Shown piece by piece: positions 1 through 64,000 of a stretch of DNA of 64,000 nucleotides. The notes below the pieces were generated by a model. That model was not told where the DNA came from and did not search any database. It saw only the letters and a program-made list of their open reading frames with translations. Every line of letters starts with the position of its first letter. Position 1 is the first letter of the stretch. Both the position numbers and the translations under genes were made by a program. Source of the stretch: Dyella amyloliquefaciens (GTDB lineage Bacteria; Pseudomonadota; Gammaproteobacteria; Xanthomonadales; Rhodanobacteraceae); assembly GCF_004296575.1 (NCBI RefSeq), contig NZ_SAYT01000001.1, positions 372,001-436,000 of the forward strand, in the 5' to 3' direction.

Positions 1-427
1 GCTCCAGCAGCTCGGCCACCTGGTCCTGCGCCAGCGCCTTGGTGGGAAACAGGAACAGCGCCTTGGCGCGCTGGCGGATCGCCGCGCTGATCACCGGCAG
101 CGTGTAGCACAGCGACTTGCCCGACGCGGTGGGCGTGGCGATCACCACGTGCTTGCCGGCCGCGGTGGCATCCCAGGCCTGCGCCTGGTGATCGTAGAGC
201 TGCTCGATGCCACGGGAGCGCAGCGCCTGCGCCAGCGCGGGCGGCATGTCGCCGGGCAGCGGTGCGAAACGACCCTCGCGCGCGGGCTGCACGAACGAGC
301 CGGTGATGCGGTCGCCGTAGCGTTTGGTCAGCCGGCTCGCCAACTGGTCGCCCCCGAGCACGGGCGCAGCCAGCGCGCCGTCCTGGCGTACCGCGCGCCG
401 GGCGAAGGGATTGGGCAGGGCATTCAT
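1..427 (-). CDS. DEAD/DEAH-box helicase, N-terminal part (runs off left edge)
   Basis: The first 142 codons read from position 427 toward the edge and stay open. The protein opens MNALPNPFARR. It carries a Q-motif-like YDHQAQ near residue 80, a Walker A segment TPTASGKSLCY near 100, and a motif Ia-like FPTKALAQDQ near 128. This order and wording (TASGKS rather than TGSGKT) fit the YprA/MrfA-type superfamily 2 helicases that usually carry a C-terminal DUF1998 zinc domain and act in DNA repair. The rest of the protein lies outside the window, so the subfamily is inferred from the N-terminus alone. The start has a GGACGGAA-like ribosome site upstream and faces a repeat-rich gap. Confidence 0.75.
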   Translation of the reverse strand, partial: MNALPNPFARRAVRQDGALAAPVLGGDQLASRLTKRYGDRITGSFVQPAREGRFAPLPGDMPPALAQALRSRGIEQLYDHQAQAWDATAAGKHVVIATPTASGKSLCYTLPVISAAIRQRAKALFLFPTKALAQDQVAELLE

Positions 428-503
428 CGGCGCATTCCGTCCGGCAGGGGAGTGCATTGCAGCGTCGGACCGTCTCAGTTCGTGAGATTGGGAGAGCCTT
501 GAG

Positions 504-662
504 CCCCTCTCCCTTCGGGAGAGGGGTTGGGGAGAGGGTGCGGGCTTGCCGCGACTTTGATGGTTTCGCTCCACCGTGAAGGTGGCAATGCCGCCCGCAC
601 CCTCATCCGCTGCGACCAACGGAAGTCCCCGTGGGACCGGCAGCTTCTCCCGGGGGGAGAAG
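504..662. repeat. Palindromic intergenic repeat block
   Basis: The gap between the helicase gene and the response regulator (428-792) holds no convincing gene. It contains a perfect 10-bp stem (504-513 with 517-526, CCCCTCTCCC against GGGAGAGGGG, loop TTC). This is followed by a GAGAGGGTGCGGGC stretch near 531-545 whose inverse, GCCCGCACCCTC, recurs near 591-603. A further CTTCTCCC/GGAGAAGG hairpin lies near 644-662. A very similar CCCTCTCCCC/GGGGAGAGGG hairpin occurs at 54400-54422, so this is a dispersed family rather than a single terminator. Confidence 0.6.
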
Positions 663-792
663 GGCTCCACCTCGCAGGCTTGGTCGATCCCCCCGGAGGG
701 AAAAGGCTTCGACCTCATGCCCTTAAGCGATTCATAAGCGTTACACCCCATAATGGTCCCGCAATTGCCGGAATCGCTGGAGCCACCGTTTC

Positions 793-1458
793 GTGCACAT
801 CCTTCTGGTCGAAGACGACGCGCAGCTCGGCGCCGCCATCCAGCGCGCGCTGGAGCGCCTGAGTTACACGGTGTCGTGGCTGCGCGACGGACGCTCGGCG
901 TTGAACGCCATCCGCGACCGCTCGGCGGACCTGATCCTGCTCGATCTTGGCCTGCCGGGCCGTGATGGCATTGAGGTACTGGTGGAGGCGCGCCGCGCGC
1001 GCATCGAAACGCCGGTGCTGGTGATGACCGCGCGCGACGGCCTGTCGGCCCGCGTCGACGGCCTCGATGCCGGCGCGGACGACTACCTCACCAAACCGTT
1101 CCATGTGGAAGAGCTGGCCGCGCGCATCCGCTCGCTCAGCCGGCGCATGCGCGGGCTGGCGGTCAATCGCATCGACGTGGGTGCGGTGAGCCTGGACGTC
1201 GGTACGTCCGAAGTGTCCTTCCGCGGCGAGCCGGTGGATCTGACGCGTCGCGAATTCGCGCTGCTGCAGGCGCTGCTGGAAAACGCCGGCAAGCTGGTGC
1301 GACGCGAGAGCCTGGAGAATTCGCTGTACGGCCTGGACCACGTGGTCGGCAACAATGCGCTGGAAGTGCTGGTGCATTCGCTGCGTCGCAAGCTCAGTTT
1401 CGAGACGATCCGCAACGTGCGCGGCTTCGGTTACATGATCCCGCGGGACCCCAAGTGA
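793..1458 (+). CDS. OmpR-family response regulator
   Basis: A 221-residue regulator with an N-terminal receiver domain (about 1-115) and a C-terminal winged-helix DNA-binding domain (about 125-218). The receiver has the acidic pair D8-D9, the phospho-acceptor D51 in LLDLGLPG, T79 in VMTARD and K101 in LTKPF, so it should be competent for phosphorylation. The winged helix shows DLTRREFALLQALL and NVRGFGYMI. The start is GTG, the only start that keeps the HILLVEDD beta strand. Its stop overlaps the start of the kinase gene, and an efflux system follows on the same strand, so control of that pump is the natural inference. It resembles the QseB/TctD/PmrA type; the stimulus is unknown. Confidence 0.93.
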   Translation: MHILLVEDDAQLGAAIQRALERLSYTVSWLRDGRSALNAIRDRSADLILLDLGLPGRDGIEVLVEARRARIETPVLVMTARDGLSARVDGLDAGADDYLTKPFHVEELAARIRSLSRRMRGLAVNRIDVGAVSLDVGTSEVSFRGEPVDLTRREFALLQALLENAGKLVRRESLENSLYGLDHVVGNNALEVLVHSLRRKLSFETIRNVRGFGYMIPRDPK

Positions 1459-2852
1459 AGCCCGGCAGCCTGCGTTCCCGCCTGCGCTGGTTGATTCTCG
1501 GCGTGATCGCCGTGGTGCTGTTGCCGCTGGGCGTATTCAGCATCAAGCGCACCATCCACGAAGTGGCCGAGCTGTCCGATGGGCGACTGGCGCAGTCGGC
1601 GCGCACGCTGCAGGTGATGATCGGCAATGTCGGCCTCGAGGCCATCCAGCATCATGCGGGGGAGGGCGGGGTGGTGGTGCCGATCACCACCAAGTCCACG
1701 CAGGAGCTGGTGCTGCATGGGCATACCTACGAATCCGAAGTCGGCTTCCAGGTCTTCGACAGCCAGGGTCATCCGTTGATGGTGACGGGCAATATCGCCG
1801 ACCTGCCGCCGCTGACCATGAGCCATGTCGGCTTCCAGGACGTGCGGTTGGGCCGGTATCGCTGGCGCCTGTTCACGTTGCCGCCCACGCCCGAAGGCGT
1901 GGTCGTCCGCGCGGCCGAACGCTATGACAGTCGACGCGACATCACGCGGGCGCTATGGATGGAATACGCACTGCCGCCGTTGATCGCGCTGCCCGTGCTG
2001 GCGCTGTTGGTGGGCTGGGCGGTGCGACGTGGCCTGCGGCCGCTGGATGCGCTGGCTGCGCTGCTCGCCTCACGCAAGCCCGGCAGCCGCGAGACGCTCA
2101 AGGTGGCCGATGCGCCGCGCGAACTCGAGCCGGTGCTTTCCGCCCTCAACGATCAGTTCGCACGACTGGAGGAAGCGCTCGAGCGCGAGCGGCGCTTCAG
2201 TGCGGATGTCGCGCACGAACTGCGCACGCCGCTCGCCTCCACCATGATCAACCTGGAGAATGCCGAGGCCAGTCGCGACACCCGCGAAGCGGACGTGGCG
2301 CTGGCGGGTGCGCGCGAGAGCCTTGCCGGATTGGCCCGACGCGTGGAGCAACTATTGTCGCTGGCGCGCCTGGAAGCCAGTTTCCGCGACGGCGAGCGCA
2401 GCGTCGTGGAGTTGTCGGCGGTGGCGCGCTCGGTGATCGAGGAACTGTCGCCGCTGATCGCCGAGAGCGATGTCGAGCTCGACGTGGAACTGACGGACGA
2501 TCCGGTGCGCGTGCATGGCCACGAGGTGGCCTTGGCCGCACTCATGCGCAATCTGCTGGAGAACGCGTTGCGCCATGTGCCAGGTGGCGGTCGCGTGCAG
2601 TTCGTGGTCAGTCGTGATGAAGGCAAGGCGGTGATCGACGTGATCGACAACGGCGAGGGCATTCCACCCGAGCGCCGTGACGCCGTGTTCACCCGCTTCC
2701 ATCGGGAGGCCGGTAGTCGTGGCGAGGGCTACGGCCTGGGCCTTTCCATCGTGCAGCGTGCCGCGCAATTGCACGATGCTTCCATCGAGCTGCTCGACTC
2801 GCCGTTTGGTCGCGGCTTGCGCGTCAGCGTGCGGCTGCCGCTGGCGTGCTGA
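1455..2852 (+). CDS. Sensor histidine kinase, partner of the upstream regulator
   Basis: A 465-residue inner-membrane sensor. A transmembrane helix (about 13-30) is followed by a periplasmic sensor of some 140 residues, a second helix near 175-190 (LPPLIALPVLALLVGWAV) and a HAMP-like linker. The dimerization domain carries the H-box FSADVAHELRTPLA with the phosphorylated H254. The ATPase domain shows an N-box (NLLENALRHVPGGG), a G1 box (DNGEGIP) and a G2 box (GEGYGLGLSIV). The GTG start overlaps the regulator stop as GTGA, the usual sign of translational coupling. Domain layout matches the TctE/QseC group. The signal sensed cannot be read from the sequence. Confidence 0.92.
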   Translation: MKPGSLRSRLRWLILGVIAVVLLPLGVFSIKRTIHEVAELSDGRLAQSARTLQVMIGNVGLEAIQHHAGEGGVVVPITTKSTQELVLHGHTYESEVGFQVFDSQGHPLMVTGNIADLPPLTMSHVGFQDVRLGRYRWRLFTLPPTPEGVVVRAAERYDSRRDITRALWMEYALPPLIALPVLALLVGWAVRRGLRPLDALAALLASRKPGSRETLKVADAPRELEPVLSALNDQFARLEEALERERRFSADVAHELRTPLASTMINLENAEASRDTREADVALAGARESLAGLARRVEQLLSLARLEASFRDGERSVVELSAVARSVIEELSPLIAESDVELDVELTDDPVRVHGHEVALAALMRNLLENALRHVPGGGRVQFVVSRDEGKAVIDVIDNGEGIPPERRDAVFTRFHREAGSRGEGYGLGLSIVQRAAQLHDASIELLDSPFGRGLRVSVRLPLAC

Positions 2853-2974
2853 GGCCTTTTGCTGCTTTGGCCGGGCCAGACTTGGAAGATCGCTGCCCCG
2901 GCTGCAACGCAACAAAGAGAAAGCTAAGGTAATGCCATTAGGGTGTTTGCTCCCCCGCCGCGTACGGATAGTCG

Positions 2975-4330
2975 GTGCGATTGCCATTCACTCAAGCGCT
3001 TCTCAAGACCCCCGTCAGGGCCATGGCCGTGCTGGCCGGTGCCTGTCTGGTCGGATGCGCCACCTACCAGGCCAAGCCATTGCCCGAACAGGCGGCCTCC
3101 GCCTCGTCGCTGTCACAATTGCGCGGCTACGACGCCGCGACGCAGCCCTACGACGCGGCCGCCATCGAGCGCCTGGTGTTGCTCAACAACCCGGATCTCA
3201 AGAGCGCGCGAGCACGCCATCAGGCGGCGCAGGCGCAGCGCCAGCAGGACAGCGTGCTGCCCAATCCCGTGGTCGGCGGCAATATCGGCTATTTGCTTTC
3301 CGGTGCCGGTGACGCCACCGCCTGGACTGCTTCGATCAGCCAGGACATCACGTCGCTGATCACGCTCAAGCCCCGTCGCGAAGCGGCCAAGGCGAACGCG
3401 GATGAAGTGGACGCGAGCCTGCTATGGGAAGAATGGCAGACCCTGGGCAAGGCACGGCTGCTGGTGATCGACATTGTCGAAGGACAGCGGCAGGTCGAGC
3501 TGCAGCAACAGGCGCTCGATCTGCTCGCGCAGCGCGAGTCGCGCATCACGCAGGCGATCGGCACGGGCAATGTCGACCGGGTAACGGTGGCCTCGGATCT
3601 TTCCGCGGCGGCCGATGCGCGTACGACACTGCATGACCGGCAACGCCGCCAGCTGGACCAGCAACAACAGCTCGCCGCGTTGCTGGGCTTGAAGCCCGAC
3701 GTATCTGTACCGCTCGCCGGGCCGCTGGCACTCGCCGACCTCGATGCAGGGTCGATTCGCCGGGAAGCGGACAGCATCAGTCGTCGTCGTCCCGACCTGG
3801 TTGCCCTGCAGCTCGGCTACCACGCGCAGGAGGCGACGTTGCGCGCCGCGGTGCTCGCACAGTTCCCGCCATTGTCCATCGGTTACGACGCATCGCAGGA
3901 CAACAGCCGCGTGCGTAACGGCGGACCGGCGGTGTCGTTCGCGCTGCCGATCTTCGATCACAACCAGGGCAACGTGGCCATTGCCAAGGCCACGCGTGAG
4001 CAGCTGCACCAGGAATACACCGTGCGCATGGCGACCTCGCGCGACGAGGTCGATGCGCTGCTCGACCAGTACACCCAGCTGCAACAGCAGCGGCAGTCGC
4101 TGGCGCCCGCACTCGCCGATGCCACGCGCGCATCCGCACAGGCAAGACGTGCCTGGCAGGACGGCCTGCTGGACATGCGCAACTACGTCGATCTCGAAGT
4201 GGCCGCCCTCAATCGCCAGATCGCGTTGACGGCCGACGAACAGGCCATGCTCGACCAGCAGGCTGCGCTGGAACTGTTGGTAGGCCGCGGCATGCCGACT
4301 TCACTCGAACAGGATGTGATCGCCCCATGA
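2975..4330 (+). CDS. Outer-membrane efflux lipoprotein (TolC/CzcC-type)
   Basis: A 451-residue outer-membrane factor. The N-terminus has a signal peptide ending in a lipobox LVGC with the lipidated cysteine at 28. The GTG start is chosen because the next in-frame ATG would leave too short a signal. The body has the two-repeat coiled-coil layout of the TolC family, with long alanine- and glutamine-rich helices and PNPVVGGNIGY and FALPIFDHNQG segments that match its beta-barrel insertion points. It should form the trans-periplasmic exit duct for the adaptor and pump that follow. The next gene overlaps its stop by 4 bp, so the three are one operon. Confidence 0.88.
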   Translation: MRLPFTQALLKTPVRAMAVLAGACLVGCATYQAKPLPEQAASASSLSQLRGYDAATQPYDAAAIERLVLLNNPDLKSARARHQAAQAQRQQDSVLPNPVVGGNIGYLLSGAGDATAWTASISQDITSLITLKPRREAAKANADEVDASLLWEEWQTLGKARLLVIDIVEGQRQVELQQQALDLLAQRESRITQAIGTGNVDRVTVASDLSAAADARTTLHDRQRRQLDQQQQLAALLGLKPDVSVPLAGPLALADLDAGSIRREADSISRRRPDLVALQLGYHAQEATLRAAVLAQFPPLSIGYDASQDNSRVRNGGPAVSFALPIFDHNQGNVAIAKATREQLHQEYTVRMATSRDEVDALLDQYTQLQQQRQSLAPALADATRASAQARRAWQDGLLDMRNYVDLEVAALNRQIALTADEQAMLDQQAALELLVGRGMPTSLEQDVIAP

Positions 4331-5373
4331 TGTTTCGTCAGCCATGGTTTGTACCCGCGCTTGCCGCGTTGATGCTGGCCGCCTGTTCCAGTGGCGAAGC
4401 ACCGGAGGAAACCGCCGTCAGCGCCGCCGTGACGACGGTGCCCGTGCACCAGGGCAGCCTGCCCGAACTGGTGGTGGCGTATGGCACCGCGGGCCCTTCG
4501 GCCGACGCCGCGCACGTGATGAACGTGCAGGCCGCCGGCCATGTGGCGAAGTGGGACGTGACGGCCGGACTGCCGGTGAAGCGTGGGCAGCCGCTGCTTA
4601 CCTTTGCGCTCGCGCCTTCCTCGGTAGCTGCTTACCAGCAGGCGCTGTCCGCCCAGAAGGTGGCGGCGGAAGCACGCGCGCATACCAATGAACTGTTCGC
4701 ACAGCAGCTCGCCACGCGCGACCAGAAGGAGCAGGCGGACAAGGCCTTGCAGGATGCCCAGAGCAATCTCGACGCGCTGGTGCAGCAGCAGGGCCGCAAT
4801 CCGACGATGGAAGTCGTCGCACCGTTCGACGGCACCGTGGTGAGCGTCGATGCCGCGCAAGGCGATTTGCTGCAACCAGGCGCACCGCTGCTGACGATCC
4901 AGCGCGGCGATGGGCTGGTGGTGACGGTCGGCATGGAGCGGGATGCGATGGAACGCGTGCAGTCGGGCGCCGGCGTCACGCTGACGCCGCTGGATGCCGC
5001 CGAGCCGATGCATGGCACCGTGCGCCGCGTGGCGCGTGCCTTGAATCCGCACACGCACCAGCTCGACGTCGAAGTGGTGCCTGACGGCGCGCTGGTGAAT
5101 GGCGAAAGCTTCCGCGCCGACATCACGGTGGGCCAGTGGCAGGGTTGGCTGGTGCCGCGCGACGCGTTGCAGGGAGACGAGACGGATCGCTACGTGTTCC
5201 AGGTAGCCGACGGCAAGGCCGCCCAGGTGCCGGTGAAGGTGCTGGGCGAATCCGACAGCGAAAGCGTGGTCAGCGGCGCGGTCGATGCACACCGGCCGCT
5301 GGTGACCATCGGCGCCACCCAGCTCGATGACGGCATGACCGTGCGCACGCCGGCGGCGGACGCCAAGCCATGA
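4327..5373 (+). CDS. RND efflux periplasmic adaptor (membrane fusion lipoprotein)
   Basis: A 348-residue adaptor with a lipoprotein signal (lipobox LAAC, C20). A barrel-sandwich hybrid half-motif near 70-100 (AAGHVAKWDVTAGLPVKRGQPLL) precedes a short alpha-helical hairpin of glutamine- and alanine-rich heptads (about 100-155). The returning half of the lipoyl domain is VVAPFDGTVVSVDAAQGDLLQPG, followed by a beta-barrel domain. It should link the inner-membrane pump to the outer-membrane channel. Its start overlaps the channel gene and its stop overlaps the pump gene (ATGA), which gives a tight channel-adaptor-pump order. Confidence 0.92.
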   Translation: MMFRQPWFVPALAALMLAACSSGEAPEETAVSAAVTTVPVHQGSLPELVVAYGTAGPSADAAHVMNVQAAGHVAKWDVTAGLPVKRGQPLLTFALAPSSVAAYQQALSAQKVAAEARAHTNELFAQQLATRDQKEQADKALQDAQSNLDALVQQQGRNPTMEVVAPFDGTVVSVDAAQGDLLQPGAPLLTIQRGDGLVVTVGMERDAMERVQSGAGVTLTPLDAAEPMHGTVRRVARALNPHTHQLDVEVVPDGALVNGESFRADITVGQWQGWLVPRDALQGDETDRYVFQVADGKAAQVPVKVLGESDSESVVSGAVDAHRPLVTIGATQLDDGMTVRTPAADAKP

Positions 5374-8300
5374 GCATGCCGTCGTTTCTCGCCAGGCACG
5401 CGCGTGCCATCGTCATCGTGGCTTTTGCGCTGGCCCTGGCAGGCCTTGCGAGCTCCTTCACCTTGCCGGTGGGCTTGTTTCCGCAGGTGTCGTTTCCTCG
5501 CGTGGTGGTCGATCTCGATGCGGGCGACCGCCCTGCAGACCAGACCGCGCTGCTGTTGACGCGACCGGTGGAGGAGGCGATCCGCACGGTGCCCGGCGTG
5601 GCGAACGTGCGCTCGGAAACCACGCGCGGTTCGGCACAGATTTCGGTCGATTTTGGCTGGGGGCGCGACATGATCGCGTCCACCCTGCAGGTGGACGCCG
5701 CGATCGCACGCGTGCTGCCCAGCCTGCCGCCGGGCGCCACGTACAACGTGCGCCGCATGGACCCCACGGTATTCCCGATCATCTCGTATGCGCTGCAGTC
5801 GGATACGTTGTCGCCGGTGGCGCTGCACGATCTCGCGCAGTATCAGATCGTTCCGTTGCTGGCGTCCGTCGACGGACTGTCACGCGTGGACGTGCAGGGC
5901 GGCGAGACGGCCGAGCTGCAGGTGGATGCCGATCCGCGCAAGCTCGCCCAGTACGGTCTGGGGCTCGATGACCTGGTGTCGGCGCTTTCCGGCGCCAACC
6001 AGCTGGAAGCCGTGGGCCGACTGCAGGATCGCAACCAGTTGTACCTGGTGGTGGCCGATCATTCGCTGCAGCACATCGAGGCACTGCGCAAGATCGTGGT
6101 GAAGAACGATCAGCACGGCTGGGTGCGCCTCGGCGATGTCGCCAACATCCACGCAGGCTACGTGCCGCAGTGGGTGAAGGTGAGCGAGGACGGCAAGCCC
6201 GCCGTGCTGTTCAACGTCTATGAGCAGCCGGACGGCAACGCCGTGCAGATCGCGGCCGCGGTGCGGCAGAAGCTGGCGGAGTTCCGCCTGCCTACCGGCG
6301 TCAAGCTGAAGAACTGGTACGACCAGAGCGAACTGGTGGTGGAGTCCGCGCACAGCGTGCGCGATGCGGTGCTGATCGGCCTGCTGCTCGCGGCTGCGGT
6401 GCTGCTGCTGTTCCTGCGCAACCTGCGCGTCACGCTGATCGCCATGGTGGTGGTGCCGTTGACCCTCGCGGTCACCGTGCTGCTTCTGCAGGTGTTCGGC
6501 ATGAGCTTCAACATCATGACGCTCGGCGGCATTGCGGCTGCCGTGGGTCTGGTGATCGACGATGTCATCGTGATGGTGGAGCACGTGGCGCGTCGCGCCG
6601 GTGCCGCCGAAGGTGGTGGCAGGGAAGCGGTGCTGCCGGCCGCGCGCGAATTCCTCGCGCCGCTCACCGGTTCGAGTCTCGCCACGCTGATCGTGTTCAT
6701 ACCGCTGGGCCTGTTGAGCGGCGTGACCGGTTCGTTCTCCAAGGCGCTCTCGCTCACCATGGCCGCGGCGCTGGCCGTGTCGTGGCTCGCCAGCGCATGG
6801 GTGGTGCCACCGTTGCTGCGCTGGCTGGTGGATTTCCAGCGCTGGCACGATCCCGGCTTCACGCACGAGCAGTGGCTGTCGCGTTGGCATGCGCGCCTCT
6901 ATGACGGCCTTGCCCGTCGGCCCGTCTGGCTGCTGGCCATCGTGCTTCCGCTGTTGTTGATCGGCGGCATCGCCTACACCCACGTTGCCACCGGCTTCAT
7001 GCCCGCCGTCGACGAAAGCGGCTTCGTGATGGACTACTACACCAAGCCCGGCACGTCCCTGCCCGAGACGGCACGGCAGATCGGGCAGGTGGAAGACATT
7101 CTGCGCAGCATGCCGGAAGTGGATACGTTCTCGCGTCGCCTGGGCACGGGGCTCGGTGGCGACCTGGGGCAGTCCTATCACGGCGACTTCTTCGTGCGGC
7201 TGAAGCCCGATCACGCACGTTCGACCGAAGACGTGATGACCGACGTACGCCAGCACGTGGAGGGCGACGTGCCCGGCGTGCAGGTCGAACTAGCACAGTT
7301 GATGGAAGACCTGATCGGCGACCTCACTGCGGTGCCGCAGCCGATCGAGATCAAGCTGTATGCCGCTGATCCCGCGCAGCTGGTGCCGCAGGCGCAGAAG
7401 ATCGCCAAGGCGCTGGCCGATATCCCGGGCGTGGTGGAGATCAAGGATGGCGTGCAGCTCGCCGGCGATGCCCTGAACGTGCAGGTCGATGCGGACAAGG
7501 CCACCGTCGAAGGCATGACGGTAGGCGCAGTCACCCAGGCAGTGAACACCGCGCTCACCGGTGTCGTCGCCACCCAGTTGCCGCAGGCGACCAAGAGCGT
7601 GGGCGTGCGCGTACGCATGCCTGATGCGATGCAGTGGCGCTCGCCGCAATTGTTGGCACTGCCGATCCGTGCGCCGGACGGTCACGTGTTTCCGCTCAGC
7701 CGCGTCGCCAGCATCGTGACCGAGAATGGCCAGCCGCAGATCTCGCGCGAGAACCTCCAGCAGATGGTGGCCGTCACTGCGCGTATCGAAGGCCGCGGGA
7801 TGGGCGCTGCGGTGACGGACGTGAAAAAGCTGCTGGCGCAGCCCGGCATGCTTGACGCCGACATGCGCTACGAGCTGGGCGGCTTGTATCAGCAACAGCA
7901 GATCGCGTTCCTAGGCCTCACCAAGGTGTTCCTGATGGCGCTGGTGGCGGAGTTCGTGCTGCTGCTGTTCCTCTACGGCAGGCCGGGGCTGGCCGTGATC
8001 GTGATGGCGTGCTCGCTGTTTTCGGCCACGGCGGTGTTCATCGCGCTGTGGCTGTGCGGCGTCGACCTCAACATCACCGCGATGATGGGCATGACGATGA
8101 TCATCGGCATGGGCACGGAGATGGCCATTTTCTACGTGTCCGAATACGTGACGCTGGCCCGTACCCTGCCGCTGCACGAGGCCTTGCGCATCGCGAGCCG
8201 CGATCGCCTGCGCCCGATCACCATGACCACGCTGGCGGCCATTCTCACCTTGCTGCCGCTGGCGCTTGCACTGGGCGCGGGCGCGGGCATCCAGCAGCCG

Positions 8301-8435
8301 CTGGCGATTGCGATCATCGCCGGTCTCGCACTGCAGTATCCGTTGGTGTTGCTGGTGCTGCCGACGCTGATCGGACTGATATCGAGGCATTCACATCAGC
8401 CTGACGAGGGGCAGGTGACAAAGGCGCTGCCGTAA
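5370..8435 (+). CDS. RND efflux pump, inner-membrane permease
   Basis: A 1021-residue proton-driven transporter of the AcrB/HAE superfamily, close to full family length. It has one N-terminal helix, a large periplasmic loop (about 35-325), a bundle of six helices, a second loop from about 550, and six more helices. Helix 4 carries the proton-relay pair in GLVIDDVIVMVEH near residue 396. The signature GMSFNIMTLGGIAAAVG sits just before it, and the C-terminal half has GMTMIIGMGTEMAIF. It lacks the DFGxxxDG motif of metal pumps, unlike the second RND system at 62 kb, so organic substrates are more likely. The two-component pair upstream probably regulates it. Confidence 0.93.
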   Translation: MSMPSFLARHARAIVIVAFALALAGLASSFTLPVGLFPQVSFPRVVVDLDAGDRPADQTALLLTRPVEEAIRTVPGVANVRSETTRGSAQISVDFGWGRDMIASTLQVDAAIARVLPSLPPGATYNVRRMDPTVFPIISYALQSDTLSPVALHDLAQYQIVPLLASVDGLSRVDVQGGETAELQVDADPRKLAQYGLGLDDLVSALSGANQLEAVGRLQDRNQLYLVVADHSLQHIEALRKIVVKNDQHGWVRLGDVANIHAGYVPQWVKVSEDGKPAVLFNVYEQPDGNAVQIAAAVRQKLAEFRLPTGVKLKNWYDQSELVVESAHSVRDAVLIGLLLAAAVLLLFLRNLRVTLIAMVVVPLTLAVTVLLLQVFGMSFNIMTLGGIAAAVGLVIDDVIVMVEHVARRAGAAEGGGREAVLPAAREFLAPLTGSSLATLIVFIPLGLLSGVTGSFSKALSLTMAAALAVSWLASAWVVPPLLRWLVDFQRWHDPGFTHEQWLSRWHARLYDGLARRPVWLLAIVLPLLLIGGIAYTHVATGFMPAVDESGFVMDYYTKPGTSLPETARQIGQVEDILRSMPEVDTFSRRLGTGLGGDLGQSYHGDFFVRLKPDHARSTEDVMTDVRQHVEGDVPGVQVELAQLMEDLIGDLTAVPQPIEIKLYAADPAQLVPQAQKIAKALADIPGVVEIKDGVQLAGDALNVQVDADKATVEGMTVGAVTQAVNTALTGVVATQLPQATKSVGVRVRMPDAMQWRSPQLLALPIRAPDGHVFPLSRVASIVTENGQPQISRENLQQMVAVTARIEGRGMGAAVTDVKKLLAQPGMLDADMRYELGGLYQQQQIAFLGLTKVFLMALVAEFVLLLFLYGRPGLAVIVMACSLFSATAVFIALWLCGVDLNITAMMGMTMIIGMGTEMAIFYVSEYVTLARTLPLHEALRIASRDRLRPITMTTLAAILTLLPLALALGAGAGIQQPLAIAIIAGLALQYPLVLLVLPTLIGLISRHSHQPDEGQVTKALP

Positions 8436-8455
8436 GGGGCTTAATGTCGTCGTCA

Positions 8456-8489
8456 GCGCATCGCGCGGCCATCCGGTCGCGCGATGCGC
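8456..8489 (+). terminator. Hairpin after the RND operon
   Basis: A perfect 12-bp stem (GCGCATCGCGCG at 8456-8467 paired with 8478-8489, 10-nt loop) lies 20 bp past the pump stop. There is no T-run after it, so it is either a Rho-aided end or an mRNA 3'-end stabilizer. It also falls in the reading frame of the next gene if that gene is given its longest N-terminus, which argues for the shorter start there. Confidence 0.55.
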
Positions 8490-8542
8490 AATCGACATCT
8501 GTCACTAAGAATTCCGTAAGCAACGCTACGCAAGATGTCGGC

Positions 8543-10153
8543 ATGAACTTCAGGTTTGGTCGTGACGGTCAGCTGCGGATTCCACCGGCGCTCTGGCTGC
8601 TCCTGCTGCTGCCACTGCTGGCGGTGTTACCCCCGGTACCCATCGATGAAACGCGTTACCTGAGCATTGCTTGGGAGATGCGCCAGACCGGAAGCTGGGT
8701 CACGCTGCATCTCAACGGTTCGCCGTACTTCGACAAGCCACCGCTGCTGTTCTGGTTGTTGAACCTGGGCTGGAGCGCACTGGGCGTTTCGTTATGGTCT
8801 TCGCGCGCCCTCGTCGTGCTGTGCGGCGTCGGCTGTGTTGCCCTGTGCCAGCGGCTGGAAAAGCGGCTGTCGCCCGATGCTTCCGGGCAGGCGCCGTGGC
8901 TGTTGTTGGGGCTCATCTTCCTGGCGCTGTTCACCGGCGTGGTGATGTTCGACGTGCTGCTGTGCCTGTGCGTGCTGCTCGGATTCGTCGCCATCGCGGA
9001 CTACGCGCAGGAAGGGCGCACCGGTGCGCTGTGGTGGCTGTTCATGGCCAGCGCGTTCGGCCTGCTCGCGAAAGGCCCCGTGATGCTGCTGCATCTCGCT
9101 GGTCCGATTCTTATTGCGCCATGGTGGACGGCCAGCGGCCCACGCGCTTCCTGGCGTCGCGTGTTGACGATGCTGCTGGTGGCGCTGCTCGGCGGGTTGC
9201 CGGTACTGGGGTGGGCATGGGCTGCCGTCCATCACCTCAGCACAGCGGATGCCGACAATCTCCTGCTTCGCCAGACGGCGGGACGCGTGGTGCAGAGCTT
9301 CGCGCACAATCGCCCGATCTGGTGGTACCTGCCGTGGACACTGGTGTTGCTGCTGCCGTGGCCGCTGTTGCTTCGCTGGCGCCGTCTGGCGAGTGCCGTG
9401 CGTGGTTCGCGTCTGTCCCGTGCAGCACGCTTCGGTCTGTGCGCTTCCGTGCCAGGGCTGATCGCGTTCTGCGTGGTCAGCGGCAAGCAACTGCACTATC
9501 TGCTGCCCCTGCTGCCGGGCGCGACCATCCTGCTTGGCGCGTGGTTGAGGGGCGAGCCCACCCTGCTGGACATTCGACGGATGTGGGTGCTGATTGCTGC
9601 GGTTGCCGGCGTACTGGCCTGGGCGATGTTCGGCCACGAACCCCTCGGGCGCGGCATCCTCGAGCGCCCCACGGTGATATGGCTCTATCTGCTGGCGGCA
9701 GGACTGCTGGTCTTGAGCATCATTGGCATGCTCGTGGGCAGGCGTCTTCGCGTCGAACAGCAGGCGGCGATCGTGGCCTTGCTGCTGGCGCTCGCCCTGT
9801 TGCCACTGGTGCGGCTGCAGGTGCTGGGTGCCCTGGATACACGCGACGTGGCGCGCCGCGTGACGGCGCTGCAGGCGCAGGGGGTGCTGGTGGCTCGTGT
9901 GCCGAACGACCCCGGCTTGATCACCTTCCTCGCGCGTCTGCCTGCGCCGCTACCCGAAGCGAGCGAACCCTCGGACTGGGCCAGGGAGCATCCCAACGGC
10001 ATCCTGCTGGCTTATGAGGGACGCGGTGCGGCGCCCGACGGCACGCAGAACGCGGTACGGCTGGCGAACGGCTGGGTGGGGTTGATGCCGTCGTCGGTGG
10101 CCCTGTCTAACGCATCGGTGCTCGATCGCGCAGCACCTCCCCCGGGGGATTGA
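8543..10153 (+). CDS. ArnT-like family 39/83 glycosyltransferase
   Basis: A polytopic inner-membrane enzyme of about 536 residues from the chosen ATG. Its first periplasmic loop has PIDETRYLSIAWEM, matching the catalytic-Asp DETRY motif of ArnT and protein O-mannosyltransferases. Next comes PYFDKPPLLFWL, also a family signature, followed by some ten more hydrophobic helices. Such enzymes move a sugar from an undecaprenyl-phosphate carrier to lipid A or another envelope acceptor; the acceptor here is unknown. An in-frame ATG at 8444 would add 33 polar residues encoded by the hairpin downstream of the pump, which I regard as non-coding. It is followed by a convergent gene. Confidence 0.82.
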   Translation: MNFRFGRDGQLRIPPALWLLLLLPLLAVLPPVPIDETRYLSIAWEMRQTGSWVTLHLNGSPYFDKPPLLFWLLNLGWSALGVSLWSSRALVVLCGVGCVALCQRLEKRLSPDASGQAPWLLLGLIFLALFTGVVMFDVLLCLCVLLGFVAIADYAQEGRTGALWWLFMASAFGLLAKGPVMLLHLAGPILIAPWWTASGPRASWRRVLTMLLVALLGGLPVLGWAWAAVHHLSTADADNLLLRQTAGRVVQSFAHNRPIWWYLPWTLVLLLPWPLLLRWRRLASAVRGSRLSRAARFGLCASVPGLIAFCVVSGKQLHYLLPLLPGATILLGAWLRGEPTLLDIRRMWVLIAAVAGVLAWAMFGHEPLGRGILERPTVIWLYLLAAGLLVLSIIGMLVGRRLRVEQQAAIVALLLALALLPLVRLQVLGALDTRDVARRVTALQAQGVLVARVPNDPGLITFLARLPAPLPEASEPSDWAREHPNGILLAYEGRGAAPDGTQNAVRLANGWVGLMPSSVALSNASVLDRAAPPPGD

Positions 10154-10162
10154 GGGTCAGCG

Positions 10163-10183
10163 CATGCCGTGGCGAACGGCATG
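10163..10183. terminator. Hairpin between convergent genes
   Basis: An 8-bp stem (CATGCCGT at 10163-10170 with ACGGCATG at 10176-10183, loop GGCGA) fills the 39-bp gap between the glycosyltransferase and the diguanylate cyclase, which converge. It could stop or trim transcripts from both sides. No T-run is present. Confidence 0.5.
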
Positions 10184-10192
10184 AGCGATCCG

Positions 10193-12022
10193 TCAGTGGG
10201 GAAGGTCGGCGAGCCGCTCGCTGTGTATGGCCTCGTGCGTGACGGCTTCGCCGGTAGCGGCGTCCATGTCATCGCCGTAAACCACGCGATTGCGGCCGTC
10301 GCGCTTGGCTTGATAGAGCGCGTTGTCGGCGTCGATCATCAGCTGGCGCAGTTCGTAGCCGCTGCGATCGGTGCAGGCGATACCGAAGCTGGCGGAAATC
10401 ACCACGTGACGGGTTTCGCCCCATAGCGGCGTCGCGGCAATGGCCTGGCGGATCCGGTCCGCGCGATCCAGTGCCTGTCGGGCACTGCAGTCGGGGAACA
10501 GGATGGCAAACTCCTCGCCACCGAGGCGACCAAAGATGTCGTTGCTATGCAGGTGCTGCTGGCATGCCGCCACGGCGCGCTTGAGCACCAGATCGCCAAT
10601 GACGTGGCCGTGCGTATCGTTGACCAGCTTGAAGTGGTCCAGGTCCATCAACACCAGGCACGCGCTGCGCGTGCCTCGCGCAGCCTGCCGCAGGATTTGT
10701 TCCGCTTCATCCACGAAATGCTGGCGGCTGCAGATGTGGGTGAGACTGTCCTGCGTGGCCAGTCGCTTGAAGCGCATTTGCGAGCGCTTGATGCGCAGCA
10801 GCCAGAAGGCAATCGATGCAAGCACGGTCAGCAGCAGGGCGATATACAGCCGGCTGGTTTCCATGGCCTTGTGGTCAAGCTGGCGCTGCAGCTGCAGGAT
10901 CTGGTTCTGGCGATTAAGCGTGTCTACCTGCGTTCTCTTGGCAAGGACCTGCTGCTTGATGGACTCGTAGGCCAGCGCACTGGCATTCACGTCGTTGAGA
11001 TAGCCTTTGTCCACCTCCATGTATTTCTCATGGTAGGTCAGAGCTTCGCGCGCATGGCCAAGGCGATTCTCGATCCGGTACAGCAGCTCATAAGCCTGCC
11101 GCAGTGGTTCGCTGTAAGCGTCCTCGACCTTCCCCTCGATAGTGGCCAAAGCGAACTTGCGCGCCTTGGGCATGTCGCCTTGAGCAAAATAGCCATTGGC
11201 CAGAAGTACGTTGAAGTACTGCATCAGGCCGGGGAACTTGAAGCCCTGAACTTCGGCGTAGTGCTCTTCAAGAAGATGGATGGCGTCTTCGGCGTGGCCT
11301 TTCTGGAGGTGGAGCGTGGCCAGATCGGTGCGCAGGGCATTGGCGTAGACGGCATCACCGCCCGCTATGCAAAGGTCGACACCTTGCTGGAGCTGTACGG
11401 GCGTCAACTGCGTGCTGCCGCTCTGAAAGAGTGCGTGTAGCTTGAAATACGTCGCGTGGCAGGCGTTCTTGTCTGGCGGAACGTTCTGCAGCATCTCATT
11501 GGCGGCTTCGATGGCCTGCTCGTAATGATGCGAGATCACCAGGAACTGGGCGGCCTCGCCGATGGCGGCGTAGCGAGCATCTACGTCCGAAACCTGTGGG
11601 AGCAGCTCAGTCATGCGATTGAGCTGGATAAACCCTTCCTCGTAACGATGCGCAAAGCCGGAAATATTGACCATGGTGGCCAATGCGCGCAGGCGCAACG
11701 CAGGATCGGGCGCCTGATCGGCAATGGTCCGCAATGCGGAAAAGGCTTTGGATTCGCTCCCGTCGAAAGCGGCCTGCCACGCCTCGAGATAGCGCAGCGC
11801 CCACTGTTCGTCGACGGGTAGGTTGTCGGCTACCTGGTGGAGCTGCGCGACGATCCTGAGAAATTCGTCGTGGTTCGTCGTCTTGATGCTGATGGCGCGT
11901 TGCAGGAGTTGCCCAGGCGGTTCCTGCGTGGGCATGGCATGCACAGCCATACCCACGCAGATGCCCGTGAAAGCGATAACGCTTCCCAAGAGCTGCCGGC
12001 ACGTTCTGCCTTGCCAGGGCAT
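10193..12022 (-). CDS. TPR-GGDEF diguanylate cyclase
   Basis: A 609-residue protein with a signal peptide (about 1-30, ending AVHA). An alpha-helical region of some 350 residues with TPR-like repeats is probably periplasmic. A coiled stretch, a transmembrane helix near 393-412 and a cytoplasmic GGDEF domain follow. The active-site loop is GGEEF at 501-505, preceded by DLDHFKLVNDTHGH, so c-di-GMP synthesis is expected. The inhibitory RxxD site is absent: the position reads HSND, with no arginine. The gene starts 8 bp after the putative borosin precursor stop on the same strand, so the two are probably co-transcribed. This ties a second-messenger enzyme to a peptide-modification locus by position only. 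Confidence 0.88.
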   Translation of the reverse strand: MPWQGRTCRQLLGSVIAFTGICVGMAVHAMPTQEPPGQLLQRAISIKTTNHDEFLRIVAQLHQVADNLPVDEQWALRYLEAWQAAFDGSESKAFSALRTIADQAPDPALRLRALATMVNISGFAHRYEEGFIQLNRMTELLPQVSDVDARYAAIGEAAQFLVISHHYEQAIEAANEMLQNVPPDKNACHATYFKLHALFQSGSTQLTPVQLQQGVDLCIAGGDAVYANALRTDLATLHLQKGHAEDAIHLLEEHYAEVQGFKFPGLMQYFNVLLANGYFAQGDMPKARKFALATIEGKVEDAYSEPLRQAYELLYRIENRLGHAREALTYHEKYMEVDKGYLNDVNASALAYESIKQQVLAKRTQVDTLNRQNQILQLQRQLDHKAMETSRLYIALLLTVLASIAFWLLRIKRSQMRFKRLATQDSLTHICSRQHFVDEAEQILRQAARGTRSACLVLMDLDHFKLVNDTHGHVIGDLVLKRAVAACQQHLHSNDIFGRLGGEEFAILFPDCSARQALDRADRIRQAIAATPLWGETRHVVISASFGIACTDRSGYELRQLMIDADNALYQAKRDGRNRVVYGDDMDAATGEAVTHEAIHSERLADLPH

Positions 12023-12030
12023 GATGTAGC

Positions 12031-12339
12031 TCAGGCCAGCGCGATGCGTGCGCGGCTGACGACGGAAGCAGCAAGCGCATCCTTGCTTTCTCCGCCTTCC
12101 TCTTCGCCTTCCTCTTCTTCTTCCTCTTCCTCGCGGCCTGGATTCTCGAGGACATGGAACATCGGCTGCTGTTGATCCAGCAGCGCGTAAAGATCGGAAG
12201 TGCTTCTAGCAATGATCGCAGCCCCGACAGCAGAGTCGACCTGCGACTCCACAAGCGCCTGTGCAATATCTTCCTGCGAAGCATGACGCAGCTGCGCGTC
12301 TGCCCCAAGGCGCTCAAGAAACTCGATAACGCTCGACAT
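12031..12339 (-). CDS. Putative borosin precursor peptide (SonA-like)
   Basis: A 102-residue protein with three visible parts. Residues 1-55 are an amphipathic helical leader opening MSSVIEFLERLGADAQLR, the kind of short helical domain that split borosin methyltransferases bind. Residues 58-68 (QPMFHVLENPG) are a hydrophobic stretch that I take as the candidate core for backbone N-methylation. Residues 70-84 are an acidic run with eight consecutive glutamates, followed by a basic/alanine tail ending ARIALA. The gene lies 150 bp downstream of the methyltransferase gene and 8 bp upstream of the cyclase, all on one strand. No cleavage site is obvious. A Nif11-type leader is the main alternative reading; the adjacent methyltransferase favours a borosin. 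Confidence 0.75.
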   Translation of the reverse strand: MSSVIEFLERLGADAQLRHASQEDIAQALVESQVDSAVGAAIIARSTSDLYALLDQQQPMFHVLENPGREEEEEEEEGEEEGGESKDALAASVVSRARIALA

Positions 12340-12423
12340 GGCTTAGTTTTCCCCTGATGGTCGTTTAAAGCGACACACCCCCCTGACTTGCCGTTCCCCT
12401 CTCCCCGGGGAGTACTGGGAGAA

Positions 12424-12472
12424 GGCGATCATATCGCCCTTTTTTGCCGAAAGTGTCTACGTGACACTTTCG
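12424..12472. promoter_or_regulatory. Two hairpins between methyltransferase and precursor genes
   Basis: The 150-bp spacer between the two borosin genes contains a perfect 10-bp stem (CGAAAGTGTC at 12448-12457 with GACACTTTCG at 12463-12472, loop TACGT) and a 6-bp stem (GGCGAT/ATCGCC, 12424-12438). Six T residues lie between them on the plus strand. Read in the direction of the genes (minus), the big hairpin is followed by A residues, so it does not look like an intrinsic terminator. An RNA-processing or stability role is possible. Read on the plus strand, the small hairpin plus T-run could end an antisense transcript. Confidence 0.5.
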
Positions 12473-12489
12473 CTCCGCAGCTGGCCTGC

Positions 12490-13296
12490 TCAGTCCAGCG
12501 CCGGCGCCAGGTCCAGCGCGCTCAGCCGCATCTGGATCTCTGGATCGATCTGAAGCTCGCGCCCAGGCGGCACCGCGAGGGTATCGGACATGGTGAGATC
12601 GGCCTCGGGCAACCGGGAAATGGTCAGGCGCTCCATGCGTGGAGCTTGCAGTGGCAGGGTGACGGCCCGGTAGATGGTCACTTCGTGGTCGGCGGGGTAA
12701 TCACGCAACAGCACATCCACCAGCACCTGGCGATAGGCGGGGCCGGTAGCGAAGCGGCGCCCCGTCTGTTCGCCCGCCAGCCCGACCTGCCACAGGATCA
12801 GCCATGCACTGGGGTCCACGTTTCGCCGGAACAGCATGAACTGGGTCGTATCGAAATGCTGGCAACCCACCTTGCCGGGGTCGATGCCCAGGTCGGCATA
12901 CAGGCAGTCCTCGGAGGAAATGCCCGGTTCCATGTGAGCGGCATAGCCCTCTTCACGTGCCACCTTGATCGCACGGTGGGGTGCCCAGGCGAACACGCCC
13001 GGATGACCGTAGAACACGCCGCACACGCGCTTGCCTGCACGCACCTCCGTCATCATGGCTTCCACCATCTCGCGGTAGGTCTGCGGGCGTGGCTTGCCCT
13101 CGGCGTAGTAGGGCTGGAGGCTGCGCACGTCCGGGTTCATTTCCTTGAGCCAGAGCTCGACGATGCCGTCGGAAACGGCGGTGAAGACCACCTCCGCTTT
13201 CTCGATATGGCTGCGCGCCAGCGGGCTGATGTGCGAGCCCAGGGTGATGCCGATGCCCACGCAGGCGAGGCTTCCGTTCGGGGAGGTGCTGGTCAC
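12490..13296 (-). CDS. Borosin-type peptide N-methyltransferase (SonM-like)
   Basis: A 268-residue SAM-dependent enzyme of the tetrapyrrole-methylase fold. It opens NGSLACVGIGITLGSHISPLAR, followed by YYAEG at 63-67, R70, Y74, YGHPGVF at 96-102 and MEPGISSEDCLYADLG. This wording, including the Tyr/Arg set and the DPGKVGCQHFDTTQFM region, matches from memory the SonM family that methylates backbone amides of a separate precursor. True tetrapyrrole methylases differ in these segments. The GTG at 13296 is chosen because it gives SonM-like length and has CGGAG upstream. The reading frame stays open to 13599, but the extra 101 residues look non-coding. The proposed precursor lies directly downstream. 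Confidence in family is high; the product is unknown. Confidence 0.88.
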   Translation of the reverse strand: MTSTSPNGSLACVGIGITLGSHISPLARSHIEKAEVVFTAVSDGIVELWLKEMNPDVRSLQPYYAEGKPRPQTYREMVEAMMTEVRAGKRVCGVFYGHPGVFAWAPHRAIKVAREEGYAAHMEPGISSEDCLYADLGIDPGKVGCQHFDTTQFMLFRRNVDPSAWLILWQVGLAGEQTGRRFATGPAYRQVLVDVLLRDYPADHEVTIYRAVTLPLQAPRMERLTISRLPEADLTMSDTLAVPPGRELQIDPEIQMRLSALDLAPALD

Positions 13297-13759
13297 TGCC
13301 TTGTGCTCCGTGGTTGCGATGGGCCGTCGCTGGTTGCGCTCGGCTATCTCACCAGCATAAGGGCTGGGCTTTGCAACTCGCCAGATGGACGAATGGAAGG
13401 CTGCGAGTCCGGAGCATTGCCGACACCGTTCGTGTGGCCGGGGGCCGCGCTGCCATACCGCTTCGGTTATAAGGAAACCCGGTCCATGGACAGGATTCGC
13501 CGCAGATGAAACACCGCATCGTGCTCCGTCTGGACATGGCTGTCGCTGGTCTCGCGATGCTGCCTGTCTACGTCCAGCAAGAACGTGCGCCACTGGCACC
13601 CTCGCCGATCACGGCAGGTGCAGGGCAGGCACGGGCCACCTCCGCGACGCGCCAGGAGCCGCTGGCCTGCGCGGCTCGCGGCGCTAAAGGCGTAGTAAGC
13701 TCGTTGACCTCGAAACCATGCCGTGCGCCCTCTGCGCGCGGATAACGTGGAGTGCCGAA
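13297..13759. other. Intergenic gap, divergent promoter region
   Basis: These 463 bp separate the divergent methyltransferase and FAA-hydrolase genes and should hold both promoters. I see no clear sigma-70 pair. A 79-codon plus-strand frame (13506-13745, MKHRIVLRLDM...) is present, but it has no convincing ribosome site and a composition typical of chance frames. The remainder shows no strong hairpin or repeat. Confidence 0.4.
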
Positions 13760-14617
13760 ATGCGATTTTTGCGTTTTCAGCAGGGCAAGCGCCTGGGCCT
13801 CGCGGTGGATACCGGTGAGGGCTTCCGCGCCCGCTTCGAAGGAGAGCCCGAGCATCCGGGTGACGTCTCCGCCATCGCGCGGATGTCCGAGGCACAACGC
13901 GCGAGTACCGTCGATGGCTTGCGTGGCGGCGTGCGGGTCGACCCTGATGCCGTCACCCATCTTCCGCCGTGCGCGCACCCGGGCAAGATCATCTGCCTCG
14001 GACTCAACTATCGCGATCACGCCCACGAGTTCGACTCCAAGCCGCCAAGCTACCCGGCTGTGTTCGCGCGCTACGCATCGAGTTTGATCGGACACGGACA
14101 ATCGTTGGTGCGGCCGCGTGCCTCCAGCAAGTTCGACTACGAAGGCGAGTTGGCCGTGATCCTCGGCAGCGGTGGGCGCCACATCGACGAAAGCGAGGCG
14201 CTCGATCATGTGTTCGGCTATGCCGTGTTCAACGACAGCTCCATCCGCGATTACCAGATGCGCACGACGCAGTGGACCGTCGGCAAGAACTTCGACGGCA
14301 CGGGAGCATTCGGCCCGTGGGTGGTGACGGCGGACGAACTGCCGCCGGGCGGTGTGGGCCTGATGCTGGAAACGAAGCTCAATGGCGTGTCGATGCAACG
14401 CGCCCCCACCGATGGCATGATCTTCGGCGTGGCACAGACGATCGCCTTGCTCAGTGAAGCCATGACGCTGGATGCCGGCGACGTGCTCGTGATGGGCACG
14501 CCCTCCGGCGTGGGCTACGCGCGCCGGCCGCCGGTGTACATGAAGGTGGGCGATGTCTGCGAGGTCACCATCGAGCGCATCGGTACCTTGCGCAACCCGG
14601 TAGTGGACGAAGCCTGA
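13760..14617 (+). CDS. Fumarylacetoacetate hydrolase family protein
   Basis: A 285-residue enzyme of the FAH fold. The conserved core runs from ICLGLNYRDHAHEF near 75 through DYEGELAVILG (metal-binding acidic residues) and DSSIRDYQMRTTQWTVGKNFDG to GDVLVMGTPSGVGYAR near the C-terminus. Family members hydrolyse or decarboxylate beta-diketo acids in aromatic degradation, or act as oxaloacetate or acylpyruvate hydrolases; the substrate here is not decidable. The ATG at 13760 is preferred over an upstream ATG at 13718 because GGAG sits at good spacing before it and the family N-terminus MRFLRFQ begins there. It converges with the sedolisin gene. Confidence 0.9.
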   Translation: MRFLRFQQGKRLGLAVDTGEGFRARFEGEPEHPGDVSAIARMSEAQRASTVDGLRGGVRVDPDAVTHLPPCAHPGKIICLGLNYRDHAHEFDSKPPSYPAVFARYASSLIGHGQSLVRPRASSKFDYEGELAVILGSGGRHIDESEALDHVFGYAVFNDSSIRDYQMRTTQWTVGKNFDGTGAFGPWVVTADELPPGGVGLMLETKLNGVSMQRAPTDGMIFGVAQTIALLSEAMTLDAGDVLVMGTPSGVGYARRPPVYMKVGDVCEVTIERIGTLRNPVVDEA

Positions 14618-14632
14618 GCCTCTCGCGTCCGG

Positions 14633-14655
14633 GGAGCGCACGATCCATGCGCTCC
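14633..14655. terminator. Hairpin between FAA hydrolase and sedolisin genes
   Basis: An 8-bp stem (GGAGCGCA at 14633-14640 with TGCGCTCC at 14648-14655, 7-nt loop) sits in the 57-bp gap between two convergent genes. It is likely to trim or end both transcripts. There is no T-run. Confidence 0.5.
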
Positions 14656-14674
14656 TCGACGCTACGCGTGAGTG

Positions 14675-16240
14675 TCAGGAGGTGCCGGTCGGTGTCCCGC
14701 TTCCCGTCTTCATCGCCGCCAGAGCGGTCAGCAGCGCCTGTCCCTTCGGGCTGCCCAGGCCGGTACATGCATCCCAGCCCTTGCCTGCCTTGAAGCTGCC
14801 GTTGTTGCCGCTGGTGATGTCGTGGAACGCGGCAGCACCGATGGTGTAGAGCGCCTCATGCGGATCGCCCAGGCTTTGCCCGAGTTGCTGGTTGCAGCGC
14901 GCGATCAGTGCAGCCCACAACGGTGCGACGGCACTGGTGCCACCGATCACTTCATTCTGTCCGTCCACGCGCACCTGATAGCCGGTGACGGGATCGGCAT
15001 CGCCCGCGACATCGGGCACGCCGCGTCCAACGAAACCGTTGGTGCCTGCGGGAACCTTGGATGAGGCCTGCCATGCGGGCAGGGCGAAGCTCGCGCTGAC
15101 GCCGCCGCCGGTGGCACCCTCGTTGCTGGCCTGCTCGTTCCACACTGTTTCGCTCTTGATGGACGTGCCGCTCGCGGTGAGCTTGGTGCCGCCGCATGCC
15201 AGCACGAAGGGACTGGAGGCGGGGAAATCCACGTGCGGCTGGCCGTCGGTGTCGCCATCCGTCGAACCGCTGTCGCCACTGGCCGCCGTCACCGTGACAC
15301 CCAGCGCCACGGCATCCGCCAGCGCACTCTGCATGGCGGCGAGCGACGAGGCCGACCAGCTGTCCTCGGGCCCGCCCCAGCTGATGGAGATGACGGAGGG
15401 ATGCCGCGTCGCGTCGTGCGCGGCCTGCGAGATCGCTTCGTAGAAGCCCTGGTCGGTGTTGGGTGCGAAATACACGGCGATGGATGCGCCGCTGGCCAGC
15501 GAACCGATCACTTCCACATCGAGCATCACCTCGCCATCGGCATCGCCGCCCGGTTGGCTGGTGCCGCCGGCCACCGACACCACGTCGACGGTGGGAACCT
15601 TGGTGATGCCCAGCGTCTGCATGTACTGGGTGAAGTCCGCCGGCGTATAGCCACCGCCCAGTTCAAGGATGGCAACGGTCTGGCCCGTGCCATCGGTGCC
15701 ATCCGGGAAGGCATAGAACTGCCCGACCTGCGGTGGCGTGTAAGAGACGCCGCTCGCAGACGCGGCCAGCCGACGGAAATGCGGGCGGGCCACCGGGCGC
15801 TGGTCCAGGCCCAGCACGGCGATCACCGACGAAGAAATGTCCGACGGCAGCGCCGGCTTGTCGTGGCAGCCGATCATCGTCGGGCCCGCATCGCCCATCT
15901 GGTAGCTGCCCAGCTGCACGCCGAACGCCTGCTGCAGCTGCTGCGGCGTGCCGCGCAGGTGCATCACGCGCCGATGCAGTTCGCAGCCGGTTTCGGTGAG
16001 GCCGTGGCTCTGCGCGAAACTGCGCAGCTTCTCGGCGTCAGCGGGATCGGCGCCCCATTGCGCACCGAAATCCTCGCGCTTGCTGGCGGGCCGGTGCGGC
16101 CAGGCCGCAGGCGTGGGGTGATCGCCGCGGCGGCGCATCACCAGGGTGACATCGATGGGTTCGTTGCCTTGGTGGGGTCCCAGGTAGCGGGCTTCGGCAG
16201 CGAGTGGCCAATGGCTGGGTCGGGCGGTGGACTTGCTCAT
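14675..16240 (-). CDS. S53 family peptidase (sedolisin/kumamolisin type)
   Basis: A 521-residue serine-carboxyl peptidase with an N-terminal activation domain (about 1-160) and a subtilisin-fold catalytic domain. The catalytic set is visible: E237 and D241 in GEVMLDVEV, oxyanion-site D323 in SGDSGS, and nucleophile S436 in GGTSAVAPLWAAL. A C-terminal calcium-site-like region (DITSGNNGSFKAGKGWDACTGLGSP) is present. The ATG at 16240 follows a strong GAAGGAG; an upstream in-frame ATG at 16321 lacks one. No classical signal peptide is seen, which is common in kumamolisin-like proteins. It probably degrades protein at acid pH after export or autolysis. Confidence 0.92.
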   Translation of the reverse strand: MSKSTARPSHWPLAAEARYLGPHQGNEPIDVTLVMRRRGDHPTPAAWPHRPASKREDFGAQWGADPADAEKLRSFAQSHGLTETGCELHRRVMHLRGTPQQLQQAFGVQLGSYQMGDAGPTMIGCHDKPALPSDISSSVIAVLGLDQRPVARPHFRRLAASASGVSYTPPQVGQFYAFPDGTDGTGQTVAILELGGGYTPADFTQYMQTLGITKVPTVDVVSVAGGTSQPGGDADGEVMLDVEVIGSLASGASIAVYFAPNTDQGFYEAISQAAHDATRHPSVISISWGGPEDSWSASSLAAMQSALADAVALGVTVTAASGDSGSTDGDTDGQPHVDFPASSPFVLACGGTKLTASGTSIKSETVWNEQASNEGATGGGVSASFALPAWQASSKVPAGTNGFVGRGVPDVAGDADPVTGYQVRVDGQNEVIGGTSAVAPLWAALIARCNQQLGQSLGDPHEALYTIGAAAFHDITSGNNGSFKAGKGWDACTGLGSPKGQALLTALAAMKTGSGTPTGTS

Positions 16241-16398
16241 GGCGAACTCCTTCGGGGGAAGCGAAAGGAAGACTGCACCGACAAATGTGTCGAAGATGCC
16301 TTCGCAATTTGGTGCGTTCATGCATGATGCGGGTGGTTGGTCTCATCCGCCGCGTCAATGCGCTCCGCCGGCAAACCGGCGATGAGGCGCTAAAATGA

Positions 16399-17418
<1,020 letters not shown>

Positions 17419-17432
17419 TGGCGGCCCGCAGT

Positions 17433-17466
17433 CGCCGCTGAGCGCCTGCGCTGGCGCTCAGCGGCG
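17433..17466 (+). terminator. Strong hairpin after hemB
   Basis: A perfect 14-bp stem (17433-17446 with 17453-17466, CGCCGCTGAGCGCC, 6-nt loop) begins 14 bp after the hemB stop and is followed by TTGCTAGG. It is the probable hemB transcript end, although its T-run is weak. Confidence 0.65.
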
Positions 17467-17490
17467 TTGCTAGGCTCCTTGCCTGCCTCT

Positions 17491-17514
17491 GTGGGAGCGC
17501 ACCCTGTGCGCGAC
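17491..17514 (+). repeat. REP palindrome, G/T subtype
   Basis: A single copy of the dispersed REP unit in the form GTGGGAGCGCACCCT followed by GTGCGCGAC. Its inner GCGCAC/GTGCGC arms form a small hairpin. The gap from 17419 to 17652 otherwise holds only the hemB hairpin and no gene. Confidence 0.8.
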
Positions 17515-17652
17515 GGGCGCTTCAGGCGTCTCCGCTTAGGTGGCGCGAGCGATAGCGCCCTCTCCCTCCGGCGACCCGAAGGTAGTCCCTGTGGGAGAGA
17601 GAGCGGGTGCTCTCGCAGGTGCTGAATGATTGCGCGCTGCCACGCGCGTACG

Positions 17653-17970
17653 TCACGCGTGGCGATACAGCCCGAGATCCGCCTTTACGCCGAGCCCCTG
17701 CATGAAGGCGGCGGGATCGAAACGTTCCTCCGCGTAGCGTTGCTGTATCAGCGCCTTGGCGGCGGCGAGATGTGTTTCGTCGCTCCACTCGACCACGGTC
17801 ATCACGTTGAACTCGCCGGCCAGGTCTGGCTGCGTCAGCACCAGGTTCTGGCGACAGCCGGGCAACTCGTCGAGAGTGCGCTGGGTTTGGCGCACGCGTT
17901 CCATGAAGGCAGGCAGGGCGCGAGCCGGCACGTTGAAACGGTCGATGCGATAGATTGCTTGGGCGGACAT
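17653..17970 (-). CDS. Antibiotic biosynthesis monooxygenase (ABM)-domain protein
   Basis: A 105-residue single-domain protein of the dimeric alpha/beta-barrel (ABM/Dabb-like) superfamily. It opens MSAQAIYRIDRFNVPARALPAFMERVRQTQ and has the central VVEWSDETHLAAAK segment typical of these small cofactor-free oxygenases or quinol-related enzymes. GGAGG stands seven bases before the ATG. Its promoter region contains a SoxR-type operator with a 19-bp spacer, and soxR itself starts 71 bp away on the other strand. Induction by redox-cycling compounds is therefore a good inference. The true substrate is unknown. Confidence 0.8.
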   Translation of the reverse strand: MSAQAIYRIDRFNVPARALPAFMERVRQTQRTLDELPGCRQNLVLTQPDLAGEFNVMTVVEWSDETHLAAAKALIQQRYAEERFDPAAFMQGLGVKADLGLYRHA

Positions 17971-18000
17971 GGTTGGGCCTCCGGAGGAATGTTTCGTGGC

Positions 18001-18031
18001 ACTCTAGGACCTCAACTTAACTTGAGGTCAA
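18001..18031 (-). promoter_or_regulatory. SoxR-type operator within a 19-bp-spacer promoter
   Basis: The palindrome ACCTCAACTTAACTTGAGGT (18009-18028) has perfect 7-bp outer arms and differs from the classical SoxR site only in its centre. Read on the minus strand it lies between TTGACC (18026-18031) and TAGAGT (18001-18006) with exactly 19 bp between the hexamers. This is the over-long spacing that MerR-family activators correct by distorting DNA. The promoter points at the ABM gene. Confidence 0.8.
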
Positions 18032-18041
18032 GGGGTTCCTC

Positions 18042-18554
18042 GTGGACAAGTTGCCTGGTCCAGTGGGTGTGCCGCAGGTACTCACGGTCGGTGAGCTCGC
18101 ACGCCGCAGTGGCGTGGCGGTTTCCACGCTGCATTTCTACGAAGCCAAGGGGTTGATCCGCAGTGAGCGTTCGGTGGGCAATCAGCGCCGCTATGCGCGC
18201 GCGGCGCTGCGGCGCGTGTCCTTCATCCGCGTTGCGCAGCGCGTGGGCATTTCGCTGGCGGATATCGCTGCGGCCCTCGCCAGCCTGCCCGCCACCGCGG
18301 CACCGGGCAGGGAAGACTGGGCTCGCCTCTCCGCGGCATGGCGTAGCGAACTCGACGAACGCATCGCGCAACTGAAGAAACTGCGCGACACGCTCGACGA
18401 TTGCATCGGTTGCGGCTGTCTCTCGATCGATCGCTGCCGCCTGCGCAACCCCGGCGACAAGCTGGCCGAGGAAGGTGCAGGTCCGCGACGCCTGTTGGTG
18501 AAACCATCTGTTGTAGGAGCGCACCCAGTGCGCGACAAGCCAACAAGGCGTTGA
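18042..18554 (+). CDS. soxR: Redox-sensing transcriptional regulator SoxR
   Basis: A 170-residue MerR-family activator. An N-terminal helix-turn-helix (LTVGELARRSGVAVSTLHFYEAKGLI) precedes a dimerization helix. The [2Fe-2S] cluster motif is C121-x2-C124-x-C126-x5-C132 (CIGCGCLSIDRC), the hallmark of SoxR. Oxidation of the cluster by superoxide or redox-cycling dyes switches it on. The start is GTG. The operator lies in the divergent promoter region of the ABM gene; no soxS is visible. Residues 158-170 (VGAHPVRDKPTRR) are encoded by a REP palindrome that begins at 18513, so the C-terminus appears to have been extended by repeat insertion. Confidence 0.94.
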   Translation: MDKLPGPVGVPQVLTVGELARRSGVAVSTLHFYEAKGLIRSERSVGNQRRYARAALRRVSFIRVAQRVGISLADIAAALASLPATAAPGREDWARLSAAWRSELDERIAQLKKLRDTLDDCIGCGCLSIDRCRLRNPGDKLAEEGAGPRRLLVKPSVVGAHPVRDKPTRR

Positions 18555-18625
18555 AGCGGGGTGGCAGTCATTGCCGATCTCAACCTAGATCCATCGCCGC
18601 GGTCGCGCACTGGGTGCGCTCCTAC
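18513..18625. repeat. REPIN: inverted pair of REP units, A/A subtype
   Basis: One REP unit (18513-18536, GTAGGAGCGCACCCA then GTGCGCGAC) and its inverted copy (18602-18625) enclose about 65 bp. The left unit encodes the last codons of soxR, and the right one lies between soxR and the tautomerase gene. Confidence 0.85.
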
Positions 18626-18646
18626 AGTCGAAGGGGGCGGCATTGC

Positions 18647-19027
18647 TCACGCGTATTGCGCGATGCCGTTGCCGAACGACCAGTTTTCCTTCGCGGTCTC
18701 CAGCAGGTTGATGAACACATCCTCCGGCCTTAGCCCCGGTTCCTTGCTGAGCAGCTCGGCGGTGCGCCGATAGAACGCCTGCTTCTGCTCCACGGTGCGG
18801 GTGTTGTTGCAGGCAACCTGGATGATCACCAAGTCGTCGCTGCGCGCGATGTCCAGGTAGTTCGGGTCGTAGTCGAATTCATCGGCGTCGTGCTGGTGCA
18901 CGAGGATGAAGCGGTCGTTCTGCGGCACGTTGAAGCTTTCGGTCATCGCGCGATAGATGCTGTTGCGGATCGCGGCGATGTGCTGGGCGGGCTTGCCGCG
19001 GCGTAGCGAGATGCGAACGAGGGGCAT
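18647..19027 (-). CDS. Tautomerase family protein
   Basis: A 126-residue protein that begins MPLVRISLRRGK; the proline exposed after Met removal is the catalytic base of the 4-oxalocrotonate tautomerase superfamily. The length (two fused beta-alpha-beta units) and the C-terminal segment RPEDVFINLLETAKENWSFGNG fit the Tautomerase_2-like group. The ATG at 19027 has GGAG upstream; longer frames would bury the proline. It is the last gene of a three-gene operon with a DUF4865 protein and a carboxymuconolactone-decarboxylase-like protein. The substrate is unknown. Confidence 0.85.
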   Translation of the reverse strand: MPLVRISLRRGKPAQHIAAIRNSIYRAMTESFNVPQNDRFILVHQHDADEFDYDPNYLDIARSDDLVIIQVACNNTRTVEQKQAFYRRTAELLSKEPGLRPEDVFINLLETAKENWSFGNGIAQYA

Positions 19028-19043
19028 GATGGGCTCCGGGGAC

Positions 19044-19595
19044 TCAGGGTTGGGAGATATGGCCGACGTCGTACCACTGGCGTGCATCGGCATGAGAAAG
19101 GGAAGGCGCTTCGCGGAAGAGCCGGAAGCTCACCCAGCTCCAGGTAGTGGGCTCGAACGCGGTGACGGCTGCGAGCGCGCCGATTTCTACATCTTGCCGC
19201 AACGCCCCGCGTGCTTCATCGCGTAATGCATCCAGCGCGGTGTATGGCGCAACGGATCGGATTTCGCGGGAAGCGAAGTGCGCCTCGCGGGCCTGCGGTG
19301 ACAGATGGGCATCCCACACCTGCCAGCAGCGTATCGATGGCCAGCCGAAGGCCTGGGTAAGTACGGCAAAGCCCGGGCTGCCGAGGAAGCGCTGCATCGC
19401 TTCGCTGTCGCGCCAGACGTAGAAGGGCGCATACAGGTTTTCGCTCGACCGCTCGCCCCGCGTGGCATGCAGATAAGCCTTCAGGCGCAGGCCGTCGAAG
19501 TGGTCCAGGCTGTGGCCCTTTTCGGCGATGCGGCGCCGGACGATCGCCATGTCGTAGTCGGCCGGCAGGGTAAAGCTGTATTGCATGGCGATCAT
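19044..19595 (-). CDS. DUF4865 family protein
   Basis: A 183-residue protein opening MIAMQYSFTLPADYDMAIVRRRIAEKGH, with a ferredoxin-like ABM/EthD-type look (YAPFYVWRDSEAMQRFL, PSIRCWQVWD). This is the DUF4865 family, of unknown function. It overlaps the preceding gene by 4 bp (ATGA) and is followed 16 bp later by the tautomerase, so the three are translated from one message. Family members are often seen next to tautomerases and LysR regulators, as here. A role in handling a reactive small organic molecule is a guess. Confidence 0.82.
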   Translation of the reverse strand: MIAMQYSFTLPADYDMAIVRRRIAEKGHSLDHFDGLRLKAYLHATRGERSSENLYAPFYVWRDSEAMQRFLGSPGFAVLTQAFGWPSIRCWQVWDAHLSPQAREAHFASREIRSVAPYTALDALRDEARGALRQDVEIGALAAVTAFEPTTWSWVSFRLFREAPSLSHADARQWYDVGHISQP

Positions 19596-19918
19596 GGCCG
19601 CGACTCCGTGACCACTTCGCGCAGCCGCGTGACAGCGGAGGACGCTGCGGGCCAGCCGGCATAGAAGGCCAGATGGGTGATCAGCGCGGCGAGTTCGTCT
19701 TGGGTAAGGCCGTTGTCGAGCGCTCGCCGCAGATGAAACGGCAGCTGCTCGACACGTCCGAGGGCGATCAGCGTGGAAACCGTGGCGAGGCTGCGGTCGC
19801 GCGGCGACAGGGCCGGGTCCTGCCAGACACCGTCGAACAGCACGCGATCGGTGAGTTCAGCCAGTTGGGGAGCGATGTCGCCAAAACTGCGCTGGCCTTG
19901 GTCGGAACGGGTAGTCAC
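19592..19918 (-). CDS. Carboxymuconolactone decarboxylase-like (AhpD-fold) protein
   Basis: A 108-residue all-helical protein: PQLAELTDRVLFDGVWQDPALSPRDRSLATVSTLIALGRVEQLPFHLRRALDNGLTQ and the HLAFYAGWPAASSA segment are typical of the gamma-carboxymuconolactone decarboxylase fold. The CxxC of peroxidatic AhpD is absent, so a decarboxylase- or hydrolase-like role is more likely than peroxidase. The GTG at 19918 has GGAG close by; frames further upstream run into the LysR promoter region. It is the first gene of the operon and diverges from the LysR gene. Confidence 0.85.
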   Translation of the reverse strand: MTTRSDQGQRSFGDIAPQLAELTDRVLFDGVWQDPALSPRDRSLATVSTLIALGRVEQLPFHLRRALDNGLTQDELAALITHLAFYAGWPAASSAVTRLREVVTESRP

Positions 19919-20018
19919 GGGAGGTCTCCGGGATCGGGAGTTGACGGTGGCCAGACTAGAGCGGACAGTACTGTGCTGAAAATCGGAAAATATTGAACAG
20001 ATAGTCCACAAAAACGGG

Positions 20019-20915
20019 ATGATCGCCATGCGACGAGTGAACTTCGACCTCGACGTGCTGCGTACCTTTGTCACCGGCATCGAGCTGGGCAGTTTTGCCA
20101 AGGCGGCGGACCGGCTTGGCCGTTCCACCTCAGCCGTGAGTGCGCAGCTGAAGAAGCTGGAAGAACAGGCGGGTACGCCCGTGCTGCGCAAGTCCGGGCG
20201 CGGCATGGTGCTGACCGAAGCGGGCGAGACCATGCTGGCCTACGCGCGGCGCCTGCTCGAACTGAACGACGAGGCGGCGACGGCCCTGCATGGCGCCGAG
20301 CTGGAAGGCTGGGTGCGGCTGGGCCTGCAGGAGGATTTCGGCGAGAGCCTGCTCACCGACGTGCTGGGGCGATTCGCGCGCGCCCATCCGCGCGTGCGGG
20401 TGGAAGTGCGCATCGCGCGGAATAGCGAATTGCTCGAGCGTGTTTCTTCCGGCCGGCTCGATCTGGCGCTGGCGTGGGACGCCGGCGTTGCCACCCCGCA
20501 TGCGGAACGACTGGGCGAAGTGCCATTGCGCTGGATCGCCGCCGCCGGCAGCGAGGCATTGCGGCCATGGCGTGACGAACCTCTTCCTCTGGTGATGCTC
20601 GAAGCCCCCTGTGTGATGCGCAGCGCCGCCACGGCGGCGCTCGATCGCGCCAACATCCCGTGGCGCATTGCTTTTACGAGCGCCAGCCTCGCGGGCACCT
20701 GGGCTGCGGTGGCCGCGGGCCTGGGTGTGTCACTGCGCACGCCACTGGGCCTGCCGTCGACCGTGCAGGCACTCGCGCCGCACGACACGTCGCTCCCCGC
20801 GCTTGGCTCGCTGGGCTTGTGCCTGCATCGGGCGGAAGCCGAATCATCGCCATCGGTGCAAAGGCTCGCCAGTCTGCTGGCGCAGCCATGGCAGGGCATG
20901 CCGCTGGCTGCTTGA
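20019..20915 (+). CDS. LysR-family transcriptional regulator
   Basis: A 298-residue regulator. The N-terminal winged helix spans about 8-68 (FVTGIELGSFAKAADRLGRSTSAVSAQLKKLEEQAG) and a periplasmic-binding-protein-like effector domain follows to the end. It diverges from the carboxymuconolactone-decarboxylase operon across a 100-bp gap. That gap contains the palindrome ACAGTACTGT (19965-19974), a possible operator element, so it very probably controls the operon. The inducer is unknown. The ATG at 20028 is an alternative start three codons in. Confidence 0.9.
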   Translation: MIAMRRVNFDLDVLRTFVTGIELGSFAKAADRLGRSTSAVSAQLKKLEEQAGTPVLRKSGRGMVLTEAGETMLAYARRLLELNDEAATALHGAELEGWVRLGLQEDFGESLLTDVLGRFARAHPRVRVEVRIARNSELLERVSSGRLDLALAWDAGVATPHAERLGEVPLRWIAAAGSEALRPWRDEPLPLVMLEAPCVMRSAATAALDRANIPWRIAFTSASLAGTWAAVAAGLGVSLRTPLGLPSTVQALAPHDTSLPALGSLGLCLHRAEAESSPSVQRLASLLAQPWQGMPLAA

Positions 20916-21017
20916 TGCGTGGTTGATGTGATGCCCGTCAGCGTTCGTGGCGCGAAGCCGTCGGGCCACCGCGGTGCTCGCGTGGAATAATGGTCAATCC
21001 CCGAATGGAGTGTGCGA

Positions 21018-22859
21018 GTGGATAGCCACCATTTTCTGGAGACGGCGCTGGTATTCCTGGTGGCAACAGTCATCGCGGTGCCGCTTACCAAGCGTTTCAA
21101 GCTGGGCTCGGTACTGGGCTATCTGCTTGCGGGCATCATCATCGGGCCGAAGGAACTGGGCCTGATCAATGACACCGCAGGTGTCAGCACCATCTCCGAA
21201 TTCGGCATCGTGTTGATGTTGTTCGTGATCGGCCTGGAGCTGTCACCGCAGCGTTTGTGGGTGATGCGCCGCCAGGTGTTCGGCACCGGCCTGCTGCAGG
21301 TGTTGGCGACCAGCCTGGTGATCGGCGCGGCGGGCTACTACCTGTTCGGATTGACGGTGAACGCGGCCACCATCGTCGGTGGCAGTCTCGCGTTGTCGTC
21401 CACCGCGTTCGGTCTGCAGATCCTCGCCGAACGCAAGGAGGCCGGCTCGCCCTATGGGCGCCAGGCCTTCGCCATCCTGTTGTTCCAGGATCTCGCCGCG
21501 ATCCCGCTGATTGCCGCCGTGCCGCTGCTCGCCACCGCATCGGGCAAGCATGGCTTCGATTTGTATGCGGTGCTGCGCACGGGTGGCGCCATTGTGGCGG
21601 TGATGGTCGGCGGCCGTTATCTGTTGCGTCCCGTATTCCGCTTCGTTGCACGTACCGACAGCGTGGAAGTTTCCACCGCCACGGCCTTGCTGGTGGTGAT
21701 GGGTACGGCATGGTTGATGGAGTTGGTGGGTCTGTCGGCCACGCTGGGCGCTTTCCTCGCCGGCGTGCTGCTCGCGGATTCCGAATACCGGCACGAGCTG
21801 GAATCGCATATCGAGCCGTTCAAGGGCCTGCTGCTCGGCCTGTTCTTCATCAGCGTCGGCATGTCGATGGACATCACGCTGCTGTTCGACCAGCCGCAGA
21901 AGGTGCTGATGCTGGTGTTGTGCCTGCTGCTGATCAAGGGCGCGCTGCTGTGGCCGCTGGGTCGCGTGGTGGGCGCCCTGGATCGCCGTGATGCGCTACG
22001 CCTGGCCGTACTGATTGCCTGCGGAGGCGAATTCGCCTTCGTGGTGCTGAAGCTCGCGCGCGAGCAGGATCTCATCACCAGCGAACAGCATGGCCTGCAG
22101 GTGCTGGCCATCACGCTGTCGATGGCGCTGACGCCGCTGCTGGTGACGCTGGTCGCGCGTGTGCTGGGCACCAAGCCGAAGAAGACGCGCGAGTTCGATA
22201 CCATCGTGGCCGATTCGCCGCGCGTCATCATCGCCGGCTACGGACGCATGGGTCAGATCGTGGCGCGTGTGCTGCGCGCGCAGGGTGTCTCGTTCGTGGC
22301 GCTCGATCATTCGGTGGAGCAGATCGATCTGGTGCAGCGTTTCGGCAATCAAAGCAACATCTTCTACGGCGATCCGGCGCGACCGGAACTGCTGCGTGCT
22401 GCGCAGGCCGACCAGGCCGAAGTCTTCGTGCTGGCGGTGGACGACGCCGAGGCGAGCCTGCGGACGGCGCGCGTGGTGCGCCGCCTCTATCCGAACCTGA
22501 AGATCATCGCGCGTGCACGCAACCGCCAGCACGTGTGGCGACTGATGGACCTGGGCATCGACATGCCGGTGCGCGAGACGCTGTATTCCAGCCTGAAGAT
22601 GACGCGCCAGACGCTGGAGGCGATCGGCCTGTCGCCCGAGCTCGCGGCCGACCGGGTGGAGCGCTTCCGTCGCCAGGACGCCGAGCTGCTCAAGCGGCAG
22701 TACCTCGTGTACGACGACGATGCCCGCATCGTGCAGACCACGCGCGAAGCGCTGGCCGACCTGGACCAGCTGTTCCAGGCGGATGCATCGCCCGAGGCCG
22801 AACGTGAGCGCGAGAAGCCGACGAACGTGACGCCGGACGATGAGGATGTGACGCGCTGA
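21018..22859 (+). CDS. Kef-type cation:proton antiporter with TrkA-N domain
   Basis: A 613-residue CPA2-family transporter. About twelve hydrophobic helices span residues 5-375, including VLGYLLAGIIIGP, FGIVLMLFVIGLEL and LSSTAFGLQIL. A cytoplasmic Rossmann RCK_N domain follows from about 402 (VIIAGYGRMGQIVARVL) with an NAD-binding GxGxxG. A charged tail ends the protein. Such systems export K+ in exchange for H+ or Na+, often gated by nucleotide or glutathione adducts. The GTG at 21018 is chosen since GGAG lies seven bases upstream; the GTG at 21012 is too close to it. No ancillary KefF/KefG gene is adjacent. Confidence 0.9.
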   Translation: MDSHHFLETALVFLVATVIAVPLTKRFKLGSVLGYLLAGIIIGPKELGLINDTAGVSTISEFGIVLMLFVIGLELSPQRLWVMRRQVFGTGLLQVLATSLVIGAAGYYLFGLTVNAATIVGGSLALSSTAFGLQILAERKEAGSPYGRQAFAILLFQDLAAIPLIAAVPLLATASGKHGFDLYAVLRTGGAIVAVMVGGRYLLRPVFRFVARTDSVEVSTATALLVVMGTAWLMELVGLSATLGAFLAGVLLADSEYRHELESHIEPFKGLLLGLFFISVGMSMDITLLFDQPQKVLMLVLCLLLIKGALLWPLGRVVGALDRRDALRLAVLIACGGEFAFVVLKLAREQDLITSEQHGLQVLAITLSMALTPLLVTLVARVLGTKPKKTREFDTIVADSPRVIIAGYGRMGQIVARVLRAQGVSFVALDHSVEQIDLVQRFGNQSNIFYGDPARPELLRAAQADQAEVFVLAVDDAEASLRTARVVRRLYPNLKIIARARNRQHVWRLMDLGIDMPVRETLYSSLKMTRQTLEAIGLSPELAADRVERFRRQDAELLKRQYLVYDDDARIVQTTREALADLDQLFQADASPEAEREREKPTNVTPDDEDVTR

Positions 22860-22873
22860 GAGACACGCTTGAT

Positions 22874-22982
22874 GTAGGAGCGCACCCAGTGCGCGATCGT
22901 CACCTCCAATGAATCGACACGTCGCGAGGATGATTAGCGCACCGCCGCTTCGCGGCGGATCGCGCGCTGGGTGCGCTCCTAC
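22874..22982. repeat. REPIN, A/A subtype
   Basis: A REP unit at 22874-22896 and its inverted copy at 22960-22982 surround a 60-bp centre that itself contains CCGCCGCTTCGCGGCGG. It lies between the antiporter gene and the shared terminator. Confidence 0.85.
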
Positions 22983-23004
22983 AGTTGGGGAGCCTTGCGC
23001 ATGA

Positions 23005-23030
23005 AAAAGGCCCGCTTGCGCGGGCCTTTT
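23005..23030. terminator. Bidirectional intrinsic terminator
   Basis: A perfect 11-bp stem (AAAAGGCCCGC at 23005-23015 with 23020-23030, loop TTGC) has A and T tracts on opposite flanks. It can therefore end both the antiporter transcript (plus) and the ankyrin transcript (minus), which converge here. Confidence 0.85.
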
Positions 23031-23034
23031 CGTT

Positions 23035-26000
23035 TCACTCAGCCGGCTGTGCGGGCTGCCGGAGCATCTGCCGCACGCTCGGAATCGCGCCGGTGCTGCG
23101 TGCCGCCAGCTCATGGGCAATGTCGACGTAACCGATCGTGCGGGCCACGTCCGCCGCGGTGCGGCCGAACGCGTCGGCCGCCTGACGGTCGGCGCCACGT
23201 GCGAGCAGGACGCGGGCCGGCGCCAGCAAGGCGTGCATCGCACAGGCATGCAGCGCGGTGACGCCACGCTGGTCGGCATGTTCGAGGGCGGCGCCCGCGT
23301 CGAGCAGCACCGGCACCAGGGCGCCGATATGCGTGGGATCGCATTCGCTGCCGGGACGCAGATGCGCGCCCAGCAGCAACAGCAGCGGTGTCTTGCCTTC
23401 CTTGTCGGCCAGGCTCACATCGGCGCCACGCTTGAGCAGGGCATCGAACAGGCGGCGCGCGCGCAGGCTGTCGTTGTGGTCGAAGCCGTACTGCGCAGCG
23501 GCATGAAGCGCGGCGTGGCCGCGCGCATCCGCGGCGTTGACGTCGGCACCGCCGTCGAGCAGCTGTTCCACGACTTCCGGATAACCCATCGCGGCCGCGA
23601 TCATCAATACGGTGGCTTCGCCGGGCAGGCGCTGGTCCACGGCAACGCCGTGTTGCAGCAGCAAGGTGACCAGCGCTTCGCGCCGCGCACTGACGGCCGC
23701 CGCGAGCGGCGTGATGCCGTTGTTGGCGGCAAGCGTGGCGTCGGCGCCCTTTTCCAGCAGCAGGGCCGCCACGTCGCGATGACCGGCACCGCAGGCGTGC
23801 AGCAAGGCGGTGGCACCCTGGTGGTCGCGCGTATCCACGGCAAAGCCGAGTTCCAGCAGGCGATCCACGGCGGTAAGTGCGCCAGCGGCGGCAGCTTGCG
23901 GAAGATCCTCAGCGCGCACCGGGCGGGTCGGGCGCTTCCACTCGCCCCAGTTCAACCAGCGTTCGACGGCATCGTGTTCCAGCGCGAGACCCAGCGGCGT
24001 CTCCCCGTTGGCGTCGATCGCCTCCGGGTCGGCGCCATGCGACACCAGCGCGCGCACCAGCGGCAGGGCGAGTTCGCCATGTTCCAGCGCGGCAAACAGC
24101 GGCGTACGGCCACTGGTGTCACGGGTGTTGGGATCGCAACCGCGCGAGAGCAGCGCCTGCAGCAGGGCGACGTGACCGAAGGTGGCGGCCAGGTGCACCG
24201 GCGTGCGTTCGCGCGCATCGGCACCGAACGGATCGGCGCCGCGTTCGAGCATCACCAGCGGCAGCGCCGCGCCTTGCACGCTGTCTTCCAGGCGCAGCAG
24301 CGCCTGCGTCAGCAGGCCCGCACCGGCAGGCGTGGCGCCAGCATGCAGAAGGTCATCCACCGCTTCGGTGGCCGTGGGCAGCTGTTGCAGCAGAGCGTCG
24401 AACAGGCGGCGACCCAGCGGCGGCAGCTGGGCTTCGCGCGGTTCATCGACGTCGGCGTCATCCACCAGTTGAGGCTGCAGGCGGGACTCGGGCTCAAGCG
24501 CGTGATCCAGCAACCAGCGTCGCGCCGCACCCAGGCCAGGCGTGGCGAGGTCCAGGTAAAGCTGGGCGAGCTGCGATTGCGGCCACTCGCGCACGCGGGT
24601 GGTGAAGGTGGAGACGATGGCCCAGTGGCCAAAGCGCAGCGCGTCGAGCAGATGGGCCGGCGTGTCGGCGCCGTCAGGCAATGCGTCGAGGCTCAGGCTG
24701 GCAGGCAGCGGCGTTTCCGGATCCAGCAGCGCGACCAGGTCCCAGCGGCCCGATGCGGCGGCGTGGTCCAGCGCACTGCGGCCATCGCTGCCCACGGTCT
24801 TGGGCTCGGCACCCAGGGAGAGCAGGGCGCGGATCATTTCGGCATGCGCGCGGGGCGACTGGCAGGCCAGGGTAAGCGCATCACGGCCGTGGCTGTCGCG
24901 CGCACGCGCGTCGGGCTGGGCTTCGGCCAACAGCTTCACGATGCCGACGGCGCCGGCACGTGCGGCTTCCATCAGTGCCGTGCTGCCGTGGCGATCGGCG
25001 AGGTTCACGTCGGCGCCGGCGGCGCGCAAGGCGCGGGCAATCTGTTCGTGCCCCTCGGACGCGGCAGCCATCAGGGCGCTGCGGTGACGCGCGTCCACGG
25101 CGTTGACCGATGCGCGATGCTTGAGCAGCAGCTTGACGCCTTCCACATCGTCGTCGGCGATGCCAGCGGCGGCCACCAGGGCGGGCTCGCCATCGGCAGG
25201 GGTGGGTTTGGCGCCGCGTTCGAGCAGGAACTTCGCCACCGGCCAGTTGGCCGCGCGGCAGGCAACGGTGAGCGGGCTGAGGCGCGCCTTGTTGAGCGCG
25301 TTGATGGGGGCACCCGCATCCAGCAGCATCGCCGCCACGATGGGTTCTTCGCTCAGCACGGCGCCGTGCAGCGGCGTGTTGCCATCGGCGTCGGTGGCCA
25401 AGGCGTTGGCGCCGTTGGCGAGCAGGGTCATCACGGCTTCCGCCCGCCCGTGCCAGCTGTCGCGCGTGGCGGCCAGCAGCGGGGTGAGGCCGCCGCTGGC
25501 GCGGTTCACGTCGGCGCCCTTGGCGATCAGCGCGCGCAGCAGGCGCGTATCGGGGGGCAGGGCGGCGAGCATCAGTACCGGACGCTGGTCGCGATCGCCG
25601 GTGATCGGTGCGGTGTTGGGGTTGGCGCCGGCTTCGACCAATGCCAGCGCGCGTTCGATGTCGCCGTCACGGATGGCCGCCAGCAGTGCTTGTGCCTGCT
25701 CGGGCGTTCCGGCGGTGCGTTCCTGCTCGCTCAGTTGCGGAGCAGGCTTGGGCTTCGGGATGGGGGCCGGCTCGACGACACCCGCGGCAGGCTGGCGCGC
25801 CGGGCGACGGGTTTCGCACAGCAGGGCGCGCAGCGTGCGATTGGCGATCACCAGGCAGCCCAGCGGCATCAGCAGGACGCCATAAATGGCCAGGGCGGCG
25901 GTACGCAGCTCGGACGGCATCACGCCGTACAGGCCGGTCAGCGCGATGCCGACGAAGGCCAGCACCAGCAGTGCGAACGCGGCCGGCAGGAAGTGGGTGA

Positions 26001-26499
26001 AGAAGCGTTCCTCGCGGGACAGGTGGCGACCGAACGCCAGGCTCCGCGCGGTGGCGGTGAAGATCCACGAGCCGTCGCTCTGCGGCGGATAGGCGTCATC
26101 CCACACATAGACCAATCCGAACGCGGGCCATACGCGCCACAGCGCCGCCAGGGCCACCACCAGGGCACCGGCCAGCAGCAGCGCCGCGCTCAGGCTGGGT
26201 GCCTGGTTGAGCTTGAGCATGGGCCAGGCCACCAGCGCGAACACCAGCACCACATAGCCGGTGAACATCACCAGGTAAGCGGCGCCCCGGCGCAGCACGG
26301 TGCGGCCGAAGTGCGGTTCCGGATCGAATCCGATCGCGTGGCATACCGCCGCCATGGTCAGCGCATTGGCGACCAGCAGCGGGATCAGCGCAAGCGGGTG
26401 CGCTCCCAATGCCGCGATCGCGGTGGCGACGAGGCCGGGAAGGAACCAGGCGAGGGCTTGCAGGAACGGAGGCGGGCGACGCGTTTTTGAATAGGCCAT
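23035..26499 (-). CDS. Large membrane-anchored ankyrin-repeat protein
   Basis: A 1154-residue protein. The first 225 residues form about six hydrophobic helices (for example LVATAIAALGAHPLALIPLLVANAL-type segments). A proline-rich linker near 235-255 follows, and then ankyrin repeats to the C-terminus. Typical units read DVNLADRHGSTALMEAARAG, GHAALHAAAQYG and GVTALHACAMHALLAPARVLLARGAD. I count on the order of twenty units, with a non-repeat interruption around 600-700. Ankyrin arrays bind proteins, so a cytoplasmic scaffold tethered to the inner membrane is the likely form. Similar long proteins are seen in xanthomonads; the function is unknown. The gene stands alone between terminators. Confidence 0.85.
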   Translation of the reverse strand: MAYSKTRRPPPFLQALAWFLPGLVATAIAALGAHPLALIPLLVANALTMAAVCHAIGFDPEPHFGRTVLRRGAAYLVMFTGYVVLVFALVAWPMLKLNQAPSLSAALLLAGALVVALAALWRVWPAFGLVYVWDDAYPPQSDGSWIFTATARSLAFGRHLSREERFFTHFLPAAFALLVLAFVGIALTGLYGVMPSELRTAALAIYGVLLMPLGCLVIANRTLRALLCETRRPARQPAAGVVEPAPIPKPKPAPQLSEQERTAGTPEQAQALLAAIRDGDIERALALVEAGANPNTAPITGDRDQRPVLMLAALPPDTRLLRALIAKGADVNRASGGLTPLLAATRDSWHGRAEAVMTLLANGANALATDADGNTPLHGAVLSEEPIVAAMLLDAGAPINALNKARLSPLTVACRAANWPVAKFLLERGAKPTPADGEPALVAAAGIADDDVEGVKLLLKHRASVNAVDARHRSALMAAASEGHEQIARALRAAGADVNLADRHGSTALMEAARAGAVGIVKLLAEAQPDARARDSHGRDALTLACQSPRAHAEMIRALLSLGAEPKTVGSDGRSALDHAAASGRWDLVALLDPETPLPASLSLDALPDGADTPAHLLDALRFGHWAIVSTFTTRVREWPQSQLAQLYLDLATPGLGAARRWLLDHALEPESRLQPQLVDDADVDEPREAQLPPLGRRLFDALLQQLPTATEAVDDLLHAGATPAGAGLLTQALLRLEDSVQGAALPLVMLERGADPFGADARERTPVHLAATFGHVALLQALLSRGCDPNTRDTSGRTPLFAALEHGELALPLVRALVSHGADPEAIDANGETPLGLALEHDAVERWLNWGEWKRPTRPVRAEDLPQAAAAGALTAVDRLLELGFAVDTRDHQGATALLHACGAGHRDVAALLLEKGADATLAANNGITPLAAAVSARREALVTLLLQHGVAVDQRLPGEATVLMIAAAMGYPEVVEQLLDGGADVNAADARGHAALHAAAQYGFDHNDSLRARRLFDALLKRGADVSLADKEGKTPLLLLLGAHLRPGSECDPTHIGALVPVLLDAGAALEHADQRGVTALHACAMHALLAPARVLLARGADRQAADAFGRTAADVARTIGYVDIAHELAARSTGAIPSVRQMLRQPAQPAE

Positions 26500-26570
26500 G
26501 GGCGCGAAGTATAGGAATCGTTACGGCGCCAGACGGTAATCCCGTGTTAACGGCGGCCCGGAAGACACGA

Positions 26571-26861
26571 TCACGAGTGGCGATCGTGCGGCTTGCTCTT
26601 GTACTCGGGGTGGTTGGACGAGGCCAACGTTTCCTGGGGAGGGAGCTGCAGGTGCCAGCCCTGATCCTCGAGATGCTCGAGCACGACCTTGGCGTCTTCA
26701 TAGGGCAGCTTGCGCTGTCCGGTGAGTTCGACCTCGAGGGCGAGGCGCAGGTCGCCCAGCATCAGCGCGAGCGGGGCGGGGATGCAGGCGAAGCCATCGC
26801 GCTCCCGCAGCCAGAGGTAGCTGTCGGGCTTGCGCTGGCTGGCATAGACGTAACAGTGCAT
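26571..26861 (-). CDS. YcgL domain-containing protein
   Basis: A 96-residue soluble protein: MHCYVYASQRKPDSYLWLRERDGFACIPAPL and the GWHLQLPPQE segment are the YcgL signature. The family is widespread in gammaproteobacteria, has a small alpha/beta fold and has no established biochemical role. It precedes the ankyrin gene on the same strand with a gap of 71 bp. The 306 bp between it and the FadL gene hold no gene that I can support. Confidence 0.88.
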   Translation of the reverse strand: MHCYVYASQRKPDSYLWLRERDGFACIPAPLALMLGDLRLALEVELTGQRKLPYEDAKVVLEHLEDQGWHLQLPPQETLASSNHPEYKSKPHDRHS

Positions 26862-27167
26862 GGCGGCACCCTGTCGGCGGCGTTCGGAGGAAGGGGCGCT
26901 CGAGAAACGGCGCAGGGGACCGTAAGGGTACCAGTCCGGGATGTCTCAGTCCCGTCTGGATTACGCGTCGATCTTCGTCATTCGTCATCGATCGTCATGG
27001 AATCGTCCGGCGAGATGTGAAATTTTTGCTGCGGCTGCACTTGCAAGCCCTGCATCGAGTGGGCACAGTTCCGCCCAGGGGACTCAAACGCGCGTATGAA
27101 AATCAAGCGCCATAGTCAACCCCCGCGCTATCCCGAGCCAGACCTAACGATAAGCAGGAGCATGCAG

Positions 27168-28607
27168 ATGCAGATGTCTTTCCGCCCATTTTCCCGTACG
27201 GGCCGTCCGCTCGCGCTCGCCGCGCTGAGTCTGGCGATCCTCGGTTCGTTTGCTGCACCGCAGAGCGCCCATGCAAGCGCGTTCCAGCTGCATGAGGACA
27301 GTGCCGCCGCCATGGGTCGCGCCTATGCCGGTTCGGCCACCGCTGGTGGCGACGTGTCGGTGGTGGCGAACAACCCGGCCGCCATGTCGGACCTGAAGGG
27401 CACCTATTTCCAGGCTGACGTGACCGCCATCAATTTCGGCACCACCTTCAGCGGTAGCGCCCACGATGCCCTGGGTCGCCCGATCAGCGGCGGCAACGGC
27501 GGCGACGCTGGCACCACCATGCCGGTTCCGGCGCTGTTCTTCGCCACCCAGTTTGCCGACAAGTGGCACGTGGGCGCGGCCTTCACCGTGCCGTTCGGCT
27601 TCCAGACCGAGTACGACTCGAACTGGATCGGCCGTTACAACGCCATCAAGTCGAAGTTCGAATCGCTGGACGGCACGCTGTCCCTGTCCTATGACGTCAC
27701 CGATACCTTCTCGCTGGGCGTCAGCGGCATTGCGCAGAAGACCTCGGCCGAGCTGACCTCCGCCGTCAACTACAACGCCGTGGGCCTGGGCCTCGTGCAG
27801 CAGGCCGTGGGCGCTGGCGCGCTGCCGCCGGCCGCCGGTGCCGCACTGGCCGGTCAGGTGAACACCATCGTGCCGCCGGGTTCGGACGGTCTGGCCCGCA
27901 TCAAGGGCGATGACTGGGCCTACGGTTACCAGGTCGGCATGTTCTGGAAGATCACCCCGCAGGACAAGTTCGCGCTGGCCTATCGCTCGAAGATCTCGCA
28001 CACGCTGGAAGGCACCGCCAACTTCACCGTGCCGGCCAATGTGCAGGCTCTGCTGTCCAACCCGACCGTGGCCGCGCTGCTCGCGGGTGCAGGCGGCGTG
28101 CCGTTCACGCACACCGATGGCACCGCGCCGTTCACCACCCCGGCCGTGGCGACCGCCAGCTACTGGCACCAGGAAGAGAAGTTCGGCCTGGGCTTCGATG
28201 CGGCATGGACCAAGTGGGACGTGTTCAAGAACTTGAACGTGTACTACTCCAACCCGGCGCAGCCGACCACGACCGAAGCCTTCAACTGGCGCAACAGCTG
28301 GTACGTGTCCCTGGGTGGCGAGTACTACGTCAACGACAAGCTGACCCTGCGCGGCGGTCTCGCGCTCGACACCACGCCGACCCAGACGGCGACCCGCGAT
28401 CCGCGCGTGCCTGACAGCACCCGCCAGCTGGTCAGCTTCGGCGTCGGCTACAAGGCCAGCGAGCACTTCGTGATCAACGCTTCGTACGCGCACATCTTCG
28501 TGAACAGCGCGCGCATGAACGCGACCAGCTCCACCGCCGATGTGATCACCGGCAGCTCCGACGATTACGGCAACCTGCTGAGCCTGTCGGCCCAGTACAA
28601 GTTCTAA
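27168..28607 (+). CDS. FadL/TodX-family outer-membrane transporter
   Basis: A 479-residue outer-membrane beta-barrel. The signal peptide ends near AHASA, and the mature N-terminus FQLHEDSAAAMGRAYAGSA is followed by VVANNPAAMSDLKG, the NPA hatch motif of FadL. Aromatic beta strands run to a terminal phenylalanine (AQYKF), as needed for barrel assembly. It should carry long-chain fatty acids or other hydrophobic molecules into the periplasm by lateral diffusion. The ATG at 27168 is picked because AGGAG lies seven bases before it; upstream ATGs at 27096 and 27162 have worse spacing. A strong terminator follows, so it is monocistronic. Confidence 0.92.
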   Translation: MQMSFRPFSRTGRPLALAALSLAILGSFAAPQSAHASAFQLHEDSAAAMGRAYAGSATAGGDVSVVANNPAAMSDLKGTYFQADVTAINFGTTFSGSAHDALGRPISGGNGGDAGTTMPVPALFFATQFADKWHVGAAFTVPFGFQTEYDSNWIGRYNAIKSKFESLDGTLSLSYDVTDTFSLGVSGIAQKTSAELTSAVNYNAVGLGLVQQAVGAGALPPAAGAALAGQVNTIVPPGSDGLARIKGDDWAYGYQVGMFWKITPQDKFALAYRSKISHTLEGTANFTVPANVQALLSNPTVAALLAGAGGVPFTHTDGTAPFTTPAVATASYWHQEEKFGLGFDAAWTKWDVFKNLNVYYSNPAQPTTTEAFNWRNSWYVSLGGEYYVNDKLTLRGGLALDTTPTQTATRDPRVPDSTRQLVSFGVGYKASEHFVINASYAHIFVNSARMNATSSTADVITGSSDDYGNLLSLSAQYKF

Positions 28608-28628
28608 TCGCATAGCGACGCGGCAAAC

Positions 28629-28658
28629 AAAAAGCCACCCCGCGAGGGGTGGCTTTTT
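28629..28658 (+). terminator. Intrinsic terminator after the FadL gene
   Basis: A 13-bp stem (AAAAAGCCACCCC at 28629-28641 with 28646-28658, loop GCGA) followed by T and C residues ends the fadL-like transcript 22 bp past the stop. Confidence 0.88.
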
Positions 28659-28676
28659 TCTTGGCCGTCTTTTCGT

Positions 28677-28757
28677 GTAGGAGCGCACCCAGTGCGCGAA
28701 AAGCCTACGAAGCAGTGGTGATTGCGCCTAGCGCCCGCGCACAGGTGAGCTCCTGCA
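28677..28757. repeat. REP unit, A/A subtype, with a degenerate partner
   Basis: A clean REP copy at 28677-28699 is followed by a decayed inverted copy (GCGCACAGGTGAGCTCCTGC, about 28736-28755). It looks like a REPIN losing one arm. Confidence 0.65.
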
Positions 28758-28774
28758 TGACGAGCGGGCGCACC

Positions 28775-30187
28775 TCAGCCAAAACGCATCAACAGCTTCA
28801 GCATCCGCTTGAACTGAGCGCCGTAAGGCGGGTTGAACATGCCGGCACCGTTGAAACGTGCCTGATGGAATACCGGCTTCATGTGCGAGAACGTGCGGAA
28901 GCCCGCTTCACCGTGATAGCCGCCGATGCCCGACGGCCCCACGCCGCCAAACGGCAGCCCATGCTGGGCGATGTGGTAAATCGTGTCGTTGACGGTGACG
29001 CCGCCGGCATGGGTGCGCGACAGCACGCGATCGATGGTGGCGCGATCCTGTTCGAACAGGTACAGCGCGAGCGGCTGCGGATGCGAGGCCACGTACGCGA
29101 TCGCCTCGTCCAGCGAGTCGTACGGCAGCACCGGCAGCAGCGGGCCGAAGATCTCCTCCTGCATCACCGCCATGTCATCGTTTACGCCGGTCAGCATGAG
29201 CGGAGCGAGCAGGCGCTTTGAAGACACGTCCTGGGCATCGCTCAGCGCGACGGTGTGCGCACCCGCGGCAAGGGCGCCGTCACGCAGCTTCGCCAGGCGT
29301 TCGTACTGCCGGTCGGAAATGATCGAGGCGTATTGTCCCTGCTTGCCGATCGCCGGATACAGGCGCGAGGCGGTGGCGCGGGCAGTGTCGATGAATTCGC
29401 CCATGCGGCCACGGGGGACCAGCACATAGTCGGGCGCGATGCAGGTCTGTCCCGCATTGACCAGCTTGCCGAGCAAGATGCGTTCGGCCGCGTTGTCCAG
29501 GCGTGCGCCAGGACCGACGATGGCCGGGGATTTGCCGCCCAGTTCAAGCGTTACCGGCGTGAGATTGGCGGCTGCGGCACGCATGACGTGGTGACCCACC
29601 GCCGTGGAGCCGGTGAACAGGAGATGGTCGAACGGAAGTGCGGAGAACGCCTGCGCGACCTCCGCATCGCCGGTGACGACCACCACCTCATCGGGCTGGA
29701 AGTAACGCGCCACCTGCTCGGCGAACAGCGCCGAGAAGCGTGGCGTGTACTCGCTCATCTTCAGCATCACGCGGTTGCCCGCGGTAAGCGCATCGATCAG
29801 CGGACCCACCGCGAGGAACAGCGGGTAGTTCCACGGCACGATGATGCCCACCACGCCGCGTGGCTGCGGCATCAGGGTGGTGCGAGCGGGCAGGAACGCC
29901 AGGTTGGCCAGTCCCCCCTTTGCACGCATCCAGCGCCTGCCGTGCTTCAGCGAGTGGCGGAGATTCGAGATGCTGGGATACAGCTCCAGCAGCTCGGTCT
30001 CCTCCACCGGCCGATGGCCGAAGTCGGCGCTGATCGCTTCGGCGAATGCCCCTCGTTGCTCCGTAAGCAGCTTCTCCAGCGAACGCAGCCGCGTGGCGCG
30101 CGTTTCCCAGCTTGTCATGGGGTCGCGGGCCTGCGCTTCGCGCAGTCGGAGGAGCGTGGCGTGCAGTGAGGGGCTGCGCTCTTGCAT
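28775..30187 (-). CDS. Coniferyl-aldehyde-type dehydrogenase
   Basis: A 470-residue NAD(P)-dependent aldehyde dehydrogenase of the CalB group. It shows VPWNYPLFLAVGPLIDALTAGNRV, FTGSTAVGHHVM, VTLELGGKSP (general base Glu) and the nucleophile C249 in NAGQTCIAPDY. The C-terminus HMKPVFHQARFNGAGMFNPPYG is distinctive of the coniferyl aldehyde dehydrogenase family, which oxidizes aromatic or fatty aldehydes to acids. The ATG at 30187 lies 2 bp after the TonB-receptor stop, so it is the distal gene of the receptor operon. The substrate is inferred from family only. Confidence 0.88.
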   Translation of the reverse strand: MQERSPSLHATLLRLREAQARDPMTSWETRATRLRSLEKLLTEQRGAFAEAISADFGHRPVEETELLELYPSISNLRHSLKHGRRWMRAKGGLANLAFLPARTTLMPQPRGVVGIIVPWNYPLFLAVGPLIDALTAGNRVMLKMSEYTPRFSALFAEQVARYFQPDEVVVVTGDAEVAQAFSALPFDHLLFTGSTAVGHHVMRAAAANLTPVTLELGGKSPAIVGPGARLDNAAERILLGKLVNAGQTCIAPDYVLVPRGRMGEFIDTARATASRLYPAIGKQGQYASIISDRQYERLAKLRDGALAAGAHTVALSDAQDVSSKRLLAPLMLTGVNDDMAVMQEEIFGPLLPVLPYDSLDEAIAYVASHPQPLALYLFEQDRATIDRVLSRTHAGGVTVNDTIYHIAQHGLPFGGVGPSGIGGYHGEAGFRTFSHMKPVFHQARFNGAGMFNPPYGAQFKRMLKLLMRFG

Positions 30188-30189
30188 GG

Positions 30190-32667
30190 TCAGAACTTCG
30201 CCCGCAGTTCGAGGCCCCACATGCGGGGCGGAGTGATGGATGCGAACGGGGTGCCGAACACGCTGGTGGTGATGTTGTTCACGCCGTCCACATACCGCTT
30301 GTTGAAGAGATTGGTGCCATAGAGCGCAACGCCCCAGCGATCGTTCGGCGCGTGCCAGTCAAGGCGCGCGTCGGTACGCTGCTCGCTGGTACCGACCTGG
30401 AAGTTCGGGCTGATCACGCACTCGCCTTGGAACTGCGAGTCGTTGTTGCAGCGCGACTTGCCGCGGTAGGCCTGGGCCAGGTCGAACTCCAGATCGCCGT
30501 TGAACACCTGGTGCCAAGTGTAGGCCAGCGAGGCCGTGCCGGAGAACTTCGGCGTGCCCGTGGGCTGGCCGGTCAGCACGACACCGTCCGGCGCGACGCC
30601 CTTGCGGTAGGTCGCGTCGATGTAGGCGCCCAGGAAGCTCAGGCGCAGGCTGCTGATCGGTTGCCACTGCGCTTCCAGCTCCAGGCCCTTGGCCTCCTGG
30701 TCGGTGCTGTTGACGATGTAGATCGGTACGCCCGAGCCGCTGTAGTTCGGATCGAGCTGCAGCGACTGCTTGTTGTCGTAGCGGTAGTAGTAGGTCGACG
30801 CGTTGAGCAACAGGTTTTGATCGGGGAAGAGGGACTTGATGCCCGCCTCGTAGTTCATCACCTTCTCCGGCGCAAACTCCGAGCCCACCTGCACGCTGTT
30901 GTAACCGCCCGCCTTGTAGCCCTTGGTGATGGAGAAATAGCCCATCACGTCCGGCGTGAACTTGTAGCTGGCCACCACACGCGGGCTGAGGTTGTTCCAG
31001 GTATTGCTGGCTTTCACCACCTGGCCGACGGCATTGGGGAAGATCACGTTGCCACCAAATGCGGCCAGTGCCGCCTGCGCTTCGGGCGGCAGCATGTTGA
31101 TGACGCCCAGGCCCTGCAGGCCCGCAATGGTGGCATCGAACTGCGGCGCGCTGCGCGGCATGGTGTACCAGCTGAATTCCTTCTCGTCACGCGTGTAACG
31201 CAGGCCGGTGGTGAGGTCGAAACGGTCGGCCACATGCCAGATCACGTCGCCGAAGGCGGCGTAGGCCTTGAAGTTGCCGTCGTTGCTGATGCCTTCCTGC
31301 CACGGATCGCCCAGCAGGGATACCGGCAGGCCCATTGCGCTGAGGGCGTTGCTGATGTCGGTGAGTGGCGTACCCACGCCCATCACGTTCTGCGCCAGCG
31401 TATCGAGGCTGTCGGTGTAGACGTTGGTCTGGCTGGTCTGGCGTGCCTGCTCCTGGTAGTAGCTCACGCCGCCCACCCAGTCCATCAGGTCGGTGTTGCC
31501 GGAGAGCTTGAACTCCTGGTACCAGCTGTTGTTGTGCTCGATGTTGGCGGTATCGAGGTAGGTGACGATGTGGTTGGTACCGTCATAGTCGCCCTTGTTG
31601 AACGTATCGAAACCGCGCCAGGCGGTGGTCGACACGAAGTCGCCCCACGAGAAGCCGTGGTCGATACGCAGCGTGCCGTCATCGAAGCGGCGCGATTCCC
31701 TGGCGCCGACCGTGTCGTTGTAGAGCGGCGCATGCAGCGGGTTGTAGTAGGTGGCCGGGTCAGGCGGGAAGGGCGCGCGCTCGTTGGTGTCGTTGGACAG
31801 CGGCACCAGGCCGATCGCAGCTTCGGGCAGCTGGTTGAGCTTTTCGTGGTCCCAGGACAGCAGCACGCGGGTATCGTCGGTGACATTCCAGCGGAACACC
31901 GCGCGGGTACCCCAGTCGTTGTCCCCGCCGTATTCCTTGCCGGTCGCGGCGTCCTTGATCCAGCCGTCGCTCTGGTTGTCGACGACGCTCACGCGCAGCG
32001 CCATGTCCTTGTTGATCGGAATGTTCACCAGCGCATCGGCATAGCGACGGCCATCGTTGCCGACGCGCACGCGGGCCTTGCCCTCGAACTTGTCGGTGGG
32101 CTCGTTGGTGACGATGGAAATGGCGCCTGCCGCGGCATTGCGGCCGAACAGGGTGCCCTGCGGACCCTTCAGTACTTCGATGCGGGCGACGTCGTTGAAC
32201 GCCAGCAGCGAGCCGCCGGAACGTGCGGCGTACACGCCGTCGACGTAGATGCCCACAGCGGACTCCGTACCGATGCCGAAGTTGCTGGTCGAAATGCCGC
32301 GCAGCTCGTAGGTCGGCTGCGTGGGTGAATCGGCGCCGATGGACAGGCCCGGTACAAAGATGTCCATCTTGCTGAGATCGGTGGCGCCCAGCGTGTCGAT
32401 CTGCTTGGCGGTGACGATCTGCAGCGGAATCGGCACCGACTGCACTTCCTGGCTACGGCTCTGTGCCGTCACCGTGATGTTGCCAAGCAGCTTGGCCTTC
32501 TCCGGATCGGCCTGTGTGCCGTTGGTGGTGCTGGCGTTGTCTTGCGTGCCAGCCGGTGTTTGGTCGGCGGCGAAAGCGCCAAGCGGAATGCTGGCGAGCA
32601 ACACGGAACTGCCGAGCAACAGGCGGCGCAGGCTAACGGACAACAGACGCGGACGAATCATCATCAC
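30190..32667 (-). CDS. TonB-dependent receptor
   Basis: An 825-residue outer-membrane receptor. The signal peptide (about 1-33, ending AFAA) is followed by a TonB-box-like NITVTAQSR near 63. A plug domain contains VPIPLQIVTAKQIDTLGATDL, STSNFGIGTESAVGIYVDGVY and VLKGPQGTLFGRNAAAGAI. A 22-strand barrel ends in the aromatic ELRAKF. The plug resembles receptors annotated for sterols, bile acids or other hydrophobic organics rather than siderophores. It opens with GTG then ATG ATG, with GGGGAGA before. An intrinsic terminator lies between it and the upstream cytochrome gene, so it may also have its own promoter. Confidence 0.93.
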   Translation of the reverse strand: MMMIRPRLLSVSLRRLLLGSSVLLASIPLGAFAADQTPAGTQDNASTTNGTQADPEKAKLLGNITVTAQSRSQEVQSVPIPLQIVTAKQIDTLGATDLSKMDIFVPGLSIGADSPTQPTYELRGISTSNFGIGTESAVGIYVDGVYAARSGGSLLAFNDVARIEVLKGPQGTLFGRNAAAGAISIVTNEPTDKFEGKARVRVGNDGRRYADALVNIPINKDMALRVSVVDNQSDGWIKDAATGKEYGGDNDWGTRAVFRWNVTDDTRVLLSWDHEKLNQLPEAAIGLVPLSNDTNERAPFPPDPATYYNPLHAPLYNDTVGARESRRFDDGTLRIDHGFSWGDFVSTTAWRGFDTFNKGDYDGTNHIVTYLDTANIEHNNSWYQEFKLSGNTDLMDWVGGVSYYQEQARQTSQTNVYTDSLDTLAQNVMGVGTPLTDISNALSAMGLPVSLLGDPWQEGISNDGNFKAYAAFGDVIWHVADRFDLTTGLRYTRDEKEFSWYTMPRSAPQFDATIAGLQGLGVINMLPPEAQAALAAFGGNVIFPNAVGQVVKASNTWNNLSPRVVASYKFTPDVMGYFSITKGYKAGGYNSVQVGSEFAPEKVMNYEAGIKSLFPDQNLLLNASTYYYRYDNKQSLQLDPNYSGSGVPIYIVNSTDQEAKGLELEAQWQPISSLRLSFLGAYIDATYRKGVAPDGVVLTGQPTGTPKFSGTASLAYTWHQVFNGDLEFDLAQAYRGKSRCNNDSQFQGECVISPNFQVGTSEQRTDARLDWHAPNDRWGVALYGTNLFNKRYVDGVNNITTSVFGTPFASITPPRMWGLELRAKF

Positions 32668-32692
32668 CAGATCTCCCCTCGAATAAGAAAAG

Positions 32693-32716
32693 GCCGCGAC
32701 CCTCTGGGGTCGCGGC
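32693..32716 (-). terminator. Intrinsic terminator between cytochrome and receptor genes
   Basis: A perfect 10-bp stem (GCCGCGACCC at 32693-32702 with 32707-32716, loop TCTG) is followed on the minus strand by CTTTTCTTATTC. It should end or attenuate the transcript from the beta-helix and cytochrome genes before the receptor gene. Confidence 0.75.
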
Positions 32717-32727
32717 TTGTTGCTTCC

Positions 32728-33870
32728 TTAGTGGATCGCGACGCAGCCCCCCGACTGCGCCGCGATCCATGCCTTGATCAGTGCAACGCCTTCGCGATGC
32801 ACGGTACTTCGACCCAGCTCCGGCATCATCTCGCCCGGATCGGTGGACTCCAGGCGATACGGCACGATGGAGTCCGCGGGCGCGCCCGGCACGATGTCGA
32901 ACAGATGGTCGCCGGTACCACGGCCAGCGGCCACGGGCGGCTTGCAGATACCCAGGTGGCGATCTTCCGGAACACTGACGTCGAGCGTCAGGCCAGTGGT
33001 GTTGGCCGCGCCCTTGGGGTTGTGGCAGTGACCGCAGTTGATGTCCAGATAGGCGCGGGCACGTGCGTCGAGAGACGCGTGATCGTCCATCCAGTTTGCG
33101 TTGCGCGGCGCCTGGTCCGGTGCCGGTGCGCCCGTGAGGTAGCCCACCTTCACCAGGTGCGCCAGCTCGTTCTCCTCACCGGTCGCGTAGTGGTAGTCGC
33201 GATTGAGATGGCGGGCCTTGGGACCGATCGGGTGAATCTTGCGCGTCACCCAGTCCTGCGCGTGGCAGCTCGAGCACTGGCTTTCGTCAGGCACGACGTA
33301 GTTGAAGTCCTCGCGAGCATCGCTGTCGTCCACCAGCGTCAGCGGAATGACGGCACCGGTGCGGGCCAGCTCGGCATCGCTCTGGTCGTCCTTCCACACG
33401 TACGGAATCGCTGCCCAACCCGACTCGCGATGCACCAGGATGCGCGTCTCGACAAGATGCACGTTGGCGAGATCGAGCCCTTCACCGGCGAAGTCGCGCG
33501 AACTGTCGTAGGTACGCGCCACATCACTGAACTTCCCCGTCGTCGAGCGCGGGTAGTAGAAGGTCTTGCTGATGACCGTGCCGACCGGGAAATCGAACGT
33601 GTCGGTCGGGTCGTACTTGGCCGACGTGCCCTTGGGCATCCACACCGTGCGCAGCTTGTGCGCGTAGTCGGTGAACAGCGGCGTATTGAGGTCGTACGGC
33701 ACGACGCCCTGGTTCAACACCAGCTTGCCGCTACGCACTTCCACCACGTGCCAATCACTCAGGTGCTGTGGACGGCCATCGGCGTGGAACGCCACCGGAT
33801 CGAGATCTCGGTGGCATCCAGCCGCCAGCGCTACCAGGGACAGCAGCAGCAAACGCAGACGGGACTTCAT
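32728..33870 (-). CDS. SO2930-family diheme c-type cytochrome lipoprotein
   Basis: A 380-residue exported lipoprotein (signal MKSRLRLLLLSLVALAAGC). It has two heme c sites, CSSCH at 199-203 and CGHCH at 279-283, the latter in LDINCGHCHNPKGAANTTGL. The overall layout matches the family described from Shewanella SO2930 and the HNE_0200 type, which is regularly paired with a beta-helix lipoprotein, as it is here. It probably passes electrons in the periplasm or at the outer membrane; the partner reaction is unknown. The ATG at 33870 is used, since the longer frame would destroy the signal peptide. Confidence 0.88.
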   Translation of the reverse strand: MKSRLRLLLLSLVALAAGCHRDLDPVAFHADGRPQHLSDWHVVEVRSGKLVLNQGVVPYDLNTPLFTDYAHKLRTVWMPKGTSAKYDPTDTFDFPVGTVISKTFYYPRSTTGKFSDVARTYDSSRDFAGEGLDLANVHLVETRILVHRESGWAAIPYVWKDDQSDAELARTGAVIPLTLVDDSDAREDFNYVVPDESQCSSCHAQDWVTRKIHPIGPKARHLNRDYHYATGEENELAHLVKVGYLTGAPAPDQAPRNANWMDDHASLDARARAYLDINCGHCHNPKGAANTTGLTLDVSVPEDRHLGICKPPVAAGRGTGDHLFDIVPGAPADSIVPYRLESTDPGEMMPELGRSTVHREGVALIKAWIAAQSGGCVAIH

Positions 33871-33883
33871 CAAAACGACTACC

Positions 33884-35122
33884 TCAAGCCTTGGGTTCGG
33901 GATCGAGCACAACCGGCGGCAACTTGGGCAGCGTGCACTGGTACGGTTTGGTGTCGGTGCTGGGGTTCGCATAGCCGTGCGGGCCGTCGGCGTTGATCAC
34001 GCCCACGTCGCCGTTCTGGATGCAGATGCGGTCTCCTTCCGGCGGCAGGCCGTTGACCAGGGTCTTCTCATCCACGTAACCGTCCCACAGCACGTCCGGC
34101 AGTTTGCCGCTGATGCCGTACACCGCGGTCTTCAGCGCTTTCAGCTTCATGCCATCCGGCGAATCGCCGCCGCCTTTGAAGCGGTTGTCGTAGATGAAGA
34201 TGCCCTTCGGGTACGGGTTGTACTCCGCCGCCACACCTTTCTTGTTGTAGTAGTTGGTCGAGAAATAGCTGGAGATGATGACATTGGACGACTTGTTGTC
34301 GGCGATGTCGTTGTCGAAGATCTCCACCTTGTCGTTCGAGTTCACCACCACGCCCGAACCGGCCGGCACGCTGGCCACCGCCGCGCCCTTGGCGGCGAAG
34401 TTGTCGGTGTTGTTGGCGAAGGACTTGTTCTTGAACACGCGCGTGCTATGCCCTGCCTGCGAGAGGTTGGGCATGTTGAACACCAGGATACCGCCGCTGT
34501 TGTTGGTGGCGGTGTTCTCGTAGACGTCGGCGTTCACCGAGTTCTCGATCTCGATGCCGGCCACGTTGTACTCGGCGCGGTTGCGGCGAACGATGATGTT
34601 GTTGGACTGGCCGACGTAGATGCCGGCATCGGACGCGCCGATCACCACGGAATCCTCGATCAGCACGTTTTGCGTCTTCACCGGGTACAGGCCGTAGGCA
34701 CCGTTGGTGGTCTTGGGACCGCCGGTCCATTCCACGCGCACGCCGCGGATGGTGATGTTCTTGCCCTGGTTGATCTTGAGCGCATCGCCCTTGGTGTCCT
34801 CAAGGGCGAGGTTCTCGATGGTGAAATCGTTGGCGTTGACCAGCAGGCCCTCGGGGCCGACAACCTGGCCCTTGAACGACAGCACGGTCTTGTCCATGCC
34901 AGCGCCCTTGATGGTGACGCCGTCGGTGCGCAGGCTCAGGCCGCGCTGCAGGTGGTAATGGCCGGCCGGGATTTCAATGACGCTGCCTGGCTTGGCATCC
35001 AGGAACTGCTGCTGGAGCTTGGCTTCGAACGAGGCGTCGGTGCCGCTCTGTGCCGTGGGTGTCTCGTGGTTGCAAGCGGCCAGCGCGAGCGGCAAAGCAA
35101 GAAACAGTAGGGTCCTGCGCAT
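33884..35122 (-). CDS. Parallel beta-helix repeat lipoprotein
   Basis: A 412-residue lipoprotein (lipobox LAAC, C16) made of right-handed beta-helix turns of about 22-25 residues: VTIKGAGMDKTVLSFKG, FTIENLALEDTKGDALKI, ITIRGVRVEW, VLIEDSVVIGASDAGIYVGQSNNIIVRRN and NADVYENTATNNSGGILVFN. The asparagine ladder and the IYVGQS segment are typical. The family is usually encoded next to the diheme cytochrome that follows it 13 bp downstream here. It is likely an envelope enzyme or binding scaffold; no pectinolytic catalytic set is evident. It is the first gene of the minus-strand cluster. Confidence 0.85.
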   Translation of the reverse strand: MRRTLLFLALPLALAACNHETPTAQSGTDASFEAKLQQQFLDAKPGSVIEIPAGHYHLQRGLSLRTDGVTIKGAGMDKTVLSFKGQVVGPEGLLVNANDFTIENLALEDTKGDALKINQGKNITIRGVRVEWTGGPKTTNGAYGLYPVKTQNVLIEDSVVIGASDAGIYVGQSNNIIVRRNRAEYNVAGIEIENSVNADVYENTATNNSGGILVFNMPNLSQAGHSTRVFKNKSFANNTDNFAAKGAAVASVPAGSGVVVNSNDKVEIFDNDIADNKSSNVIISSYFSTNYYNKKGVAAEYNPYPKGIFIYDNRFKGGGDSPDGMKLKALKTAVYGISGKLPDVLWDGYVDEKTLVNGLPPEGDRICIQNGDVGVINADGPHGYANPSTDTKPYQCTLPKLPPVVLDPEPKA

Positions 35123-35332
35123 GGTCGCTTATCTCCCCAGTAGCGGTTATCTGCGTGACGCTCCACTCTCACGAAATGGCGGGGCGCTGGGGAGGGCTGG
35201 AGTGGCGACGAAGGGGGGTAAATCGGCCAGTGTGACGATCGTTTGAATTTCACCCGGTGGCGATGACCGGGGATGGTGGGCTGATCCGTGGGTGGCGTCC
35301 CGGCCGCCATTGAGACAGCCGGGACGATCGGA

Positions 35333-37441
35333 TCACCAGCGGTAGCGTGCCGACACGGTGATCTCGCGCGGGTAGCCGTAGTAGCACCAGATCGCGCTGT
35401 TGCAGGCACTGACGTACTCGCGATCGAACAGGTTGGCGGCGGTGACCTGGAAGCGCCAGCGCTCGATGTCGTAGTGCGCGTTGGCGTCGAACAGCGTATA
35501 GCCGCCGGTGCGGAACTGGTTGTTCGCGTCACCGTAGTGCTCGCCGATGAAGCGCACGCCGCCGCCGAAGCCCAGGCCGGCCAGCGTGCCTTCGTGCACG
35601 GTGTAGTCAGCAGAGACCGAGGCCTGCTGCTTGGGTACCAGCGCCACCTGCTTGCCAAGCGTCGCATCGTTGGCGTGGGTGACCTTGGCGTCCGTGTAGG
35701 CGTACGCAGCGGTCATGCTCAGGTGGTCGGTGACCGCCACGTTCGCTTCCAGCTCCGCGCCGCGCGTGCGCGTCTGGCCCTGCTGCAGCGAGAAGAACAG
35801 GTGGTCGGGGTCGACCGTGAGCGCGTTCTTCTGCGTGAGCTGGTAGACCGCCGCGGTGATCAGCGAACGGCCATCCGGCGTCTGGTACTTCAGGCCGCCT
35901 TCGTACTGGTCGCCGGTGATTGGCTTGTACGCGCTGCCGTCGAACGTCGTGCCCACGGTGGTCTTGAACGAGTGGGAGTAGGCGACGTAAGGCACCAGGC
36001 CGATGTCGGTGGTGTAGTTGACGCCCAGTCGGCCGGAGAACGCGTTGTCGTCCTGCTTGCGGCGCGTGTCGGCGATCAGGTCCTTCACGTCGTTGCTCAC
36101 CCAGTCCTGGCGACCGCTGGCGACGATGCCCCAATGACCGATGCTGACCTGGTCCTGCACATACGCGCCCAGCTGCTCGAGCAGGCTGTTGGTGTGATAC
36201 GTGTACGGCGCCGGCGGAATCGGCTGGCCGTAGACCGGATCGAAGATGTCGATCGGCGCGGCGCTGCCGAAGCCCGACTTGTAGTCGTTGTGGCTGTGCA
36301 GGTAATCCACGCCCATCAGCACCGTATGCTGCACGCTGCCCTGGTCCAGCTTCGCTTCCACCTGGTTGTCCACGGCAAACACGTTCGCGTGGTCGACCAG
36401 CGGATAGTTGTAGCGGTTGAGCGTGCGCAGGTCGTCCTGCAGGCCGAGGCTGCCGATCGAGCGGTGATCCACCTTGGTGTTCTGCAGGCGCAGGTCCTGG
36501 CGGAACGACCACACGTCGTTGAAGCGGTGGTTGAAGGCGTAGCCGATCGATTCGTCGGTCTTCCAGTAATGGTCGTAGCCCGGCTCGCCCGGATTCACGT
36601 CGCGCGGGATCTGTCCGTTCGGGTTCGGATACAGGGTGCCCTGCGAGGGCAGGAAGCCGCCCACGCCATCGGACAACGTGCGCTGGTAGCGCGGCAGCAG
36701 GGTGAACGAGGTGTTGTCGTCCGGCTGCCAGGTCAGGCTGGGTGCGAAGTAATAGCGATCGTCTTTCGAATGCTTGATGTTGGAGTCGCCCTGGCGGGCG
36801 AGCGCCACCACGCGCCACAGCCAGTGGCCGTCGTTGTCGAGCTGGCCGCCCGTGTCACCGCTCAGCTGCTTCTGGCCGAAGCTGCCCAAGGTCGCCTCAA
36901 CTTCGTGCGGCGCCTCCAGGCTGGGACGCTTGCTGGTCATGTCGATCATGCCGCCCGGCGGCTGCTGGCCGTACATCGCCGACGACGGTCCCTTGTTCAC
37001 TTCCACGCGCTCCAGGCCGTAAGGCTCGATGCGCGAATCGGCCGTCCAGTCGCCGCTGGGCAGGGCCAGACCGTCGAGGTACTTCGCGGGGTCGTAACCG
37101 CGCACCAGGATCCAGTCACTTCGGGGGTCCGCACCGTAGCTGCCACCCACCGCACCGGCGAGATAGCGCACCGCCTCGTCCAGGCCCTGCACGCCGTAAA
37201 GCTGCATGCGGTCCGGTGTGATGCTGCTCACCGACTGCGGGATCTCCACGGCCGGTGTTTCGGTCTTGGTGGTCGAAAAGATCACGTTGACCGCTTCGAG
37301 GTTGACGCTGTTCTTTTCGGTCGGGGTGTCGGTTTTCGGCGTCGTCGTGCCGGTGTCATTGGGCTCGGCGGCGAAGGCCGGACTGGCCAGGGCGAGCGAG
37401 ATGGCGACCAGAAGCGCGCTTCTGGAGAGAAGGGGAGTCAT
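35333..37441 (-). CDS. TonB-dependent siderophore receptor
   Basis: A 702-residue outer-membrane receptor with a signal peptide (ending AFAA near 24). The plug contains IPQSVSSITPDRMQ, WILVRGYDPAKYLDGLALPSG and VEVNKGPSSAMYGQQPPGGMIDMTSKRP, the wording of FhuA/FpvA-type ferric-siderophore receptors. A barrel ends EITVSARYRW. A Cys pair near the end (SACNSAIWCYYGYPREI) is common in hydroxamate receptors. A Fur-box-like site lies 73-91 bp upstream, so iron repression is expected. An AraC-family gene precedes it on the same strand and may activate it. Confidence 0.93.
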   Translation of the reverse strand: MTPLLSRSALLVAISLALASPAFAAEPNDTGTTTPKTDTPTEKNSVNLEAVNVIFSTTKTETPAVEIPQSVSSITPDRMQLYGVQGLDEAVRYLAGAVGGSYGADPRSDWILVRGYDPAKYLDGLALPSGDWTADSRIEPYGLERVEVNKGPSSAMYGQQPPGGMIDMTSKRPSLEAPHEVEATLGSFGQKQLSGDTGGQLDNDGHWLWRVVALARQGDSNIKHSKDDRYYFAPSLTWQPDDNTSFTLLPRYQRTLSDGVGGFLPSQGTLYPNPNGQIPRDVNPGEPGYDHYWKTDESIGYAFNHRFNDVWSFRQDLRLQNTKVDHRSIGSLGLQDDLRTLNRYNYPLVDHANVFAVDNQVEAKLDQGSVQHTVLMGVDYLHSHNDYKSGFGSAAPIDIFDPVYGQPIPPAPYTYHTNSLLEQLGAYVQDQVSIGHWGIVASGRQDWVSNDVKDLIADTRRKQDDNAFSGRLGVNYTTDIGLVPYVAYSHSFKTTVGTTFDGSAYKPITGDQYEGGLKYQTPDGRSLITAAVYQLTQKNALTVDPDHLFFSLQQGQTRTRGAELEANVAVTDHLSMTAAYAYTDAKVTHANDATLGKQVALVPKQQASVSADYTVHEGTLAGLGFGGGVRFIGEHYGDANNQFRTGGYTLFDANAHYDIERWRFQVTAANLFDREYVSACNSAIWCYYGYPREITVSARYRW

Positions 37442-37513
37442 GGGGTGTTTCCCTACGGCAGAACGGCAATGGTCCGTATCGCGTCTGCGGATCCGTCCAT
37501 CGAATAACGGAAT

Positions 37514-37532
37514 GATAATGATTCTTATTGGC
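37514..37532 (-). promoter_or_regulatory. Fur-box-like site upstream of the siderophore receptor
   Basis: The 19-mer starting GATAATGATTCTTATT matches the classical Fur consensus at 14 of 19 positions by my count. It sits between the AraC gene and the receptor start, in a locally AT-rich patch of an otherwise GC-rich region. This is the right place to repress receptor transcription when iron is plentiful. Confidence 0.7.
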
Positions 37533-37618
37533 TCTTCAAAGAGCCTGCGTCAATGTCGACCGGCGCACGCGTGCTACGCGCCAAGTCACGGCACGGGACG
37601 GAGAGATGGGTGAAGCGA

Positions 37619-38695
37619 TCAGGCCGCGTGCTGGCGGGCGTTGCGCGGCGCCATGCCGGTCCAGCGCTTGAAGGCGCGGCGGAATTCACGGGGATCGCTG
37701 AAGCCGATCTCCAGACCGATCTCGGCCACGCTCAGCGTGCCGCCGTGGAGCAGTTCCAGTGCACGCTCGGCGCGCACGCGGTCGTGGATCTCGCGGAAGA
37801 TGCGGCCACCTTCGGCGAGGCGGCGGCGCAGCGATCGTTCGCTCATGTTGAGCATGCGCGCCACGTCCGGCAGGCGCGGCTGCTGGCGCAGGTGGCTGCG
37901 CAGGAGGCGTTCCACCGAGGCGACGACTTCCTGCTGCACGCCGCTGGGTTCGTACTGCTGCATGCACAAGGCCAGCGACTGCTGTGCAGTCAGCGGGTTG
38001 TGCGTGGGCAGCGGCTGCGCCAGCCAGGGCACGTCGAGCACGATGCGGTTGTAGCGCGCGCCGAAGATCAGCTCGCAGCGGAAATAGTCCTCATAGGCGT
38101 CGGCGTGCGGCGGCCGTGCGTAGGTCACTTCGAGACGCGACGGACTGAACGCCTGGCCCAGCAGTTCGCGTGCGATCGCCAGCGCGCTGGCGAACAGTTC
38201 TTCGCACAGGAACGGCAGCAGCGGCGCGTCGTTGAAGCGCGGCCATGCGGCCAGCGCCACTTCGCGCGGGCTCAGTTCCTCGAAGCTCACGTCCAGCAGG
38301 CTGCCGCTGACACGGTGATGGGTGATGCCCACCTTCATGGCGTCGCCGAACGTGGCCGAGGTCATCATGGCCAGCCCGAGCAGCCCGAAGCTGCCCAGCG
38401 TCTCGCGGCGACCCACGGCCAGGCCCAGGCCGGTCTCGCCGGTGGCCAGCAGGGCACGCCGGATCACCGAGCGCGCCTGGCGGTAGGACACCCGCAGGGT
38501 CGGATCGCTGAGCTGTTCGCGCGTGAGGCCGGAGCCGACGAACCAGTCGTCGCAGCGAGCGCTGCGGGACAGTGCCAGCTGGGTGAGATGCACGAGGATG
38601 TTCGACGGCGTTTCGGCCGCCGTGTAGCGTGGGTCGGTGCCTGTCAGCGCCGTCCCAGACTCATCAGTTGGATGGCCCGCGGCTACGGACGTCAT
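37619..38695 (-). CDS. AraC-family regulator with arabinose-binding-like sensor domain
   Basis: A 358-residue regulator. The N-terminal 240 residues match the PF12625-type sensor seen in OruR/ArgR-like AraC proteins (SYRQARSVIRRALLATGETGLGLAVGRRETLGSFGLLGLAMM). The C-terminal 100 residues hold two helix-turn-helices (LPDVARMLNMSERSLRRRLAEGG and SVAEIGLEIGFSDPREFRRAFKRWTGMAP). It lies upstream of the siderophore receptor on the same strand and diverges from the acid phosphatase gene, so either may be a target. Confidence 0.9.
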   Translation of the reverse strand: MTSVAAGHPTDESGTALTGTDPRYTAAETPSNILVHLTQLALSRSARCDDWFVGSGLTREQLSDPTLRVSYRQARSVIRRALLATGETGLGLAVGRRETLGSFGLLGLAMMTSATFGDAMKVGITHHRVSGSLLDVSFEELSPREVALAAWPRFNDAPLLPFLCEELFASALAIARELLGQAFSPSRLEVTYARPPHADAYEDYFRCELIFGARYNRIVLDVPWLAQPLPTHNPLTAQQSLALCMQQYEPSGVQQEVVASVERLLRSHLRQQPRLPDVARMLNMSERSLRRRLAEGGRIFREIHDRVRAERALELLHGGTLSVAEIGLEIGFSDPREFRRAFKRWTGMAPRNARQHAA

Positions 38696-38818
38696 CGTGA
38701 CTACTCCCCTCCCACGCGTCAGAGAGACCTGACGCGGACTTGATCTATATCATGGCGACCGCGGAATCGCCTTATGCAATGCACCACAAGCGTCGCGCAT
38801 CCAGCGGGGAGAAAGCGC

Positions 38819-39637
38819 ATGAATAAGGTCATGGTCTCGGTCATTCGTGCGCCAGGGATGCTGGTTTGGCTGCTCGCCGCGGGCTGTGCGTCCGTCGGGA
38901 CGTCGCCCATGGCATCGGCGCCCAACGCAGCAGCGCCGGCCGCAGCGGCCGCCGCCGATCTGCAGACGGCCGTGCTGCTGCCCGCAGCGCCCAAGGCCGG
39001 CTCCCCGCGCTACGAGGCCGACCGCCAGGTGTTTCGGGCCACGCGGTCGCTGGAAGGATCGCCCCGCTGGACGCTCGCACAGCAGGACGTGGACTACGCC
39101 ACCTCCAAGCTGATGGCCGACTTCAGCTGTGCCATGGGGGTGCCATTGGATGCATCGCACCTGCCGAAGCTGGCCGCCCTGGTTGACCTGACCAGCCGCG
39201 CCGCGGAGGAATCCACGGCGCCGGCCAAGAAGGCCAACCAGCGCCAGCGCCCCTTCCTGATTGACCAGGGCGCCACCTGCCAGTCCACCGTGCAGCTGGC
39301 GCACAGTTTCGACTACCCCTCCGGCCACGCGACGCGTGGCTGGGCCGCCGGACTGGTGCTGGCGGAGCTCGCGCCGGACCGCGCGACCGACATTCTGTTG
39401 CGCGCCCGCGCCTATGCCGACAGCCGCGTGGTGTGCGGGGTGCACAACCTCAGCGCCATCGAAGCGGGTGCCATGAATGGTGCAGCCGCGGTCGCGGTGC
39501 TGCATGCCTCGCCATCGTTCCAGGCCAGTCTGGCGGAAGCGAAGCGCGAGCTGGATGCCTATCGACAGGCGAATGCCGCGGGCGCTGGTCCGCAATGCGC
39601 AGCGGAAAAGGCATTGATCCAGGCCACTCCCTACTGA
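38819..39637 (+). CDS. Class A acid phosphatase-like lipoprotein (PAP2 fold)
   Basis: A 272-residue exported lipoprotein (lipobox AAGC, followed by an alanine-rich linker). It has the three PAP2 motifs of PhoN/PhoC-type phosphatases. K-x6-RP is visible in KKANQRQRP, PSGH in DYPSGHATRGWAAG, and S-R-x5-H in SRVVCGVHNLSA with H209. The expected aspartate four residues after that histidine is replaced by A213, so activity may be reduced or the protein may bind rather than hydrolyse. The ATG at 38819 follows GGGGAGA at good spacing; the ATG at 38774 does not. The gene diverges from the AraC regulator. Confidence 0.83.
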   Translation: MNKVMVSVIRAPGMLVWLLAAGCASVGTSPMASAPNAAAPAAAAAADLQTAVLLPAAPKAGSPRYEADRQVFRATRSLEGSPRWTLAQQDVDYATSKLMADFSCAMGVPLDASHLPKLAALVDLTSRAAEESTAPAKKANQRQRPFLIDQGATCQSTVQLAHSFDYPSGHATRGWAAGLVLAELAPDRATDILLRARAYADSRVVCGVHNLSAIEAGAMNGAAAVAVLHASPSFQASLAEAKRELDAYRQANAAGAGPQCAAEKALIQATPY

Positions 39638-39824
39638 CAGGTATAGGTGGCATCGGACATCAGCTCGGCGGGACGGCTTGGACGTTCAGAACGTGTCGGC
39701 AAGCGGATGAGCGAAACCTAGGTGAGAGTCGCCGTCCATTATCGGAATTGTCTGATGTTGGCGGCGTTTCCGCGTCCCTAGGCTTTCCGCTGCACCGCTA
39801 CCGGTGCGTCGCCAGCCTGTTCGC

Positions 39825-40088
39825 ATGACCTCCCTGTCCACCCGTGCCCGTGAGGGAACCTGTCGCCGGCCGCCGGTTTCGCCGAGCCTTCGTGCGTGGT
39901 CGCGCTGGTTTGGCGTGGTCTTTGCCGTGGTCACGTTCGTCTCGATGCTCATGTCGGCCGAGTGGCGATGGTGGATGGTGCTCGCCGATCCGCTCGCCTG
40001 GATGATGTTGATCCTCGCCGCAGCAGCGGGCGTAACGGCCGGCTATGCGCTGGGCTGTCGCGTTCAGGCATGGCGTCCGGCGGCGTGA
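39825..40088 (+). CDS. Small two-helix membrane protein, hypothetical
   Basis: An 87-residue frame. A basic N-terminus (SLSTRAREGTCRRPP) is followed by two hydrophobic helices, WFGVVFAVVTFVSMLMS and MVLADPLAWMMLILAAAAGV, and a short tail. I do not recognise a family. No good ribosome site precedes the ATG, and a GTG at 39804 is an alternative. Support for its being real is the helix pattern and an otherwise empty 558-bp stretch. A perfect inverted decamer (CTAGGTGAGA at 39718-39727, its inverse at 40105-40114) flanks it. The region 39638-39824 holds nothing else that I can name. Confidence 0.45.
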   Translation: MTSLSTRAREGTCRRPPVSPSLRAWSRWFGVVFAVVTFVSMLMSAEWRWWMVLADPLAWMMLILAAAAGVTAGYALGCRVQAWRPAA

Positions 40089-40195
40089 CAGGAGTCTCGG
40101 GCAGTCTCACCTAGTCTCTGGGACATGCATCGTGGGATGCATTGGGCGTAGGCTAGCCGCGCTCATCCGGTGTGCACTGCCACGGGGAACGATGC

Positions 40196-41710
40196 ATGGA
40201 TCAGGACATTTCGTCCGCTTGCGACGTGCTGGTCATCGGTGCCGGCCTGTCCGGCATCGGCATGGCCTGCCATCTCGCGATGGAACACCCGCAACTGCGT
40301 GTGGCGCTGATCGAGCGCCGAGCCGCGATGGGCGGTACCTGGGACCTGTTCCGGTATCCGGGGGTGCGTTCCGATTCGGACATGTTCACTTTCGGCTACG
40401 CGTTCAGGCCTTGGCATGCGTTGGACGTCATGGCCGATGGCGCATCGATCCGGAACTACGTGGCCGAGACAGCCGAGCAGTACGGTGTGGACAAGAAGAT
40501 CCATTACGGACTGAAGGTCGTCGCCTCGTCGTGGTCCAGCCACGAACGCCGCTGGACCGTACGGGCGCTCGACGAATCACGCGGTGAAACGCGCGCCTTC
40601 ACTTGCCGCTTCCTCATCGTGTCTACCGGCTACTACAACTATGACCGGGGGCATCGTCCCCACTTCGCGGGTGAAGAGCAGTTCCGCGGCCTGAGCGTGC
40701 ATCCGCAGCAGTGGCCCGAGGACCTGGACTATCGCGGCAAGCGCGTGGTCATCATCGGCAGTGGTGCAACAGCGGTGACCCTGGTGCCGGCGATGGCGGC
40801 CGACGCGGCACACGTCACCATGCTGCAGCGCTCGCCCAGCTACATCCTGTCGCTGCCGCGCTTCGACAAGATCTCCGCCGTGCTCGAGCGGTTCCTGCCG
40901 AAATCGCTGGTGTTCCGTCTGGCACGACGCCGAAACATCTTCCTCACGCGCCTCATCTACAAGGCCGCGCGGCGCTGGCCGGACAAGGTGCGCGCGTTCC
41001 TCATCGATGGTGTACGCAAGCATCTTCCGGCGGATGCCGACATGCGGCACTTCACGCCCGACTACCAGCCATGGGACCAGCGCCTTTGCGTGGTGCCGGA
41101 TGCCGATCTGTTCGAGGCCATCAAGAGCGGCAAGGCCTCGGTGGTGACGGATGGCATCGCCAGCTTCACCGAAGAGGGCATTCGCCTGCAGTCGGGTGAA
41201 TCACTGCAGGCGGACATCATCATCACGGCGACCGGCCTGGAGATGCAGACACTGGGCGGCATGACGCTGCAGGTGGACGGCGAGCCGCGCGTGATGGGCG
41301 AGCTGGTGACCTACAAGGGCGTGCTGCTGCAGGACGCGCCGAACTTCGCCTGCATCTTCGGCTACACCAATGCGCCGTGGACGCTGAAGGCGGATATCGC
41401 CGCGCGCTATGTCTGTCGACTGCTCGACTACATGCGCGAGCACAAGGTGGACGTCGTTACGCCGCGCGCACCAGCGGGCGAGCGGCAGGACGAAACGATC
41501 ATGGGGGCGCTGACCTCGGGCTACGTGCAGCGCGGTGCCCCCGTGTTGCCACGCCAGGGGCGCGCGGTGCCCTGGCGCGTACTCAACAACTACGAGCGCG
41601 ACTGCGAGATGCTGCTGAAGCAGCCAGTGGCGGATGTTGCGCTGGAACTGGAGCGAGCGGCGCCAGTGTCAGCATCGATGGAGCCGCAGGCCGCCATCTC
41701 GCCGGGTTGA
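40196..41710 (+). CDS. Flavin-containing / Baeyer-Villiger-type monooxygenase
   Basis: A 504-residue FAD- and NADPH-dependent oxygenase. The FAD Rossmann motif is VLVIGAGLSGIGMACHL near 10-26, and the NADPH Rossmann motif is VVIIGSGATAVTLVPAM near 183. The fingerprint FRGLSVHPQQWP at 163-174 is an exact FxGxxxHxxxW Baeyer-Villiger signature. DLFRYPGVRSDSDMFTFGY is the usual substrate-side segment. It should oxidize ketones or heteroatoms of hydrophobic substrates. The ATG at 40196 has GGGGAAC upstream. It converges with the TlpA-like gene with a 1-bp gap. Confidence 0.92.
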   Translation: MDQDISSACDVLVIGAGLSGIGMACHLAMEHPQLRVALIERRAAMGGTWDLFRYPGVRSDSDMFTFGYAFRPWHALDVMADGASIRNYVAETAEQYGVDKKIHYGLKVVASSWSSHERRWTVRALDESRGETRAFTCRFLIVSTGYYNYDRGHRPHFAGEEQFRGLSVHPQQWPEDLDYRGKRVVIIGSGATAVTLVPAMAADAAHVTMLQRSPSYILSLPRFDKISAVLERFLPKSLVFRLARRRNIFLTRLIYKAARRWPDKVRAFLIDGVRKHLPADADMRHFTPDYQPWDQRLCVVPDADLFEAIKSGKASVVTDGIASFTEEGIRLQSGESLQADIIITATGLEMQTLGGMTLQVDGEPRVMGELVTYKGVLLQDAPNFACIFGYTNAPWTLKADIAARYVCRLLDYMREHKVDVVTPRAPAGERQDETIMGALTSGYVQRGAPVLPRQGRAVPWRVLNNYERDCEMLLKQPVADVALELERAAPVSASMEPQAAISPG

Positions 41711-41711
41711 A

Positions 41712-42452
41712 TCAACGCGCCGCGCTCGGCGTTTCCGTCGCAGGCTTAGTGCGTTTCCATTGTTCGATCCAGCCCGTGAGGTCGGCTAGCCGCTTGGCGG
41801 GATCGTCGCGCATCGCCATGCCGACCGCTGCGCCGGCGATACGGCCGTCTGGATCGATCAGCATCAGGGTGGGATAGACGCTCACGCCGAGCACGTCGAT
41901 GAGTCCTTGCCCGTCGTGGAGGATCGGCCAGTCGAAGTGCCTGTCGGTGGCGAAGCGCTTCGCATCCATGGCGTCTTCATAGGTGATCGCCACGAAGTTC
42001 ATGTCGCGGTGCTCGCGCGCGTAGGCCACCAGCATCGGTGCCTCGGCGATGCACGGCGCGCAGTCGGCGAAATAGAAACTCACCAGCGTGTAGCGACCAT
42101 GGAAGTCACCCAGGCGACGCACGCCGCCATTGAGTGCAGGCAGTTCGAAGGGAGGGAACACGTCGCCTTGTCCGAAGGCGAGGCGGATGCCGCGATGTCC
42201 CGGCGCCGGGCCCGTGATGCGCAGCATCGCCGCGCCGGCCTGCGTATCGCGCGTGCTGCTGTAATTTTTGCCGTCCTTCACCTGCCGCATGAACGACACG
42301 ACGTCGAGCGGGCGTCCTGCGGCATCGAGATAGCGCGTATTGGCCGTGACGCCGAGCTGGGTCGGGTCGGGCAGCGTGCCGTCCTGCGGCTGCGCGTGCA
42401 GCGCGAAAGTGCAGGCGAGGGAGATCAGTGCGAGGAGCCGGGTAATCCGCAT
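41712..42452 (-). CDS. TlpA-like thioredoxin-fold protein
   Basis: A 246-residue exported protein with a signal peptide (MRITRLLALISLACTFALHAQ). An N-terminal 85-residue segment is of unknown fold. A thioredoxin-like domain of the TlpA/ResA/AhpC-TSA group follows, with FPPFELPALNGGVRRLGDFHGRYTLVSFYFADCAPCIAEAP. The active site CAPC suggests periplasmic disulfide reduction. GVSVYPTLMLIDPDGRI is the cis-proline strand. GGAGG precedes the ATG at 42452. It follows putA on the same strand by 51 bp in transcription order and may share its message. Confidence 0.85.
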   Translation of the reverse strand: MRITRLLALISLACTFALHAQPQDGTLPDPTQLGVTANTRYLDAAGRPLDVVSFMRQVKDGKNYSSTRDTQAGAAMLRITGPAPGHRGIRLAFGQGDVFPPFELPALNGGVRRLGDFHGRYTLVSFYFADCAPCIAEAPMLVAYAREHRDMNFVAITYEDAMDAKRFATDRHFDWPILHDGQGLIDVLGVSVYPTLMLIDPDGRIAGAAVGMAMRDDPAKRLADLTGWIEQWKRTKPATETPSAAR

Positions 42453-42503
42453 GCATCCTCCAGACGAAACGGGCCGGTGCGTTGGCACCGGCCCGTGATG
42501 CGA

Positions 42504-45500
42504 TTACTCGCCGATGGTCAGCAGCGAAGCGTTGCCGCCAGCCGCCGTGGTGTTGATGGTGAGCGTACGCTCGCCGGCAAAACGCAGCAGGTAGTGCGGG
42601 CCGCCTGCCTTCGGGCCGGTGCCCGACAGGGCCTCGCCGCCGAACGGCTGCACGCCGACCACCGCACCGATCTGGTTGCGGTTGACGTAGCAGTTGCCGA
42701 CGCGCGCGTGGCTCTGGATGTAATCCACGGTGTCGTTGATGCGGCTGTGGATGCCGAGCGTGAGGCCGTAGCCGGTGGCGTTGATCGCCTCGACCACCTT
42801 GGGCAGCTCGTCCGCCTTCCAGCGGATCACGTGCAGCACCGGACCGAAGATTTCGCGGGTCAGCGTCGACAGGCCCGGGATTTCATAGGCGCGCGGCGCG
42901 AAGAACGTACCGTTGCCGGTGTTGGCGGCGTCGAGCTTCACTTCGCCGATCTTCTTCGCTTCCTTGTCCATGCGCGCGGCATGGTCGACCAGGATCTTCT
43001 TGGCGTCCTCGTCGATCACCGGGCCCACGTCGGTGCTAAGCTGGCCCGGATCGCCGACCTTCAGTTCGGCCATCGCGCCGGCGAGCATGTCGCAGACCTT
43101 GTCGGCGATGTCTTCCTGCACGAACAGCACGCGCGCGGCCGAGCAACGCTGGCCGGCGGACTGGAAGGCGGAGGCGACCACGTCCTTGACGATCTGCTCG
43201 GGCAGCGCGGAGGAGTCGGCGATCATCGCGTTCTGGCCGCCGGTCTCGGCGATCAGCGCGGCGATCGCTGCGTTGCGCGCAGCCAGCGAACGGTTGATCG
43301 CCCACGCCGTCTCGGTGGAGCCGGTGAAGGCCACGCCCGCGACACGCGGATCCCTGGTGAGCGCGGCACCGACAGTGGTGCCGTCGCCCGGCAGGTACTG
43401 CAGCACCTCGGCCGGCACGCCGGCTTCGTGCAGCAGCTTCACGGCAGCGTAGCCGATCAGGCTGGTCTGCTCGGCCGGCTTGGCGATGACGCTGTTGCCC
43501 GCGGCGAGCGCGGCGCTGACCTGGCCCAGGAAGATCGCCAGCGGGAAGTTCCACGGGCTGATGCAGACGAACACGCCGCGGCCGTTGAGGAACAGCTGGT
43601 TGCTCTCGCCGGTGGGGCCGGGCAGCTGTTCCGGGTGACCGAACAGGCGGCGCGCCATGGTGGCGTAGTAGCGCAGGAAGTCGGCGGCCTCGCGGATCTC
43701 GGCGATCGAATCCGGCAGGCTCTTGCCCGCTTCACGCACGCACAGTGCGATGAACTCGCCGCGGCGCGCTTCCAGCTGCTCGGCGGCGTGCTCGAGGATG
43801 GCGGCGCGGCTGGCAGCCGGCAGGCGATCCCAGTTGTGATGGGCGGCGACGGCGTTGGCCAGCGCCTTCTCGACGGTAGCGCTGTCGGCGGCGACATAGC
43901 TGCCCACGGCCTGGCGACGATCGGCCGGATTGGTCACCGCCACGGTCGCGCCCGTGCTCTTGGCGCCCGGCACCAGCGGCTCGGCGGTCCACGGACCCGA
44001 CTTGGCTTGCACAGCCTCGGCGAGGGCCTTCAGTTCGTTGTCGTTGGAGAAGTTGACGCCCATGGAATTCTTCCGAAGTTCACCGTAGAGATTCACCGGC
44101 AGCGGAATGCGCGGGTGGGGGATGGAGGCAAAGGAGCGCACGGTCTCGCACGGATCGGCGACCAGTTCGCGCACCGGCAGCGTTTCGTCGACCACGCGGT
44201 TGACGAAGCTGGTATTGGCGCCGTTCTCGAGCAGGCGGCGCACCAGGTAGGGCAGCAGGTCTTCATGCGTGCCCACCGGCGCGTACACGCGACACGGCAC
44301 GTTGAGGTTCTGCTTGCCGATCACTTCGGCGTAGAGGTCCGTGCCCATGCCGTGCAGGCGCTGGTTTTCGTACGGACGACCCTGCGAGAGGTGATAGATG
44401 GCGGCGATGGTGTGCGCGTTGTGCGTGGCGAACTGCGGATAGATCAGCTCCGAGCCGGCGTCGAACAGCTTGCGTGCGCAGGCCAGGTAGGACACATCGG
44501 TGTTCGGCTTGCGCGTATACACCGGGTAGCCGGCGAGGCCATTTTCCTGCGCGCGCTTCACCTCGGCGTCCCAGTACGCGCCCTTCACCAGGCGCACGTA
44601 CCAGCGGCGGCCGGTGGCGCGCGCGGTCTCGATCAGCCAGTCGATCACGAACGGCGTGCGCTTGGCATAGGCCTGCACCACGATGCCCAGTCCGTTCCAG
44701 CCTTCCAGCGAGGGATGCGCGAACACGTCGCCGATGATGTCCAGCGAAAGCTCGAGGCGATCGGCCTCTTCGGCGTCCACCGACAGTGCGATGCCCTGCT
44801 TCATCGCCAGCTGCGACAGCTCCAGCAGCTTGGCGGTGAGATCGCGGCGTGCAATTTCGCGCTTGGCCACTTCGTAGCGCGGATGCAGCGCGGAAAGCTT
44901 CACCGAGATCGACGGCGCGTCGGTGTGGTTGGCGAACGGGCCGCGCGAACCGATCGAAGCGATCGCGTTGCGGTAATCCTGCTGGTAGCGCTCGGCGGTT
45001 TCGCTGGTGAGCGCGGATTCGCCCAGCATGTCATAGGAATAGCGGTACACCGCGTATTCCTTCTGCGCGCAGCGGTCCAGCGCGTCGCCGATGGTCTGAC
45101 CCATCACGAACTGGTGGCCCATGATGCGCATGGCCTGGCGCACGGCGAGGCGGATCGCCGGCTCGCCCGCGCGACCGACCAGGCGGCGCAGCGCGCCGGT
45201 AAAGTCGTGGCGGGTTTCTTCCGACAGCGTCACCAGCTTGCCGGTGAGCATCAGGCCCCAGGTCGACACGTTGACGAACAGCGACTCGCTCTGGCCGAGG
45301 TGCTTCTTCCAGTTGGCATCGCCCAGCTTGTCGCGGATCAGCTTGTCCGCGGTGGTCTTGTCGGGAATACGCAGCAGCGCTTCGGCCACGCACATCAGCA
45401 GCACGCCTTCCTCGGAGGACAGGTCGTACTGGCGCATGAAGGATTCGACAGCGCTCTGGTCCTTGGCGCGCGCACGCACGCGGGTCACCAGGTCGGCGGC

Positions 45501-45659
45501 GAGGTCGATGACCTTTTCGCGCTCGACCGGGGGCAGGGTGGCCTGCGCGAGCAGGTCGTTGACGGCTTCGGTCTCGTCGCGCAGCCAGTTGGCGGTAATG
45601 CGCGCACGCGCCGGCTCGACACCGGTCGGAAGTTCGGGGCTGAGAATGGGCTGGGTCAC
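42504..45659 (-). CDS. putA: Bifunctional proline dehydrogenase / L-glutamate gamma-semialdehyde dehydrogenase
   Basis: A 1051-residue enzyme that oxidizes proline to glutamate in two steps. The FAD-binding TIM-barrel proline dehydrogenase spans about 100-500, with VIDWLIETARATGRRWYVRLVKGAYWDAE and VYTRKPNTDVSYLACARKL. The NAD-dependent aldehyde dehydrogenase domain spans about 580-1020, with CISPWNFPLAIFLGQ, AFTGSTETAW, ETGGQNAMI and nucleophile C839 in GQRCSA. There is no N-terminal ribbon-helix-helix, so this is the shorter, non-DNA-binding form. The GTG at 45659 gives the family N-terminus TQPILSP; the frame upstream looks non-coding. Confidence 0.95.
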   Translation of the reverse strand: MTQPILSPELPTGVEPARARITANWLRDETEAVNDLLAQATLPPVEREKVIDLAADLVTRVRARAKDQSAVESFMRQYDLSSEEGVLLMCVAEALLRIPDKTTADKLIRDKLGDANWKKHLGQSESLFVNVSTWGLMLTGKLVTLSEETRHDFTGALRRLVGRAGEPAIRLAVRQAMRIMGHQFVMGQTIGDALDRCAQKEYAVYRYSYDMLGESALTSETAERYQQDYRNAIASIGSRGPFANHTDAPSISVKLSALHPRYEVAKREIARRDLTAKLLELSQLAMKQGIALSVDAEEADRLELSLDIIGDVFAHPSLEGWNGLGIVVQAYAKRTPFVIDWLIETARATGRRWYVRLVKGAYWDAEVKRAQENGLAGYPVYTRKPNTDVSYLACARKLFDAGSELIYPQFATHNAHTIAAIYHLSQGRPYENQRLHGMGTDLYAEVIGKQNLNVPCRVYAPVGTHEDLLPYLVRRLLENGANTSFVNRVVDETLPVRELVADPCETVRSFASIPHPRIPLPVNLYGELRKNSMGVNFSNDNELKALAEAVQAKSGPWTAEPLVPGAKSTGATVAVTNPADRRQAVGSYVAADSATVEKALANAVAAHHNWDRLPAASRAAILEHAAEQLEARRGEFIALCVREAGKSLPDSIAEIREAADFLRYYATMARRLFGHPEQLPGPTGESNQLFLNGRGVFVCISPWNFPLAIFLGQVSAALAAGNSVIAKPAEQTSLIGYAAVKLLHEAGVPAEVLQYLPGDGTTVGAALTRDPRVAGVAFTGSTETAWAINRSLAARNAAIAALIAETGGQNAMIADSSALPEQIVKDVVASAFQSAGQRCSAARVLFVQEDIADKVCDMLAGAMAELKVGDPGQLSTDVGPVIDEDAKKILVDHAARMDKEAKKIGEVKLDAANTGNGTFFAPRAYEIPGLSTLTREIFGPVLHVIRWKADELPKVVEAINATGYGLTLGIHSRINDTVDYIQSHARVGNCYVNRNQIGAVVGVQPFGGEALSGTGPKAGGPHYLLRFAGERTLTINTTAAGGNASLLTIGE

Positions 45660-46166
45660 AGAGGTGTAGCCGAAAATGACGGGTGGGGAATCGCGGGATT
45701 GTACGCGCGGGGTCGGGCGCACGCACCCGTACGGGGTGTTGCAGTGCGGCAGGGCCGGCGCGCCGTCACCTAGTTTCGGCTCGGCGCCGCATATATATGT
45801 GTGTGGGCGGGGCCTGTTTGTGTGTGACCCGGGCCAAGCCGCCCCCGGCGGGCTACTTTGAGCCCGCCGACAGGGCGGAGTGAGTCGGGCCCGGGACGCG
45901 GGCTTGTTTGACAGCTTGTGTCGAGCGACCCGTGGCAAACGGTCGCACCCCCTTGGCGCACATCAAGTGTCGCGCGCATCGCGGCGGTTCGAAGTGTTCC
46001 AAACCCATGACGAACCATGGAAACGGCGCACGATGCACGTGCCGTTGGATGTGCGACGTACGCACGTGCATGTTCATGCGCGCTTCAAATCAAGGGGGTG
46101 CGGCATTCTTGCCCATCGACACCGTCGCAGCCTATGATGCCCGGGTTCCAGGCACGCCGAGTTCTC
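45660..46166. other. Gene-free gap between putA and the cox cluster
   Basis: About 500 bp with no supportable gene. It contains an alternating purine-pyrimidine patch (ATATATATGTGTGTG near 45790), a GGCGGGCT/AGCCCGCC hairpin (45847-45854 with 45861-45868), and a nested palindrome. In the palindrome, ATGCACGTGC (46033-46042) is inverted at 46062-46071, with GTGCG-ACGTA-CGCAC (46051-46065) inside. Promoters for putA (minus) and the cox cluster (plus) should lie here. Confidence 0.55.
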
Positions 46167-46652
46167 ATGATCGTGCTTCGACCAGCTGCTGCCGGCTTGC
46201 CGTGCGCGACCATGTGGCTCAAGCCCAATCGTGCCCTCAGCCGTCGTGATCTGCGTCGATTGATCGGAGTTCTGGCGGCGCTGGCACTGACGACGGCCGT
46301 GCTGGGGGCGTGGCAGGGGAATGTCTTCGCTCCGCTGTTCGCACTGGTCGAGTCCTCCGCGGTGGCTATCGCCCTTGGCGTGGCCTGGCGGGCCGGCGAC
46401 CGCAGCGAACGCATCACCCTCGACGAATCGTCGCTGGAGGTGCAATTCCTGCCAGGTCGGAGTAGTGCGCGCTTTCAGACGTATTGGGTGCGCGTGCAGC
46501 TCGAAGCCGGACAGGGGCGGGGTCGTTTGCTGCTGACGTCGCACGGAAGGGCGCTGGAAATCGGGGCTTTCCTCACCGATGGGGAGCGCGCCGAGCTGTC
46601 AAGGAAACTCAAGGTGTTGCTGGCGGATATCAACCAAAAGCAGCGCAAGTAG
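46167..46652 (+). CDS. DUF2244 domain-containing membrane protein
   Basis: A 161-residue protein. KPNRALSRRDLRRLIGVLAALALTT and LFALVESSAVAIALGVAW form two transmembrane helices, followed by a soluble beta-rich domain (ITLDESSLEVQFL, YWVRVQLE, LLLTSHGRALEIGAFLTDGERAELSRKL). This is DUF2244, a family commonly encoded beside cytochrome c oxidase genes, and coxB starts 20 bp downstream. Its role is probably in oxidase assembly or regulation but is not established. ATGs at 46134/46137 and 46212 are alternative starts. Confidence 0.82.
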   Translation: MIVLRPAAAGLPCATMWLKPNRALSRRDLRRLIGVLAALALTTAVLGAWQGNVFAPLFALVESSAVAIALGVAWRAGDRSERITLDESSLEVQFLPGRSSARFQTYWVRVQLEAGQGRGRLLLTSHGRALEIGAFLTDGERAELSRKLKVLLADINQKQRK

Positions 46653-46672
46653 GTTCAACAAAGGTGCAAGAC

Positions 46673-47635
46673 ATGACATCTGGCGGCATCAGGCCTGGCA
46701 GTATCAAGCGAGCAGTCGCGGCATGCGCACTCTTCGCTCTCGCAATGTTCGGCGGCGCGGCATTCGCCAATCCGCAGCCAGGACAGTTGAACATGACGCG
46801 CGGCGCGTCCGAGTGGTCGCCCGAGGCGTATTTCCTCAACAACGTCGCCCTGGGCGTCTGCGTCGTCATCGGCATCCTGGTGTTCGGCGCGATGTTCATC
46901 GCCATGTTCCGCTTCCGCAAGTCGCGCGGCGCGGTGGCCGAGAAGTGGTCGCACAACACGATGCTCGAGATCGTGTGGACCACCATTCCGGTGATCATCC
47001 TCATCGTGCTGGCTTACCTGGCAACGGGTGGCCTGCGCACGTTCGCCGACACCACCGGCTCCGAGATGACCGTGAAGGTCACTGGCTACCAGTGGAAGTG
47101 GCGCTACGACTACGTCGACTACAAGGGCAAGGCGATCGAGAAGGTCGGCTTCATGTCCAAGCTCGATCGCGAGAGCGACGAGACGCGCCAGCTGAACTCG
47201 GGCCTCGACCCGAACGCGGTGCAGGTCGATGGCTACAACACCTACCTGATCAACGTGGACAAGCCGCTGGTGGTGCCGGTGGGCGTCAAGATCCGCTTCG
47301 TGATCACCGCGGGCGACGTGATCCACTCCTGGTGGGTGCCGGCGCTGGGCTGGAAGATGGATGCCATCCCGGGCATCGTCAACGCCGCCTGGACCAACAT
47401 CACCGAGCCGGGCGTGTACCGCGGCCAGTGCGCCGAGCTTTGCGGCCAGGATCACGGCTTCATGCCGATCGTGGTGAAGGCGGTGCCGAAGGAAGAATTC
47501 GAGAAGTGGCTGGCAGACCAGCAGGCGCAGGCGAATCCGCCGGCACCGGCTGCTCCGGCCGCCGCTTCCACCACTGCCGCGCCGGCAACGGCGCAGGCAA
47601 CCGACGCACCCGTTTCCCAGGGCCATCAGGGCTGA
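46673..47635 (+). CDS. coxB: Cytochrome c oxidase subunit II
   Basis: A 320-residue subunit with a signal peptide (ending AAFA), two transmembrane helices (about 53-75 and 95-115) and a periplasmic cupredoxin domain. The binuclear CuA ligands are visible in C253-AEL-C257-GQD-H261 with M264 and the upstream HSWWVPALG histidine. It accepts electrons from cytochrome c. The C-terminus is an alanine/proline-rich tail without a heme motif, so this is the aa3 rather than caa3 type. AAGGTG precedes the ATG. It is followed by subunit I. Confidence 0.95.
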   Translation: MTSGGIRPGSIKRAVAACALFALAMFGGAAFANPQPGQLNMTRGASEWSPEAYFLNNVALGVCVVIGILVFGAMFIAMFRFRKSRGAVAEKWSHNTMLEIVWTTIPVIILIVLAYLATGGLRTFADTTGSEMTVKVTGYQWKWRYDYVDYKGKAIEKVGFMSKLDRESDETRQLNSGLDPNAVQVDGYNTYLINVDKPLVVPVGVKIRFVITAGDVIHSWWVPALGWKMDAIPGIVNAAWTNITEPGVYRGQCAELCGQDHGFMPIVVKAVPKEEFEKWLADQQAQANPPAPAAPAAASTTAAPATAQATDAPVSQGHQG

Positions 47636-47684
47636 TTACTCAGCTCGTCCAAACGTTTCCGCTTTAAGGTAGAGGTGTAAGGTT

Positions 47685-49301
47685 ATGGCCCACGACGCCA
47701 CCCACGATCACCACGACGATCATCACGGTGCGCCCAGCAATTTCTTCGTGCGTTGGTGCATGTCGACCAACCACAAGGACATCGGCACGCTGTACCTGGT
47801 GTTCTCGCTGCTGATGTTCTTCATCGGCGGCAGCTTCGCGATGGTCATTCGCGCGGAGTTGTTCAAGCCCGGCCTGCAGCTGGTGCAGCCGTACTTCTTC
47901 AACGAAATGACCACGATGCATGCGCTGGTCATGATCTTCGGCGCCGTGATGCCGGCCTTCGTGGGCCTCGGCAACTGGATGATCCCGCTGATGATCGGTG
48001 CGCCGGACATGGCGTTGCCGCGCATGAACAACCTGTCGTTCTGGATCCTGCCGTTCGCCTTCGCACTGCTGCTGTCCACGCTGTTCCTGCCAGGCGGTGG
48101 CCCGGCCGGCGGCTGGACCATGTATCCGCCGCTGTCGCTGCAAGGTGACTCGGTGGCCTACCTGGTGTTCGCGGTGCACTTGATGGGTATCAGCTCCATC
48201 ATGGGCGCGATCAACATCATCGCCACCATCCTCAACATGCGTGCACCGGGCATGGACCTGCTCAAGATGCCGGTGTTCGTGTGGAGCTGGCTGATCACGG
48301 CGTTCCTGCTGATCGCGGTGATGCCGGTGCTGGCGGGTGCGGTGACCATGCTGCTCACCGACAAGTACTTCGGCACCAGCTTCTTCAATGCGGCTGGCGG
48401 TGGCGACCCGGTGCTGTTCCAGCACATCTTCTGGTTCTTCGGTCACCCCGAGGTCTACATCATGATCCTGCCGGCCTTTGGCCTGGTGTCCGAGATCATC
48501 CCGACCTTCGCGCGCAAGCCGATCTTTGGTTACAAGGCGATGGTGTTTGCGATCGCTTCGATCGCCTTCCTGTCGTTCATCGTGTGGGCGCACCACATGT
48601 TCGCCGTGGGTCTGCCGCTGGGCGGCGAGATCTTCTTCATGTACGCGACCATGCTGATTGCCGTGCCGACGGGCGTGAAGGTGTTCAATTGGGTCAGCAC
48701 CATGTGGGGCGGCTCGATGACCTTCGAGACCCCGATGCTGTTCGCGATCGCCTTCGTGATCCTGTTCACCATCGGCGGCTTCTCCGGCCTGATGCTGGCG
48801 CTGGCTCCGGCCGACTTCCAGTACCACGACTCGTATTTCGTGGTGGCGCACTTCCACTACGTGCTGGTGACCGGTGCGATCTTCGCGATCATCGCCGGTA
48901 CGTACTACTGGCTGCCGAAGTGGACCGGCCATATGTACAGCGAGTTCTGGGGCAAGATGCACTTCTGGAACAGCGTGGTGTGGGTGAACGTGCTGTTCTT
49001 CCCGCAGCACTTCCTGGGCCTGGCCGGCATGCCGCGCCGCATCCCGGACTACAACGTCGCGTTCGCCAACTTCAACATGATCAGCTCGATCGGCGGCTTC
49101 CTGTTCGGCGCCTCGCAGCTGATCTTCGTGGGCGTGATCATCCACGCGGTGTGGTTCTCGAAGAAGAAGGCACTGGATCGCGTGTGGGAAGGTGCGAAGG
49201 GCCTGGAGTGGACTGTGCCGTCGCCGGCGCCGTTCCATACCTTCGAGCTGCCGCCGGTGATCCACGACGAAGAACTGGCCCACGGCCACGTCGAAGATTG
49301 A
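47685..49301 (+). CDS. ctaD: Cytochrome c oxidase subunit I
   Basis: A 538-residue polytopic subunit holding heme a and the heme a3-CuB centre where oxygen is reduced. The signature WFFGHPEVYIMILPAFGLVSEIIPTF contains the CuB histidine and the Tyr-His crosslink pair. HHMFAVG and the heme ligands in VVAHFHYVLVTG are present. The histidine-rich N-terminus (AHDATHDHHDDHHG) is a common feature. It should need heme A from ctaA/ctaB in the same cluster. AAGG lies before the ATG. Confidence 0.97.
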   Translation: MAHDATHDHHDDHHGAPSNFFVRWCMSTNHKDIGTLYLVFSLLMFFIGGSFAMVIRAELFKPGLQLVQPYFFNEMTTMHALVMIFGAVMPAFVGLGNWMIPLMIGAPDMALPRMNNLSFWILPFAFALLLSTLFLPGGGPAGGWTMYPPLSLQGDSVAYLVFAVHLMGISSIMGAINIIATILNMRAPGMDLLKMPVFVWSWLITAFLLIAVMPVLAGAVTMLLTDKYFGTSFFNAAGGGDPVLFQHIFWFFGHPEVYIMILPAFGLVSEIIPTFARKPIFGYKAMVFAIASIAFLSFIVWAHHMFAVGLPLGGEIFFMYATMLIAVPTGVKVFNWVSTMWGGSMTFETPMLFAIAFVILFTIGGFSGLMLALAPADFQYHDSYFVVAHFHYVLVTGAIFAIIAGTYYWLPKWTGHMYSEFWGKMHFWNSVVWVNVLFFPQHFLGLAGMPRRIPDYNVAFANFNMISSIGGFLFGASQLIFVGVIIHAVWFSKKKALDRVWEGAKGLEWTVPSPAPFHTFELPPVIHDEELAHGHVED

Positions 49302-49353
49302 TGCAGGGCTAGACCGCTCCGGCTTCGTGCCGGGGCGGACGGAAACGAGTCGG

Positions 49354-49482
49354 ATGAACCAGTCGAAAGCAACGATCGAAGAAGTGCGCAAGAAGGGCGT
49401 GCGACGCACCGTGACGGTGTTTGGCGCCATCGCCATCGGCATCTTCCTGCTGTCGTTGCTGCAAGGACTGAAGTACTCCTGA
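49354..49482 (+). CDS. 42-residue single-helix membrane protein of the cox cluster
   Basis: A short frame, MNQSKATIEEVRKKGVRR followed by the helix TVTVFGAIAIGIFLLSLL and tail QGLKYS. It lies 52 bp after subunit I, where related bacteria carry a small cox accessory gene just before ctaG. The basic stretch before the helix predicts a cytoplasmic N-terminus. It may help oxidase assembly; this is inferred from position only. No ctaG follows. Confidence 0.75.
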   Translation: MNQSKATIEEVRKKGVRRTVTVFGAIAIGIFLLSLLQGLKYS

Positions 49483-49590
49483 CGCGGATCCACCGCAGTA
49501 TTCCTCCGGAGTGTCGATGAGGCATTCCGGGTTGTAGCTCTCGCGAAGGCGAGGGTGGAAGTAAACAAGAGATATCCACGGGGTCGCACC

Positions 49591-50478
49591 ATGGGTCAGC
49601 AGCAAGGCGCTTATTTCGTACCGACCAAGAGCTATTGGCCCATCGTGGCCGCGGTCGTCATGTTCGTCACCGTGCTCGGTGCCGCGCACTGGCTCAACGC
49701 GCCTCCGGGTGAGGCCAGCTTCGGCAAGACCGTGATCACCGTCGGCTTTGTCGGCATCCTGCTGATGTTCTTCGGCTGGTTCCGCTCGGTGATCCGCGAG
49801 TCGCTCGCCGGCAGCTACAACAGCCAGGTGGACCGCTCGTTCCGCATGGGCATGATGTGGTTCATCTTTTCCGAGGTGATGTTCTTCGGTGCCTTCTTCG
49901 GTGCGCTGTTCTACGCCCGCATGTTCGCGGTGCCGTGGCTCGGCGGCGAAGGCCACGGCGTGCTTACCCACCAGTTCCTGTGGAACGACTACGCCGCCTC
50001 GTGGGGCGCCAGTGGTGGTGGTGGTCCGGCGCGCATCGGCGGTGAATTCCAGACGGTAGCTCCGTGGGGCCTGCCGCTGATCAACACGCTGATCCTGCTC
50101 ACCTCGAGCGTGACCGTCACCATCGCGCACCATGCGCTGAAGGTCGGCCACCGCGGCAAGATCCTGGTGTTCCTGGCGCTCACCGTGCTGCTCGGTGCGA
50201 CGTTCCTGTACTTCCAGGCGCACGAGTACATGGAGGCCTACAGGGAGCTCAACCTGACGCTGCAGAGCGGTGTCTACGGTTCCACCTTCTTCATGCTCAC
50301 CGGCTTCCACGGCATGCACGTGACGCTGGGCACGATCATGCTGGCGATCATCTGGCTGCGCGTAGCCAAGGGCCACTTCAGCAAGGATCATCACTTCGCG
50401 TTCGAAGCGGTGGCCTGGTACTGGCACTTCGTCGACGTGGTGTGGCTCGGCCTCTTCATGTTCGTGTACATCCTCTGA
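49591..50478 (+). CDS. coxC: Cytochrome c oxidase subunit III
   Basis: A 295-residue membrane subunit with seven predicted helices. MGQQQGAYFVPTKSYWPIVAAVVMFVTVLGAAHWLN opens the protein, RMGMMWFIFSEVMFFGAFFGALFYAR follows, and the C-terminus HFAFEAVAWYWHFVDVVWLGLFMFVYIL is the family hallmark. It stabilizes the subunit I core. It lies 108 bp after the small membrane protein gene, and the spacer holds no ctaG. A strong terminator follows. Confidence 0.96.
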   Translation: MGQQQGAYFVPTKSYWPIVAAVVMFVTVLGAAHWLNAPPGEASFGKTVITVGFVGILLMFFGWFRSVIRESLAGSYNSQVDRSFRMGMMWFIFSEVMFFGAFFGALFYARMFAVPWLGGEGHGVLTHQFLWNDYAASWGASGGGGPARIGGEFQTVAPWGLPLINTLILLTSSVTVTIAHHALKVGHRGKILVFLALTVLLGATFLYFQAHEYMEAYRELNLTLQSGVYGSTFFMLTGFHGMHVTLGTIMLAIIWLRVAKGHFSKDHHFAFEAVAWYWHFVDVVWLGLFMFVYIL

Positions 50479-50497
50479 GGCGCTTGCGCGTCGCAGC

Positions 50498-50525
50498 AAA
50501 AAGCCCGCCGCAAGGCGGGCTTTTT
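50498..50525 (+). terminator. Intrinsic terminator after coxC
   Basis: A 12-bp stem (AAAAAGCCCGCC at 50498-50509 with 50514-50525, loop GCAA) followed by T residues lies 20 bp past the coxC stop. It separates the structural genes from surf1 and the heme A genes. Confidence 0.88.
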
Positions 50526-50549
50526 GTTTGTGCCAACCGTCAGGGCCTT

Positions 50550-50630
50550 GTGGGAGCGCACCCTGTGCGCGACCGTGGAATTGCGGTGTCGCCGCACCAT
50601 CGGGTTGTCGCGCACAGGGTGCGCTCCCAC
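50550..50630. repeat. REPIN, G/T subtype
   Basis: REP units at 50550-50573 and, inverted, at 50607-50630 enclose about 33 bp. Both carry the linked G and T variants. Confidence 0.85.
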
Positions 50631-50653
50631 AAGGGTGCGGCGGGCCCCAAAGC

Positions 50654-50678
50654 AAAGGCCCGCCAGTGGCGGGCCTTT
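50654..50678 (-). terminator. Hairpin after the DUF2909 gene
   Basis: An 11-bp stem (AAAGGCCCGCC at 50654-50664 with 50668-50678, loop AGT) lies 50 bp past the end of the minus-strand DUF2909 gene. It resembles the other intrinsic terminators of this genome and probably ends that transcript. Confidence 0.7.
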
Positions 50679-50728
50679 GGGGAAAACAGATGCTGCAGCG
50701 AAGCGCTGGCTACGTCGGGACGCTACAA

Positions 50729-50944
50729 TTACTGGCCCACGCCGTGCGGATGCAGCCAGCCCATCCAGATGCCGAGTACGACCATCAGGATGAGCAGGAC
50801 CGACAAACCGATGCGGCGGGTCAACGCCCACACCGTGCGCTTGCTGCCGTCCTTGTCGGTCATCATGAAAAACAGGGCCTGACCAAGGTTGAACAGCACC
50901 ACCAGCAGCAGGATCACCAGCGCATATTTGTAGATGGTTTCCAC
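50729..50944 (-). CDS. DUF2909-type twin transmembrane protein
   Basis: A 71-residue protein with two helices, YALVILLLVVLFNLGQALFFM and IGLSVLLILMVVLGIWMGWL, joined by a short charged loop TDKDGSKRTVWALTRR. This is the DUF2909 (twin transmembrane) family, regularly found between the coxC and surf1 genes and presumed to aid oxidase assembly. Here it is on the strand opposite to its neighbours and diverges from surf1, so it must have its own promoter. Confidence 0.85.
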   Translation of the reverse strand: METIYKYALVILLLVVLFNLGQALFFMMTDKDGSKRTVWALTRRIGLSVLLILMVVLGIWMGWLHPHGVGQ

Positions 50945-51003
50945 GTGATTGGTCCGAACGTTTTTGACATCCGGAGTATAGCCGTCGTGCGTGGTGCCAC
51001 CGC

Positions 51004-51744
51004 GTGAACTGGTTGCGCCGTCCTTCGTGGTTCGCCTTGCTGCTTACAGTGGCAGGTGCCTTGCTGTTCATACGCTTGGGCGTGTGGCAGCTGCATCGCG
51101 CAGACGAGAAGGAAGCGATTCTGCGACGGTATGCCGCAGCGGAAAACGCAGCGCCGCGCGCGTTTTCAGCGGTGGCCGCAAAGCCCCCCATGGATGCGTT
51201 TGTGCGCGTCAACGTGGAAGGCGAGTACGTGCCCGACCGCCTGTACCTGCTGGACAATCCCAAGCACGACCAGCGCGGCGGTGCGGAAGTCTATGCGCCT
51301 TTCCGTCCACAGGATGGCGACCGCCTGTTGCTGGTGGATCTCGGCTTTCTTCCCGGCAACGGCACCGACCAGGCACCGCAGTTGCCGCCGTTGCCCACGG
51401 GCAGGCAGTCGTTGCAGGGTCTGTATGTGCCCGCGCCTGGCGTCGGCTTCGAGATGGGTGGCAATGCACTCGCAAGGCAAACACGATGGCCCAAGACCAC
51501 GGTCTATCTTGAACTGCCGCAGGTCGCCGCCGATCTCGGTACTGCGCTTTACCCGCAGGTGCTTGCACTGGATGCCGACCCGGCATCGATCTACGTGCGC
51601 GAACACACCATCGATTTTTCTTCGATGCCGCCCGCGCGGCATCGTGCCTATGCCTTCCAGTGGTTCACCTTTGCCGTGGCGGCGGTCGTGATCCTGCTGG
51701 TGTTGCATCGCCGCCGCCCCTCGAAGCCGTTGGACAGGTCATGA
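51004..51744 (+). CDS. surf1: SURF1-family cytochrome oxidase biogenesis protein
   Basis: A 246-residue protein with the SURF1 layout: one N-terminal helix (SWFALLLTVAGALLFIRLGVWQL) with the family QLxRAxEKE-like HRADEKEAIL, a periplasmic domain (GEYVPDRLYLLDNPKHDQRGGAEVYAPF, LLLVDLGFLP), and a C-terminal helix preceded by HRAYAFQWFTFA. It helps insert heme A into subunit I. The start is GTG; the stop overlaps the next gene as ATGA. Confidence 0.92.
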   Translation: MNWLRRPSWFALLLTVAGALLFIRLGVWQLHRADEKEAILRRYAAAENAAPRAFSAVAAKPPMDAFVRVNVEGEYVPDRLYLLDNPKHDQRGGAEVYAPFRPQDGDRLLLVDLGFLPGNGTDQAPQLPPLPTGRQSLQGLYVPAPGVGFEMGGNALARQTRWPKTTVYLELPQVAADLGTALYPQVLALDADPASIYVREHTIDFSSMPPARHRAYAFQWFTFAVAAVVILLVLHRRRPSKPLDRS

Positions 51745-52310
51745 ACAAGCCCGATAACCGCGCGCAGCGCGCGAGCCGTCTGAAACTGCTGCTGGTCATG
51801 GCGGTGTTCGCCGCACCGATCATCGCCGCAGGTGTCCTCACTGCCATGGGCTGGCAGCCCGGCGGAAAGGCCAATGGCCTGGCGATCACACCGCAGCGCA
51901 ACTTCGACAGCGAACAGCTGCAGGTGACGCTGGCCGATGGCAAGCCATGGGCATGGCGCGGCAGCGAGCCGCAGCTGACCCTGGTTGCGCTGGCAGGGCC
52001 TGGCTGTGCCGCGCGCTGCGTGGATACGCTGACCAAGATGGCGGCTGCCCGCATTACCCTCAACCGCAACGCCACGCGCCTGCGGCTGCTCTACGTGGGC
52101 CAGCCTCCGGCAGATGCGCAAGCCAGTGGCATGGCCAACTATTGGCAGGTGGGGCAGGACAGCAAGGATGCGCTGGCCGCCTTTCGCCCGTCAGAGCCGG
52201 ACAGCGTGAGTGCGCTGCTGGTGGAGTCCGACGGCACGGCGCTGTCGCTGTATCCCGCCGGTTTCGATCCTTCCGGCTTGCGCAAGGATCTGCAGAAGGT
52301 GATTCGTTGA
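51741..52310 (+). CDS. Cox-cluster accessory membrane protein, uncharacterized
   Basis: A 189-residue protein with one N-terminal helix (LKLLLVMAVFAAPIIAAGVLTAMGW). A periplasmic domain follows that looks thioredoxin-like in outline (LTLVALAGPGCAARCVDTLTKMAAARITL). Its CAARC pair sits where SCO-type proteins have CxxxC, so copper or thiol handling is conceivable, but the overall match is weak. It overlaps surf1 and ctaA at its two ends, so it belongs to the same operon. Comparable proteins occupy this slot in xanthomonads. Confidence 0.8.
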   Translation: MNKPDNRAQRASRLKLLLVMAVFAAPIIAAGVLTAMGWQPGGKANGLAITPQRNFDSEQLQVTLADGKPWAWRGSEPQLTLVALAGPGCAARCVDTLTKMAAARITLNRNATRLRLLYVGQPPADAQASGMANYWQVGQDSKDALAAFRPSEPDSVSALLVESDGTALSLYPAGFDPSGLRKDLQKVIR

Positions 52311-53473
52311 TGACCGCCCGTTCTACCAAGGTGCTGCGTGGGCTCGCACTGCTCGCCGCGGTGTTCGCCTTCGGCGTCGTGATGTTCGGTGCCTTCGTGC
52401 GCCTCTCCAACGCAGGCCTGTCGTGCCCCGACTGGCCGACGTGCTACGGCCGCGCCACCTGGCCGGAACAGCAGCACGAGATCGCCCAGGCCAACCAGGC
52501 CTTCCCGGATCGCCCCTACGAAACGCACAAGGCGTGGCGCGAGCAGGTGCACCGTTTCCTCGCCGGCACGCTGGGTGCGCTGGTATTCGCCCTGGCGCTG
52601 ATCGCGAGCTGGCGCAGCCGCTGGGAGCGCTACGCCGTCATCGTAGGCGCGATCTGTGCGGCGATCGGCGTGGGCATGTACATGCGCGGCGAGCATCACT
52701 GGTCGCTGCTGCTTTCGGCCGCGGCCATCGGGTTGCCGCTGATCGCCGCGATGAAGTTGCGCCGGCCAGGTGCATGGCGCATCAGTGTGCTGGCGCTCGC
52801 GGTGGTGGTGTTCCAGGCGATGCTCGGCATGTGGACGGTCACGCTGCTGCTCAAGCCCATCGTGGTGATGGGACACCTGATGGGCGGCATCACCACGTTC
52901 GCGCTGCTGGCCTACGTGGCGCTGCGTTATGCCGGCGTCGGCGCGCAGGACGACGGTTACGCCGGCCTGCGCAAGGCGGTGGTGTTGGGCATCGTGCTGC
53001 TGCTGGCGCAGATCGCGCTGGGCGGCTGGACGTCCTCCAATTACGCGGCGCTCGCCTGCGGTACGGATTTCCCCAAGTGCCTTGGCCAGTGGATGCCGCC
53101 CACCGACTTTCGCGAAGGCTTTGTGCTGTGGCGTGGCGTGGGCGTGAACTACGAAGGTGGCGTGCTCGACATGGCTGCGCGCAGCGCGATCCAGATCGCA
53201 CACCGCTTCGGCGCGCTGGTGGTGTTCTGCTACCTGGCATGGCTGTCGCATCGCGCGTCCCGCCGCGGGCTGCGCGCGCAGGGGCTCGCCATCGCCGTGG
53301 TGCTGGTGACCCAGGTGCTGCTGGGCATCAGCAACGTGCATTTCGGCCTGCCGCTGCCGGTGGCCACGTTGCACAATGGCGTGGCGGCCTTGCTGTTGTT
53401 CACCCTGCTGGCGGCGCTGGCACGTACGCAGAAGCGTCATGACGACGCGATGTTCCTTTCCCTCGGGCACTGA
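52310..53473 (+). CDS. ctaA: Heme A synthase (COX15/CtaA)
   Basis: A 387-residue inner-membrane enzyme that oxidizes the C8 methyl of heme O to give heme [23 protein letters not shown] is the family N-terminal signature. Heme-binding histidines occur in [36 protein letters not shown] and [11 protein letters not shown]. About eight helices are predicted. It overlaps the preceding stop by 1 bp and the ctaB start by 1 bp, so translation is coupled and the two heme steps are made together. Confidence 0.94.
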
Positions 53474-54384
53474 TGATGAGCAGTCGTTTCCACGAATACA
53501 TGGAGTTGACCAAGCCGCGCGTCGTCGCGCTGCTGGTGTTCTGCGCCGTCATCGGCATGTTCCTCGCCGTACCCGGCATTCCGCCGTGGCGTGCGCTGGT
53601 GTTCGGCACGCTGGGTATCTGGATGGCCTCCGGCTCAGCTGCCGCGTTCAATCACCTGATCGACCAGCGCATCGACAAGGTGATGGCGCGTACCGCGCAT
53701 CGCCCGCTCGCCACCGGACACCTCAAGCCGCGCCAGGTATTGACCTTTGCACTCGCGCTGGGTGCGTTGTCGATGGTCATTCTGGTGGTGCTGGTGAATC
53801 CGCTGACTGCCTTGCTGACCTTTGGCGGCCTGATCGGCTATGCGGTGGTCTATACGGCGTATCTCAAGCGCGCCACGCCGCAGAACATCGTGATCGGTGG
53901 CCTGGCCGGCGCGATTCCGCCGGTGCTGGGATGGACGGCCGTTACAGGTTCGCTGCATCCGTTCGCGCTGCAGTTGTGCCTGATCATCTTCGTGTGGACG
54001 CCGCCGCATTTCTGGGCGCTGGCGATCTTCCGTCGCGACGATTACTCGCGTGCGCAGGTGCCGATGCTGCCGGTAACGCATGGCGTGGTATTCACGCGCT
54101 GGCACGTGTTGTTCTACACGATCCTGCTGGTGCTGGTGACGTTGCTGCCGGCGCTGACGGGTTACAGCGGGATGGTTTATCTCGGTGGCGCAGCGGTGCT
54201 CGGTGCGGGCTTTCTGTATTACGCGATCCGTCTGTTGAATCCGCCGGATGAGTTCTTCGCGATGAAGGTGTTCAACTATTCCATCGTGTACCTGATGGCG
54301 TTGTTCGCGTTCCTTCTCGTCGACCATTGGGTGATGGAGCCGCTGGTGCAGCACCAGGGTCTCGTGTTCGAACGCTCCATCTGA
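53473..54384 (+). CDS. ctaB: Protoheme IX farnesyltransferase (heme O synthase)
   Basis: A 303-residue UbiA-superfamily prenyltransferase. It has [27 protein letters not shown] (the N/D-xxxD prenyl-diphosphate site), [28 protein letters not shown] and [13 protein letters not shown]. It makes heme O from heme B, the substrate of ctaA just upstream. ATG ATG at the start leaves two possible initiation codons. It is the last gene of the operon; a CCCTCTCCCC/GGGGAGAGGG hairpin (54400-54422) follows. Confidence 0.95.
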
Positions 54385-54399
54385 GCCGACGCCTTTTCT

Positions 54400-54422
54400 C
54401 CCTCTCCCCTTCGGGGAGAGGG
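54400..54422. repeat. CCCTCTCCCC palindrome
   Basis: A perfect 10-bp stem (54400-54409 with 54413-54422, loop TTC) begins 16 bp after ctaB, followed by TTGGGGTGAGGGG. It is the same family as the element at 504-526 and may double as the ctaB transcript end. Confidence 0.65.
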
Positions 54423-54494
54423 TTGGGGTGAGGGGCCAATCTTGCCCCGCCGTTTGTCTGCACCGGCCTCGTTCGAGCCCTTTTTAGCGATATC

Positions 54495-55190
54495 GCGACC
54501 TGGCTCGCCTGCCGCGGGCTTCCGCTCGTCTGCCGACGAGCGGGTCACTTCTCTTTGCGTGGCCAAAGAGAAGTAACCAAGAGAAAGGCCACCCCGATGC
54601 CGCGCCTTCCGGGCTATCGCCCGGAAGGTTCGCGGGCGGGTTGCGGGGTTTGTCGACAGGGCATCCTGCCCTGACGACAAACTGGCCGGCGTCCCTGCCG
54701 GCCACCCTTCGGGCTGTTCCTCCACCCGCCCGCCGCGGCATAGGGGAGGGGAGATCAAGAGCCAGAGCAAGGAGCGGATTCTCCTACCCTGTGGGAGCGC
54801 ACGTTGTGCGCGACCGCGGCGTGAGTCATGACCTCTGCGGTCGCGCACAGGGTGCGCTCCCACAACGAACGACGACGCGCATCTCTGCAACGCGATGTGC
54901 CGCGCAGCGGCACGAGCCTTCAACCATCCCCTGTGTGGCGGTGAGGGGTGGACGATCAGGCCCCGCAGGGGTGCCCGACAGGACGTCGGGCACTTTTCGT
55001 CCGGGCAGGAGCCCGGTCGAAAAGCCCGGCCGCCCCTCACGGACTGGCTGGGCAAAGCCCGGCCAGCGCCACGCGGGGTGCGCTTTCTTTTGGTTACTTT
55101 TCTTTGAGCAAGCAAAGAAAAGTGACCCGGGCCGCGGCAGCGGCTCGGAAGCCCGCGGCAGGCGGGCAAGTTGGCGGGAATGTCACGACC
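54495..55190. repeat. Inverted mosaic repeat with a nested REPIN, non-coding
   Basis: Two related arms face each other. The left arm (core 54541-54596, GGTCACTTCTCTTTGCGTGG onward) recurs inverted at 55074-55130, with GAAAAGTAACCAAAAGAAAG on the opposite strand. Both are flanked outside by CGCCTGCCGCGGGCTTCCG (54507-54525 and inverted near 55148-55166). Between the arms are hairpin-rich stretches and a G/T-type REPIN (54791-54814 with 54840-54863). The 1365 bp from 54385 to 55749 contain open frames, but all are arginine/glycine-rich chance frames crossing these repeats. I see no transposase, so this looks like a decayed or non-autonomous element. Confidence 0.6.
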
Positions 55191-55712
55191 AGAAGCAAAG
55201 AGCCAAGGCACTGGATGATTTGCTGCGCTCACCTCTTCAGGGCCGCCCTACGGGCGTTCTGCGCGCTCCGCGCTTGTCCCGCTTTTGGGGGAGTGACGGT
55301 GAGATTTCGAGGGAGTGACGCTGAGTACTGTGGCGAAAGGCGGTCGCGCACAGGGAGGGCGAGGGGCATGCGTGGGGCCGTCGCGATTCGTGCACGCCAC
55401 ATGACGCCAACGTCACATCCAGCTCGACAAGTCTCGCCCCCGCCTAAACGCAACAACTTTCGCCACAAAAATTCCGTGTCACAGGGTTGACACTTCCGCA
55501 CCGCAGCAAGACAATTTGCGCGCCACCCGGCGCAACTGCGCCCGAAGTGGCCTCTGTCCTATCAACCCAAGGCATATGGACGTTTACCCTAGTCGCAACG
55601 TCGACATCCGCGAGCATCGGGTGCCGGCATTGCATTACAAGCTGATCTGCTGCGGCGACCGCCTGCGGTCGGCTGGCGCTTTCCTCGACTAGGGAAGACC
55701 GGCCCACCTCTG

Positions 55713-55731
55713 ACGGCGCCGTTGGCGCCGT
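55713..55731 (+). promoter_or_regulatory. Leader hairpin just before the 79-codon ORF
   Basis: A perfect 8-bp stem (ACGGCGCC at 55713-55720 with GGCGCCGT at 55724-55731, loop GTT) ends a few bases before GAGGAG, the ribosome site of the small ORF. Another stem (CGACCG/CGGTCG) lies near 55657-55672. The region upstream of the Mg2+ ATPase gene thus carries a structured leader. Confidence 0.5.
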
Positions 55732-55749
55732 TAACGAGGAGAAAGGGCC

Positions 55750-55989
55750 ATGAAGCTCCTTCGCGATTTCTTCCGTCTGCGTACCGCTGTACGTTCGGTC
55801 TCTGGCCGTCGTGCGGACGCTCGTCGTTCCTGGACGATTACCGTCCCCGCTCCCCTGGGTGAAATCCAGGCGCCGGTTGCCCGCGAGTCGCAGGCGGCCA
55901 ATGAGGCGTCGCAGGCCTACCAGGCCCGCCGCCGCGAACATGTTGCTCCGCAAGCACATCGTCATCTGCAGCTGGTATCCAGTCACTGA
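55750..55989 (+). CDS. 79-residue leader-position ORF upstream of mgtA
   Basis: MKLLRDFFRLRTAVRSVSGRRADARR opens an arginine-rich protein with no transmembrane segment. The strong ribosome site GAGGAGAAAGGG ahead of the ATG argues that it is translated. It ends 167 bp before mgtA. I do not recognise a family. It could be a regulatory leader peptide for the Mg2+ transporter, or a small basic protein in its own right. Confidence 0.55.
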   Translation: MKLLRDFFRLRTAVRSVSGRRADARRSWTITVPAPLGEIQAPVARESQAANEASQAYQARRREHVAPQAHRHLQLVSSH

Positions 55990-56156
55990 TGAACGCTTCG
56001 TTGCAGCCAGCGATGCCCCGCAAGGGCTGGCCTCCGCCAGTCCCGTGGCGTCGATTGCAACGAAGTCCGTAGTGCAGGTCTAGGCGTCACGCGCGGGATA
56101 CCCCCGCCCGGCTCGCTGGTCCGGCCCAGATGTCACCGATTTCACGGAAGCGAGTC

Positions 56157-58826
56157 ATGTTGAAGCACTCCACCCAGACCGTCACCGGCAAGGCGGCCGT
56201 CAAGAGCGCCGCTGCTCCGGTGCGCGTGGCCGTAGCGCAGGAAGCGTTCCGCCACAACGAAGCCCTCTATGCGGCGCTGGATACCAGCGCGGCTGGCTTG
56301 AACGAGGAGCAGATCGCCGAGCGTCTGGATCGTGATGGCCTCAACGAGGTGTCGCACGAGAAGCCGCCCCATTGGTCGGTGCAGCTGCTGCGCGCGTTCA
56401 AGAACCCTTTCATCATCGTGCTGCTGGTGCTGGCTGGGGTGCAGCTGGCCACCGATGCCAGTGACCTGACCGGCCCGATCATCATTGCAGTGATGGTAGG
56501 CATCAGCGTGCTGCTGAGCTTTACCCAGGAATACCGCTCGTCGAAGGCCGCCGAGAACCTTAAGGCCATGGTGCGCAATACCGCCACGGTGACGCGCCGC
56601 GCATCCGACGGCCACAGCGAGCGCATCGAAGTGCCGGTGGGCGAGCTGGTCGCGGGCGACATCGTGCATCTGGCAGCGGGCGACATGGTGCCGGCGGACC
56701 TGCGGCTGGTTTCGGCGAAGGATCTCTTCATCAGCCAGGCCATCCTGACCGGCGAATCGTTGCCGGTGGAGAAGTCAGCGCCGGCACACAGCCATCGCGA
56801 AGACGAGCTGGAAGGCGGCGCGCACGGCGACAACCCGCTGGACCTGCCCACCGTCTGCTACATGGGCACCAACGTGGTGAGCGGCACAGCCACGGCGGTG
56901 GTCGTCGCCACGGGCGCGCGCACGTATCTCGGTTCGCTCGCGCGCACCATCGTCGGCCAGCGCGTGCAGACCAGCTTCGACCGGGGCGTGAACAGCGTCA
57001 GCTGGCTGCTGATCCGCTTCATGGCGGTGATGGTGCCGATCGTTTTCCTGATCAACGGCCTGGACAAGCACGACTGGCTGCAGGCGTTCCTGTTCGCGCT
57101 GTCGGTGGCTGTCGGCCTGACGCCCGAGATGCTGCCGCTGATCGTGACGGCGAACCTGGCCAAGGGCGCGCTGGCGATGTCCAAGCGCAAGGTGGTGGTG
57201 AAGCGCCTCAATGCGATCCAGAACTTCGGCGCGATGGATGTGCTGTGCACCGACAAGACCGGCACGCTGACGCTGGACAAGATCGTGCTGGAGCGTCACC
57301 TCGACCTGTACGGCGAGGAGTCGGACGAGGCACTGGAATACGGCTACCTCAACAGCCGCTTCCAGACCGGCCTGAAGAACCTGATGGACAAGGCGGTGCT
57401 GACGCATCGCGACCTGGAAGAGGTCGCGCAGCACTACCGCATCGTCGACGAGATTCCGTTCGACTTCCAGCGCCGCCGCATGTCGGTGGTGCTGGGCAAT
57501 GGCGACGGCCACGAACTGCTGGTGTGCAAGGGCGCCGTCGAGGAGATGCTGTCGATCTGCTCGTCCGCCAAGTCGGGCGACGACGTCCTGCCGATGACCG
57601 ACGAGTTGCGCGCCGAGATCAAGGCGATGACGCGCGATCTCAACGAAGACGGCCTGCGCGTGCTCGTGGTGGCGATCAAACAGCAGCCGCCGGCCGGCCG
57701 CGCGTATGGCGTGGCGGACGAGAGCGGCCTGACAGCGATTGGTTGCCTGGCCTTCCTCGATCCGCCGAAGGACAGCGCGGCCACCGCCATCGCGGCGCTG
57801 CATCACCACGGCGTCGAGGTGAAGGTGATCACCGGCGACAACGAGGCGGTGACGCGCAAGATCTGCCGCGAGGTGGGGCTGGACGTGGAGCACTCCGCGC
57901 AGGGCAAGCACATCGAGCCGTTGACCGACGACGAGCTGGACGAGCTGGTCAAGCGCACCACCGTGTTCGCCAAGATGTCGCCGCTGCAGAAGGCGCGCGT
58001 GGTGAAGTCGCTGCAACGCCAGGGCCACACCGTAGGTTTCCTCGGCGACGGCATCAACGATGCACCGGCGCTGCGCGAGGCGGACGTGGGCATTTCGGTG
58101 GACACCGCCACCGACATCGCCAAGGAATCGGCGGACATCATCCTGCTCGAAAAGAACCTGATGGTGCTGGAAGAGGGCGTGATCGAAGGACGCATCACGT
58201 TCGGCAACATCATCAAGTACATCAAGATGACCGCCAGCTCGAACTTCGGCAACATGTTCTCGGTGCTGGTGGCGAGCGCGTTCCTGCCGTTCCTGCCGAT
58301 GCTGCCGCTGCAGATCCTGGTGTTGAACCTGCTGTACGACATCTCGCAGCTGTCGATCCCGTTCGACCGCATGGACGACGAATACCTGCGCAAGCCGCGC
58401 AAGTGGGACGCCAGCGACATCGGCCGTTTCATGGTGTGGATCGGACCGGTCAGCTCGATCTTCGATATCACCACGTTCCTGCTGCTGTGGTACCTGTTCG
58501 GCGCGAATTCGACGGAACACCAGTCGTTCTTCCAGTCGGGCTGGTTCATCGAGAGCCTGCTCACGCAGACCCTGATCGTGCACATGATCCGCACGCGCAG
58601 GATTCCGTTCCTGCAGAGTTCCGCCTCCGCTCCGGTGCTGGCGCTCACCACGGCCATCATCATCATCGGCATGCTGGTGCCGTATACCGGACTGGGCGCG
58701 AAGATCGGCATGATGCCGCTACCCGGCGTGTACTTCGGCTGGCTGGTGGCGACGGTGCTCACCTACTGCGTGCTCACGCAGCTGATGAAGCTGATCTACA
58801 TCCGACGCTACGGACGCTGGTTGTAA
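56157..58826 (+). CDS. mgtA: Mg2+-importing P-type ATPase
   Basis: An 889-residue P3B-type ATPase of the inner membrane. It has an N-terminal cytoplasmic tail, helices near 85-130, an actuator segment with ILTGESLPVEK, and the phosphorylated D366 in CTDKTGTLTLD. The nucleotide domain includes KGAVEEML, and the hinge is FLGDGINDAPALREADVGISV. C-terminal helices include SSNFGNMFSVLVASAFLPFLPMLPLQIL, typical of MgtA/MgtB. It imports Mg2+ when it is scarce. The ATG at 56157 has ACGGAAGCGAG upstream. The leader structures and small ORF before it suggest 5'-UTR control. A Na/phosphate cotransporter follows. Confidence 0.95.
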   Translation: MLKHSTQTVTGKAAVKSAAAPVRVAVAQEAFRHNEALYAALDTSAAGLNEEQIAERLDRDGLNEVSHEKPPHWSVQLLRAFKNPFIIVLLVLAGVQLATDASDLTGPIIIAVMVGISVLLSFTQEYRSSKAAENLKAMVRNTATVTRRASDGHSERIEVPVGELVAGDIVHLAAGDMVPADLRLVSAKDLFISQAILTGESLPVEKSAPAHSHREDELEGGAHGDNPLDLPTVCYMGTNVVSGTATAVVVATGARTYLGSLARTIVGQRVQTSFDRGVNSVSWLLIRFMAVMVPIVFLINGLDKHDWLQAFLFALSVAVGLTPEMLPLIVTANLAKGALAMSKRKVVVKRLNAIQNFGAMDVLCTDKTGTLTLDKIVLERHLDLYGEESDEALEYGYLNSRFQTGLKNLMDKAVLTHRDLEEVAQHYRIVDEIPFDFQRRRMSVVLGNGDGHELLVCKGAVEEMLSICSSAKSGDDVLPMTDELRAEIKAMTRDLNEDGLRVLVVAIKQQPPAGRAYGVADESGLTAIGCLAFLDPPKDSAATAIAALHHHGVEVKVITGDNEAVTRKICREVGLDVEHSAQGKHIEPLTDDELDELVKRTTVFAKMSPLQKARVVKSLQRQGHTVGFLGDGINDAPALREADVGISVDTATDIAKESADIILLEKNLMVLEEGVIEGRITFGNIIKYIKMTASSNFGNMFSVLVASAFLPFLPMLPLQILVLNLLYDISQLSIPFDRMDDEYLRKPRKWDASDIGRFMVWIGPVSSIFDITTFLLLWYLFGANSTEHQSFFQSGWFIESLLTQTLIVHMIRTRRIPFLQSSASAPVLALTTAIIIIGMLVPYTGLGAKIGMMPLPGVYFGWLVATVLTYCVLTQLMKLIYIRRYGRWL

Positions 58827-58853
58827 CCAGCGTCGTCGCGAGGGCTTTGGAGG

Positions 58854-58879
58854 GTCGTTCCGGTACATGCCGGAACGAC
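58854..58879 (+). terminator. Hairpin after mgtA
   Basis: A perfect 10-bp stem (GTCGTTCCGG at 58854-58863 with CCGGAACGAC at 58870-58879, loop TACATG) lies 28 bp past the mgtA stop. There is no T-run; it may be a transcript end or a processing point before the cotransporter gene. Confidence 0.55.
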
Positions 58880-58976
58880 AGCCTCAAGGCGATTCCACAG
58901 CGTCGCAGCTGACGGCGCGCTCGATGCGATAACACGAATGCGAGGGTGTCCGCGTGGACGCCCGTTCCCCTCACAG

Positions 58977-59014
58977 GCTCTCGTAAGCGAGAGCACGGAT
59001 GCTTTCGGCATCCG
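58977..59014 (+). promoter_or_regulatory. Tandem hairpins in the cotransporter leader
   Basis: Two adjacent stems, GCTCTCG-TAAG-CGAGAGC (58977-58994) and CGGATGC-TTTCG-GCATCCG (58996-59014), stand directly before the ribosome site. CTCC at 59020-59023 could pair with the GGAG of AAGGAGG and mask it. The arrangement suggests translational control, but the signal is unknown. Confidence 0.45.
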
Positions 59015-59037
59015 ATCTGCTCCAAGGAGGTCGCGCC

Positions 59038-60687
59038 ATGAAAGGCACCTTCGCTCTACTCGACATTGCCGGCTACGTGGCCCTGCTGCTGTGGGGGACG
59101 CACATGGTCACCAGCGGTGTGCTGCGTGGCTACGGCAGCATGCTTCGTCGCTGGATGGGTCGTTATCTCGGCCATCGTCCTGCGGCGCTGGGCTTCGGCG
59201 TATGCGTCACCGCACTGCTCCAGAGCAGCACCGCCACCGGCCTGATGGCGACCTCGTTCGCCGCCAGCGGTTTCCTGGGTCTCGCACCAGGACTCGCCGT
59301 GATGCTGGGCGCCAACGTGGGTACCACGCTGATCGTCCAGGTGATGTCGTTCGACATCTCGATCGTGGCGCCGGTGCTGATCCTGATCGGCTTCACCGTC
59401 CACCGTCGCACCGACGACGTCAGCTACGAAAACCTCGGTCGCGTTTCCATCGGCCTGGGGTTGATGCTGCTTGCCCTGCATCTGCTGGTTGGTGCGATGG
59501 CGCCGGTGGAGAACGCAGCCGTGCTGCACGCCATCCTGCAGAGCCTGGCGAGCGAGCCGGTGCTCGCGATGCTGGTGGCGGCGCTGCTGACCTGGGCCTG
59601 CCACTCCAGCGTGGCCGTGGTGCTGCTGATCGTGTCGCTGGCGACGGCGGGCGTGGTCGATGCACCCGGCGCGCTCGCGCTCGTGCTGGGCGCCAACCTC
59701 GGCAGCACCATTCCCGCGTTGATGGAAGCGCACACGCCGTTCGCGCGCCGCCTGCCGATGGGCAATCTGATGGTACGTGCGTTCGGCTGCGTGGTGTGCC
59801 TGCCGCTGTTGCCGTTGATCGCGCACTGGCTCGCGCCGCTCGGCGCGTCGCCGGCGCGCATCGTGGTGAACTTCCACACCGCGTTCAACCTGGCATTGGC
59901 GATGATCTTCATCGTGCCGGTGGAAAGCCTGGCGCGACTGCTTGTGCGCCTGTTGCCCGAACCGCCCAAGCCCAATGATCCCGGCGTGCCGCAGTACCTG
60001 GACGAGGGTGCGCTGGACTCGGCCAACGTCGCGCTGGCGAATGCGGTGCGCGAATCCATGCGCATGGCCGACATGGTGGAAAGCATGCTCAAGGGCCTGG
60101 TCGAAGTGTTCGGCAAGGACGACCGCTCGCGTGCGTCCGCCATCAGCCGCATGGATCCGTCGCTCGACAAGCTGGGTATGGCCATCCGTGAATACCTCGC
60201 CGACCTCGGCGGCCAGCCGCTGAACGAGGAAGACGGCGAGCGCAGCCAGGAGATCCTGGCGTTCGTCATCAACATCGAACACATCGGCGACATCACCGCC
60301 AACAACCTGATGGAATTCGCCGCGAAGAAGATGGCGAGCGGACAGGATTTTTCCGCCGAGGACATCCAGGACCTGGCGGCGATGCATACGCTGGTGATGG
60401 AGAGCCTGCGCCTCGGGCTCACCGTCTTCCTGCGCGGCGACCTGCGCGCGGCCCAGCAGCTCGTGGCGCGCAAGGAGGCGCTGTGGCGGCTGGAGAACGA
60501 GGCGTCGGAGCGCCACATCAAGTCGCTGCGCGAGCGTCGTGATGGCGGCGGTGGCGGGGACGTCTACCTGCGCATCCTGCGTGATCTCAAGCGCATTCAT
60601 TCCCACCTGGCGGCCTTGGCCTACCTGCCGCTGGAGCGCGCCGGCCTGCTGCAGGATCGCCTCGTGCGCGAGCCCGCGACGACCTGA
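59038..60687 (+). CDS. Na+/phosphate cotransporter family protein with PhoU-like domain
   Basis: A 549-residue protein of the NptA/YjbB group. The membrane half (about 1-310) contains the duplicated QSS-type motifs TALLQSSTATGLM and WACHSSVAVVLLIV and GANVGTTLIVQV/GANLGSTIPAL. The cytoplasmic half (about 340-545) is an all-helical PhoU-like domain (ESMRMADMVESMLKG, VINIEHIGDITANNLMEFAAKK). It moves inorganic phosphate with Na+, by analogy often outward in bacteria. AAGGAGG precedes the ATG at 59038. It lies after mgtA, so Mg2+ and phosphate homeostasis may be coordinated. Confidence 0.9.
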   Translation: MKGTFALLDIAGYVALLLWGTHMVTSGVLRGYGSMLRRWMGRYLGHRPAALGFGVCVTALLQSSTATGLMATSFAASGFLGLAPGLAVMLGANVGTTLIVQVMSFDISIVAPVLILIGFTVHRRTDDVSYENLGRVSIGLGLMLLALHLLVGAMAPVENAAVLHAILQSLASEPVLAMLVAALLTWACHSSVAVVLLIVSLATAGVVDAPGALALVLGANLGSTIPALMEAHTPFARRLPMGNLMVRAFGCVVCLPLLPLIAHWLAPLGASPARIVVNFHTAFNLALAMIFIVPVESLARLLVRLLPEPPKPNDPGVPQYLDEGALDSANVALANAVRESMRMADMVESMLKGLVEVFGKDDRSRASAISRMDPSLDKLGMAIREYLADLGGQPLNEEDGERSQEILAFVINIEHIGDITANNLMEFAAKKMASGQDFSAEDIQDLAAMHTLVMESLRLGLTVFLRGDLRAAQQLVARKEALWRLENEASERHIKSLRERRDGGGGGDVYLRILRDLKRIHSHLAALAYLPLERAGLLQDRLVREPATT

Positions 60688-60976
60688 CGTAAGCCGCGAT
60701 CGTTATCGTATTAACCCTGCAAAGGAGCGACGGCACATTGGACCCGGACCCATCGACTGATATCGCATTTTCTTGCTGACGACGCCGTCCTCGTTCCTTC
60801 GAGTGCTCCTTCCGGAGTAATTCCCGCGAGCGGTGGCCGGTGTCGGCGCACACCGCGAGCGGGTTAGACGTTCCAGCTCCAGGCGACCTGGAACGCTACC
60901 CCTTCGCAAACACAGCTCCATCGCCATGACGGCGGTGGAGCGCGGCTGCACGCCAAATTTTTGCAGGGGAATACCC
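60688..60976. other. Intergenic gap before the metal-efflux operon
   Basis: These 289 bp hold no gene that I can support. An 8-bp inverted repeat (CGTTCCAG at 60869-60876 with CTGGAACG at 60888-60895) could be an operator or a hairpin. The promoter of the adaptor-pump operon should lie here. Confidence 0.4.
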
Positions 60977-62089
60977 ATGCTTCACCGCCTGTCCCGAGTT
61001 TTCATCGCCCTCGCCATCAGCGCTTCACTCGCTGCCTGCTCCCACCGTGAGAGCGAACAAGCCGCCACGCCAGCCTTCGTGGATGACCATGGCGTGCTTC
61101 GTGTCCCCGATGGGTCTCCGTTGCGCAAGGAACTGGTGATTGCACCCGTGGAAATGCGCGAGGCACCGCACGCCATGCAGTTTCCCGCGACGGTCGAGGC
61201 CGATCCCACGCGAACGGCCAACGTGCTGGCGCCGCTCACCGGCCGCATCGCCGAGCTGAAAGTTGGCCTGGGCGACCACGTAACCCGCAACCAGCTGCTC
61301 GCCGTGATCGATTCGGGCGATATGGCGCAGGCGTATGCCGATGTGGCCAAGGCCACGGACGCGCTTGCCCTGGCGAAGAAGGCGCTCGATCGCGCCCGTG
61401 GCGTGCAGCAGGCGGGCGGCAACGCAGTGAAGGACCTGGAAACCGCACAGAGCAATTACAACCAGGCCGTGGCCGAGATGGACCGTGCGCAGGCGCGTCT
61501 GCGTTCGTTGAGTGCCGAAGGCCAGCAGAGCGCCGCGCGCAGCATTCGCGTCACCGCGCCGATGAGTGGTTATGTCACCGCGCTGAGCGCGGCGGCAGGC
61601 ACCTATGCCAACGACACGTCCGCGGTACTGATGACCATTTCCGATCTTGATTCGGTGTGGATCACCGCGAATGTCCCGGAGGCCGAGGTTGGCCATATCG
61701 CCAAGGGGCAGGTGGTGGACGCGGTGCTGTCGGCCTATCCGGACCAGGTGTTCCATGGCCAGGTGGGCTTCGTCAGCCAGGTGCTGCAGTCCGACACCCG
61801 CCGCGACATGGTGCGCGCGGTGTTTGCCAATGCGGACGGACGCCTGAAGCCGAACATGTTCGCCAACGCCAGCATCGCGGTACCGCAGCCGGCACAGGTG
61901 TTCGTGCCTGACTCCGCGTTGCTGATGAACAACGACAGCACCACCGTGTTCGTGGAAGTGTCATCGTGGGCATTCGCGCGCCGCACGGTGGAGTTGAGCT
62001 ATGACGAGACTGCCGGCGCTCGTGTGCTGAAGGGCCTCAAGGCGGGCGACCGCGTGGTCGTGAAGGGCGGAGTCCTTCTCAATGATTAA
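60977..62089 (+). CDS. RND metal-efflux periplasmic adaptor (CzcB/CusB-like)
   Basis: A 370-residue membrane-fusion lipoprotein (lipobox LAAC, C21). It has the lipoyl half-motif VLAPLTGRIAELKVGLGDHVTRNQLLAVID and a helical hairpin of about 75 residues (ATDALALAKKALDRARGVQQAGG). The return half is IRVTAPMSGYVTALSAAAGTYAND, followed by beta-barrel and C-terminal domains. The order of domains matches adaptors of heavy-metal RND systems. AGGGGAA precedes the ATG. The pump gene begins inside its last codons (8-bp overlap). No CzcC-like channel gene is seen within the window. Confidence 0.9.
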   Translation: MLHRLSRVFIALAISASLAACSHRESEQAATPAFVDDHGVLRVPDGSPLRKELVIAPVEMREAPHAMQFPATVEADPTRTANVLAPLTGRIAELKVGLGDHVTRNQLLAVIDSGDMAQAYADVAKATDALALAKKALDRARGVQQAGGNAVKDLETAQSNYNQAVAEMDRAQARLRSLSAEGQQSAARSIRVTAPMSGYVTALSAAAGTYANDTSAVLMTISDLDSVWITANVPEAEVGHIAKGQVVDAVLSAYPDQVFHGQVGFVSQVLQSDTRRDMVRAVFANADGRLKPNMFANASIAVPQPAQVFVPDSALLMNNDSTTVFVEVSSWAFARRTVELSYDETAGARVLKGLKAGDRVVVKGGVLLND

Positions 62090-64000
62090 CGCGATCTTCC
62101 ACTTCTGCTTCCAGAAGCGCGTGATGTTCCTCGTCGTGTCGGCGCTGGTACTGTGCTTCGGTTATTACTCCTGGACGCAGCTCGCCATCGAGGCCTATCC
62201 GGAACTGAGCGACGTCACCGCGCAGGTGACCACGCAGGTGCCGGGCCTGGCCGCCGAGGAGATCGAGCAGCAGATCACCATTCCGCTGGAGCGCGGCCTG
62301 GCGGGGACGCCGGGTCTGGTGAGCATGCGATCGAGCAGCACCTTCGGCCTGTCGCTGATCACGCTGGTGTTCAAGGACGGCGCCGAGGACTACTGGTCGC
62401 GCCAGCGCGTGATGGAGCGCATCAGCCAGGTGACCTTGCCGCCGGGCGTCACGCCGGGACTGGATCCGGTATCGGGTCCCGCGGGCGAGATCTATCGCTA
62501 CACGCTCGAGTCGACCAGCAAGAACCTGATGGAGCTGTCAGAGCTCCAGCGCTGGTTGGTGGTGCCTGCGCTTGAGCGCGTTTCCGGCGTTGCCAACGTG
62601 GATATCTTTGGTGGCTTCACCAAGGAGTTCCGGCTGGAGCTCGACCCGTCCAGGCTGCTGAAGTACGGTGTCAGTGTCAGCCAGGTCACCAGCGCCATCT
62701 CGTCCAATACCGCCAACGCAGGCGGTGGTCGCATCACGCGCGGCGAGCAGTCGTACATCGTGCGCGGCATCGGCATGGTGCACACGCTGAAGGACCTGGG
62801 TGACGTCGTGGTGACGCAGAGCAACGGCGTGCCCGTGCTGGTGCGTGATCTCGGCAAGCTCGAGTACGGGCACCAGGTCCGCGAAGGCATCCTCGGCAAG
62901 GACAACAACCCCGATGCCATCGAGGGCATCGTCGACCTGTTGAAGTACGAGAATCCTTCGCGCGTGCTCGAAGGCATCCATGCCACCGTCGATCAGCTGA
63001 ACAAGCAGCTCGCCGCGCAGGACGTGCGCATCGCACCGTACATCGATCGCGACGACCTGGTCGAGGCCACCAAGGAAAAGGTCTTCCACACCGTGATGGA
63101 AGGCGTGGGCCTGGTGTGCATCGTACTGATCCTGTTCCTTGGGAGTCCGCGCTCGGCGATGGTGGCGGCGGTGGCGATTCCCATGTCGCTGGTGACCGTA
63201 TTCATCCTGATGCAGTTCACGCACATGCCGGCGAATCTCTTTTCGCTGGGCGCGATCGATTTCGGCGTGATCGTGGACGGCACCATCGTGGTGACGGAGG
63301 CGATCCTGCGCCGCCGCGAAGAGAAGCCCAACGCGATACTCACCGAAGACGACGTGATGACGGTGACCAAGCATGTAGGCCGCTCGATCTTCTTCGCGAC
63401 GCTGATCATCGTCACGGCGTATCTTCCGCTGTTCGCGTTCGAGCACGCCGAGGGCAAGCTGTTCCGTCCGATGGCATTTACGGTGGGCTATGCACTGCTG
63501 GCCGCGCTGCTGTGCACGGTGACGCTGACACCCGGCCTGGCATATATAGCGCTGCGCAAGCCGCGGAAGATTTTCCACAACAAGCCGCTGGCGCGCCTGC
63601 AGGCCGCCTATACGGCGACACTGGAGCGCCTGCTCGGCAAGCTGCCGGTGGTCTATTCGGTGGCGGGCGTGGCGCTTGTGGGCGTCGTCGTGCTCGGCGT
63701 CACCATCGGTCGCGAGTTTCTGCCGGAGCTGGACGAAGGCTCACTGTGGTTGCAGGTGCAGATGCCTACGGGCCTCTCGCTGGACAAGGCGAGTGCCATG
63801 ACGGCGGACCTGCGTCGCGCCGTGCGCGAGTTTCCCGAGGTGTCCTTCATCGTCACGCAGATGGGCCGCAACGATACCGGTACGGACCCATGGACGCCGT
63901 CGCATGTGGAAGCGGGCGTGGGCCTGAAGCCGTATGACAGCTGGCCGGATCGTGAGAGCAAGGCGGAATTCCTGCGTCGCTTCAACGCGCGCATGCAGCA
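62082..64000 (+). CDS. Heavy-metal-type RND efflux pump (CzcA/CusA-like), truncated at right edge
   Basis: The first 639 residues of a family normally about 1030-1070 long. It has an N-terminal helix, a periplasmic loop with VDIFGGFTKEFRLELDP, and then helices including the HME signature DFGVIVDGTIVVTE beginning at D393. It then continues into the second half (REFLPELDEGSLWLQVQMP). The acidic helix-4 motif distinguishes metal-exporting pumps from the drug-type pump at 5.4-8.4 kb. The metal (Co/Zn/Cd, Cu/Ag or Ni) cannot be told from this part. Confidence 0.93.
   Translation, partial: MINAIFHFCFQKRVMFLVVSALVLCFGYYSWTQLAIEAYPELSDVTAQVTTQVPGLAAEEIEQQITIPLERGLAGTPGLVSMRSSSTFGLSLITLVFKDGAEDYWSRQRVMERISQVTLPPGVTPGLDPVSGPAGEIYRYTLESTSKNLMELSELQRWLVVPALERVSGVANVDIFGGFTKEFRLELDPSRLLKYGVSVSQVTSAISSNTANAGGGRITRGEQSYIVRGIGMVHTLKDLGDVVVTQSNGVPVLVRDLGKLEYGHQVREGILGKDNNPDAIEGIVDLLKYENPSRVLEGIHATVDQLNKQLAAQDVRIAPYIDRDDLVEATKEKVFHTVMEGVGLVCIVLILFLGSPRSAMVAAVAIPMSLVTVFILMQFTHMPANLFSLGAIDFGVIVDGTIVVTEAILRRREEKPNAILTEDDVMTVTKHVGRSIFFATLIIVTAYLPLFAFEHAEGKLFRPMAFTVGYALLAALLCTVTLTPGLAYIALRKPRKIFHNKPLARLQAAYTATLERLLGKLPVVYSVAGVALVGVVVLGVTIGREFLPELDEGSLWLQVQMPTGLSLDKASAMTADLRRAVREFPEVSFIVTQMGRNDTGTDPWTPSHVEAGVGLKPYDSWPDRESKAEFLRRFNARMQ

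Follow-up and report, generated by a model that had tools for sequence, protein, structure and literature searches.

The closest described system is the split borosin SonM/SonA of Shewanella oneidensis, in which the methyltransferase and its precursor are separate proteins (PMC8429565). According to the available text of that paper, mutation of the SonM active-site residues Y58, R67, Y71, and Y93 reduces turnover or, in the case of Y93, apparent SAM affinity. No biological role for bacterial split borosins was found in the accessible part of the split-borosin literature, and the words diguanylate and GGDEF are absent from the main text of PMC8429565 in its available form. A second point of reference is the RcbA/RcbB pair of Vibrio vulnificus (PMC12282931), which, as far as its available text goes, resembles the locus described here in that its GGDEF domain is under the control of a TPR domain, with the operon partner lifting the repression. 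RcbA is itself a TPR protein and not a borosin precursor, and no methyltransferase is named in that text; by analogy, the pair offers an earlier example in which an operon partner acts via a TPR domain on GGDEF. A link between borosins and cyclases was not found among the matches listed in the open-access literature or in the main texts, where no paper pairs a borosin with c-di-GMP, and for SO1480 no paper was found in the open-access literature. The gene order described below may have been noted before in other literature.

The window, a stretch of 64,000 nucleotides of the Dyella amyloliquefaciens genome, carries on its minus strand three consecutive genes, here called M, A, and D. M (12490..13296, 268 aa, GTG start) encodes a SonM-like alpha-N-methyltransferase, A (12031..12339, 102 aa, ATG start) a borosin precursor, and D (10193..12022, 609 aa) a protein with a signal-like N-terminus, a TPR sensor, a transmembrane helix, and a GGDEF diguanylate cyclase domain. 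The reading frames of the enzyme and the peptide had been proposed in a sequence-only reading of the window, and both are found in place on the minus strand; the third gene is absent from that reading. The gap between M and A is 150 nt and that between A and D is 8 nt. Two inverted repeats, GGCGATATGATCGCC and AAAGTGTCtacgtGACACTTT, lie between M and A at 12424-12470; the former has an expectation of 0.29, and the latter appeared in 0 of 100 shuffles, its pattern having been picked after it had been noticed. The nearest named loci belong to Dyella jiangningensis (91%) and Dyella sp. EPa41 (88%). Outside the window (G000:C1:261846-262634), the same genome holds another copy of M, which is 61% identical and has its own A and D.

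The best PDB match of M is SonM (E 7.2e-77), followed by the fused borosin enzymes dbOphM, OphMA, and MroMA (5e-50 to 1.5e-46). M and SonM have 124 of 242 aligned residues in common (51% identity), and the four SonM active-site residues listed above correspond to Y64, R70, Y74, and Y96 of M; R70 and Y74, which the sequence-only reading had picked out in a series of SonM-like motifs, do align with R67 and Y71. All four are invariant in 15 of 15 chosen homologues, and M has the features of a borosin-family methyltransferase with its active site kept. In Pfam, M matches only the tetrapyrrole methylase fold (2.3e-19). None of the NCBIfam corrinoid methylase models passes (11.5-15.5 bits, cut-offs 92.9-391), and the score with the NCBIfam YabN model is 36 at a cut-off of 525. 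The identification of M as an ordinary cobalamin or siroheme methylase is therefore rejected, since SonM and the OphMA-type enzymes lead its PDB matches and the corrinoid models score far under their cut-offs.

The A protein alone gives no significant match in Pfam, NCBIfam, or PDB, its best NCBIfam line being an NHLP-related RiPP peptide under the cut-off (E 0.07). A profile of 18 Lysobacterales A proteins, built without SonA-like members, retrieves the SonA chains first in PDB (E 2.9e-6). The AlphaFold model of A, made from an alignment that included SonA-like members, shows residues 2-54 as five helices, followed by a tail modelled with low confidence; in a fold search with this model the top PDB entry is SonA (rmsd 2.3, TMt 0.75), though at an E of 1.4 the match is weak. 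On the strength of the profile match, the modelled helices, and the fold match, residues 1-54 (12178..12339, minus strand) are predicted to form a leader with a five-helix, SonA-like binding domain. The likely core, PMFHVLENPG (residues 59-68, 12136..12165, minus strand), is placed by its position after the leader and by comparison with SonA 62-71; it is followed by the glutamate-rich run EEEEEEEEGEEE (residues 70-84, 12088..12132, minus strand). The helical leader and the polyglutamate run had both been noted in the sequence-only reading, and both hold. An iterated leader profile finds a matching reading frame in 124 of 140 fetched M loci, some of them not beside D.

A is a separately encoded precursor that adjoins its methyltransferase, with a leader that corresponds to the borosin binding domain. 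Because both partners are homologous to SonM and SonA, the catalytic residues are kept, and the gene order agrees, the M-A pair is, as judged from sequence, a new member of the type IV split borosins, as had been proposed for a separate enzyme and precursor. It has in common with SonM/SonA two separate proteins, an enzyme that is 51% identical and keeps all four active-site residues, a leader made of helices, and a precursor gene followed directly by a GGDEF gene. It differs in the length of the precursor (71 aa in SonA, 102 aa in A), in the core, and in the acidic tail, and this Dyella has two genomic copies of M. The earlier suggestion that both core and setting are unlike those of SonA is upheld for the core and the acidic tail and not supported for the setting. 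The genome G1128, from the genus of G851, encodes a protein 100% identical to SonM over 253 residues and one identical to SonA over the 69 residues shown, and is therefore taken to be S. oneidensis or a very near relative; in it, the frame of a cyclase opens immediately behind the stop codon of sonA and is in frame with it.

The D protein has the sequence features of a diguanylate cyclase: a GGDEF domain (residues 422-579, 10286..10759, minus strand; Pfam E 3.7e-40) with an intact GGEEF signature at 10508-10522. Hydropathy indicates a hydrophobic N-terminus and a predicted transmembrane segment at 389-412 (10787..10858, minus strand). For the sensor between them (modelled as residues 28-392, 10847..11941, minus strand), the Pfam TPR matches are under the cut-off, and the AlphaFold model (pLDDT 91.2) folds into a TPR superhelix whose last helix is long. 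Cysteines 188 and 218 are invariant in 30 of 30 sensor sequences, which suits a periplasmic sensor. An RxxD inhibition site, seen in 90 of the 120 A-linked D frames, is missing from the D of the window, which has HSND just before the signature.

From the homology of the components and the pairing of A with D, we lean towards the view that the methylated A peptide is a ligand of its paired cyclase, its methylation, release, transport, and binding each being presumed. M, A, and D would then form a three-gene cassette, in which M methylates backbone amides of the A core while A docks by its helical leader, as SonA does with SonM. The core would be cut off and reach the periplasm, and there the TPR superhelix of D may recognise it as a dedicated ligand, with a resulting change in the synthesis of c-di-GMP. 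A and D would be a paired unit of signal and receptor, and M a common maturation enzyme that may serve A peptides encoded elsewhere. Speculatively, methylation could confer peptidase resistance and membrane crossing without a dedicated exporter. The fold of the sensor bears on the ligand reading in both directions: in its favour, the model is a TPR superhelix with the peptide receptors Rap-CSF and NprR-NprX among its Foldseek matches; against it, TPR folds match many proteins and eukaryotic LGN TPR complexes rank first in Foldseek. Bacterial and phage structures among the best 50 matches include a STAND protein, Rap-CSF (TMq 0.61), NprR-NprX, a phage Rap, and a Parabacteroides TPR protein; for the modelled sensor, all these matches denote fold likeness only. 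The Rap/NprR receptors have a TPR superhelix like that of the D sensor, a likeness of the common repeat only, at 10-12% identity. They are peptide-pheromone receptors of the RRNPP group, cytoplasmic proteins of Gram-positive bacteria without GGDEF.

The tails of the A proteins could instead suggest that A stays inside the cell as a modified protein, uncut and unexported, and acts on D or on neighbouring proteins from within the cytoplasm, with the acidic tail as one conceivable means. No signal peptide is present in A, and the tails are long and acidic where D is present: in L032-L131, outside four loci devoid of D, 103 A proteins have tails of mean length 33 aa with 30% D/E (this set comprises 100 of the M matches listed, mostly from the top, about 25 of mostly the weakest being left out and three fetched later). 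The four loci with M, a short A, and no D (L087, L111, L112, and L122) encode five A proteins with tails of 9-15 aa and 0-22% D/E, that is, without the acidic tail. An action of this kind would also be in line with that of the Vibrio RcbA, which in the available text of PMC12282931 has its operon partner, the TPR-GGDEF protein RcbB, as the target. On the other hand, the sensor appears to face the periplasm: by crude hydropathy cut-offs and for frames of at least 500 aa, a signal-like N-terminus is found in 108 of 120 A-linked D frames and a transmembrane segment between sensor and GGDEF in 117 of them, and the cysteine pair is invariant (the GGEEF signature is present in 119). In addition, the SonA-type A genes with D have no acidic tail. 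We regard an intracellular role of A as quite unlikely and retain the ligand reading. As a side observation, L122 lies near an integrase-like ORF, judged by eye.

M is common, not rare, in the order. It was detected in 89 of 148 near relatives (E up to 1e-3) and, at E up to 1e-20 and with the own genome included in each count, in 144 of 299 sampled genomes of the order, 10 of 369 of the class, and 15 of 398 of the phylum. With SonM as the query, 101 of 117 genomes in the genus of G851 match. In 95 of 100 near-relative loci, M is followed on its own strand by a GGDEF gene no more than 3.3 kb away (one contig is too short and four loci have none), and such a gene also follows M in 16 of 20 further loci hand-chosen from the order-wide matches (L261-L280; three upstream, one none). 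The same holds for 75 of 80 named loci, a set overlapping the near-relative genomes (four short flanks, one none), and for 20 of 20 loci of the SonM genus, hand-chosen from 15 of the 101 M-bearing genomes. Outside the order, where all 20 listed M matches were taken (L241-L260), GGDEF follows M in eight, lies upstream in one and on the other strand in one, and is missing from ten, whose M proteins are 25-43% identical. From 25 GGDEF genes in 4.83 Mb, the chance of finding one near M is below 1% per locus, a figure that ignores kinship, the M loci being related and not independent trials.

The linkage might be an inherited operon structure without functional coupling, as descent can preserve gene order and some M-A loci have no D. 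Pairs located away from M argue against this. A TPR-GGDEF gene follows directly after A in 14 of 14 examined cases in which A lies at least 87 kb from M or on another contig (sensor E 4e-40 to 2e-128); this set leaves out G117:C372 on a small contig, the weak matches G033:C292, G053:C11, and G011:C11:216158, and the same-contig A matches near M in G096, G097, G111, G114, and G115. Reciprocally, a search of 31 relatives gave 41 D-sensor matches (E 1e-10 or better), 40 of which are preceded by A at no more than 600 nt, the remaining one being at a contig start. Moreover, the same order is kept in the SonM genus, even though the likeness of the sensor there is 20-27% or not detected. Inheritance alone is in our opinion very improbable, and the 14 distant pairs and the reciprocal adjacency lead us to treat A and D as a unit, as the ligand reading would have it. 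Among the same 31 relatives, 42 of the 50 A matches have D within 1000 nt and eight do not; 22 of these genomes have the D sensor, all 22 with M, and seven of the nine genomes that lack the sensor also lack M. An A match was found in 55 of 91 genomes, 54 of them with M, and the other match is weak (E 6.5e-4); M without an A match occurs in three genomes. A distances track D distances beyond M (partial 0.53 vs 0.33, 118 pairs with a sensor match), a relationship confounded by phylogeny.

The arrangement is not uniform. Two or three A-D pairs stand behind one M in L050, L072, L119, and L103, the last with three pairs, and the order A-D-M occurs in L257, L278, and L279. L280 reads D-A-M, with A not directly before D, and in L241 A is on the other side of M. 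An additional D lacking an A match is present in L093, L100, L104, L116, L118, and L270, and D is found with no A match in L125, L126, L128, L252, L254, and, in the SonM genus, L321. The ligand reading is weakened by the M-A loci devoid of D, by the D genes devoid of A, by the eight A matches with no D after them, by the deviating orders of L280 and L241, by the ten M loci outside the order with no GGDEF gene close by, by the seemingly interrupted D frames of L313 and L328, and by the relatives not being independent.

The close spacing of A and D is also compatible with a reverse direction of control, in which D senses an outside cue and its c-di-GMP governs the making or release of the borosin, itself a secreted natural product of the ordinary kind. 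A sensing role is plausible for D, and the start of D is close to the stop of A, as in one operon (93 of 123 gaps within -12 to +20 nt, measured from the first in-frame start, so that true gaps may be larger). Yet a single upstream regulator would not need what is seen here, with distant and tandem A genes each accompanied by its own D, and a secreted product is not suggested by the neighbourhoods either: no conserved exporter stood out in the 14 largest neighbour clusters at 43 hand-picked loci, nearly all D-positive, with ORFs below 90 aa excluded. Four of these clusters were identified by sequence and the rest by position and strand, a survey that may miss small conserved genes and less common exporters. 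We consider control of borosin production by D unlikely. The methylated peptide as ligand of D is itself made less secure by these data, because no exporter stood out and A has no signal peptide.

Shewasin A, a pepsin-like protease, reportedly cuts a borosin precursor. Pepsin-like ORFs with DTG motifs were found within 3 kb of M in 6 of the 43 loci (L125, L126, L249, L261, L275, and L277), which fits this report; the six ORFs belong to one family, and a PF00026 match was seen for that of L125. A maturation peptidase of this type was rejected for Dyella, with PF00026 present in 4 of 61 relatives and in 0 of 20 genomes of the genus of the window. Upstream of M, the window carries an S53-type peptidase gene (14675-16321, minus strand; Pro-kuma_activ E 2e-11). 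Such a gene occurs near M in 11 loci of the same genus, together with other neighbours such as ALAD, and elsewhere the S53 search gave one weak match on the opposite strand (L050, 30%). As it moves with these other neighbours, its proximity to M looks like plain synteny, and it was dismissed as a partner.

A wider generalization, which we offer tentatively as a reasonable possibility without going so far as to favour it, is that the split borosins of the SonM clade, sonM-sonA included, constitute a peptide-signalling family of Gram-negative bacteria. Stable, possibly membrane-crossing methylated peptides would be ligands of paired periplasmic TPR-GGDEF receptors, tandem or scattered pairs would be served by one methyltransferase, and a cell could have several private inputs into c-di-GMP. 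The pairing of A with a cyclase, both across the order and in the genus from which the crystallised SonM/SonA comes, yields the specific prediction that the methylated peptide controls c-di-GMP. Should this prediction hold, second-messenger signalling in Gram-negative bacteria would receive direct input from a ribosomal peptide with a methylated backbone.

Several loci depart from the simple arrangement in other ways. Within the SonM genus, L319 has one A and two D genes, L324 has three A genes and one D, and D seems to be interrupted in L313 and L328. In L344, one of the 14 loci with A distant from M, the A leader is split over two frames. Finally, in L273 (G1029) an A gene at 6998-7333 just upstream of M has four core-like repeats xFCxxxTPE and, from its sequence, looks like a multi-core precursor; no D is nearby, and an HlyD-like ORF, judged by eye from the sequence, lies downstream.
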